A stretch of DNA of 37,612 nucleotides from Candidatus Arcticimaribacter sp. (GTDB lineage: Bacteria > Bacteroidota > Bacteroidia > Flavobacteriales > Flavobacteriaceae). Under the pieces are notes generated by a model. It was not told where the DNA came from. It saw only the letters and a program-made list of their open reading frames with translations, and did not search any database. The stretch is from NCBI GenBank assembly GCA_003023645.1, contig PXYQ01000004.1:1-37612 (forward strand). The letters run 5' to 3'. Each line of letters opens with the position of its first letter. Positions within the stretch are counted from its first letter, which is position 1. Positions 1 through 37,612 of the stretch are shown one piece after another. A program made the translations under genes and the position numbers.

Positions 1-72
1 AACAACTGGAGCAGTCTCAACAACTGGAGCAGCTTCAACAACTGGTGCAGCTTCTACAGCTGGTGTAGCTTT
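1..72. repeat. 18-bp tandem repeat encoding the rpsB Ala/Pro/Val tail
   Basis: Three near-identical 18-bp units lie at 1-18, 19-36 and 37-54, each close to AACAACTGGAGCAGCTTC on the plus strand. A degenerate fourth unit lies at 55-72. On the coding (minus) strand each unit encodes the six residues EAAPVV or a close variant. The unit is a multiple of three, so copy-number change would lengthen or shorten the S2 tail without shifting the frame. The array probably continues past the left edge. Confidence 0.85.
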
Positions 73-807
73 GGCAGCAGCTTCATCTTCTTTCCCTTTG
101 TTTTCAGCATCTTTTTCAGCTTGACGATTTTTAAGACCAACGGCAACCGATTCGGTTACTAGGCTTAAGATCTTTTCTACAGATTTAGATGCATCATCAT
201 TAGCAGGGATTACAAAATCTACATCTCTAGGATCAGAGTTTGTATCTACCATAGCAAAAATTGGAATTTTCAATTTTTGAGCTTCTTTGATAGCGATGTG
301 TTCTCGTTTGATATCAACTACGAACAATGCAGCAGGAAGACGCGTCATGTCAGTAATTGAACCTAAGTTTTTCTCAAGCTTAGCACGTAAACGGTTTACT
401 TGTAATTTTTCTTTCTTAGAAAGGGTTTCGAAAGTACCGTCTTTTTTCATACGATCAATCGCAGCCATTTTCTTTACTGCTTTACGAATGGTAACAAAGT
501 TTGTTAACATTCCGCCGGGCCAACGCTCGGTGATATAAGGCATATTGATACTAGCTGCATGAGTTGCAACGATATCTTTAGCTTGTTTCTTAGTTGCAAC
601 AAATAAAATCTTACGTCCAGAAGATGCAATTTTTTGCATTGCTTCAGCCGCTTCGTCAATTTTTGCTGCAGTTTTGTAAAGGTTGATGATGTGGATTCCA
701 TTACGCTCCATGTAGATGTAAGGAGCCATGTTTGGATTCCATTTTCGGGTTAAGTGACCGAAATGTACGCCTGCATTTAACAGGTCTTTTACGTCGATGT
801 TTGCCAT
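1..807 (-). CDS. rpsB: 30S ribosomal protein S2 (uS2), C-terminus cut by window edge
   Basis: The protein begins MANIDVKDLLNAGVHFGH and continues with TRKWNPNMAPYIYMERNGIH, the diagnostic N-terminal signature of ribosomal protein uS2 of the small subunit. The reading frame stays open for 269 codons to the left edge, so the stop lies outside the window. The conserved S2 core ends near residue 225. After it comes a charged stretch and then an Ala/Pro/Val-rich tail built on six-residue repeats of the type EAAPVV. E. coli S2 has about 240 residues, so this protein is clearly longer. The gene is third in rplM-rpsI-rpsB; tsf often follows rpsB in bacteria but lies beyond the edge here. The start ATG at 805-807 fits the family start. 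Identity is certain; the tail function is unknown. Confidence 0.97.
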   Translation of the reverse strand, partial: MANIDVKDLLNAGVHFGHLTRKWNPNMAPYIYMERNGIHIINLYKTAAKIDEAAEAMQKIASSGRKILFVATKKQAKDIVATHAASINMPYITERWPGGMLTNFVTIRKAVKKMAAIDRMKKDGTFETLSKKEKLQVNRLRAKLEKNLGSITDMTRLPAALFVVDIKREHIAIKEAQKLKIPIFAMVDTNSDPRDVDFVIPANDDASKSVEKILSLVTESVAVGLKNRQAEKDAENKGKEDEAAAKATPAVEAAPVVEAAPVVETAPVV

Positions 808-817
808 TGTTGTTAGT

Positions 818-953
818 TTACGTTCCGTAAGTTAGCAATAGTGAAGTGGCTTTTTTCAAAGGCCTTCACCATTTAGATGCTAAACTAAATCTCGTTTTCA
901 CGAGTGGGCAACGGGTGATTAAAATATGAACGAACCCTTTTTATAAAAAAGGG
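818..953 (-). promoter_or_regulatory. Structured rpsB leader (candidate cis-regulatory RNA)
   Basis: The 157-nt rpsI-rpsB spacer holds a run of potential hairpins on the transcribed minus strand. In transcript order they are: 953-935 (CCCTTTTT/AAAAAGGG, 3-nt loop); 904-891 (CTCGT-GAAA-ACGAG, a perfect stem with a GNRA-type tetraloop); 890-871 (ATTTAG/CTAAAT, 8-nt loop); 869-841 (GTGAA..GGC/GCC..TTCAC, with a 2-nt bulge); and 830-818 (TTACG-GAA-CGTAA), ending 11 nt before the rpsB start codon. The first hairpin is not followed by a clear U-run, so it is a weak terminator at best. Ribosomal protein operons are often autoregulated through such leaders, and S2 is a plausible ligand. That role is inference. 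Confidence 0.5.
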
Positions 954-964
954 CAAAAATGATA

Positions 965-1351
965 TTAACGTTTAGAGAACTGGAATTTCTTACGAGCTTT
1001 CTTTTGACCGAATTTTTTACGTTCAACCATACGAGGATCACGAGTCAATAAACCTTCTGGTTTAAGAGCCAAACGATTTTCTTCGTCGATTTTACATAAA
1101 GCACGAGCGATTGCTAAACGAACTGCTTCAACTTGTCCGTTAGAACCACCACCTACTACAGTGATTTTTACATCATAGTTCCCTTCCGTTCCTGTAAGTG
1201 CAAAGGGCTGAACCACTTTGTACTGTAAGGCTGGTGTTGGGAAATAATCTTTGTACTCTTTTTTATTAACTGTCATTGATCCATTGCCTTCAGACAAGAA
1301 TATTCGAGCTACAGAAGTCTTACGACGTCCAATTGTATGTATTACCTCCAT
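965..1351 (-). CDS. rpsI: 30S ribosomal protein S9 (uS9)
   Basis: This 128-residue protein is full length for uS9. It begins MEVIHTIGRRKTSVAR and ends in the conserved basic tail RKKFGQKKARKKFQFSKR, which in known ribosomes reaches the P-site tRNA. The internal GGGSNGQVEAVRLAIARAL segment is also typical. Its ATG overlaps the rplM stop by one base (TAATG), so the two genes are translationally coupled in one transcript, the usual rplM-rpsI pairing in bacteria. Confidence 0.98.
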   Translation of the reverse strand: MEVIHTIGRRKTSVARIFLSEGNGSMTVNKKEYKDYFPTPALQYKVVQPFALTGTEGNYDVKITVVGGGSNGQVEAVRLAIARALCKIDEENRLALKPEGLLTRDPRMVERKKFGQKKARKKFQFSKR

Positions 1352-1806
1352 TATTTGAGTTTGCTTAGTTTAATTGTAGTTGGATTTAATCCTTCGTGCG
1401 TATGCTCCGAACCACTAAATACTTTAAGGTTTCTGTATAATACAGCTCCTAATTTATTTTTAGGTAACATGCCACGTACAGCGTTTTCTACTAAACGTGT
1501 AGAGCTTTTGTTGTACAATTGCTCAGCAGTTAATTTACGCTGTCCACCAGGGTAACCTGTGTGACGGATGTATACTTTTTGTTTCCACTTGTCTCCTGAT
1601 AATTCAATCTTATCTGAATTGATCACGATAACATTATCTCCGCAATCTACGTGAGGAGTATAATTGGGTTTGTTTTTACCACGAATGATTTTGGCAACCT
1701 CAGAGGCCATTCTTCCTAAAGGCATTCCGGCAACGTCTACCATAACCCATTGTTTGTCAACGGTATTACTATTAGCAGAGATGGTTTTGTAACTTAGTGT
1801 ATTCAC
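1351..1806 (-). CDS. rplM: 50S ribosomal protein L13 (uL13)
   Basis: This 151-residue protein carries the uL13 signatures WVMVDVAGMPLGRMASEVAK near residues 20-39, then NYTPHVDCGDNVIVINSDKI and KVYIRHTGYPGG. Length and motifs match the family, an early-assembling 23S rRNA-binding protein. It is the first gene of the ribosomal operon and has a good Bacteroidota promoter about 45 bp upstream. The ATG at 1804-1806 is the only sensible start. Bacteroidota L13 often has a short N-terminal extension before the WVMVD motif, as seen here. Confidence 0.98.
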   Translation of the reverse strand: MNTLSYKTISANSNTVDKQWVMVDVAGMPLGRMASEVAKIIRGKNKPNYTPHVDCGDNVIVINSDKIELSGDKWKQKVYIRHTGYPGGQRKLTAEQLYNKSSTRLVENAVRGMLPKNKLGAVLYRNLKVFSGSEHTHEGLNPTTIKLSKLK

Positions 1807-1850
1807 AATATATGTTTTTTATCTGTACAATTTCCCCCATTAGAGGGCTG

Positions 1851-1881
1851 CAAATGTACTACATTATTCTTTTTGAGGCAA
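1851..1881 (-). promoter_or_regulatory. Promoter of rplM-rpsI-rpsB
   Basis: On the minus strand TTG (1881-1879) is followed after 20 bp by TACATTTG (1858-1851). This is an exact match to the -33 TTG / -7 TAnnTTTG consensus known for Bacteroides and Flavobacterium. Transcription would start near 1845, giving a leader of about 40 nt before rplM. That leader contains a short CCC/GGG stem near 1835-1846. Confidence 0.75.
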
Positions 1882-1969
1882 TAGAGACCGAGTCTTTTTT
1901 TATAAAAGTTCGGAACTAGCTTCCTAGGATTCAATGTTGAAGCATTTTTTTAGAAATGCAGCCGTTTTT

Positions 1970-2344
1970 TTAGAACGGAAGATCGTCTTCTACTGCTCGA
2001 TCTGCTTCGTCAGTTGCCTGAAAAGACGATGCGGGTGGCATCGGGGGCATTTCTGGGGCTGCTGCTGCTGCTTGACCTTCGATTCTCCATCCTTGTACCG
2101 AGTTAAAGTATTTGGTTTCTCCTTGTGGATTGACCCATTCTCTTCCTCTTAAGTTGATTCCGATCTTTACCGGTTGACCTACATTAAAAGAATCCAATAA
2201 GTCACATTTGTCTTGAACAAATTCAACTAAAATGTGCTGTGGATACTGTTCTTCCGTAGTTACTACTACTTCACGTTTTCTGAATCCATTACCACCATAG
2301 GTTTTTGTTTCATCAAGCCATTTTATTTTCCCTGCTACTTCCAT
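1970..2344 (-). CDS. DUF3127 family protein, OB-fold-like with SSB-type acidic tip
   Basis: I recognise this 124-residue protein as the DUF3127 family, common in Bacteroidota and without an established function. Residues 1-90 look like an OB-fold: an N-terminal GKIKWLDETKTYGGNGFRKREVVV strand pair, then GINLRGREWVNPQGETKYF ending in WRIEG, which resembles the strand 3-4 region of single-stranded DNA-binding proteins. Residues 91-108 are an Ala/Pro/Met linker, and the C-terminus is VEDDLPF, very close to the DDDIPF partner-recruiting tip of SSB. The ATG at 2342-2344 is chosen because an in-frame TTG upstream (2371) falls inside the promoter -7 box. A role in single-stranded nucleic acid handling is inferred, not shown. 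Confidence 0.85.
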   Translation of the reverse strand: MEVAGKIKWLDETKTYGGNGFRKREVVVTTEEQYPQHILVEFVQDKCDLLDSFNVGQPVKIGINLRGREWVNPQGETKYFNSVQGWRIEGQAAAAAPEMPPMPPASSFQATDEADRAVEDDLPF

Positions 2345-2368
2345 AAGTTCTTTAAATTTTACTAGCCA

Positions 2369-2400
2369 CAAAAATATAAAAATTTAGGGAGCTAATCCAA
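2369..2400 (-). promoter_or_regulatory. Promoter of the DUF3127 gene
   Basis: Minus-strand TTG (2400-2398), a 21-bp spacer, then TATTTTTG (2376-2369), an exact TAnnTTTG match. Initiation near 2363 would leave a leader of about 20 nt before the ATG at 2344. This excludes the in-frame TTG codon at 2371 as a start. Confidence 0.65.
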
Positions 2401-2425
2401 CAGAATTCCTTTTTCCTTTTTATGT

Positions 2426-2440
2426 TACCTTCGTAAGGTA
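2426..2440 (+). promoter_or_regulatory. Palindrome overlapping a possible histidine kinase promoter
   Basis: TACCTT-CGT-AAGGTA is a perfect 6-bp inverted repeat ending 11 bp before the histidine kinase start. Its left part, TACCTTCG (2426-2433), matches the -7 consensus TAnnTTTG at all but one position. I see no TTG at the right distance upstream. It could be a weak promoter, a regulator site laid over it, or a short RNA hairpin near the start codon. Confidence 0.35.
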
Positions 2441-2451
2441 GATTTTTAATT

Positions 2452-3609
2452 ATGAGCAACTTTTTTTCTCAAAACAAAATTAGACCTTGGGTTCTCCTGA
2501 GTGTCTTTGCCATTGTTGCTCTAATCCTATGGAACACCAATGTGCTTTTCCAAATTCTAAAGGAAGAAGAGCGAACCAAAATGGAACTGTGGGCTACAGC
2601 TCAGCAAGAACTCATCGAAAATTCTGACTTAAGTCGCGATTATGGAATCTTGGCGTTCGATGTTTTACAAAAAATTGGAGTGACTCCGATGATTCAAGTT
2701 AACGCTTCTGGGTACATTAAAGATTTTAAAAACATCGACTGGGATATTCAACGGGACCCTGATTCTCTAAAACTATATGATTTACTTAACAAATTAAAAC
2801 TTGAAAACGCTCCCATTGCCATTCGCTATAAAGATGTAGTAAATCAAACCCTATACTACGGCGATTCGGAATTACTTAAAAAACTGCAATATTATCCCCT
2901 AGCGCTTTTATTGATCATGGCCTTATTTGCTGCTGTGCTCTTTTTCTTTTTTCAAACTTCAAAGGCTTCTGAGCAAAACAGACTGTGGGCCGGTATGGCA
3001 AAAGAAACCGCCCATCAAATAGGAACTCCTTTGAGCTCGCTTATGGGATGGATTACCTTACTTAAAGAACAAAACATAGCTCCAGCTTCGGTTGATGAAA
3101 TGGAAAAAGATGTTGACCGTTTAACCGTCATTACCGAACGTTTTTCTAAGGTTGGTTCGCTTCCAGAATTACACAATCACGACGTGGCGCAAGCAACCGA
3201 AGAAGCGATACTGTATTTGAAAAAGAGAAGTTCTCAATTGATTCTGTGGACTTGGGACGTTCCCCAAAAAGAGATTCGAATCCCGATCAACCTTCCACTT
3301 TATAGTTGGACGTTAGAGAATTTAATTAAAAATGGAATCGATGCCATGAAAGGGCAGGGGAGTTTAACAATCGAATTGGTGGAACGCAAAACCGAAGTTG
3401 TGGTTCGTGTATCCGACACAGGTCAGGGCATTGCTCCGAAAAATGTGAAACGTATTTTTAATCCCGGTTTTACAACCAAACAACGCGGTTGGGGTCTGGG
3501 GCTTTCTTTGGTTCGTAGAATAATCGTTGACTATCACCAAGGAAGCGTAGCGGTTTTGAAAACGGAAATGGGAAAGGGTACTACTTTTGAAATCCGATTA
3601 AAAAAATAA
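2452..3609 (+). CDS. Membrane sensor histidine kinase (orphan)
   Basis: This 385-residue protein has two membrane segments (about 12-34 and 148-168) flanking a periplasmic domain of roughly 110 residues with no recognised fold. The cytoplasmic half is a complete histidine kinase. The phospho-acceptor His188 lies in AKETAHQIGTPLSSL, a form of H-box common in Bacteroidota. The ATP-binding part has an N-box (N290, N294), a DTGQG G1 box (322-326), an FTTK F-box (340-343) and a GWGLGLSL G2 box (346-353). It should autophosphorylate and pass phosphate to a response regulator, but none is adjacent, so its partner is unknown. It is transcribed alone, divergent from the DUF3127 gene and convergent with the HIT gene. 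Confidence 0.93.
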   Translation: MSNFFSQNKIRPWVLLSVFAIVALILWNTNVLFQILKEEERTKMELWATAQQELIENSDLSRDYGILAFDVLQKIGVTPMIQVNASGYIKDFKNIDWDIQRDPDSLKLYDLLNKLKLENAPIAIRYKDVVNQTLYYGDSELLKKLQYYPLALLLIMALFAAVLFFFFQTSKASEQNRLWAGMAKETAHQIGTPLSSLMGWITLLKEQNIAPASVDEMEKDVDRLTVITERFSKVGSLPELHNHDVAQATEEAILYLKKRSSQLILWTWDVPQKEIRIPINLPLYSWTLENLIKNGIDAMKGQGSLTIELVERKTEVVVRVSDTGQGIAPKNVKRIFNPGFTTKQRGWGLGLSLVRRIIVDYHQGSVAVLKTEMGKGTTFEIRLKK

Positions 3610-3617
3610 AACAGTAC

Positions 3618-4007
3618 TTATAGGCTTGCAGCAATTTGCTTGGCAAGTGCAATCATTTCTTCTGCATCGATCTGTTCTTTCTTCCCAAAAGTAGCATCTT
3701 CCATCGCATTCAATGGAACTAAATGTACGTGCACATGAGGAACTTCAAGACCGATTACGGTCATTCCAATACGTTTGCAAGGAACCGTTTTACGCAGCCC
3801 CAAAGCTACCGTTCTCGAAAACTCCATTAGGGCGGCATAAGAAGCAGCATCCAAATCGAAAAGTTTGTTGGTCTCTTTTTTAGGAACACAAAGCGTATGC
3901 CCTTTGGCATTCGGGTTTACATCCAAAAAGGCAATGTGGTGCTCGTCTTCTGTTATTTTGTAACAGGGAATTTCCCCTGCGATGATTTTAGAGAAAATAC
4001 TACCCAT
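3618..4007 (-). CDS. HIT family nucleotide hydrolase (HINT-like)
   Basis: This 129-residue protein carries the histidine triad HVHVHLVP at 91-98, with His93 as the expected catalytic nucleophile. The N-terminal pattern SIFSKIIAGEIPCYKI...HIAFLDVNPNAKGHTLCVPKKE is typical of HINT-like enzymes, which hydrolyse nucleoside phosphoramidates and AMP-linked substrates. The start codon follows the greA stop with no gap (TAA ATG), so it is translated from the greA transcript. The substrate in this organism is unknown. Confidence 0.93.
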   Translation of the reverse strand: MGSIFSKIIAGEIPCYKITEDEHHIAFLDVNPNAKGHTLCVPKKETNKLFDLDAASYAALMEFSRTVALGLRKTVPCKRIGMTVIGLEVPHVHVHLVPLNAMEDATFGKKEQIDAEEMIALAKQIAASL

Positions 4008-4484
4008 TTAGTTTCTGCTAATGTTTGTTATTTCGAGCTGAATGGTTCCACTAGGGACGGTGATTTCGGCCATTTCCCCAACTTTTTTCCCCAGTAAACC
4101 TTGACCAATAGGGGAGTTTACAGAGATTTTCCCTGTTTTTAAGTCAGCTTCACTTTGAGCAACCAAGGTATAGGTCATTTTCATGCCATTGGTCTTGTTC
4201 AATAATTCAACAGTAGAGAGAACCAAAACCTTAGAAACATCCAATTGCGACTCGTCAATAAGGCGAGCGTTTGCATAGTTGTCTTCCATTCGGGCAATAC
4301 GCATTTCGAGCATGCCTTGGGCCTCCTTGGCAGCGTCATATTCAGCGTTTTCACTCAAATCGCCTTTGTCTCTTGCCTCGGCTATTGCCTGAGAAGCTTT
4401 TGGGCGTTCAATATCTTTCAACTGATTGAGTTCTTCTTTTAATTTCTTTAAACCTTCTTCGGTGTAGTAGGAAGTTTTACTCAT
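4008..4484 (-). CDS. greA: Transcription elongation factor GreA
   Basis: This 158-residue protein matches GreA in length. Residues 1-75 form the antiparallel coiled coil that enters the RNA polymerase secondary channel. The tip sequence ARDKGDLSENAEYDAAKE carries the two conserved acidic residues D42 and E45, which help place the catalytic metal for cleavage of backtracked RNA. The C-terminal globular domain ends with the usual SPIGQGLLGKKVGE segment. It is first in a greA-HIT pair. An exact TAnnTTTG box lies about 56 bp upstream of the start, and a terminator-like hairpin sits between the two. Confidence 0.97.
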   Translation of the reverse strand: MSKTSYYTEEGLKKLKEELNQLKDIERPKASQAIAEARDKGDLSENAEYDAAKEAQGMLEMRIARMEDNYANARLIDESQLDVSKVLVLSTVELLNKTNGMKMTYTLVAQSEADLKTGKISVNSPIGQGLLGKKVGEMAEITVPSGTIQLEITNISRN

Positions 4485-4507
4485 TTTTACTTAATTTTAG
4501 TGCTAAT

Positions 4508-4533
4508 AAAAAACCCTACCATAAGGAAGGGTT
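4508..4533 (-). terminator. Terminator-like hairpin in the greA leader
   Basis: On the minus strand AACCCT-T-CC-TTAT-GG-T-AGGGTT can form an 8-bp stem with one internal U-U mismatch (4533-4512), followed directly by a T-run (4513-4508). This is the form of an intrinsic terminator, but it lies downstream of the greA -7 box (4540-4547) and upstream of the greA ATG (4484). It could attenuate greA, cap the 5' end of its mRNA, or stop read-through from upstream. On the plus strand no T-run follows. Confidence 0.5.
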
Positions 4534-5011
4534 GTTCTACAAATATAAGAAATTGAGTGATTTAACCCTATTTTTAAAAAAGAAGTTCTGGAGTGCCTTT
4601 TTTATAGGGTTTCTTTTCTTGTCGTGTTCTAGTTCTGACTTAGAACGGAATCCTTATTTGGCGGAATATTCGTTTCAGTTTCCTATCAACCTGAACTTAC
4701 CGGAATACGACGATTTGAGGTTTGCAGGCGGATCTATTCTGATTCCCCAATTGGGCCACAAAGGGATTTTGGTTTTCAATCTAAATGGAAATACCTTTTT
4801 TGCATGGGAAGCGAGTTGTCCAAATCATGTACCCAATAGTTGTTCACAAACAGAAATCGTTGGAGTTTTAGCCGAATGTTCTTGTGAGGAATATCAATAC
4901 AGCCTGGCAACGGGTCAGTTGTTGAATCCTCCAGAAGATGCGGAGACCTTATATCCTTTGTTATTTTATCGTGCAGAAGTACGAGGCAATTCGGTTGTAG
5001 TATCCAATTAG
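4532..5011 (+). CDS. Rieske-like lipoprotein with cysteine-only ligand set
   Basis: This is a small secreted lipoprotein: a basic KKK stretch, a hydrophobic core, then the lipobox FLSC with the lipidated Cys at residue 32 of the longest reading. The mature part resembles a Rieske domain, with AWEASCPN (Cys96), Cys104, and CSCEEYQYSLATG (Cys116, Cys118), the last resembling the Rieske box CPCHGSxYxxxTG. The canonical ligands are two Cys and two His. Here the second-box His is replaced by Glu, and His99 (CPNH) is not in the usual CxH spacing. Four Cys remain. I recall similar flavobacterial lipoproteins of unknown function. No ATG is in frame; TTG codons at 4532 and 4553 are both possible starts, the latter preceded by an A-rich stretch. 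Confidence 0.75.
   Translation: MFYKYKKLSDLTLFLKKKFWSAFFIGFLFLSCSSSDLERNPYLAEYSFQFPINLNLPEYDDLRFAGGSILIPQLGHKGILVFNLNGNTFFAWEASCPNHVPNSCSQTEIVGVLAECSCEEYQYSLATGQLLNPPEDAETLYPLLFYRAEVRGNSVVVSN
4540..4547 (-). promoter_or_regulatory. -7 box of the greA promoter
   Basis: TATATTTG on the minus strand is an exact TAnnTTTG match. No TTG lies 17-23 bp upstream, so only the -7 element is supported. The predicted start point is near 4535, which places the terminator-like hairpin at the very 5' end of the transcript. Confidence 0.55.
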
Positions 5012-5012
5012 T

Positions 5013-6782
5013 TTATTTCTGAAGATCCAATAGAACATCAGCTATTCCTGCTGCATCCAAACCAACTTCTTTTTGTAATTGTGCGGTTGTTCCGTGTGGG
5101 ATAAAATGGTCAGGAATACCGATTCTTTTAATGGTTTGCGAGTATCCGTGCGCATTGGCCCATTCCAAAACAGCACTTCCGGCTCCACCAGCCAAAGCAC
5201 TATCTTCGACGGTTAGGATCGTGGTATAGGTTTTGAAAACACCATGTAAAAGTGTGTCGTCTAGCGGTTTTATACTGCCTAAGTCGTAATGACTCGGCGA
5301 ACAACGGTCTTCTATTAATTCTATGGCATCGTTGACGTTATCTCCCATAGTTCCTACTGTAAGAATCGCAATCTCTTTTCCTTCTTTAAGACAGTGTCCC
5401 CGATCAAGATCAATTTCCTCAAAAGGAAGTTCCCAGTTGGATATTTTCCCATAGCCTCTTGGGTAACGAATCGCTACCGGTCCATCGATTCCGAGTTGTA
5501 GGGTATAAAGTGTATTTCGGAGTTGAATTTCGTTTCTTGGAGCTAAGATGCGCATATTGGGAATGGTTCTCAGCATGGCAATATCAAAAACGCCGTGATG
5601 TGTGGGTCCATCTTGGCCGACCAAACCAGCGCGGTCAAGACAAAAAACGACCCCTAGATTCTGTAAAGCAACATCGTGTATGACTTGATCATAAGCGCGT
5701 TGTAAAAAGGTAGCATAGATTGCACAAAAAGGGAGTAAGCCAGTTGTTGCCATTCCAGCTGCCAGGGTAACGGCATGTTGTTCTGCTATACCGACATCAA
5801 AACTTCTTTCTGGAAAAGCATCCATCATCAATTTCATAGAACTACCGGTCGGCATAGCCGGAGTGATCCCTACAATAGCATCGTTTTGAGCTGCTAAAGC
5901 AACCAAGGTTTTCCCAAATACATCTTGGTATTTTGTGGTTGGGCGTTCTGTTTTTGGAACAAGAATACCCGTTTTACGATCGAATTTACCAGGAGCGTGA
6001 TAGGTTACTTGATCCAATTCTGCCTGTTCAACTCCTTTGCCTTTGGTGGTGACTACGTGAATCAGGCGCGGGCCTTTTTGCTTTTGTATTTTTTGAAAAG
6101 CAACAATCAACCCCTGCAGATCGTGACCATCGACAGGTCCAGTGTAAGGAATGTTTAGGGCCTGAAAAATATTTTCTGAGGCTGTGTTTTGTTGTTTTAC
6201 TTTTTCGAAATAATGTTTTAAAGCGCCAACACTGGGGTCAATCCCTATGGCATTGTCGTTGAGTACGATAATCAAATTGGCTGTACTCACACCTGCATGA
6301 TTCAGTGCTTCGAGGGCCATTCCGCCGGCGATAGAAGCATCGCCAATTACAGCAATATGGGCTCGCGAATCCTTTTTTTGTTGGTGGGCGAGTGCCATAC
6401 CTAGGGCTGCCGAAATAGAGGTGGAGGCATGACCCGTACCAAAAGTATCATAAATGCTTTCTGCTCTACTGGGAAAACCACTGAGTCCCTGCCACTGTCT
6501 GTTGGTTGCAAATTGATCGCGCCTCCCAGTAAGGATTTTGTGTCCGTAGGCTTGATGACCTACATCCCAAATGAGCTGGTCAACGGGGGTGTTAAAAACA
6601 TAATGCAAAGCAACGGTAAGTTCTACAACACCCAAACTTGCGCCTAAATGCCCTTCTTTAGTTGCAATTACATCGATGATTTCTTGACGTAATGCTCCTG
6701 CCAAGAGAAGTAAATCTTCAGGCTTGAGCTCCCGAATGGCTTCGGGATTATTGATTTTTGATAAAACGCTTTCTTGTTTCAC
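5013..6782 (-). CDS. dxs: 1-deoxy-D-xylulose-5-phosphate synthase
   Basis: The 589-residue protein catalyses the first step of the MEP isoprenoid pathway, joining pyruvate and glyceraldehyde 3-phosphate using thiamine diphosphate. It shows ATKEGHLGASLGVVELTVALH (His45 in the active site), DVGHQAYGHKILTGR, the ThDP/Mg motif GDASIAGGMALEALN (147-161), and a C-terminal transketolase domain with DRAGLVGQDGPTHHG. It is somewhat shorter than the E. coli enzyme, as expected in Bacteroidota. The only plausible start is the GTG at 6782-6780; the family N-terminus begins within a few residues of it. The -7 box ends only 4 bp upstream, so the mRNA may be leaderless. It stops one base from the end of the converging Rieske-like gene. 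Confidence 0.97.
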   Translation of the reverse strand: MKQESVLSKINNPEAIRELKPEDLLLLAGALRQEIIDVIATKEGHLGASLGVVELTVALHYVFNTPVDQLIWDVGHQAYGHKILTGRRDQFATNRQWQGLSGFPSRAESIYDTFGTGHASTSISAALGMALAHQQKKDSRAHIAVIGDASIAGGMALEALNHAGVSTANLIIVLNDNAIGIDPSVGALKHYFEKVKQQNTASENIFQALNIPYTGPVDGHDLQGLIVAFQKIQKQKGPRLIHVVTTKGKGVEQAELDQVTYHAPGKFDRKTGILVPKTERPTTKYQDVFGKTLVALAAQNDAIVGITPAMPTGSSMKLMMDAFPERSFDVGIAEQHAVTLAAGMATTGLLPFCAIYATFLQRAYDQVIHDVALQNLGVVFCLDRAGLVGQDGPTHHGVFDIAMLRTIPNMRILAPRNEIQLRNTLYTLQLGIDGPVAIRYPRGYGKISNWELPFEEIDLDRGHCLKEGKEIAILTVGTMGDNVNDAIELIEDRCSPSHYDLGSIKPLDDTLLHGVFKTYTTILTVEDSALAGGAGSAVLEWANAHGYSQTIKRIGIPDHFIPHGTTAQLQKEVGLDAAGIADVLLDLQK

Positions 6783-6786
6783 AATA

Positions 6787-6794
6787 CAAAGGTA
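6787..6794 (-). promoter_or_regulatory. -7 box of the dxs promoter
   Basis: TACCTTTG on the minus strand is an exact TAnnTTTG match. Only 4 bp separate it from the GTG start codon (6782-6780), so transcription would begin at or next to the start codon. No clear TTG element is seen at the right spacing. Confidence 0.55.
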
Positions 6795-6824
6795 GGCGTT
6801 AATTCAGGATTATGAATTGTGAAA

Positions 6825-6838
6825 TGCTTACTTTTAAG
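6825..6838. repeat. Inverted repeat just before the TadA-type gene
   Basis: GCTTA-CTTT-TAAGC is a perfect 5-bp inverted repeat ending one base before the ATG at 6840. It contains TACTTTTA (6828-6835), one base off the TAnnTTTG promoter box. It may be a promoter with overlapping dyad symmetry or chance; the dxs/TadA divergent gap is only 57 bp. Confidence 0.3.
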
Positions 6839-6839
6839 C

Positions 6840-7274
6840 ATGGAATTAGATGACAGCTATTTTATGCAAAAAGCCTATGAACAGGCAGAACAGGCTTTCG
6901 AAATGGATGAGGTTCCTGTAGGTGCCGTTGTTGTTATTGATCAGCGAATTATTGCACGTGCGCACAACCTAACCGAACGCTTGAAAGATGTTACTGCGCA
7001 TGCAGAAATGCAAGCGATTACCGCCGCAGCACATTTTTTAAACGGGAAATATTTGAAAGGATGTACCTTATATGTTACACTTGAACCTTGTGTAATGTGT
7101 ATGGGGGCTTTGTATTGGAGTCAGTTGGATCGTGTTGTTTTTGGGGCATCGGACCCCAAACGTGGTTTTGCTTCTCAAGGTGTACAAGCGCATCCCAAAA
7201 CTAAAATTCAAGGGGGTGTTTTGGCGGAAGATTCTGGAGCCTTAATGGAACGCTTTTTTAAAGATAAGCGATAA
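6840..7274 (+). CDS. tadA: Nucleoside deaminase, TadA-type tRNA adenosine deaminase
   Basis: The 144-residue protein has the zinc-deaminase signature: TAHAEMQAI (His54 zinc ligand, Glu56 proton shuttle) and TLEPCVMCMGAL (Cys84 and Cys87 zinc ligands). The N-terminal FMQKAYEQAEQAFEMDEVPVGAVVV is typical of TadA, which converts wobble adenosine-34 to inosine in tRNA-Arg. The ATG at 6840 is preferred over the upstream in-frame GTG at 6819, since family members begin just before this point. It is divergent from dxs and is followed by a strong terminator. Some TadA-like proteins act on free guanine or other bases, so tRNA specificity is likely rather than proven. Confidence 0.9.
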   Translation: MELDDSYFMQKAYEQAEQAFEMDEVPVGAVVVIDQRIIARAHNLTERLKDVTAHAEMQAITAAAHFLNGKYLKGCTLYVTLEPCVMCMGALYWSQLDRVVFGASDPKRGFASQGVQAHPKTKIQGGVLAEDSGALMERFFKDKR

Positions 7275-7303
7275 AAAAAAGCACTGCTTAGGCGTGCTTT
7301 TTT
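7275..7303. terminator. Bidirectional intrinsic terminator between tadA and csp
   Basis: AAAAAAGCAC (7275-7284), a 9-nt loop and GTGCTTTTTT (7294-7303) form a 10-bp perfect stem with A and T runs on its two sides. The structure overlaps the last base of the tadA stop codon and precedes the stop of the converging cold-shock gene, so it can end both transcripts. Confidence 0.85.
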
Positions 7304-7324
7304 AGAACCAAAATAAAATGTTTT

Positions 7325-7516
7325 TTATAGGACTTGGATTTGTGCTGCTACTTTTCCTTTTTTACCTTCTTCTTCAACGTATTCTACTTTGTCGCCCTCA
7401 ATTAAACTTCCTCCATCGAGAGACGTTGCATGGACAAAAATGTCCTGACCTGTTGCATCATTTGTTATGAATCCATAACCTTTTGCTGCATTAAAAAATT
7501 TTACTGTACCTGTCAT
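7325..7516 (-). CDS. Cold-shock domain protein (CspA family)
   Basis: The 63-residue protein is a single cold-shock OB-fold with RNP1 KGYGFI (12-17) and RNP2 DIFVHA (25-30), the aromatic surfaces that bind single-stranded RNA or DNA. MTGTVKFFNAAKGYGFI is the usual family start; seven further in-frame codons upstream reach into the promoter -7 box and are rejected. The leader is only about 15 nt, unlike the long thermosensing leader of E. coli cspA, so any cold induction must work differently. Confidence 0.95.
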   Translation of the reverse strand: MTGTVKFFNAAKGYGFITNDATGQDIFVHATSLDGGSLIEGDKVEYVEEEGKKGKVAAQIQVL

Positions 7517-7531
7517 AATATGATTGATAAA

Positions 7532-7539
7532 TAACAAAG
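7532..7539 (-). promoter_or_regulatory. -7 box of the cold-shock gene promoter
   Basis: TAGCTTTG on the minus strand is an exact TAnnTTTG match, 15 bp upstream of the csp ATG. No TTG is found 17-23 bp further up; the sequence there is A/T-rich. Confidence 0.5.
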
Positions 7540-7591
7540 CTACATATTTGTTTTTTATTTACATGTTAAAATTGAGTAAAAATATTGACAG

Positions 7592-7837
7592 TCAGTGTTT
7601 TCCCTTTTCTTTTCCACTCATTTTCCTCATATTTTCATCGGTCAAGGTATAGTCTGCAATGTTTTTATCTTTCCACCGGTGATATAGAAAAAGGGGTAAA
7701 TAGACAAAGGCTCCAAACAAAACACCTAGGCCGATTATTTTTTCACCATCCTTATAATCAAGTAATTCTTTTACGTAATACCCTCTTGCAAGAATTCCTA
7801 AAAGACCAAAAAACAAAATCCGAAGTATGTATTTCAT
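7592..7837 (-). CDS. Small two-pass membrane protein, function unknown
   Basis: This 81-residue protein has two hydrophobic segments (about 3-20 and 36-53) separated by YYVKELLDYKDGEKI, followed by a charged tail that ends KEKGKH. I recall similar short proteins in flavobacteria but no function. Its ATG lies 28 bp after the CLC gene stop on the same strand, so it is probably the last gene of an aspS-CLC-small protein transcript. The segment-loop-segment form could suit an accessory subunit of a transporter, but that is speculation. Confidence 0.75.
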   Translation of the reverse strand: MKYILRILFFGLLGILARGYYVKELLDYKDGEKIIGLGVLFGAFVYLPLFLYHRWKDKNIADYTLTDENMRKMSGKEKGKH

Positions 7838-7865
7838 AAGAATTAATTTTAAACGTTATGATCGA

Positions 7866-9659
7866 CTAAAGCGGGTCACTAACCCGAATAAGTTCTCTGC
7901 GATAGACCGAAAGCAGTTTGGATTTAGACACAAATCCTAAGAATTTTCCTTCTTTTAGGACGGGTAAATTCCATGCACTACTGTCTTGAAATTTACGCAT
8001 AATCACTTTCATATTATCCTTTTCATAATGGATTACATTGGGCGGACTGTGCATTAAAGATCGAACATATACGGTATCGTGTAAGGTCGAATCGAACATA
8101 AATTCTCTAACATCGTCCAACAAAACAATCCCCAAAAGTGCCTCTTCTTCGTTCAGAACTGGGAATAAATTCCGTTTGGACTTAGCTACCCCTTCGGTAA
8201 GCATAGCACCCAGAGTCATTGCAGGGGAAAGGATACAAAAGTTTTTTTCAATGAGCTTGTCCAATTGCATAAGGGTGAGTATGGTATCGTCCTTGTCATG
8301 GGTCAGGAGCGCATCTTTTTTGACCAAGTCTGTTGTGTATATTGTTGTGGGCACCAGATATTTTGAGATGGCAAAAGCCAAAGAAGCCGTAATCATTAAG
8401 GGGAGAAATAAGGCATAGCCACCCGTTAGTTCAGCAATCAAGAAAATTGCTGTGAGGGGAGCATGAAGTATACCTGCAATCATTCCGGCCATTCCAACTA
8501 GCGTGAAATTACTCACCGAAATCGGAATACTTGTAACCCCAAGCGCATTGATTATTTTGGCAAAAACATGTCCAAGGGCACTACCCATAAACAAAGAGGG
8601 TGCAAAAACACCACCTTTTCCTCCAGCTCCAAAGGTTAAACTTGTTGCGATTACCTTGAAGAAGACGAGCCCAAGAAGCAAGAAAATAACGGTCCAGGTT
8701 TGATCAAAGTCTTCGATGAATAAAGAAGTTCCAATGGCTGCTATATAATCTTCTCTCAATAAGTTATTGATGGTTTCAAAACCTTCTCCATACAAAGGTG
8801 GAATAAGAACAATGAGAATACTGAGACATATCCCTCCAAAAAGTACCCGCTGATATCCTTCTAGTCGAACTTCGAAAAAGCGTTCAATCCAGAGGTACAT
8901 TTTGGTAAAATAGACAGAGCCCAAACCAGCAACCACACCAAAGATCATATAATACCCAAAATGATTTAAATTGAAAACATCTTTCAATTCAAAAGGGAGT
9001 AACTGTGTAGATCCGAAAAAAAAGTAAGTTGTTAGTAATGCCGAAATGGAAGCAAACAAAAGGGGGAGGAGTGAAGCTAATGTTAAGTCTAAACTAAAAA
9101 CTTCTATGGCGAAAATGATGGCAGCAATGGGCGCTTTAAAAATAGCGGAGATCGCTCCTGCTGCGGCACATCCAATTAATAAGCTTCGAGTAGCTTGGTT
9201 TAAATGCAATAAGCGTGATAAATTTGAAGCGATACCAGCACCTCCAGAAACTGTCGGCCCCTCTAAACCAGTTGAACCTCCAAAACCAATGGTTATCGGT
9301 GCAGTAAATAAGGATGCAAACATTTGATAAGCGGGCAAAATCCCTTTCCGCTTAGACAATGCATAAAGCACATCTGGAATCCCGTGATTTACAGGTTTTT
9401 TAATCCCGTATCGAATAATGGCTCGGGTTAGTAAAATCCCGATAATGGGGAAAATAAAGTAAAAAAGAGATTGATATTCTATGTTGACACTGGTTACTAA
9501 CTGCTTAAAGAAATAAGTGGTATTCTTCATCGTAGCCGCTAAAAGGCCCGATAAAATACCTACAAGAATACTAACAAAATGAATGAACTGCTTATTTGGG
9601 ATATGTTTGATTCTCCAAATCAGGAACTTCTTTAGGATTAAATTTCCTTCAAGGCGCAT
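7866..9659 (-). CDS. CLC chloride channel/transporter with CBS domains
   Basis: The 597-residue protein has a CLC membrane core (about 25-435) and two C-terminal CBS domains (about 455-597) that may sense nucleotides. Ion-pathway motifs are NHGIP (91-95, in place of GSGIP), GSTGLEGP (128-135, with the gating glutamate E133) and GGKGGVFAP (346-354). At the position of the internal proton glutamate of E. coli ClcA (E203), this protein has Val187 following E186. Valine here is also seen in vertebrate CLC channels, so it may not be a tightly coupled H+/Cl- exchanger. The ATG overlaps the aspS stop by one base (TAATG), so the genes are coupled. Confidence 0.93.
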   Translation of the reverse strand: MRLEGNLILKKFLIWRIKHIPNKQFIHFVSILVGILSGLLAATMKNTTYFFKQLVTSVNIEYQSLFYFIFPIIGILLTRAIIRYGIKKPVNHGIPDVLYALSKRKGILPAYQMFASLFTAPITIGFGGSTGLEGPTVSGGAGIASNLSRLLHLNQATRSLLIGCAAAGAISAIFKAPIAAIIFAIEVFSLDLTLASLLPLLFASISALLTTYFFFGSTQLLPFELKDVFNLNHFGYYMIFGVVAGLGSVYFTKMYLWIERFFEVRLEGYQRVLFGGICLSILIVLIPPLYGEGFETINNLLREDYIAAIGTSLFIEDFDQTWTVIFLLLGLVFFKVIATSLTFGAGGKGGVFAPSLFMGSALGHVFAKIINALGVTSIPISVSNFTLVGMAGMIAGILHAPLTAIFLIAELTGGYALFLPLMITASLAFAISKYLVPTTIYTTDLVKKDALLTHDKDDTILTLMQLDKLIEKNFCILSPAMTLGAMLTEGVAKSKRNLFPVLNEEEALLGIVLLDDVREFMFDSTLHDTVYVRSLMHSPPNVIHYEKDNMKVIMRKFQDSSAWNLPVLKEGKFLGFVSKSKLLSVYRRELIRVSDPL

Positions 9660-11413
9660 TATGACGTTGGTTTAAGAACGAGATTCAACTCGTCCAATTG
9701 TGTTGCGGCAATTGAGGCAGGAGCGTTGATCATTAAATCACGACCGCTGTTGTTTTTAGGAAATGCAATAAAATCTCGAATGGTTTCTTGCCCACCTAAG
9801 ATGGCAACCAAACGATCCAAACCAAGTGCAATTCCACCGTGAGGAGGCGCACCGTATTGGAATGCTTCCATTAAAAAGCCAAATTGTGCTTGTGCTTCTT
9901 CTTTAGTAAAACCAAGTAAATCAAACATGGTCTCTTGAACCGCAGCATCGTGAATTCGGATAGAACCTCCGCCAATTTCGTTTCCGTTAAGAACCAAGTC
10001 ATAGGCGTTAGCGTTAACGGCCCCTGGGTCGGTCGCTAAAAGCTTCATTTGTTCTGGTTTTGGAGCTGTAAAAGGATGGTGCATTGCGTGGAAGCGTTTG
10101 CTTTCTTCGTCCCATTCTAAGAGAGGAAAGTCTACTACCCATAAGGGTGCAAAAACTTCTGGATCACGAAGACCCAATTGCTCTGCCAGTTCCATACGTA
10201 AAGCAGAAAGCTGTGTTCTTGTTTTGTTTACTTCGCCGCCCATTACTAGGATTAAGTCACCTGCTGAAGCTTGTGTGCTTGCAGCCCATGCTTGCAAATC
10301 TTCTTGTGAATAAAATTTATCTACAGACGATTTGAAACTTCCGTCTTCATTGCATTTTACCCAGATCAATCCGTTGGCACCAATTTGAGGCCTCTTGACC
10401 CAATCGATTAAAGCATCGATTTGTTTTCTAGTATAGGTTGCAGCTCCTGGTACTGCGATTCCTACAATTAGTTCTTGTTGGTCAAAAACAGGAAAGCCTT
10501 TTCCTTTTGCGAGATCAGTAAGTTCGGCAAACTCCATTCCAAAACGAATGTCTGGTTTGTCGTTCCCGTATTTTTGCATCGCCTCAGCATAGGTCATTCT
10601 TGGGAAATCGGATACTTCGACTCCTTTAATTTCTTTTAGAAGGTGTATGAGTAAGCCCTCAAAACGTGCTAAAATATCTTCTTGTTCTACGAAGGTCATT
10701 TCGCAATCAATTTGAGTAAATTCAGGTTGTCTATCGGCACGTAAATCTTCATCTCGGAAACATTTAACGATCTGAAAATACTGATCCATTCCGCCAACCA
10801 TAAGCAATTGCTTGAAGGTTTGCGGCGATTGAGGTAAGGCGTAAAACTCACCCGCATTCATACGAGATGGTACTACAAAATCACGTGCTCCCTCTGGAGT
10901 AGATTTAATCAAGTAGGGGGTCTCAACGTCAATAAAATTATAAGAAGATAAGTAGTTGCGAATTGCTAAACTTACTTTAGAACGAAAAATTAAATTTTCA
11001 CGAACAGGATTTCTTCGGATATCAAGGTAGCGGTATTGCATACGCAATTCCTCGCCGCCATCGGTCTCGTTTTCAATAGTGAAAGGAGGTGTTTTCGAAG
11101 CGTTTAAGATTTTGAAAGATTCCGCTAAAATTTCAATTGCACCCGTAGGCATATTTGGGTTTTTAGATTCGCGTTCAATGACCGTTCCTTCGATTTGAAT
11201 CACAAATTCGCGACCCAGATTTTGCGCCATTTCTAATGTTTCTTTATCGGTACGCTCTTCATCAAAAATGATTTGCGTGATGCCATAACGATCGCGTAAA
11301 TCGACCCATATCATAAAGCCTTTATTACGAGTTTTTTGCACCCAACCAGCAAGGGTAACTTTATTTCCAACGTGTGCAAGGTTCAACTCCCCACAATTAT
11401 TTGTTCTTAGCAT
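9659..11413 (-). CDS. aspS: Aspartyl-tRNA synthetase
   Basis: This 584-residue class II synthetase charges tRNA-Asp. An N-terminal OB anticodon-binding domain (1-110) is followed by motif 1 near [19 protein letters not shown] (161-179), motif 2 [18 protein letters not shown] (219-236) and motif 3 GIALGLDRL (527-535). The bacterial GAD insertion domain lies between motifs 2 and 3. Length is normal for the bacterial type. It follows the RND pump gene by 41 bp in the same direction but has its own exact -7 box, so it can be expressed independently of the efflux operon. Confidence 0.97.
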
Positions 11414-11430
11414 AATTTCAGAATTCTTGG

Positions 11431-11438
11431 CAAAGGTA
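11431..11438 (-). promoter_or_regulatory. -7 box of the aspS promoter
   Basis: TACCTTTG on the minus strand exactly matches TAnnTTTG and lies 17 bp before the aspS ATG, in the gap after the RND pump gene. The -33 region would overlap the end of that gene and lacks a clear TTG. Confidence 0.5.
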
Positions 11439-11454
11439 TTAAGTTCAATCTTCT

Positions 11455-14400
11455 TTACGAGTTACGAATGGCTTTAATCTTTAACTTTAATCGGTACACC
11501 AAGTAAAAACAAGCTGGAACGATTACCAAAGTCAAGAAAGTCGCGAACGTTAATCCGAAAATTACGGTCCAAGCCAATGGCCCCCAGAAAATTACATTGT
11601 CTCCTCCGATATAAATATTGGGATCCCAGTTGATCACTAAAGAAGAAAAGTCAATATTGAGACCCGTTGCAAGAGGGATAAGCCCTAAGATGGTTGTGAT
11701 TGCAGTAAGCAATACCGGTCGCAAACGCGCGGTACCTCCTAAAACGATAGCTTCTCTAGCTTCAAGCCGTGGAAGCATTTCTTCAAACGGTATACCCAAT
11801 TGTTCTTTTTTACGCGCAATAAGCAGCTGGGTATAATCGATCAGAACCACCCCATTGTTTACTACAATTCCTGAAAGCGAGATAATTCCCATCATCGTCA
11901 TCATGATTACAAAAGGCATTCCGAATAAACTGATTCCGTAAAGTACGCCTGTGAAACTCAAGAAAATTGAAAGCAGGATAATGAGCGGATTTGAAATGGA
12001 GTTGAACTGAATTACCAATAAGAATACGATAAGACCCAAAGCCGTTCCCAAGGCTCCTAATAAGAAATTCATATTGGCTTCTTGTTCTGCTACTTCTCCA
12101 GTAAAGGCATAATCTACATCGGCTGGAATACCGTCAAAACCAACCATACTTTCTTTTACGTGATCGACAACTTCATTCGCATTATAACCAGCTAGTACAG
12201 CTGAATAAACGGTAACAACACGCCGAAGTTCCTTGTGTTTTATTGCGCTAAAGGAAACGGAATTGTCCATATCAACTATTGCGCTGATCGGAATTTCTTT
12301 GATTTTTCCACTTGCTTGATCTCGAAACACAATGTATTGATCTAAAAGGGAAGCAGTACTGAGCCTATCTTTCTCATCAAAACGAACATTGATGTCATAA
12401 TCTTCTCCGTCTTTCTTGAATATACCTGCTTTTTCACCAAAGAGTGAGCGTCTAAGTTGTTGGCCAATTTGACCTCCAGCTACTCCAAGACCTCCAGCTT
12501 TCTTACGGTCAATATGAACCGCTAGTCCAGGCTTACTTTTATTTACATCGATTTTGATTTCTTCTACTCCAAGAATATTTTCTTTCCCTAAATACGATTT
12601 CAATTGTTCCGCAATCGCAATTAATTCGTCGTAATCTTCCCCTTTAATTTCAATATTTACAGGATAACCAACAGGAGGTCCCGCGGCTTCTTTTTCAACA
12701 GAAATAGAAAGCCCAGCATATTTATCTTGAAGTTTAGCTTGAATTTCTTTCCTCAGATCTTCACTCGAAAGGCCTCTTCGGAGTTTGAATTCCGACATCG
12801 TTAGGGTGACTTTTGCCTTGTGCGGCATGTCTTGATCTCCACCTTTATCCGTTTCTGGATTTTGAGCACCAGCACCTACCATAGAAACATTGGAGTCGAT
12901 CATAAAACTAGAATCGCCGTCTCTGTATTTTTCTTGAGAGATTACTTCTTGTATTTCCGCTTCAATAAGTTTAGCAGCAGCATTGGTTTTGTCGATGGAG
13001 GTTCCCTCAGGGTATTCCATATAAACAAAGATTTGTTGTGGCTGATTTTCAGGGAAAAACTCAACCTTTGGTGAGGCTAATCCCAGAATGATAAAGGATG
13101 AAAATAGGAGCCCAATTGTTGAAAACAAAAAGACATAAGGCATACTTCCTGTCAATGCGAAACGCAATACTTTGGTGTAGCCTTTTTCTAAATTTACTAA
13201 GACTACATTTTGAAAATAGACTGCCCATTTTTTAATGAAAAATTTATATGCCCAAAACAGAACAGTAGTAAAGAGCATTAGAGTTCCTAGACCACGAATT
13301 GTTCCCGTATTGAATACTAATAAAAGCCCTAAACCACCTAAGATAAAGGTTAAACGCCAAAGACTCTTTTGACTAATCTCGCGATCTTCTATTTCCATGA
13401 ATTTAGAAACCAACATGGAATTGAAGAATATAGCTACAATAAGAGATGATCCAAGAACGATGGAGAGTGTTATGGGGAAGAATATCATGAATTTCCCGAT
13501 TGTTCCTGGCCAAAAACCGAGCGGTACAAAAGCAGCAATGGTTGTTGCTGTTGAGATGATAATAGGATAAGCAATTTCGCCAACTCCTTTTTTAGCAGCT
13601 TCGATTGCTGTGAAGCCTTCTTTTTCCATTAAACGGTATGCGTTTTCGACGACAACAATCCCATTATCGACCAGCATTCCAAGCCCCATAATAAGACCAA
13701 AGAGTACCATAGTGTTGATGGTTTGTCCCAAAAGCCCCAAAATCATAAAGGACATGAACATCGACATTGGAATTGCAAAACCAACAAAGAGTGCGTTTCT
13801 AAATCCTAAGAAAAACATCAGAACGGTGATTACTAAAATCACTCCAAAAATGATGTTGTTGGCTAAATCACTAACAATATTTTTTGTGGTATTGGATTGG
13901 TCATTTGAAATATCAACTTTAATGGTGCTAGGGAAATCATTTGCAATGACTTCATCTACAATGACTCTGATTTTCTCTACCGATAGAATAAGATTTTTTC
14001 CACTTCTTTTTTTAACATCAAGAACCAATGCAGTTTTCCCATCCAATCGAGCATAGGAATTTTTCTCTTTTTCTTTGAAACTAACCGTGGCTATGTCGCC
14101 CAAGAAAAGCACACCGTTTTGTGTTTTAACAACAAAGTTCTCAAGCTCTTCTGGGCTTTCAATTTCTCCTAGAACTCGAATGTTTCTGCGTAAGCCATCT
14201 CCTTCAATATTTCCAGCAGAAACTGTACTGTTACCTCGAGCTATGGCATTGATTACATCGTCAAAAGAAACTGTAGCAGCATTCATTTTAATAAGATCAA
14301 GCGAGACTTCTACCTCAAAGTCTTGAACTCCACGAAGAGCAACTTCTTTGATCTCGGACATCTGCTCAATTTTGTCTTGAAGCAATTCACCATAAAACTT

Positions 14401-14901
14401 CATCTGTTTTATGGGTAAATCTCCACTAAGACCAATGTTGAGGATAGGAACCTCTTCAGACAAACTAAACTCAAAAGCAGTTGGTTCTACTTTGGCATTG
14501 TTAAAGGTGGGCCAATCGGCACTTGAAGTAACTGCATCAATTTTATCTTTTACTTTTATTTTTGCATTTTCTTTGGTTATGTTTTCGTCAAATTCTACCG
14601 TGATCAAAGAGAAATTCTCCAGGGAAGTCGATGTGATTTTAACTAAATTTGGAACACCTTTTAACTCTTCTTCTAAGGGATCAGTAATAAGCCGTTCCAT
14701 ATCTTCGGCAGTATTTCCAGGGAAAACAGAACTGATAAATACCTCGTTGGTATTGATTTCGGGGTAGTTTTCACGGGGCATACTGATGTAAGACGATACG
14801 CCTAGCAAAAAGAATAAAGCAATAATTACATAAATCACAGTGCTGTGGTCTATGGCCCAAGAGGAGAGGGAGAATTCTTTTAAGTCGGATGATTTTTTCA
14901 T
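11455..14901 (-). CDS. RND family efflux pump, inner-membrane permease
   Basis: The 1148-residue protein is an AcrB-like proton-driven permease: TM1 at 21-38, porter loop 1, TM2-6 (about 348-500), a second porter loop and TM8-12. The TM4 proton-relay site reads [13 protein letters not shown], with D412 present but the second Asp of AcrB replaced by N413. In TM10 the AcrB Lys940 position is Asn in [13 protein letters not shown] (about 1015). It is about 100 residues longer than AcrB. A stretch near 518-565 adds two hydrophobic helices in the TM6-TM7 loop, and an extra loop rich in N, D and G sits between TM11 and TM12. It follows the adaptor gene by 20 bp. Substrate is unknown. Confidence 0.94.
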
Positions 14902-14921
14902 GGATCTGTTGTGTTTGGGTC

Positions 14922-16085
14922 CTAGATATTTTTAACTAATTGTTGATCTTTAACCAATCGAATTCCATCTTCAACGATACGGTCTCCAGCCTGAAGGCCG
15001 CTAAGAATTTCAACTTTATTGTTTGAAGATTTCCCTAGCTCAACAAAGATCTTCTCTACTCTGTAGGTGTTTTGAGTTGTATCTTCTTCAACGAGCTTAT
15101 AAACGTAGCTTGCTCCTTTTTGATTCTCTAAAATATTTTTGATCGACACAAGAACAGCTTTTGGATTGCTGTAGTCATTGACTTCAATTGCTGCAGTCAT
15201 GTTTGGCTTTAACATCCCGTCTTTATTATCTAAAGAAATTTCAACTCGAAATGATCGGTTATTTGGATTAATGAAATTTCCAACAACACTAACGGTTTCC
15301 TCGTATTGCGTTCCCAAAACAGGAATGGATACCACAGCACTGGTGTTTGTGTGGATGTTTGGAAGATGTATTTCCGGAATCTCAGCTGCAACCTTCATTT
15401 GACTTAAATTGATGATCCGAATAATAGGGGTCATCCCTGGTGCAAGGTTACTGCCTTGATCGGCAACAATATGGTCAATTACCCCATCAAATGGAGCTAT
15501 TATCTTTGTTTTAGCAACCTGATCATTCATCTGAGAAACACTTTTCTCGATGCTGAGGTAGTTGGTTTGCGCTTGTAAAAACTGAATTTCTGACCCAATT
15601 TTCTGCTCCCAAAGGCGCTCTTGTCTTTCGAACGTTGTTTTGGCAAGCTTCAGTTGAAGCTTCAATTGTTCTAGTTGATCTCTCAATCCACCATCAGAAA
15701 TTTCAGCAAGGAGGGTACCTTGAGTTACTTTTTGTCCTTCGGTTACATGAATTTTTTTCAGTAATCCTGGGATTTCAGGATAAATGAGAATGTTCTTATC
15801 CGTTTCAATAGATCCTTGGAAAGAAACGGAATGTTGGTAAAACTCTTCCTTCAATTCTACAGAGCTTACAAGAACAAATTTTTGAGTTCGATCTTTTGTT
15901 TGTAAAGACTCGTTTAGTTGTTCCAACTCTTTTTCAAGTTGATTGATGGTTTTTACGTGTGCCGTTTTTTGCAGTTGGATTTCTTCTAAAGTCCCAGATG
16001 CTATAACTTCTGAAACACTTTTTTGGTCAGAAGATCCACATTGAATAAAGCTTAAAAGGCTAAGGAGTGCAATGAATTTTTTCAT
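14922..16085 (-). CDS. RND efflux periplasmic adaptor (membrane fusion lipoprotein)
   Basis: This 387-residue lipoprotein (lipobox FIQC, Cys16) links the pump to the outer-membrane channel. After a linker, residues 32-65 form an N-terminal coiled coil rich in Leu, Glu and Gln that most adaptors lack. Then come the lipoyl half-motif IYPEIPGLLKKIHVTEGQKV, an alpha-hairpin (about 130-190), the second lipoyl half APFDGVIDHIVADQGS, a beta-barrel and a membrane-proximal domain ending LQAGDRIVEDG. The gene lies 8 bp after the TolC-like gene and 20 bp before the pump gene. Confidence 0.94.
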   Translation of the reverse strand: MKKFIALLSLLSFIQCGSSDQKSVSEVIASGTLEEIQLQKTAHVKTINQLEKELEQLNESLQTKDRTQKFVLVSSVELKEEFYQHSVSFQGSIETDKNILIYPEIPGLLKKIHVTEGQKVTQGTLLAEISDGGLRDQLEQLKLQLKLAKTTFERQERLWEQKIGSEIQFLQAQTNYLSIEKSVSQMNDQVAKTKIIAPFDGVIDHIVADQGSNLAPGMTPIIRIINLSQMKVAAEIPEIHLPNIHTNTSAVVSIPVLGTQYEETVSVVGNFINPNNRSFRVEISLDNKDGMLKPNMTAAIEVNDYSNPKAVLVSIKNILENQKGASYVYKLVEEDTTQNTYRVEKIFVELGKSSNNKVEILSGLQAGDRIVEDGIRLVKDQQLVKNI

Positions 16086-16093
16086 GGTATGTT

Positions 16094-17431
16094 TTATTGA
16101 GGATTGTTGTTTATGATGATGTCGAGCGCTGTTTTTTGTACAACAACCGCTTGCATGGATTGGATATAACTTTGTTGAATGCTGTAGAGTTGAATTTGTG
16201 CTTGACGCAGCTCAAAGCTACTGGCTAAACCTTCGAAAAATTTAGTTTTATTTTTCTTTTCAATACGTTCGGCAAGATTCAACTGATCCTTGGTATTGAA
16301 GTGTTTTTTAATGGCTAATCGATAGTTGTTTTTAGCCTGCTCATATTCATAATAAACCTTACTTCGTGCTTCGTCAAAAGCAGTTTTTGCTTGCTCTAGT
16401 GTAATTTTAGCTTTTTGAGCACTTGCGGTTCGTCCAAAAGAACTGAAAATGGGGATTTTAACCCGTATCCCAAAAGCAGCAGAACCAAACCACTTTTGAG
16501 TTTTATCGGTAAAACCAAAGCTGTCGTTATTCCCCATATAAGCGCCATTGACAAAGGCAGTTAAACTAGGGAGACCTTTCGCTTTTTCAAGGCGGTAAAA
16601 GAGTTCTTCGGTTGTGATTAGGTTTTCCGCAATGCGTAAATCAATGTTGTTTGCATAGCCTGGATCTTCTTCTTCCATGCTAAGGTTTTTTAGAACCAAA
16701 CCTTCGAGTTGATCGGTCAATTCTAATGGACTATCTAGCGAGATGCCCAATAATAGTTTTACTACACTATGGGATAGTTCGGCCATATTCTTGGCGTAAT
16801 CCAATTGGTTGTTTAGTGAGGTAAGGGTAAGTTGCAATTGTTCTACACTTTCTTCTTCTTCAAAACCGGAGCGGAAAAGTTGATGTACTTCCTCTACATT
16901 CTTAGATAGTGTGTTGATGTTTTCTTCTAGAACCAAAACATTTGCTTTTGCTGCAATTGCGCCGAGGTATGCATCCACGATGATTCGTTGAATCTCTAAT
17001 TGTGTTTTTTCCTGTACGTTATTAGCAATGTCCAAAAAGTGTTTAATTCCCTGAACCCCTACAACATACGTTCCATCGAACAAGAGTTGTTTTAATTCGA
17101 CCATACCCATGGCGGTTTGTTTTGTTCCAAAAGTAATCTCAGAAAATTCTCCAGCAGGACCACCAAAAAACTCGGCAGGGATTAACGATACTGGTTGCTC
17201 AATATTATTTTGATAGTTGAGGTTAGCCGTTATCTGGGGGAATCCGATGGAAAGTGTTTCCCATTTTTGTTTTTGCGCTTTTTTGAGTTCCATGTCGGCT
17301 CTTTGCATGCTGCGGTTGTGAACCATTCCCCACTCAATCGCTTCGTCTAGCGATACAGACGTAGGAACGTCTTGGGCAATTAGGCCGTTTATATTCCAAC
17401 TCAGGAATAGGAAGAAAAGTGTTTTTTTCAT
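16094..17431 (-). CDS. TolC family outer-membrane efflux channel
   Basis: The 445-residue protein has a cleavable signal peptide ending near IAQ (18-20). It then shows the two-fold helical repeat of TolC proteins: SLDEAIEWGMVHNRSM at the start of the mature part and long Ala/Leu/Gln-rich helices through 140-240 and 350-440, including LEQAKTAFDEARSKVYYEYE. It should trimerise into the outer-membrane and periplasmic tunnel of the tripartite pump encoded with it. It lies 7 bp after the TetR gene. Confidence 0.94.
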   Translation of the reverse strand: MKKTLFFLFLSWNINGLIAQDVPTSVSLDEAIEWGMVHNRSMQRADMELKKAQKQKWETLSIGFPQITANLNYQNNIEQPVSLIPAEFFGGPAGEFSEITFGTKQTAMGMVELKQLLFDGTYVVGVQGIKHFLDIANNVQEKTQLEIQRIIVDAYLGAIAAKANVLVLEENINTLSKNVEEVHQLFRSGFEEEESVEQLQLTLTSLNNQLDYAKNMAELSHSVVKLLLGISLDSPLELTDQLEGLVLKNLSMEEEDPGYANNIDLRIAENLITTEELFYRLEKAKGLPSLTAFVNGAYMGNNDSFGFTDKTQKWFGSAAFGIRVKIPIFSSFGRTASAQKAKITLEQAKTAFDEARSKVYYEYEQAKNNYRLAIKKHFNTKDQLNLAERIEKKNKTKFFEGLASSFELRQAQIQLYSIQQSYIQSMQAVVVQKTALDIIINNNPQ

Positions 17432-17438
17432 AATAATA

Positions 17439-18038
17439 TTAGGTCGTTGATTTGAAGAGGGTTAATGATTTCATTCCCTTGGGCGTTACTATAGCTCTTA
17501 GGTGATAGTCTAAATATTTTTCGAAAAGATCTTCTATTTTGAATTGTTCAATGGGGAATATTTCAATGTCACGAATCCCACGCATTCCGTTTAAATATAA
17601 ACGAGAAACAAATTCAACATCAATTTCGGTTCGGAACAAGCCCGAGTCAATTCCATTTTGAAGACTGTTTTTAACCATTTCACCTAGATACCGATATTCT
17701 TTAGTTTTGAGGTCTTCATAAATTTCAGGAAAATACTTTTGCAACTGATAATTTGGAGAAGTTTTTTCACTTCCTAAATACTTCATGGCTTCCATTTTTA
17801 CGCAATGGAGTTCTTCTATTGGATTTGAAGTACCTTCTTTTATCTTAATAATATCGCGAGTAACCTTTTCAAAAATGGAATAAGCAACTTCTTTGACTAA
17901 CTGATGTTTATTCTCAAAATGAATGTACAAGGTCTTCTTTGAGATTCCCAAAGAAACCGCAAGGTCATCCATGGTTACGCTTTTAAATCCTAATTGAAGA
18001 AAAAGTTTAGTAGCTTTTTCAATGATGGTACTTTTCAT
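17439..18038 (-). CDS. TetR/AcrR family transcriptional regulator
   Basis: This 199-residue protein has an N-terminal TetR helix-turn-helix domain: ATKLFLQLGFKSVTMDDLAVSLGISKKTLYIHFENKHQLV (about 8-47). The C-terminal helical ligand-binding part is variable, as expected. It is first in the operon with the TolC channel, adaptor and pump, an arrangement that implies autorepression and derepression by a pump substrate. The ATG at 18036-18038 is chosen because the upstream in-frame TTG (18065) overlaps the -7 box. A good palindromic operator lies in the promoter. Confidence 0.93.
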   Translation of the reverse strand: MKSTIIEKATKLFLQLGFKSVTMDDLAVSLGISKKTLYIHFENKHQLVKEVAYSIFEKVTRDIIKIKEGTSNPIEELHCVKMEAMKYLGSEKTSPNYQLQKYFPEIYEDLKTKEYRYLGEMVKNSLQNGIDSGLFRTEIDVEFVSRLYLNGMRGIRDIEIFPIEQFKIEDLFEKYLDYHLRAIVTPKGMKSLTLFKSTT

Positions 18039-18062
18039 TTTTTCGAATTGATAAATTCTATG

Positions 18063-18093
18063 CAAAGATACAGATGGAAACTATAAAAACCAA
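18063..18093 (-). promoter_or_regulatory. Promoter of the TetR-efflux operon
   Basis: Minus-strand TTG (18093-18091), a 20-bp spacer, then TATCTTTG (18070-18063), an exact match to the Bacteroidota consensus. Initiation is expected near 18057, about 20 nt before the TetR ATG. Confidence 0.75.
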
Positions 18094-18104
18094 AAAAGTT
18101 TCCA
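18075..18104. promoter_or_regulatory. Candidate TetR operator
   Basis: TGGAAACT (18075-18082) and AGTTTCCA (18097-18104) form perfect 8-bp inverted arms separated by 14 bp, with centres 22 bp apart (about two helical turns). The site covers the -33 element and most of the spacer of the TetR-efflux promoter, so a bound dimer or pair of dimers would block RNA polymerase. The link to the adjacent TetR protein is inferred from position. Confidence 0.6.
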
Positions 18105-18142
18105 AAGTATTTTGTTTCGCTCGAGAAAGCAATAAAAAAGGT

Positions 18143-18150
18143 TATTTTTG
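18143..18150 (+). promoter_or_regulatory. -7 box of the polyprenyl synthase promoter
   Basis: TATTTTTG exactly matches TAnnTTTG and lies 15 bp before the GTG start. The nearest TTG upstream is 28 bp away, too far for the usual spacing. It lies about 40 bp from the TetR palindrome, so shared control is possible but unproven. Confidence 0.5.
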
Positions 18151-18165
18151 TAAAAAAAAAGAACT

Positions 18166-19134
18166 GTGCTTACACAATACCAATCTGCTTTTTTAAGCTA
18201 TATGAAGGAACAACTTCCTGAAAACACTCCTGCAAGTTTATATGAACCAGCTTCTTATATTATGCAATTAGGTGGAAAACGAATTCGTCCGATATTAGCT
18301 TTACTAGCTGCAGACGCAGTTGGAGGTTCTTTTAAAAGTGCGCTCCCTGCTGCTTTAGCAGTCGAAGTTTTTCATAATTTCAGTTTAGTGCACGATGATA
18401 TTATGGACGATGCACCCTTGAGAAGGGGTCAGGCATCGGTCCACGAAAAATGGGATTCCAATACTGGAATTCTCTCAGGAGATGTAATGTTGATATGGGG
18501 CTATGAGTGTTTGAATGCTTATCCGGAAACCTTGTTTAAGGAGCTGACGTCTTTATTCAGTGCAACCGCCAGAAAGGTATGTGAAGGACAACAATACGAC
18601 ATGGATTTTCCAAATCAAAAACGTGTTTCTCAGCAAGAGTATATTCAAATGATTGCTTATAAAACCGCTGTACTTTTGGGCTGTTCACTACAAATGGGTG
18701 CCTTAGTTGGCGGGGCTACTAAAGAAACAAGTTTACCTTTTTATAATTTTGGAATCGAATTGGGCTTAGCCTTTCAATTACAAGATGATTATTTAGATGC
18801 TTTTGGAGATCCTGAAACTTTTGGGAAACAAGTTGGAGGTGATATCATCGAAAATAAAAAAACCATGCTTTTTCTCTTGGCTTTAGAGTCGAGTGATTCA
18901 GAAGATCGTTCTGTTTTGGAAGAACTCTATACAACCAATCCAGCAGATCCAACTCAGAAAATTGCCCAAGTAAAAGAACTGTTTACTAAGTCTGGTGCCG
19001 TATTGCAGATTCAACAACAAATGAAGGATTATACTGAAAAGGCGTTGAATGAAATAGATCAATTCCCTGTTAAAGAAGAAAAGAAAGAAGTTTTCAGAAC
19101 CTTTGCTTTGCAGTTAATGGAGCGAAAGTTGTAA
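18166..19134 (+). CDS. Polyprenyl (geranylgeranyl/farnesyl) diphosphate synthase
   Basis: The 322-residue class I trans-prenyltransferase shows GGKRIRP (36-42), the first Asp-rich motif DDIMD (77-81) with LRRG after it, and the second, DDYLD (207-211). It elongates allylic diphosphates with IPP from the MEP pathway that dxs starts. The first motif lacks the two-residue insertion found in E. coli IspA. Phe72 lies five residues before the motif, a pattern known from archaeal-type GGPP synthases, so GGPP is a reasonable product guess and would suit carotenoid synthesis. FPP or a longer product cannot be excluded. It starts with GTG, and its stop abuts the stop of crtY. Confidence 0.92.
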   Translation: MLTQYQSAFLSYMKEQLPENTPASLYEPASYIMQLGGKRIRPILALLAADAVGGSFKSALPAALAVEVFHNFSLVHDDIMDDAPLRRGQASVHEKWDSNTGILSGDVMLIWGYECLNAYPETLFKELTSLFSATARKVCEGQQYDMDFPNQKRVSQQEYIQMIAYKTAVLLGCSLQMGALVGGATKETSLPFYNFGIELGLAFQLQDDYLDAFGDPETFGKQVGGDIIENKKTMLFLLALESSDSEDRSVLEELYTTNPADPTQKIAQVKELFTKSGAVLQIQQQMKDYTEKALNEIDQFPVKEEKKEVFRTFALQLMERKL

Positions 19135-20283
19135 TTAAAAAATGCGTTTCCATAGGGCTTTAACGAAAAGTCCAACAGGAAAACTCAGCATGATTTTCAG
19201 CTCTTCAACAAAGGAAGTTTGCTCGTCTAAGAATTTAAAAATACGTTCTGATTTGTTTTTTTTAAACATCAGCGAAAAGAGTATATGCCCTTTTTCATTG
19301 TGTTTGCTTAGTACATCAAGGAATAAAAGGTCGTAAAACCAAAACCGATTCCTCTGCTCCATTTTGTTTAAATCCCTGTCTGTCTTAAGAAAAGCAATTA
19401 CTTCTGTTGTTTTACGGATAGATTTTTGAAAGGTAAAACCCGTACTCGCCTTGGTCCATCCTCCGGCAGTTCCAATGTGCATTATATTAGGAGTGTTGTT
19501 TTTCCAAAACGGATAGGCTGTCATCGGAATGCTCCCTTGTTCCCGATCTTCAATCATAAATTCCCCAGCATTTTTTTGATTCAAGTAGTCTTTAATCGCA
19601 GTTTCATACGTCTCATTTTTCAAAAGATCAGCCGAGAATAAGGTATATTCTACTAGTGCTTCGTATTTAGAAAAGGGAAGTACATACATGAAACGGGTAT
19701 TGCCATTTTGAGGTAAGTCGAAGTCCATAAATTGTATGGTAGTTGGATCGAAAATGGGATGTTCTGTTTTTACAAACCAACCAATAAAGTGTTGTTGTAA
19801 CACGGGAAATTTCTTTTTATGCTCTAAATGTATAGTTGTTGGAATGCTAGAAAAAACTTTTTGTCCTTGGTATTGTTCCTTTTTTCCTGAAACGGTGACA
19901 CTATTCTTTTGATCATCGATGGAGATTACTTCCTCTTTTAGGGTTGTAATATTAGGTTTTAAAGCAAGTTCCGATTTTATTTTTTTGTAGAAATCAATAC
20001 CTCGAATCATTTTATATTGAAAGGGATCGAGGGCTATTTCTTTTGAAAAACCCGAGGCTTTGAATTCCGCAATATCCCATTGTTTATGAATGATTGAATC
20101 CCAAGCAGAATCTTTTTCTTCCCAAAAGCACCAGGTGCGATCGTTATTGTTTTTAGATTCTTTTTCAAGAATCAGAATCGTTTTGTTTTCAAAATAAGTG
20201 TCATTACTTAGCGCTTGTGCGAGCATCAAACCCGAAGCACCTCCTCCACAAATAATATAGTCAAAATGGTTTTTGTTTTCCAT
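19135..20283 (-). CDS. crtY: Lycopene beta-cyclase
   Basis: The 382-residue flavoprotein begins with a dinucleotide-binding motif, DYIICGGGASGLMLAQAL (about 9-26). It carries CrtY signatures NDRTWCFWE (46-54), YEALVEYTLFS, EQGSIPMT and HIGTAGGWTKASTGFTF. It should convert lycopene to beta-carotene, a precursor of zeaxanthin-type pigments common in flavobacteria. Other carotenoid genes (crtB, crtI, crtZ) are not in the window, so crtY is separated from any such cluster. It converges with the prenyl synthase without a gap or terminator. A near-consensus -7 element (TAATTTTA) lies upstream at about 20291-20298. Confidence 0.93.
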   Translation of the reverse strand: MENKNHFDYIICGGGASGLMLAQALSNDTYFENKTILILEKESKNNNDRTWCFWEEKDSAWDSIIHKQWDIAEFKASGFSKEIALDPFQYKMIRGIDFYKKIKSELALKPNITTLKEEVISIDDQKNSVTVSGKKEQYQGQKVFSSIPTTIHLEHKKKFPVLQQHFIGWFVKTEHPIFDPTTIQFMDFDLPQNGNTRFMYVLPFSKYEALVEYTLFSADLLKNETYETAIKDYLNQKNAGEFMIEDREQGSIPMTAYPFWKNNTPNIMHIGTAGGWTKASTGFTFQKSIRKTTEVIAFLKTDRDLNKMEQRNRFWFYDLLFLDVLSKHNEKGHILFSLMFKKNKSERIFKFLDEQTSFVEELKIMLSFPVGLFVKALWKRIF

Positions 20284-20344
20284 AGATTCTCTAAAATTAA
20301 AGATTTGAATTGGAAATGAGGATAGCTGCTAACCGTATTTTGAT

Positions 20345-20352
20345 TAAATTTG
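20345..20352 (+). promoter_or_regulatory. -7 box of the ZIP transporter promoter
   Basis: TAAATTTG exactly matches TAnnTTTG, 26 bp before the ZIP gene ATG. No TTG is found at the normal distance. I see no recognisable Zur or Fur site by eye. Confidence 0.45.
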
Positions 20353-20378
20353 CAAAAGATTTTTGAAAGCCTTACAAA

Positions 20379-21194
20379 ATGGAAACAATAATTGCTTTTT
20401 TTGAAGACACAGACCCTGTTTTAGGTGCACTATATGCTACTATTTTTACTTGGGGATTAACAGCATTTGGAGCTTCGTTTGTTTTCTTTTTCAAAAACAT
20501 GAATCGAGCTGTTCTAGATGGAATGCTCGGTTTTACAGGAGGTGTAATGGTGGCTGCAAGTTTTTGGAGTCTTTTGGCCCCTGGAATAGCAATGAGCCCT
20601 GGAGAAGGTTTTGTGAAAGTGATGCCTGCTGCCATTGGATTTGGTTTAGGCGCCTTGTTCATTTTTGCTTTAGATAAAGTACTACCCCACATTCATATTA
20701 ATTTTAAAGAAAGTGAAGGAATCAAAACTCCTTGGCACAGAACAACACTGTTGGTTCTTGCTATAACTTTACATAATATCCCTGAAGGTTTGGCCGTTGG
20801 AGTTCTTTTTGGTGGTGTAGCTGCTGGAATTCCAGAAGCATCAATAGCAGGAGCAGTTGCTCTGGCTATTGGAATTGGAATTCAAAATTTCCCTGAAGGT
20901 ATTGCAGTTTCGATGCCGTTGAGACGCTTAGGTCTAAGTCGTTTCAAGAGTTTTTGGTATGGACAACTTTCAGCAGCGGTAGAGCCAGTAGCAGCCGTAA
21001 TAGGTGCAGTTGCCGTTACTTTCTTTACCCCCTTACTTCCTTATGCATTGGCTTTTGCAGCGGGTGCAATGATTTTTGTGGTGGTAGAAGAGGTTATTCC
21101 AGAAACACAACAAGACAAATACACCGATATAGCAACCTTAGGTTTTATCGGAGGCTTTATCGTGATGATGTGTTTGGACGTGGCTTTAGGTTAA
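20379..21194 (+). CDS. ZIP family divalent metal transporter
   Basis: The 271-residue membrane protein has about eight hydrophobic segments. The two metal-pore motifs of ZIP transporters are present: HNIPEG (132-137) and QNFPEG (169-174), with a further acidic site at E202 (AAVEP). A His-containing loop, LPHIHINF (102-109), sits in the usual TM3-TM4 position. The pattern is that of the GufA/ZupT branch, which imports Zn2+ and other divalent ions. Direction and metal are inferred. It is transcribed alone, divergent from crtY and ending 3 bp from the converging thiL stop. Confidence 0.93.
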   Translation: METIIAFFEDTDPVLGALYATIFTWGLTAFGASFVFFFKNMNRAVLDGMLGFTGGVMVAASFWSLLAPGIAMSPGEGFVKVMPAAIGFGLGALFIFALDKVLPHIHINFKESEGIKTPWHRTTLLVLAITLHNIPEGLAVGVLFGGVAAGIPEASIAGAVALAIGIGIQNFPEGIAVSMPLRRLGLSRFKSFWYGQLSAAVEPVAAVIGAVAVTFFTPLLPYALAFAAGAMIFVVVEEVIPETQQDKYTDIATLGFIGGFIVMMCLDVALG

Positions 21195-21197
21195 AAC

Positions 21198-22250
21198 CTA
21201 TTCTTCGGTTTGCGTACCATTCCAGCCTTGAGCAGTCAATTCGATTTGCTGTCCCAATCCAGTAACCATATTATAACCCGAAGGTTCATCAGTCATATGC
21301 CCAATAATGCTTAGGTGTGGATGTCCTTTTACCTTTTCAAAATCACTTTGATCGATGGTAAAAAGTAATTCATAATCTTCCCCTCCATTGAGCGCAGCTG
21401 TGGTATTGTTGATGTTGAATTCTTCACAGGTTTTTCCAACCTCTGGATCGATCGGAATTTTATCTTCATAGATTTGACATCCTAATTTAGACGCCTTAGA
21501 AAGATGGATTATTTCCGATGAAAGTCCGTCACTTACATCAATCATTGCCGTGGGTTTTACATCCAATTCTTTCAAAAGAGCTTTGATGTCTGTTCTGGCT
21601 TCTGGCTTTAATTGACGCTCTATACAGTAACTGTATTCCGACAAATCAGGTTGTGATTGCGGGTTTACTTGGAATACGGCTTTCTCGCGTTCCAATACTT
21701 GAAGTCCCATATAAGCTCCACCAAGATCTCCAGTCACAACGACAAGATTCCCTTCTTTAGCTCCACTTCTTAATGCTATTTCCTCTTTCGGTGCTTTTCC
21801 AATTGCAGTTACCGAAAGCATTAAACCTTTGGTTGAACTGGTAGTATCTCCTCCAACTAAATCAACTTTATAATTGTTGCACGCCAAATGGATGCCTGCA
21901 TATAGTTCTTCTATCGCCTCTAAGGGGAACCGATTTGAAACAGCAATTGAAACTGTAATTTGCGTTGCGATTCCGTTCATGGCATAGATGTCCGAAAGAT
22001 TAACCATTACGGCTTTGTATCCTAAGTGTTTCAGAGGCATATAACTTAAATCAAAATGTACGCCCTCAATTAATAGGTCTGTTGAAACTATAGTTTCTTC
22101 GTCCCCGTGCTGAATAACGGCTGCGTCATCTCCGATCCCGATCTGAGTAGAAGGATCATGGATTGTAAAGTCTTTGGTTATTGTCTCAATAAGTGCAAAC
22201 TCACCTAAAGTAGCAATAGGGGTCTTAGGAATATTTTTATCTTCTAGCAT
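21198..22250 (-). CDS. thiL: Thiamine-monophosphate kinase
   Basis: The 350-residue protein phosphorylates thiamine monophosphate to thiamine diphosphate, the cofactor used by Dxs. It has the AIR-synthase-like fold motifs GIGDDAAV (38-45), VSTDLLIEGVHFDL (55-68), NLSDIYAMNG, VGGDTTSS and MIDVSDGLSSEI. Length is normal. No other thiamine genes are adjacent. The -7 box ends only 4 bp before the ATG, so the transcript may be leaderless. Confidence 0.95.
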   Translation of the reverse strand: MLEDKNIPKTPIATLGEFALIETITKDFTIHDPSTQIGIGDDAAVIQHGDEETIVSTDLLIEGVHFDLSYMPLKHLGYKAVMVNLSDIYAMNGIATQITVSIAVSNRFPLEAIEELYAGIHLACNNYKVDLVGGDTTSSTKGLMLSVTAIGKAPKEEIALRSGAKEGNLVVVTGDLGGAYMGLQVLEREKAVFQVNPQSQPDLSEYSYCIERQLKPEARTDIKALLKELDVKPTAMIDVSDGLSSEIIHLSKASKLGCQIYEDKIPIDPEVGKTCEEFNINNTTAALNGGEDYELLFTIDQSDFEKVKGHPHLSIIGHMTDEPSGYNMVTGLGQQIELTAQGWNGTQTEE

Positions 22251-22254
22251 GCTG

Positions 22255-22262
22255 CAAAAATA
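22255..22262 (-). promoter_or_regulatory. -7 box of the thiL promoter
   Basis: TATTTTTG on the minus strand exactly matches TAnnTTTG and ends 4 bp before the thiL ATG (22250-22248). There is no room for a leader, so no TPP riboswitch can be present here. Confidence 0.5.
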
Positions 22263-22291
22263 AGAGGTTTCTTGAAATAAATCCCTAGGTT

Positions 22292-22321
22292 TTGGCAGGG
22301 TTCTTGGATAGTTTATCTTTA
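22292..22321 (+). promoter_or_regulatory. Promoter of the surface lipoprotein pair
   Basis: TTG (22292-22294), a 19-bp spacer and TATCTTTA (22314-22321), which matches TAnnTTTG except at the last base. Initiation would lie about 10 bp before the lipoprotein ATG. Confidence 0.55.
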
Positions 22322-22337
22322 GACAAAATCATCATCG

Positions 22338-23618
22338 ATGAAAATTATTTTTAAACTCCTTTTGGCTTCTTTTACAATCCTTACTAGCTGCACATCTGAT
22401 CCAATAGAACCTGTCCTTGTTTTAGTAGATGAACCCACCCCCACCCCAACCCCAACACCAATTCCAGACCCATTGGTGACGATTCCGCCTAGTGGATTAA
22501 TTCCCTGTGCTGATGGACAAGCTGGAGTTTACCCTTGTTTAGGGTATGATTTACAAGCTTTGGTTTCTCTAGAAACCATGGATGCTTCATCAGGAAACGA
22601 TAGTTGGGGATGGACCGACACCCAAACCGGAAAGGAATATGCGATTATGGGAGTGAACGACGGAACAGCTTTTGTAGATATCAGTACACCCGATCAACCC
22701 ATTTATTTAGGGAAACTACCTACCGCATCAGATCCAAGTTCTTGGAGGGATATCAAGGTGTACCAAAATTATGCTTTTGTTGTTAGTGAAGCAGCAGATC
22801 ATGGCTTACAGGTTTTTGATTTAACACGCTTGCGAGATGTAACCAGAGTTCAGCGCTTTACTGCTGATGCTCGTTTAAACAGCTTTGGGAATGCCCACAA
22901 TATTGCAATCAATGAAACCAGTGGTTTTGCCTATGTGATTGGGAGTAAGTTATTTGACGGCGGTCCTGCTTTTATTGATATAAACGATCCTTTAAATCCA
23001 ACCTTAGTTGGTGGTTTTTCAGATGAATCGTACTCACACGATGCACATGTAGTTACCTATGATGGACCAGATTTAGAGCATCAAGGCAAGGAAATTTACT
23101 TTGGAAGTAATAGTGATGGAGGAATGAATAATCAAGTTGTGATTGTCGATGTTACCGATAAAACTGCTCCAATACTAATTTCGAATATTACCTATAGCAA
23201 TGGTGGATATACCCATCAAGGGTGGTTGGCAGAAGATCATCAATACTATTATCTTGGAGATGAACTTGATGAAACTCGATTTGGAAACCGTTCCAAGACC
23301 TTTGTCTTTGACTTGGAAGATTTGGATAATCCTGTTCTGCACTACAACTATTTGGGAGCTACCAATGCAATTGATCACAATGGATATACTAAAGGCAATT
23401 CCTTTTTCTTAGCGAATTATACGGCCGGTATTCGCGAAATAGACATACAAAATATTGCTACAGGCGTAATGGAAGAAGTTGGTTTTTTTGATACCTACCC
23501 ATCAAATAATGGTGCAAACTTTAATGGTGTTTGGAGTGTTTACCCTTATTTTGAAAGTGGAGTAATTGTAATTAGTGATAGTAACTCCGGACTCTTTTTA
23601 GTTAAAGCAAGCGAATAA
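22338..23618 (+). CDS. Choice-of-anchor-B (LVIVD repeat) lipoprotein
   Basis: This 426-residue lipoprotein (lipobox LTSC, Cys18) has a Pro/Thr linker of four PT units (33-40) that spaces it from the membrane. The rest matches my memory of the choice-of-anchor-B family, with LVIVD-type blades such as TAFVDISTPDQPIYLGKL, LQVFDLTRLRDVTRV, PAFIDINDPLNPTLVGGF and VVIVDVTDKTAPILI. The SYSHDAHVVTYDGPD and HNGYTKGNSFFLANYTAGIREIDI segments add conserved His and Asp residues. A beta-propeller at the cell surface is likely; no enzymatic function is known to me. The next gene starts 4 bp after the stop, so they share a transcript. Confidence 0.88.
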   Translation: MKIIFKLLLASFTILTSCTSDPIEPVLVLVDEPTPTPTPTPIPDPLVTIPPSGLIPCADGQAGVYPCLGYDLQALVSLETMDASSGNDSWGWTDTQTGKEYAIMGVNDGTAFVDISTPDQPIYLGKLPTASDPSSWRDIKVYQNYAFVVSEAADHGLQVFDLTRLRDVTRVQRFTADARLNSFGNAHNIAINETSGFAYVIGSKLFDGGPAFIDINDPLNPTLVGGFSDESYSHDAHVVTYDGPDLEHQGKEIYFGSNSDGGMNNQVVIVDVTDKTAPILISNITYSNGGYTHQGWLAEDHQYYYLGDELDETRFGNRSKTFVFDLEDLDNPVLHYNYLGATNAIDHNGYTKGNSFFLANYTAGIREIDIQNIATGVMEEVGFFDTYPSNNGANFNGVWSVYPYFESGVIVISDSNSGLFLVKASE

Positions 23619-23622
23619 AACG

Positions 23623-24954
23623 ATGCGTAATTTTTTCATTTTCATACTATTTTGTTTTTGTGGCTGCGAAAGCGCAAGCTACCTTCCAGAAGATTTCTCT
23701 TCTTTTGAAGGAAAACTTTCTTGGGTAAAAACATTTGGAGGTTCAAACGAAGATATTGCTCATGCTGTCATTGAAACTGAAGATGGCGGTTTTGCTGTTT
23801 TTGGAAACACCAAAAGTGTTGATGGGGATGTCACAGATAAGACGATAGAAGAAAGTGATCTATGGCTTTTGAAGTTTAATGCAGAAGCCGAATTGGAGTG
23901 GACCAAAACCTATGGCGGTTCTGGAGATGATCGTGGTCATTCGTTGATTCAAATGAACGATGGTGGTTTTATGTTGTTGGGTTATAGCCAAAGCGCAGAT
24001 GGACTTGGCAGCAACAACGAAGGACAACACGACAACTGGGTTTTACGAGTAGATGCACAAGGAGCTTTTATGTGGGAACGGAGTTTTGGATACGGAGGGC
24101 ACGATCACGCATACAGTATTATAAAAACTGCTGATGGTGGTGCTTTATTCAATGGGTTCTTAGATGTAACAGCTTCAAATGGAGCTGGTAATTCTGTTGC
24201 AGACCGATCGGGGAGTCTTCATGGAGTGGGAGAGTTTTGGTGTCATAAAATCAATTCAGAAGGCGTAGTTGAATGGCGAAATTATTATGGTGGAACGAGT
24301 AACGATCGCTCCTATGATGCGACAGAATTAGCAAATGGCAACTTTGTTTTAGTCGGTACTTCAGAAAGTGTAGACGTAGACATTACAGACCCACAAGGGA
24401 GTTATGACGTTTGGGTTGTAACGATTGATGCAACTGGAAATTTACTTTGGGAAAAATCGTTAGGCGGGTCTGAAATCGATGGCGCCAATGCAGTTCTTCA
24501 AAACGCTGAAGGTAACATCGTAGTATTTGGAAATAGTTTCAGTTCCGATGGAGATAGAAGTTTCTCGAAAGGGAGTTCTGATTTTTGGATTGCAACCTTA
24601 AGTCCCTCTGGAGCGCTTTTGTCCGAAGACTCTTTTGGTGGCTCTTCTTTTGATTTAGGCCGCGGTCTAGCATCTGGATCAGACGGCGTTTTATGGCTTG
24701 CAGGATATTCTAGAAGTAACGATGGCGATGTGTCTTCGAATAAAGGAGATAATGATATGTTGATTTTGCGCCTGTCGCCAGACCATGTTGTACTGAACAG
24801 TCTTTCTTTAGGCGGTTCTGCGCTTGACCTAGCCCACGATGTTATTGAATTATCTTCAGGCAAAATTATCGTGATCGGCGAAACCGAAAGTACCGACGGA
24901 CCCTTTCAAGAGAACCGTGGGAACAAGGATATAGTGATTGCCCAATTCCATTAG
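23623..24954 (+). CDS. Repeat lipoprotein, predicted seven-bladed beta-propeller
   Basis: I do not recognise a named family for this 443-residue protein. It begins with a short hydrophobic signal and a plausible lipobox (FCGC, Cys15). The rest is seven tandem repeats of about 58 residues. Each is anchored by a W/L-x-K-S-x-GGS-x-x-D pattern at residues 39, 98, 156, 223, 281, 339 and 397, followed by DGG(F/A) and ending in S-x-DGDV and a D-x-W-hydrophobic strand. Seven repeats of this size predict a seven-bladed propeller. Asp/Asn-rich turns could bind Ca2+. It is cotranscribed with the choice-of-anchor-B lipoprotein, so the two may sit together on the outer membrane. Confidence 0.85.
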   Translation: MRNFFIFILFCFCGCESASYLPEDFSSFEGKLSWVKTFGGSNEDIAHAVIETEDGGFAVFGNTKSVDGDVTDKTIEESDLWLLKFNAEAELEWTKTYGGSGDDRGHSLIQMNDGGFMLLGYSQSADGLGSNNEGQHDNWVLRVDAQGAFMWERSFGYGGHDHAYSIIKTADGGALFNGFLDVTASNGAGNSVADRSGSLHGVGEFWCHKINSEGVVEWRNYYGGTSNDRSYDATELANGNFVLVGTSESVDVDITDPQGSYDVWVVTIDATGNLLWEKSLGGSEIDGANAVLQNAEGNIVVFGNSFSSDGDRSFSKGSSDFWIATLSPSGALLSEDSFGGSSFDLGRGLASGSDGVLWLAGYSRSNDGDVSSNKGDNDMLILRLSPDHVVLNSLSLGGSALDLAHDVIELSSGKIIVIGETESTDGPFQENRGNKDIVIAQFH

Positions 24955-25018
24955 TTTTTTATATTTTATCATAGGGTATATCTATTCTAGTTTGTAGGGC
25001 ATAATGCTTGAAATGTCC

Positions 25019-25026
25019 TATATTTG
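25019..25026 (+). promoter_or_regulatory. -7 box of the suf operon promoter
   Basis: TATATTTG exactly matches TAnnTTTG, 29 bp before sufA. A TTG lies 24 bp upstream (24992-24994), slightly farther than usual. I cannot pick out an IscR- or Fur-like palindrome by eye in the 101-bp gap. Confidence 0.55.
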
Positions 25027-25055
25027 TTCTTTATTTAGAAAAATTATAAATAACT

Positions 25056-25385
25056 ATGATTAAAGTCTCTGAAACTGCAAAACAAAAAGTATCTGTTTTA
25101 ATGCAAGAAGAAGGTTTCGATCCCATAAACGACTACGTTCGTGTAGGCGTAAAAAGTGGTGGTTGCTCTGGGCTTTCTTATGATTTGAATTTTGATAAAA
25201 AACAGCGTGATGAAGATCGTCTTTTCGAAGACAATAACGTCAAAATTGTTGTGGATAAAAAAAGCCTTTTGTATTTGCTGGGAACTACTCTCGAATACTC
25301 AGGCGGTTTAAATGGAAAAGGATTTGTATTCAATAATCCCAATGCAAATAGGACATGTGGATGTGGTGAGAGTTTTTCACTTTAA
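25056..25385 (+). CDS. sufA: A-type iron-sulfur carrier (SufA/IscA family)
   Basis: The 109-residue protein has the three conserved cysteines of A-type carriers: Cys37 in SGGCSGLSY and Cys101/Cys103 in the C-terminal TCGCGESF. It accepts a nascent Fe-S cluster from the SufBCD scaffold and delivers it to target proteins. It is the first gene of the suf operon, 12 bp before sufB. Function as SufA rather than IscA or ErpA is assigned by position. Confidence 0.93.
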   Translation: MIKVSETAKQKVSVLMQEEGFDPINDYVRVGVKSGGCSGLSYDLNFDKKQRDEDRLFEDNNVKIVVDKKSLLYLLGTTLEYSGGLNGKGFVFNNPNANRTCGCGESFSL

Positions 25386-25397
25386 AAGAAAAATGCG

Positions 25398-26843
25398 ATG
25401 GCATATACTGAAGAAGAATTAAAAAAAGAGTTAGAGACTAAAGAATACGAATACGGTTTTTATACAGACATCGATTCGGATACTTTTCCTATTGGATTAA
25501 ACGAAGATATCGTTCGTGCAATTTCAAAACGAAAAGAAGAACCCGAATGGATGACCGATTGGCGTTTAGATGCCTACCGTTCTTGGATAGAAATGAAGGA
25601 GCCAGACTGGCATAATGTAAAGTATAAAAAACCTGATTTTCAAGCCATTTCGTATTACTCAGCTCCAAGTAAAAAAGATAAATACGAAAGCTTAGATGAG
25701 GTTGATCCGGAATTACTGGACACCTTTAAAAAACTAGGGATTTCTTTAGACGAACAAAAAGTCCTTGCAGGAGTAGCAGTAGACATTGTTGTTGACTCCG
25801 TTTCTGTGGCAACAACCTTTCGTGATACGCTGGCCAAAAAAGGGATCATCTTTTGTTCAATTTCTGAAGCAATTAAAGAGCACCCGGATTTAGTCAGAAA
25901 ATATATTGGTTCCGTTATCCCTGTAAAAGACAACTTTTATGCAGCACTCAATTCAGCAGTTTTTTCTGATGGATCGTTTTGTTACATTCCCAAAGGTGTT
26001 CGATGCCCAATGGAATTATCAACGTACTTTAGAATCAATCAAGCCGGAACTGGCCAATTCGAAAGAACGCTAGTAATAGCAGACGAATCGAGTTATGTGA
26101 GTTACCTCGAAGGGTGTACAGCACCATCACGAGACGAAAATCAACTGCATGCAGCCGTAGTAGAATTAGTTGCTATGGATGAGGCTGAAATTAAATATTC
26201 AACCGTTCAAAACTGGTATCCAGGAAACAAAGAGGGTAAAGGTGGTGTATTCAACTTTGTAACCAAAAGAGGAATTTGCCATAACAGCGCTAAAATTTCT
26301 TGGACACAAGTAGAAACAGGTTCTGCTGTTACTTGGAAATATCCTTCCTGTATTTTAAAAGGAGATAATTCTATTGGAGAGTTTTACTCCATTGCAGTTA
26401 CCAATAACTTTCAGCAAGCCGATACGGGGACTAAAATGATCCACCTCGGAAAGAACACACGAAGTACGATCATCTCTAAAGGGATTTCTGCTGGACGCTC
26501 TCAAAACAGCTACCGTGGTTTAGTTCAAGTGCATCCGAATGCAACCAATGCTCGAAATTTTTCTCAATGTGATTCACTCCTTATGGGCGATCAATGTGGG
26601 GCGCATACCTTTCCTTATATCGAAGTTAAGAACAATTCAGCTCAAATAGAACACGAAGCCACAACGAGTAAAATTGGCGAAGACCAAATTTTCTATTGTA
26701 ACCAACGTGGAATTGATACAGAAAAAGCAATCGCACTTATTGTAAATGGATTTAGTAAAGAAGTTTTAAATAAACTTCCAATGGAGTTCGCCGTAGAGGC
26801 ACAAAAATTATTAGAAATTTCCCTCGAAGGTTCGGTGGGATAA
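25398..26843 (+). CDS. sufB: Fe-S cluster assembly scaffold SufB
   Basis: This 481-residue protein is full-length SufB, the scaffold subunit of SufBC2D on which Fe-S clusters form. The C-terminal beta-helix core carries SQCDSLLMG with Cys391 and [10 protein letters not shown] with Glu420. Their spacing of 29 residues equals that of the essential Cys405/Glu434 pair of E. coli SufB. The upstream segment with [20 protein letters not shown] is also diagnostic. It lies between sufA and sufC with short gaps. Confidence 0.97.
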
Positions 26844-26856
26844 GATTACATAAATT

Positions 26857-27606
26857 ATGTTAACAGTAAAAGATCTCCACGCAAGTGTAGAAGGAAAAGA
26901 AATTTTAAAAGGAATTAATCTTCAAGTAAATCCAGGAGAAGTTCATGCGATTATGGGTCCAAACGGATCAGGAAAAAGCACACTTGCTGCTGTAATTGCT
27001 GGAAACGAAGATTATGAAGTTAGTTCAGGCGAAATAACCCTCAACGGAGAAGAGTTGTCTGAAGCTGATGCGGAAGAACGCGCACACAAAGGAATCTTCC
27101 TTTCTTTTCAATATCCAATAGAAATTCCAGGTGTTACGGTTACCAATTTCATCAAAACTGCGATCAACGCAAATAGAAAAGCACAAGGTCTAGAGGATAT
27201 GCCTGCCAAAGACATGTTGAAGAACATTCGCGAAAAAGCAGCACTTCTAGAAATTGATTCTAAATTCTTATCACGTTCCCTAAACGAAGGTTTTTCGGGA
27301 GGAGAAAAGAAAAGAAATGAGATTTTTCAGATGGCAATGTTGGAGCCTAAATTGGCCATCTTAGATGAAACCGATTCTGGTTTGGATATCGATGCACTTA
27401 AGATTGTTGCCAATGGTGTTAACAAATTAAAAAGTAAAGACAATGCAGTGGTCGTGATTACACATTACCAACGCTTGTTAGATTATATCGTTCCCGATTT
27501 CGTTCACGTACTTTATAATGGTAAAATTGTAAAGTCAGGCACCAAAGAATTGGCGCACGAATTGGAAGCAAAAGGATATGATTGGATTAAACAACTAGTG
27601 GACTAA
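26857..27606 (+). CDS. sufC: Fe-S cluster assembly ATPase SufC
   Basis: The 249-residue ABC-type ATPase has Walker A GPNGSGKS (34-41), the signature FSGGEKKRNEI and Walker B LAILDETDSGLD. As in other SufC proteins, the signature carries EKKR rather than the LSGGQ of transporters. It drives conformational change in SufB-SufD during cluster assembly and is not a membrane transporter component. It is 13 bp after sufB and 2 bp before sufD. Confidence 0.97.
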   Translation: MLTVKDLHASVEGKEILKGINLQVNPGEVHAIMGPNGSGKSTLAAVIAGNEDYEVSSGEITLNGEELSEADAEERAHKGIFLSFQYPIEIPGVTVTNFIKTAINANRKAQGLEDMPAKDMLKNIREKAALLEIDSKFLSRSLNEGFSGGEKKRNEIFQMAMLEPKLAILDETDSGLDIDALKIVANGVNKLKSKDNAVVVITHYQRLLDYIVPDFVHVLYNGKIVKSGTKELAHELEAKGYDWIKQLVD

Positions 27607-27608
27607 CT

Positions 27609-28925
27609 ATGGATTTAAAAGAAAAATTAATATCCTCTTTTATGGCATTCGAAGAACAGTTGGATCTGTCTTCTACTGTCCATGAAATCCGCACGAATAG
27701 TTTGAAGCAATTCGAAGCATTAGGTTTCCCTACCAAAAAAGATGAGGCTTGGAAGTATACTTCCTTAGCAAAGCTGTTGAAAAACGATTACTCAATTTTC
27801 CCTAAAAAAGAAACAACAACAGAGCTCAAAGATGTAAAGAAGTATTTTTTATATGACATTGACACCTACAAGGTCGTTTTTATTGATGGAATTTACAGCC
27901 CGTTTTTATCGGACACTACCCACGACGGGATCGACGTTTGTTTGCTTTCTGCAGCGCTTACTAAAGATAAGTATAAAGGAACTATTGAAACCTATTTCAA
28001 TACCATAGCCAAAAAAGACGATAGCCTTACCGCATTGAATACTGCTTTCACTAAAGAAGGTGCTTATATCTACATTCCAAAATCGGTTGTTGCAGAAAAA
28101 CCCATACAAATCCTTCACTTTTCTACAAGTGAACAAGGGCCCATGCTATTACAGCCAAGAAACTTAATTGTAGCGGAAGAAAACGCACAAGTTCAGATTT
28201 TTGAGCGTCATCAGAGTTTAGTGCCGCATCAGGTATTGACGAACGCTGTGACCGAAATTTTTGCAGCTGAAAACGCAATAGTAGATTACTACAAAGTACA
28301 GAATGATTTAGATGAAGCCTCTCTTATTGACAACACCTATGTTGCTCAAAAAGGTAAAAGTCATGTAAGTGTGCATACATTCTCTTTTGGAGGACAACTG
28401 ATACGAAACAACTTGAACTTTTATCAAAAAGGAGAGTATATCGATTCTACCATGAAAGGGATCACCATCATTGGTGATAGACAACATGTAGATCATTACA
28501 CCCTAGTTGACCATGCGCAGCCTAACTGTGAAAGTCACCAAGATTATAAAGGTATTTATGCCGACAAATCGGTGGGTGTTTTTAATGGTAAAATCTATGT
28601 AAATCAGATTGCTCAGAAAACCAATGCCTTCCAAAAGAACAACAACATCTTGTTGGACAATACTGCAACCATCAATACCAAACCTCAGTTAGAGATTTTT
28701 GCTGATGATGTTAAATGTTCTCACGGTTGTACTATTGGACAGCTCGATGAAGATGCATTGTTTTATTTACGCTCAAGAGGAATACCCAAAAGAGAAGCTA
28801 AAGGATTACTTACTTACGCGTTTGCAAACAATGTTTTGGAAAGTGTAAAAATCCCTGCATTGAAACTACGAATTAACAAGCTGATTGCCGATAAATTGGG
28901 CGTTAGCATAGGACACGACTTATAA
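27609..28925 (+). CDS. sufD: Fe-S cluster assembly protein SufD
   Basis: The 438-residue SufB paralogue is recognised by KKDEAWKYTSL near the N-terminus, the beta-helix core, and DVKCSHGCTIGQLDEDALFYLRSRGI. Cys370 and His372 there match the Cys358/His360 pair implicated in cluster and iron handling in E. coli SufD. It forms the SufBC2D scaffold with its neighbours. The gene starts 2 bp after sufC and ends 3 bp before sufS. Confidence 0.96.
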   Translation: MDLKEKLISSFMAFEEQLDLSSTVHEIRTNSLKQFEALGFPTKKDEAWKYTSLAKLLKNDYSIFPKKETTTELKDVKKYFLYDIDTYKVVFIDGIYSPFLSDTTHDGIDVCLLSAALTKDKYKGTIETYFNTIAKKDDSLTALNTAFTKEGAYIYIPKSVVAEKPIQILHFSTSEQGPMLLQPRNLIVAEENAQVQIFERHQSLVPHQVLTNAVTEIFAAENAIVDYYKVQNDLDEASLIDNTYVAQKGKSHVSVHTFSFGGQLIRNNLNFYQKGEYIDSTMKGITIIGDRQHVDHYTLVDHAQPNCESHQDYKGIYADKSVGVFNGKIYVNQIAQKTNAFQKNNNILLDNTATINTKPQLEIFADDVKCSHGCTIGQLDEDALFYLRSRGIPKREAKGLLTYAFANNVLESVKIPALKLRINKLIADKLGVSIGHDL

Positions 28926-28928
28926 AGA

Positions 28929-30143
28929 ATGTTTGACGTAAACAACATACGAAAAGATTTCCCAATACTGGAGCGAACCGTAAATGGTCAGCCCCTGGTA
29001 TATTTTGATAATGCAGCAACTTCACAAACACCAAATCAGGTGATCGATGTAATTGCTGACTATTATCGGAATTACAATTCCAATATCCATCGTGGAGTTC
29101 ATACGCTAAGTCAAGAAGCTACGGACGCTTATGAAGGTGCAAGAAAAACGGTTCAAAACCATTTTAATGCAGCTCATCCTCACGAAATCATCATGACTTC
29201 TGGGACAACGCATAGCATCAATATCATTGCGTCGGGTTACACTCAAATCCTTCGAGAAGGAGATGAACTGATTCTTTCGGCCATGGAACATCACTCCAAC
29301 ATTGTGCCTTGGCAAATGTTGTGTGAACGTACTGGGGCTGTACTAAAAGTAATTCCCATGAACCAAACTGGTGTTTTGGAAATGGATGTTTATAAGACTT
29401 TACTTTCAGAAAAAACCAAACTGGTTTTTGTAAATCATGTTTCCAATGCTTTAGGAACTGTAAACCCTATAGATGAAATCATTAAAGAAGCCCATGCCAT
29501 TGGAGCAAAAGTACTCCTCGATGGCGCACAGGCTGCACCTCATATCAAGGCTGATGTACAGGCTTTAGATGTTGATTTTTATGTTACTTCTGCTCACAAA
29601 TTATGTGGACCAACTGGCGTTGGAATGTTGTACGGAAAAGAATCTTTATTGAATATGCTTCCTCCTTATCAGGGTGGAGGAGAAATGATCGCTGAGGTGC
29701 GTTTCGAAAAAACTACCTATGCCGATTTACCACATAAATTTGAAGCAGGAACTCCAAATATTGCTGGAGGAATTGCTTTCGGAGCTGCCCTTGATTATAT
29801 GAATGGGATTGGTTTTGACACCATTGCTGCTTACGAACATGAATTGTTGGACTATGCAACAGAACAACTGAAAGCGATTGAAGGAGTTCGTATTTACGGA
29901 GAAGCACCACAGAAAACTGCAGTAGTTTCGTTTAATGTAAATGAAATTCACCCCTACGATATTGGTAGTATTCTAGATAAATTGGGAATAGCCGTTCGTA
30001 CAGGGCATCATTGTGCACAACCCATTATGGATTTTTATAAAATCCCAGGAACTGTTCGCGCATCGTTTTCTTTTTATAATACCAAAGAAGAAATTGACAT
30101 GATGATTAAAGCACTGAAACGTGCAATTCAAATGTTGGAATAA
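28929..30143 (+). CDS. sufS: Cysteine desulfurase SufS
   Basis: The 404-residue PLP enzyme removes sulfur from L-cysteine as a persulfide. Lys224 in TSAHKLCGPTG is the PLP lysine, and Cys362 in RTGHHCAQP is the persulfide-forming residue. The short loop around this Cys places it in the group II (SufS) type, which depends on a sulfur acceptor such as SufE, encoded 21 bp downstream. Length is as expected. Confidence 0.97.
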   Translation: MFDVNNIRKDFPILERTVNGQPLVYFDNAATSQTPNQVIDVIADYYRNYNSNIHRGVHTLSQEATDAYEGARKTVQNHFNAAHPHEIIMTSGTTHSINIIASGYTQILREGDELILSAMEHHSNIVPWQMLCERTGAVLKVIPMNQTGVLEMDVYKTLLSEKTKLVFVNHVSNALGTVNPIDEIIKEAHAIGAKVLLDGAQAAPHIKADVQALDVDFYVTSAHKLCGPTGVGMLYGKESLLNMLPPYQGGGEMIAEVRFEKTTYADLPHKFEAGTPNIAGGIAFGAALDYMNGIGFDTIAAYEHELLDYATEQLKAIEGVRIYGEAPQKTAVVSFNVNEIHPYDIGSILDKLGIAVRTGHHCAQPIMDFYKIPGTVRASFSFYNTKEEIDMMIKALKRAIQMLE

Positions 30144-30164
30144 ATAGCATTACCTTAGCGAATT

Positions 30165-30587
30165 ATGAGCATACAAGAGATACAAGAAGAGATTATAGAA
30201 GAGTTTGCGATGTTCGAAGACTGGATGCAGCGATACGAATACATGATCGATTTAGGGAAAACACTTCCTTTGATTGCAGCCGAATTCAAAACCGATGACA
30301 ACATCATCAAAGGCTGTCAAAGTAAAGTTTGGGTTCACGCTGAACTCAAAGACAGTCAACTCGAATTTACAGCCGACAGTGATGCAATCATTACTAAAGG
30401 TATTATTGCTATTTTGATTCGGGTATTTTCGAATCAACACCCTAAAGATATCTTAGCTTCCGACACGAGTTTTATCGATCAAATCGGGCTTAAAGAACAT
30501 TTATCACCGACACGAGCCAATGGTTTGGTTTCGATGATTAAACAAATTAAAATGTACGCCATAGCGTTCCAAACACAACTTAGTTAA
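30165..30587 (+). CDS. sufE: SufE sulfur acceptor
   Basis: The 140-residue protein has Cys51 in DDNIIKGCQSKVWV, the residue that receives persulfide sulfur from SufS and passes it to SufB. The position is identical to that of E. coli SufE. The N-terminal helix with FAMFEDWMQRYEYMIDLGK is typical. It follows sufS and precedes the DUF59 gene by 2 bp. Confidence 0.96.
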   Translation: MSIQEIQEEIIEEFAMFEDWMQRYEYMIDLGKTLPLIAAEFKTDDNIIKGCQSKVWVHAELKDSQLEFTADSDAIITKGIIAILIRVFSNQHPKDILASDTSFIDQIGLKEHLSPTRANGLVSMIKQIKMYAIAFQTQLS

Positions 30588-30589
30588 TT

Positions 30590-30916
30590 ATGTCAGAAAA
30601 CACCTTAGATACCCAAGAGTTAGGAGAAAAAGTGGTCAATGTACTCAAAACTATTTTCGATCCTGAGATACCCGTTGATATTTACGAACTGGGACTGATA
30701 TACGACGTTTTTGTAAACGAAGATCGAGATGTTAAAATTTTAATGACCCTAACGACTCCAAATTGTCCAGTAGCAGAAACACTTCCAGTTGAGGTAGAAG
30801 AAAAAGTGAAATCGCTCGACGAAGTAAATGATGCCGAGGTTGAAATCACTTTTGATCCTCCATGGACTCAAGATTTAATGAGTGAAGAAGCCAAATTGGA
30901 ACTCGGATTTTTATAA
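30590..30916 (+). CDS. DUF59/MIP18 family Fe-S maturation protein (SufT-like)
   Basis: The 108-residue protein matches the DUF59 (MIP18) family: VVNVLKTIFDPEIPVDIYELGLIYDV near residues 16-41, then MTLTTPNCPVAETLP with a conserved Cys59, and ITFDPPWTQDLMSEEAKLELG at the C-terminus. Members such as SufT act in Fe-S protein maturation. Being locked between sufE and DUF2480 by gaps of 2 and 6 bp supports that role here. Confidence 0.92.
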   Translation: MSENTLDTQELGEKVVNVLKTIFDPEIPVDIYELGLIYDVFVNEDRDVKILMTLTTPNCPVAETLPVEVEEKVKSLDEVNDAEVEITFDPPWTQDLMSEEAKLELGFL

Positions 30917-30922
30917 AAAATC

Positions 30923-31426
30923 ATGGGAGATGAAATCGTAAATAAAGTCGCACAGAGTGTTCTGATTACCTTTGATCTAGAAGACCTCTATGTGCACGGA
31001 GTTCGGACCCAAATTGACTTGAGTCAATGGTTGGAACAAGGTTTTATTTTACGAGAAAAAGAATTTAGAGCAGTAATTACAACCCACGATTGGTCTATGT
31101 ACCAAGAACATTATGTCGCACTGTCTTGCTCAACAGATGCCATTCTTCCCGCCTGGGCAAGCCTTTTGATTACGGCTCAACTCAACCGTGTTGCAAATCA
31201 AATTGTTTGGGGTTCCCTTCAAGATCTAGAACATCAATTATTTCTTCAAGCTATTGATCAATTGGATTTAACTTCTTTCGAAGGTAAGCCCGTAATTGTA
31301 AAAGGTTGCTCTGAAAAAGAAATCCCTGAAAGCGCCTTTGTATACCTCATTCAAAAACTACAACCTGTAGTTAAAAGTCTTTTTTACGGAGAAGCTTGTT
31401 CCTCAGTTCCCCTTTATAAGAGGTAA
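30923..31426 (+). CDS. DUF2480 family protein, last gene of the suf operon
   Basis: I recognise this 167-residue protein as DUF2480, a Bacteroidota family with no established function. It is soluble with no signal peptide. Candidate ligand residues are His55-Asp56, His63, Cys69 (VALSCSTDAILPAWA), Cys129 (VKGCSEKEIPESA) and Cys159 near the C-terminal SSVPLYKR. The gene starts 6 bp after the DUF59 gene, so it is cotranscribed with the SUF system. A role in Fe-S assembly, cluster transfer or metal handling is a reasonable inference from context but is untested. Confidence 0.85.
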   Translation: MGDEIVNKVAQSVLITFDLEDLYVHGVRTQIDLSQWLEQGFILREKEFRAVITTHDWSMYQEHYVALSCSTDAILPAWASLLITAQLNRVANQIVWGSLQDLEHQLFLQAIDQLDLTSFEGKPVIVKGCSEKEIPESAFVYLIQKLQPVVKSLFYGEACSSVPLYKR

Positions 31427-31446
31427 CTTATAATGTGTAACACATT
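31414..31446. repeat. Two overlapping palindromes at the end of the suf operon
   Basis: TTATAAG-AGGTAA-CTTATAA (31414-31433) has 7-bp perfect arms and spans the DUF2480 stop codon (31424-31426). AATGTGT-A-ACACATT (31432-31446) follows at once, with 7-bp arms around a single base. Neither is followed by a T-run, so they are poor intrinsic terminators. They could be an mRNA 3'-end stabiliser or binding sites for a regulator of the next gene. Confidence 0.4.
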
Positions 31447-31457
31447 CACTTTGTTTA

Positions 31458-31487
31458 AGATACATTTAGAAAACCTAAATTATATCT
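31458..31487 (+). promoter_or_regulatory. Hairpin abutting a lipoprotein start codon
   Basis: AGATA-c-ATTTAG-aaaac-CTAAAT-ta-TATCT can form an 11-bp interrupted stem that ends one base before the ATG at 31489. It includes TACATTTA (31461-31468), one base off the -7 consensus. If transcribed, the stem would hide the ribosome landing region; alternatively it is a promoter with dyad symmetry. Confidence 0.35.
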
Positions 31488-31488
31488 T

Positions 31489-31998
31489 ATGCGCTACGTA
31501 TTGCTATGTTTGTTTTTTGTTTTTTTGAGTTGTAAAAAAGACGTAAACCCTCCAGTTGTAGAAACATCGTTCAGTTTTATTGGAAGCTGGGATTATAGTC
31601 AAAAAATTTATCGTTTTGCAGATACACCTTTTATGCAAGTTAGTAATGGTTTAGAGTGTAATGGAGAAACGAATTTTACTTTCCGTACCGACGAATTTGA
31701 GATCACTATTGCCGAAGGAGTTGCTTGCGAAGAAAAATTCTTTTATGTTTTAGCTTACGATTTAATAAAACAAAATGACAGTACCCACGTGCTAACATCG
31801 GATCGATTAATTAGAACCAATTACAATCCAACTGAGCAGCCAAATTTTAGTGATATCCCTCTAATTGATAATGAAGTTGAATTGGTTATACGCTCCGAAA
31901 ATGAGTTCATTACCCATTTGAATTTACCCGATGAGCCTCTTTTTGAAGGTAGAACCTATGAGTCTTCCTATATTCGATATCAACGAATTCAAAACTAA
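31489..31998 (+). CDS. Small secreted lipoprotein, function unknown
   Basis: This 169-residue protein has a clear lipoprotein signal: MRYVLLCLFFVFLSC, with Cys15 as the lipidated residue. The mature part begins with a short KKDVNPP linker and contains GSWDYSQKIYRF, FTFRTDEFEITI and alternating strands ending YIRYQRIQN. This resembles lipocalin-like lipoproteins common in Bacteroidota, but I cannot name the family. It follows the suf operon by 62 bp, with inverted repeats between, and is probably transcribed separately. Confidence 0.8.
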   Translation: MRYVLLCLFFVFLSCKKDVNPPVVETSFSFIGSWDYSQKIYRFADTPFMQVSNGLECNGETNFTFRTDEFEITIAEGVACEEKFFYVLAYDLIKQNDSTHVLTSDRLIRTNYNPTEQPNFSDIPLIDNEVELVIRSENEFITHLNLPDEPLFEGRTYESSYIRYQRIQN

Positions 31999-32016
31999 AG
32001 AAGCTTAAAGTTTTAG

Positions 32017-32024
32017 TATCTTGG
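32017..32024 (+). promoter_or_regulatory. Possible -7 box of the glycosyltransferase gene
   Basis: TATCTTGG matches TAnnTTTG except at one position and lies 17 bp before the TTG start codon of the glycosyltransferase. No -33 TTG is found at normal spacing. Confidence 0.35.
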
Positions 32025-32041
32025 TGCTAGAATAAAAGCAT

Positions 32042-33331
32042 TTGAATACCCAAAAAAAAGTTTTGATAGTCACGTATTACTGGCCACCTTCGGGAGGTTC
32101 AGGAGTTCAACGTTGGATGTATTTTGCCAAATATTTAAAGCAACTAGGCTGGGAGCCGATTGTTGTTACTGTTGATGAAAAAAAAGCCTCTTATGCTGTT
32201 CTCGATACTTCTTTAAATCAAGAAGTTGATAACATACGTGTACACAAAACCAATACACGCGAACCATTGCAATGGTATTCTTTATTGACTAGCGGTTCTA
32301 GAAACAAAGGAATTCCCCAAGGAGAAGTCAATCGTACAACCGTCTTCAGAAAACTTGCCGCCTATATACGTGGAAACTTTTTTGTCCCCGACGCTCGAAA
32401 AGGTTGGGTGTCATTTGCACTCAAAGCTTCAAGGAAGATCATCATTGAAGAAAAAATAACCCATGTCATAACGACTGGCCCGCCACATTCTACACATTTG
32501 GTTGGACTCCAACTTCAGCAAGAATTCGATTTGAACTGGCTTGTCGATTTTCGTGACCCATGGTCCGATTTGTTTTATAATAAGGAACTCTATAGAAGCC
32601 AAAGCACCATCAAAAAAGATTTGTACTTGGAAACTCAAGTCCTTCAAGCAGCCAATGGTGTACTTACCACAATTGGAGGTAAACTACATGAAGACTTAAA
32701 GTTGAAAGCTCCACTCCAAAATTTGTATGCCCTCCCTAATGGTTATGATGCAGAGCTTATGCAGTTGGTGCAAGTTCAACAACCTCAGGATGTGTTTCAC
32801 GTGGTCTATACAGGTTTACTGACCCATAACCAGCCCTATAACGCTGTTTTAAAAGCGTTAAATTCCATTTCCACTCTACTGCCTATTCGACTCTCTTTGG
32901 CGGGAACCATATCCGCAGCAATACGATCGGAAATCCAAACCGCATATCCCCAAATTGAATTGGTATATCACGGATACCTGTCACATAAAGATGCTATCGG
33001 TTTAATGAAACGTGCTCATCTTTTACTTAATTTTATCTTTCTGGGAGCACAAACTCAAATGATTTCAGGAAAATTATTGGAGTACATCGCAACCGAAATC
33101 CCTATTCTTTCGATCGGAAATCCGGACTCTGAATCCGGGCGATTTATAGCCCAAGGAACAGCTGCAACGATGTTAGATGAAAATGATACAAACGCTATTT
33201 TGGATTTCATTCAAATCGCAGTTACACAAAAAGATTCCATTCGAAATACGTTTCCACAACTAGGGGAGTGGAGTAGAGAGGCTTTGACTTTAAAGTTGAT
33301 TTCTATTTTTGAGGGAAAAACTCAGGTTTAA
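32042..33331 (+). CDS. Glycosyltransferase, GT-B fold (GT4-like)
   Basis: The 429-residue protein starts KKVLIVTYYWPPSGGSGVQRW, the nucleotide-sugar glycosyltransferase N-terminus of GT4-type enzymes. GPPHSTHLVGLQL and VDFRDPWSD are typical of this branch. The C-terminal half has VVYTGLLTHNQPYNAVLKAL and GKLLEYIATEIPILSIG, where a donor-binding Glu is expected. It likely adds a sugar to a polysaccharide or lipid-linked glycan in the cytoplasm. No other polysaccharide genes lie nearby. The start is a TTG codon at 32042-32044; no upstream ATG is in frame. Confidence 0.88.
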   Translation: MNTQKKVLIVTYYWPPSGGSGVQRWMYFAKYLKQLGWEPIVVTVDEKKASYAVLDTSLNQEVDNIRVHKTNTREPLQWYSLLTSGSRNKGIPQGEVNRTTVFRKLAAYIRGNFFVPDARKGWVSFALKASRKIIIEEKITHVITTGPPHSTHLVGLQLQQEFDLNWLVDFRDPWSDLFYNKELYRSQSTIKKDLYLETQVLQAANGVLTTIGGKLHEDLKLKAPLQNLYALPNGYDAELMQLVQVQQPQDVFHVVYTGLLTHNQPYNAVLKALNSISTLLPIRLSLAGTISAAIRSEIQTAYPQIELVYHGYLSHKDAIGLMKRAHLLLNFIFLGAQTQMISGKLLEYIATEIPILSIGNPDSESGRFIAQGTAATMLDENDTNAILDFIQIAVTQKDSIRNTFPQLGEWSREALTLKLISIFEGKTQV

Positions 33332-33400
33332 AAAAATGTATTGATATTGAATCTAATTTTTCATTTTTTCTCTAAGTAGGTTTATGAAGTGATTTGTAGT

Positions 33401-33934
33401 TTACTTAGATTGAAGGGTTAGTCCAAGAGCAATTTGGCCAATGTCTGTTAGTAAATCATTTTGAGGCGTTTCTACAATCCGACCAATTTCTTTTCCATCT
33501 CTTTTAAAAATAAAAGTAGGAACACGATATATCTTCTTTCCTTTTTCTTCTCCATTAGGTCCTTTTTTGTAACGTTCAGCAATGTCATAGAGGGCTATAA
33601 AATGTAGTTTTCCTCTTTCTAAACCCAAGTGATCCCATGTCTTTACAAATCTTGGCACCCATATTTTACTATCCCAACACCAAGTACCCATATAGATATC
33701 TACCTCAATATCATTAAGCTCTTTTGACCAAGAATAACCTTTTTTCGTTATTTTAAACGCGTCATAATGTTTAGTAAACCATGAAGCATATAATGTATTT
33801 CTTTCTAGTTCATTAATGTCAAAAGGGCCGCATAAGTGCGTCTCTCCGCGTTGGTTGACGTAGGTTGTTTCTTCCTGTGCAAAACAAAAAGTGACAGTGC
33901 ACAAAAGCAGTAGGGTGTAGCATGATTTTTTCAT
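33401..33934 (-). CDS. Secreted thioredoxin-like protein with CWDS motif
   Basis: The 177-residue protein has a signal peptide (MKKSCYTLLLLCTVTFCFAQ, cleaved after about residue 20). It then shows a thioredoxin-like fold with the active-site region IYMGTWCWDSKIWVPRFVK (Cys86-Trp-Asp-Ser89) and cis-proline VPT (Pro139). The second cysteine of a CxxC motif is a serine, so it cannot perform ordinary dithiol exchange. Relatives I recall have CGDS; Trp at the second position is unusual. Its role may be chaperone-like or monothiol chemistry in the periplasm. A near-consensus -7 box (TATCTTTA, 33995-33988) lies upstream. Confidence 0.85.
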   Translation of the reverse strand: MKKSCYTLLLLCTVTFCFAQEETTYVNQRGETHLCGPFDINELERNTLYASWFTKHYDAFKITKKGYSWSKELNDIEVDIYMGTWCWDSKIWVPRFVKTWDHLGLERGKLHFIALYDIAERYKKGPNGEEKGKKIYRVPTFIFKRDGKEIGRIVETPQNDLLTDIGQIALGLTLQSK

Positions 33935-34014
33935 TGGGATGAAGTTTAGGTTAATGGTAGTAGAACAGATTTGGAAGCTATTCTTTATAAAGATATAAAA
34001 TTTTTAGTATTCAA

Positions 34015-34596
34015 TTATTTATAAAAGTTCATCTCTTCGAGATAGGTCCAGCTTTCTGGTGGAACAAGTGCTCGCACACTTTGTCCTTTCTTTATTGCAG
34101 CTCGGATGGCAGAGGACGATAATTCAATTTGCGGAGCGTTGACCAAATTGATTTTTGGATGCTGTTTAAATTGAGGCGGAATGGGTTGACCAGACTTCCT
34201 AGGATATACATAGAGTTCGTAACGTTCTAAAATCAATTCATGATTTTTCCATTTGGGAAAATTTACTAAATTATCTTCTCCCATAAGAAGCACAAAATGC
34301 TTGTTGGGATGTTTTTCTTCTAAAAGTGCTAGGGAGTTGATGGTGTAATTTGGAGTAGGTAATCCAAATTCAATATCAGAATGCCGAAGTTTAGTATAAT
34401 CTTTTGTTGCCCTATAAACCAGTTCCAGCCGATGTCGATTCCCTAAGATAGAATCTTTTTTCTTCATGGGGTTTTGAGGAGTTACTACAAACCATACTTC
34501 ATCGATGTCTGTTGTCTCTGTAAAGTGATTTGCTAAAATAAGATGCCCGATGTGGATGGGGTTAAATGTTCCGAAGTAGAGCCCAATTTTTTTCAT
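34015..34596 (-). CDS. nadD: Nicotinate-nucleotide adenylyltransferase
   Basis: The 193-residue enzyme makes deamido-NAD from nicotinate mononucleotide and ATP. It has the nucleotidyltransferase motif GTFNPIHIGH (9-18) and the C-terminal SSSAIRAAIKKG. MKKIGLYFGTFNP is the usual N-terminus, so the ATG at 34596 is chosen over an in-frame TTG at 34629 that overlaps the gmk stop. A box TATATTTA (34608-34601), one base off consensus, lies 4 bp upstream, so nadD may also have its own near-leaderless transcript besides read-through from gmk. Confidence 0.95.
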   Translation of the reverse strand: MKKIGLYFGTFNPIHIGHLILANHFTETTDIDEVWFVVTPQNPMKKKDSILGNRHRLELVYRATKDYTKLRHSDIEFGLPTPNYTINSLALLEEKHPNKHFVLLMGEDNLVNFPKWKNHELILERYELYVYPRKSGQPIPPQFKQHPKINLVNAPQIELSSSAIRAAIKKGQSVRALVPPESWTYLEEMNFYK

Positions 34597-34625
34597 GCTA
34601 TAAATATAGGAATTAGATTGTAAAA

Positions 34626-35195
34626 TCAAAGTCCCATAAAACCCTTTACCTGTTGAACTACCTGTTTTTTAGCTAATTCCAAATCATCGTTAATGATTAT
34701 GGTGTCGAATTGAGGCGCAAAACTCAGTTCTTCTTCTGCTCGAGCCAGTCGCATTTCAATTGCTTCTTCATCTTCTGTGCCCCTTCCACGTAAACGCTTT
34801 TCTAAGGCTTCTTTGGAAGGTGGTTGAATGAATAGAGCAAGGGTTTGATCGGGGTATTGTTCTTTGATTCGAAGTCCTCCTTTGACATCAATATCAAAAA
34901 GAACATGTTTGCCTAATGCCCATAGACGTTCTAGTTCGGATTTTAGCGTTCCATAAAATACACCCGTATAAACTTCTTCAAATTCAACAAAAGCGTTTGC
35001 ATCGATTTTTTGTTGAAAGTCAGAGAGGGAAAGAAAATGATAGTCTGTACCGTTAATTTCTGCTCCTCGAGATTCTCTTGAAGTTGCAGAAATAGAAAAC
35101 CCAAGCGGAAGCTCTTGGGTTAAAAGATGTTGAACTAAGGTTGTTTTTCCACTTCCAGAAGGGGCAGAAAAAACAAATAATTTTCCTTCTTGCAT
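34626..35195 (-). CDS. gmk: Guanylate kinase
   Basis: The 189-residue enzyme phosphorylates GMP to GDP. It has the P-loop SAPSGSGKTTL (10-20), the GMP-binding SATSRESRGAEINGTDYHFL segment and the lid RLRGRGTEDEEAIEMRLARAEEE. Length is normal. Its ATG follows the yicC stop with no gap (TAG ATG), and nadD follows 29 bp later. The yicC-gmk pairing is frequent in bacteria. Confidence 0.97.
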   Translation of the reverse strand: MQEGKLFVFSAPSGSGKTTLVQHLLTQELPLGFSISATSRESRGAEINGTDYHFLSLSDFQQKIDANAFVEFEEVYTGVFYGTLKSELERLWALGKHVLFDIDVKGGLRIKEQYPDQTLALFIQPPSKEALEKRLRGRGTEDEEAIEMRLARAEEELSFAPQFDTIIINDDLELAKKQVVQQVKGFMGL

Positions 35196-36053
35196 CTAAA
35201 GTACGTTAAGCAATTGTTCTTTTATTTTTTCTAGTTCGTCTTTCATTTGGACTACAATTTTTTGAAGTCCCGAGTGATTTGCTTTCGAACCAATGGTGTT
35301 GATTTCTCTACCCATTTCTTGAGCGATAAAACCAAGTTTTTTACCGTTGGGTTGATCCTGTGCCATGATTTCATTGAAATAGGCTAAATGATTGGCAAGC
35401 CGAACTTTCTCTTCAGTAATATCGTATTTTTCTAAATAATAGATCAACTCCTGTTCCAAACGGTTTTGATCAATTTCTAGTGTCAGTTGATCCAGTGCAG
35501 TCTTTAACTTGAGGGTTATCTTTTCTTTGCGTTCAGGATCGATAAGAATTGCATCGTCAAGTAGGTTTTTGATTACTTCAAGACGTATGACAAAATCTTT
35601 CCCTAAAGCAGCTCCTTCGTTTTCGCGATAGTCATTGACACGTTCTAGAGCAGACGAAAAAACAGTTAGTAAAACTTCTTTCTCTTCTTCTTTTAAATCC
35701 TCTTTTTCAGTCTTGAGTGCATCGGGTAAACGAATCGCCATTTTGAGTAATTCGGTGGTTTCCCCTTGATGAATTCCTTGTAATTGTGCAATGTAGTCGT
35801 CAATAACCTCTTTGTTTATTTGAGTAGTATTGGTACCACTGTTTCCTTCTATATAAACAGAAACATCGATTTTCCCTCGGATTAATCCTTTGTTCAGTAA
35901 ACCCCTTAGTTGTGGTTCTAGTTCTCTAAAGATATGCGGGATTCTGAAATTTAAGTCGATGTTTTTACTGTTCAGCGTTCGGATTTCAACAGTTAATTTT
36001 TTAGTTAAAACGAGTGCTTCGCTTTTCCCAAACCCGGTCATTGATGTTATCAT
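35196..36053 (-). CDS. yicC: YicC/YloC family endoribonuclease
   Basis: The 285-residue protein begins MITSMTGFGKSEA and ends with the conserved DUF1732 region FIAQEMGREINTIGSKANHS followed by a basic Lys/Glu helix. Members of this family have been shown to be endoribonucleases in other bacteria. It lies directly upstream of gmk. The 7-bp gap to the DUF1080 gene and the absence of a TAnnTTTG box suggest it is read from the upstream transcript. Confidence 0.93.
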   Translation of the reverse strand: MITSMTGFGKSEALVLTKKLTVEIRTLNSKNIDLNFRIPHIFRELEPQLRGLLNKGLIRGKIDVSVYIEGNSGTNTTQINKEVIDDYIAQLQGIHQGETTELLKMAIRLPDALKTEKEDLKEEEKEVLLTVFSSALERVNDYRENEGAALGKDFVIRLEVIKNLLDDAILIDPERKEKITLKLKTALDQLTLEIDQNRLEQELIYYLEKYDITEEKVRLANHLAYFNEIMAQDQPNGKKLGFIAQEMGREINTIGSKANHSGLQKIVVQMKDELEKIKEQLLNVL

Positions 36054-36060
36054 GCAGTTG

Positions 36061-36834
36061 TTATAGTTCTTTAATTTTTATATTCCTAAAGGAAACCTGA
36101 TCACCGTGATCTTGTAGTCCTATTTTTCCTGTTCTGAACGTTCCAAATTTAGGAGCATGTGTATAATTAGATGCTTCTGTATTTCCAAATTTAGAAGCCT
36201 TAACTAAAGCATCCCATTCTGAACCGTGTACTGCAAAAGTAACAATTTCTGTTCCATTCAATACTACACTTCCTTCGTTCTTGTTGTGATCAACCGTAAG
36301 TACTACGTGGTTCCACTGTCCTGCAGGATTACAAACATCAGCGGTGGGTTGCACCATGTCATACAAGGCACCGGCTTGATGAAATTTTGGATTGGCTTGT
36401 GCATCAGGATGACGTTCATTGTCTAGTACCTGAATTTCTGGTCCTGTTAAATAGGGTTCCCCAAATTCTGGACTCTCTTGAACAGCCCAAAAGATTCCAC
36501 TGTTTCCAACTTCTGACACATTCCATTCTAAGGATAACACAAAACTGGTATATTCTTTATCAGTAACAATGTTTTTACCTCCATCGCCATAGGTTCTATT
36601 TTCTTTAGGTGTAAAAACCATCGCATCGTCAACTACGGACCATTGGTCACTCATTCCTTCTCCATTATATTGGTGCCATCCGTTCAAGGTTTTACCATCG
36701 AATAATGCAGTCCATCCTTGTGTTGTTTCCACGGCTTGTTCTTTTTGAGGTTCAGTTGTTTTCTTTTTGTCTGGGTTTCCTTTACAGGAAAAGAGCCCAA
36801 CAGAAATGCACAATACAGCAAGTAAATTTTTCAT
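36061..36834 (-). CDS. DUF1080 (3-keto-disaccharide hydrolase-like) lipoprotein
   Basis: The 257-residue lipoprotein (lipobox LFSC, Cys17) has a Lys/Glu/Thr-rich linker and then the DUF1080 domain: GWTALFDGKTLNGWH (40-54), SLEWNVSEVGNSGIFWAVQES, GPEIQVLDNERHPDA and a C-terminal GKIGLQDHGDQVSFRNIKIKEL. The fold is a concanavalin-like beta-sandwich, and some members hydrolyse 3-keto-glycosides. It lies 10 bp after a sugar isomerase-like gene, the usual neighbourhood for 3-keto-sugar catabolism. Substrate is unknown. Confidence 0.9.
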   Translation of the reverse strand: MKNLLAVLCISVGLFSCKGNPDKKKTTEPQKEQAVETTQGWTALFDGKTLNGWHQYNGEGMSDQWSVVDDAMVFTPKENRTYGDGGKNIVTDKEYTSFVLSLEWNVSEVGNSGIFWAVQESPEFGEPYLTGPEIQVLDNERHPDAQANPKFHQAGALYDMVQPTADVCNPAGQWNHVVLTVDHNKNEGSVVLNGTEIVTFAVHGSEWDALVKASKFGNTEASNYTHAPKFGTFRTGKIGLQDHGDQVSFRNIKIKEL

Positions 36835-36844
36835 TTGATTTGAT

Positions 36845-37612
36845 TTAAAGGTTGAGTATTTTTTTTAAAAATTCAGGATCGGCAGATCCACCGGCAAAGT
36901 CATCGAATACTTTATCAGTTGCTTCAATGATATGACTTTGAATGAATGGAGCTCCTTCTCTAGCGCCCTGCTCTGGGCTTTTGATACAGCATTCCCATTC
37001 CATTACGGCCCAAACATCGCAGCCGTATTCTGTTAGTTTTGTGAAGATTGATTTAAAATCAATTTGACCATCTCCAGGCGAGCGATAACGGCCAGCACGA
37101 TCAATCCAATCGCCATAGCCACCGAAAGCACCTTTTTTTCCATTGGGTTTGAATTCAGAATCTTTCACGTGAAAGGATTTTATGAATTCGTGGTAGTGAT
37201 CGATATAGGTGATATAGTCGAGTTGTTGTAATACAAAGTGACTCGGATCGTATAGTATATTTACTCTTTTGTGGTTTCCTGTTGCTTTCAAAAAACGTTC
37301 AAAAGTAACCCCATCATGCAAATCTTCTCCCGGATGGATTTCATAACACAAATCCACTCCATTGTCTTCGTAAACATCCAAAATAGGCAACCAGCGTTTG
37401 GCTAGTTCTTCAAAGCCCATTTCAACTAATCCTTTTGGACGTTGTGGCCATGGATGCCAGGTGTGCCAGAGGAGTGAACCCGAAAATGTAGCCGAAACAT
37501 TGAGTCCTAATCTACGACTAGCAATAGCTGCTTTTTTTACAGTTTCTATTGCCCATTCAGTTCTAGCCTTTGGGTTGTTTTTATATGCGTCGGGTGCAAA
37601 ATTATCGAACAT
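36845..37612 (-). CDS. Sugar phosphate isomerase/epimerase-like TIM barrel, N-terminus cut by window edge
   Basis: The visible 255 residues are the C-terminal part of an AP-endonuclease-2/xylose isomerase-type TIM barrel. The metal ligands expected for the family are present: Glu91 (CYEIHPGE), Asp122 (YDPSHF), His148 (FHVKD) and Glu205 (AVMEWE), numbered from the edge. The first visible Met coincides with the edge and is internal; the segment before it that related proteins have is missing. It is the first gene visible in the run leading to the DUF1080 gene and probably acts on sugars or 3-keto-sugar derivatives; an oxidoreductase gene may lie beyond the edge. Confidence 0.9.
   Translation of the reverse strand: MFDNFAPDAYKNNPKARTEWAIETVKKAAIASRRLGLNVSATFSGSLLWHTWHPWPQRPKGLVEMGFEELAKRWLPILDVYEDNGVDLCYEIHPGEDLHDGVTFERFLKATGNHKRVNILYDPSHFVLQQLDYITYIDHYHEFIKSFHVKDSEFKPNGKKGAFGGYGDWIDRAGRYRSPGDGQIDFKSIFTKLTEYGCDVWAVMEWECCIKSPEQGAREGAPFIQSHIIEATDKVFDDFAGGSADPEFLKKILNL

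Follow-up and report, generated by a model that had tools for sequence, protein, structure and literature searches.

DUF2480, a likely accessory protein of Fe-S cluster biogenesis common to the SUF and ISC systems of Bacteroidota

DUF2480 (PF10652), encoded at the end of a suf operon in a 37,612-nucleotide stretch of a Candidatus Arcticimaribacter sp. genome (contig PXYQ01000004.1, positions 1 to 37,612; hereafter the window), is likely to be an undescribed accessory protein of Fe-S biogenesis serving a stage common to SUF and ISC, and not SUF alone, by way of a putative thiol carrier site. That it has a role in Fe-S biogenesis is, in our judgement, highly probable. The observations on which this is based are operon links with both systems, retention in genomes without SUF, occurrence in our sample only in genomes that have an A-type carrier, two invariant cysteines, and the presence of two related units within the protein. 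The inventory of Fe-S assembly factors, drawn mostly from a few model bacteria, is usually taken to be nearly complete. If our reading is correct, an assembly step has been overlooked throughout a phylum, as DUF2480 is found in 216 of 392 sampled genomes (strictly 215, since the match in G128 reaches 20.4 bits, below the cut-off, and no DUF2480 was found at its locus) and is kept where SUF is missing. We could not find any paper naming DUF2480, PF10652, pfam10652 or IPR018914 in a search of mainly open-access literature.

The six core suf genes of the window (A, B, C, D, S and E, identified from ORFs with Pfam and NCBIfam) lie on one strand (+) at 25056-30587 and are followed by two further genes:

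25056..25385, + strand: sufA, A-type carrier (PF01521 66.4 bits, TIGR00049 117.5 bits)
25398..26843, + strand: sufB (NF008773 914.6 bits, TIGR01980 635.7 bits)
26857..27606, + strand: sufC (TIGR01978 368.4 bits)
27609..28925, + strand: sufD (TIGR01981 280 bits)
28929..30143, + strand: sufS, cysteine desulfurase (TIGR01979 583.9 bits)
30165..30587, + strand: sufE, sulfur acceptor (PF02657 162.6 bits)
30590..30916, + strand: DUF59 / SUF_assoc protein of SufT type (TIGR02945 143.8 bits, cut-off 143.4; DPE-x28-T-x3-C59)
30923..31426, + strand: DUF2480, 167 aa, final gene of the run (PF10652 236.1 bits; Cys69, Cys129 and Cys159; residue conservation; internal duplication; AlphaFold2 mean pLDDT 86.1)
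31004..31222, + strand: unit 1 of DUF2480, residues 28-100, with REKxFR, DWxxY, Cys69 and PxWA (hhalign, unit 1 vs unit 2, P 3.4e-14)
31250..31423, + strand: unit 2 of DUF2480, residues 110-167, with KGC129, GEAC159S and VP (hhalign; K127, G128, C129, G156, E157, C159 and S160 in 155/155 alignment rows, 78 of them HMM-found)

ORFs, Pfam and NCBIfam thus agree with the original prediction of this DNA, which had described the core SUF genes followed by DUF59 and DUF2480 at gaps of 2 bp (from the end of sufE at 30587) and 6 bp, as also read in the ORF list and the DNA. The PF10652 match, far above its cut-off of 25 bits, covers residues 3-167 and profile positions 1-165 of 165, and is the only Pfam match of the protein at E up to 1. 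No Rfam element was found in the window at gathering score. Promoter and terminator scans of the window returned sites no more frequent than in shuffles, and the end of the operon is therefore not argued from them. Read by eye, ORFs with lipoprotein-like starts flank the operon on both sides (window 22338-24954 and 31489-31998); the ORF at 31489 has no match in Pfam at E up to 1.

The DUF59 protein is an ordinary, already known SUF-linked factor of SufT type. It passes the TIGR02945 cut-off, matches PF01883 with 67.1 bits, and its motif fits the SufT pattern DPE-X26-31-T-X2/3-C given in PMC9045647, where SufT is also described as contacting SufS and SufU. SufT acts in Fe-S protein maturation, and its gene has been repeatedly recruited to suf operons and repeatedly lost (PMC4982691). 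The earlier assignment of DUF59 to the SUF machinery is borne out, and was already known.

Linkage of DUF2480 with DUF59 and suf genes exceeds chance, as near relatives show. These were collected by searching a single genome of each species for the pattern [YF]GE[AP]CSxVP[LVI] (the best 80 of at least 588 confirmed, mostly titled Flavobacteriaceae or its genera). Among these best 80, DUF59 lies upstream of DUF2480 on the same strand in every case, SufE precedes DUF59 in 79 (the contig of the 80th starts at DUF59), and the gap between DUF59 and DUF2480 is at most 165 bp in 73; all six core suf genes plus DUF59 were seen in 58, a number of the others being cut by contig or locus ends. In five of the 80, a gene of 477-612 codons separates DUF59 from DUF2480. 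By eye, this inserted gene is HMG-CoA-synthase-like in L107 and L119, and ABC-transporter-like in L086, L108 and L114.

The position of DUF2480 in the suf operon of the window and of all these best 80 near relatives, together with a linkage to sufBCDS in three families outside the window's class (f22, f24 and f43; f-numbers denote families in our phylum sample of 392 genomes, G-numbers genomes and L-numbers loci), is what would be expected of a dedicated SUF subunit comparable to DUF59, as originally proposed. As a general rule, however, this is already contradicted by the genomes that have DUF2480 and no SufBD, all of which have IscU, by a one-unit form of the protein encoded in ISC operons, and by the loss of DUF59 along with SUF, while DUF2480 remains, in the genomes tested. 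We consider a dedicated SUF subunit quite unlikely, and the attribution of DUF2480 to the SUF machinery, as originally worded, did not find support.

The phylogenetic profile documents the first of these points. Counting by genome and ignoring kinship, with Fisher tests taken as descriptive only, an A-type carrier is present in 216 of 216 DUF2480 genomes vs 99 of the 176 others, and SufBD in 186 of 216 vs 106 of 176. DUF2480 is therefore not confined to SUF when profiled against suf genes: SufBD is absent from 30 of the 216 (four of the 30 were searched a second time), and a NifU_N/IscU match is present in 30/30 of these. In one class, 21 DUF2480 genomes of families f3, f4, f5 and f9 have IscU and are without SufBD and SUF-type DUF59 (G064, G072, G080, G091, G099, G115, G126, G138, G150, G158, G166, G178, G214, G261, G292, G349, G361, G364, G367, G378 and G388). 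SUF is present in further members of f3, f4 and f5, which suggests more than one loss of the system. The window's class has 100 DUF2480 genomes, each with an A-type carrier; its five DUF2480-less genomes, from two families (f11 and f12), have SUF but no A-type carrier, and the agreement between DUF2480 and A-type carriers across this class depends on these five. The 99 genomes that have an A-type carrier and no DUF2480 show that the A-type route can do without it. Aerobic life was rejected as an explanation of the DUF2480 pattern, its marker heme-copper oxidase (PF00115) being present in 376 of 392 genomes.

DUF59 behaves differently from DUF2480 where SUF is missing. Within the scope of this test (the window's order and class, plus nine genomes with the one-unit form), a SUF_assoc DUF59 of at least 120 bits is present in 28/28 SUF-bearing DUF2480 genomes of the window's order and class, which comprise all 25 of the class and 3/8 of the order, and it is above the strict TIGR02945 cut-off in 13/28. 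At the same level it is found in 0/30 SUF-less DUF2480 genomes (best 81.2 bits), 27 of which hold some weaker DUF59 match, mostly within longer proteins. Among the genomes tested, then, DUF59 tracks SUF, which DUF2480 fails to do. No DUF59 was seen in the suf runs of f22, f24 and f43.

To compare genomic contexts, we took the DNA around 91 places, 90 of which hold DUF2480. Outside the window's class, in the same phylum, 28 of 36 ortholog loci adjoin Fe-S genes, in differing arrangements: 16 have an A-type gene directly upstream and 12 have iscS. Fourteen of the 16 include sufB, C, D and S in the DNA taken, one has sufS near a contig end, and one has iscR and iscS. The order is sufB-C-D-S-Nfu-A-type-DUF2480 in f22, f24 and f43 (clustering places a further NifU_N-type gene in the suf runs of f22 and f43; Nfu is uncalled in L186, and L187, which starts at a contig end, shows sufS and the A-type gene only), and iscR-iscS-A-type-DUF2480 in f21. 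At the 12 iscS loci, iscS is the sole Fe-S gene found nearby; it is directly upstream in 11 (f14, 4/4; f30; f38, 2/2; f42; f44; f54; f36, 1/4) and four ORFs upstream in one (f40), and it overlaps DUF2480 or lies at most 15 bp from it in seven of the 12. Some neighbours and gaps will be wrong as a result of the simple longest-ORF rule used for gene calling around the loci (in G133, iscU was hidden by a longer ORF, yet matched by profile), and some flanks are short where contigs end. Most iscS, A-type and Nfu labels come from phmmer matches to a representative tested against Pfam and NCBIfam, part of the neighbours having been tested directly.

In four further families (f13, f16, f29 and f49), the DUF2480 match is a one-unit protein of about 90-120 residues, and iscS and an A-type gene are nearby in 7/7 loci, with DUF2480 ending the ISC run. 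The order is iscR-iscS-iscU-iscA-c9-DUF2480 in L219 (f29) and L220 (f16). L221 (f29) is an ISC run with one-unit DUF2480 in which iscR is uncalled, L222 (f29) has iscR, iscS, iscA and c9 with IscU matched between them, two f13 loci read iscS-iscA-c9-DUF2480, and in the f49 locus iscS and c9 share the stretch with matches to A-type and IscU proteins. The gene called c9 here encodes a protein of about 107-132 residues, located between iscA and one-unit DUF2480 in the ISC runs of these four families:

L219:8657-8983, c9
L220:8879-9199, c9 (also in L217, L218 and L221-L223)

Among the copies tested, those of L217 and L219 gave no match in Pfam and that of L220 a chance-level one only (E 0.1), and the L219 copy gave none in NCBIfam; c9 is possibly a further undescribed ISC-linked protein.

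The context with iscS as sole nearby Fe-S gene, at such short distances in seven of 12 loci, would also fit a partner of cysteine desulfurase, acting as a persulfide acceptor or activity regulator for general sulfur transfer, for example in tRNA thiolation, with Fe-S clusters served in passing; a tail that may be flexible after Cys159 (residues 160-167, modelled with low confidence) is in line with such a role. However, elsewhere DUF2480 follows A-type and Nfu genes and ends whole SUF and ISC runs, and the window's operon already has SufE. We regard such a general sulfur-transfer role as conceivable but doubtful.

Linkage is not universal. In nine other families of the window's order and class (f2-f10), suf or isc genes are near DUF2480 in 0/41 ortholog loci over the flanks taken, the neighbours tested being SurA/PPIase-, ScpB- and TsaD-family, rhomboid, DXP-synthase and other genes; outside the class, no Fe-S linkage was found in 8 of 36 loci (f26, f45, f52 and three of four in f36). 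The unlinked families could be understood if the association were an inherited gene order without functional meaning and DUF2480 an unrelated housekeeping protein. Against this, Fe-S associations recur in other orders of other classes (28/36, plus 7/7 for the one-unit form), and the tree places the linked groups apart. In a tree of 93 proteins (quick, midpoint-rooted, with SH-aLRT support only, every eighth near relative kept and one-unit forms left aside), which largely follows the sampled families, sequences linked to sufE-DUF59 form one group (support 84) nested in unlinked sequences of the class, and those linked to iscS and sufA fall in another (98), mixed with eight unlinked ones from outside the class. 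With gene orders that differ and groups nested in this way, DUF2480 is more likely to have been recruited to Fe-S operons separately than to have simply kept an inherited gene order, and a meaningless linkage appears highly unlikely. We also rejected an origin from mobile elements: DUF2480 gave no match in plasmid and phage collections, and the one-unit form none in plasmids. Together, the position of DUF2480 beside varied Fe-S genes and its retention where SUF is gone indicate that it is probably a general helper of Fe-S assembly and not a SUF-only part.

Comparison of the two forms suggests how the protein arose. The two units of the window's DUF2480 are related to each other (residues 28-100 vs 110-167, hhalign P as above), and the one-unit form aligns with the first part (1.5e-27) as well as with the second (5.1e-29). 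It combines REKxFR/DWxxY, PTWAY and both cysteine motifs; of these, the two-unit form has retained REKxFR/DWxxY in its first unit and the cysteine motifs in its second. Two-unit DUF2480 would accordingly have originated by duplication of a one-unit, two-cysteine ancestor of about 90 residues, with partial loss in each half; the opposite direction, an internal deletion giving the one-unit form, is less parsimonious. Cys69 and Cys129 do not occupy equivalent places in the two units, as hhalign sets them one residue apart.

Residue conservation was assessed in 78 HMM-found orthologs, which are the 90 loci minus L224 (cut by a contig end), four paralogs and seven one-unit forms; the paralog loci were also counted apart in all linkage counts. 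These 78 represent 25 families, with two from the window's own, and come mainly from better-scoring listed matches among the 216 genomes (f19, f32, f51 and f56, for instance, have DUF2480 but no loci in the set; DUF2480 of G049 looked truncated, the gene running to a contig end). The 155 alignment rows also include 76 near relatives (L094, L102, L121 and L136 of the 80 having been omitted from alignment A3), in which Cys159 is conserved by selection, since the search pattern includes it; only the 78 HMM-found rows therefore count as evidence. The 78 show no substitution at Cys129, Cys159, Lys127, Gly128, Gly156, Glu157, Ser160, Val162, Pro163, Asp32, Glu45, Arg49 or Trp78; Cys69 persists in 74 and is lost in four, and exactly three cysteines are present in 59. 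Each of the seven one-unit forms has just two cysteines counted from the start of its conserved core, those matching Cys129 and Cys159, and three of the seven carry Ala at the Ser160 position. The motifs of three cysteines and two histidines first proposed as a metal or cluster site stand in part. Cys69, Cys129 and Cys159 are indeed the only cysteines of the window's protein and are well conserved, but there are four histidines (25, 55, 63 and 104), and the two named, His55 and His63, occur in 47 and 3 of the 78 orthologs, so that a metal site using them was dropped. The original prediction had named frequent separation from suf genes, with Cys/His residues not conserved, as evidence against its reading; we found the separation (in f2-f10) and the variable histidines, but conserved cysteines.

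An AlphaFold2 model of DUF2480 built from 77 sequences has an alpha/beta fold in which the three cysteines follow predicted strands 64-68, 123-127 and 152-155, an order of strands by which they may come together in space. No clear fold match was obtained for this model. Foldseek returned 873 matches at E <= 10 and none at E <= 0.001 (best E 5.1e-3, probability 0.38), VIA-align gave Z >= 2 for 81 of 999 chains and Z >= 5 for none (at most 4.0), and no solved structure is related to the protein by sequence at E up to 1.

We propose that Cys129 and Cys159, both of which immediately follow a predicted beta strand, make up one thiol site, usually in the company of Cys69. The site may bind iron, a persulfide or a labile Fe-S cluster and would pass it on between the cysteine desulfurase or scaffold on one side and the A-type carrier or apo-target on the other. 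DUF2480 probably acts with cysteine desulfurase and the A-type carrier. The A-type profile and the A-type and Nfu neighbours favour the downstream side, and the iscS-only neighbours favour the sulfur side; the chemistry of a downstream carrier is put forward tentatively, as a possibility somewhat short of even.

A second full-length copy, scoring about 150-158 bits, was found in four of 18 genomes searched, the 18 having been picked partly for two DUF2480 matches in the sample search. The gene groups of these paralogs are:

L216:8190-10760
L140:8065-10587
L195:7366-10302
L215:8315-9835

The paralogs keep the first cysteine and have lost Cys129 and Cys159. In 4/4 loci they adjoin a regulator that comes closest to SufR in NCBIfam, with 110-114 bits against a cut-off of 178.8, and that, read by eye, has the conserved cysteines CPIC, CQGFC and RC; three of the four loci also have superoxide dismutase and FMN reductase (by Pfam for one dismutase and two reductases, the remainder by clustering). 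No suf or isc gene was seen in the flanks taken around the four. The group may be an Fe-S-regulated stress operon. It is also what suggests that DUF2480 might repair oxidised Fe-S clusters, or protect them under stress, and not take part in their biogenesis. However, these paralogs are without Cys129 and Cys159, and no such neighbours were seen beside annotated orthologs; we regard a repair function as unlikely.

Our most specific proposal, which we hold to be rather probable, is that DUF2480 founds a new family of Fe-S factors with no recognised relative, working with SUF and ISC at the desulfurase/A-type step. It would have arisen by duplication and fusion of a two-cysteine protein of about 90 residues whose one-unit form ends ISC operons in other classes, with labour divided between unit 1 (REKxFR/DWxxY) and unit 2 (the two-cysteine site). 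The earlier claim of an undescribed Fe-S component gains support from several different operon associations and two invariant cysteines. Standing against are the unlinked loci (all 41 in the nine families and 8 of 36 outside the class) and the lack of a CxxC motif, of a match to an Fe-S family and of a clear fold match. If the paralogs have a function, they exercise it with neither invariant cysteine. The conserved cysteine pair and the one-unit homologue offer simple mutants and a simpler starting protein, and a tractable Flavobacterium allows a direct test.

Among known systems, DUF2480 resembles SufE, SufU and IscU in having a conserved cysteine and lying near cysteine desulfurase genes, but has no PF02657 or PF01592 match; being co-encoded with SufE or IscU, it is therefore not a plain substitute for them. 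It differs from Nfu/NifU by the absence of CxxC and of a PF01106 match. With IscX, frataxin/CyaY and further accessory proteins of ISC it shares only the position of a small accessory gene ending an ISC run; those proteins have an acidic patch where DUF2480 has conserved cysteines, and DUF2480 matches no other Pfam family. Like SufT/DUF59, as described in PMC4982691, it is a small protein with conserved cysteine encoded in suf operons of some lineages and elsewhere in others, but it has no DUF59 sequence match, its conserved cysteines number two or three, and it persists where SUF is missing, unlike the DUF59 tested. It differs from the A-type carriers (SufA/IscA/ErpA, PF01521) in having no PF01521 match (E up to 1), in its motifs KGC and GEACS, and in an alpha/beta model with two related units. 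It shares with them conserved cysteines, lies near their genes in f13, f16, f21, f22, f24, f29, f43 and f49, and occurs, in our sample, only in genomes that have them.
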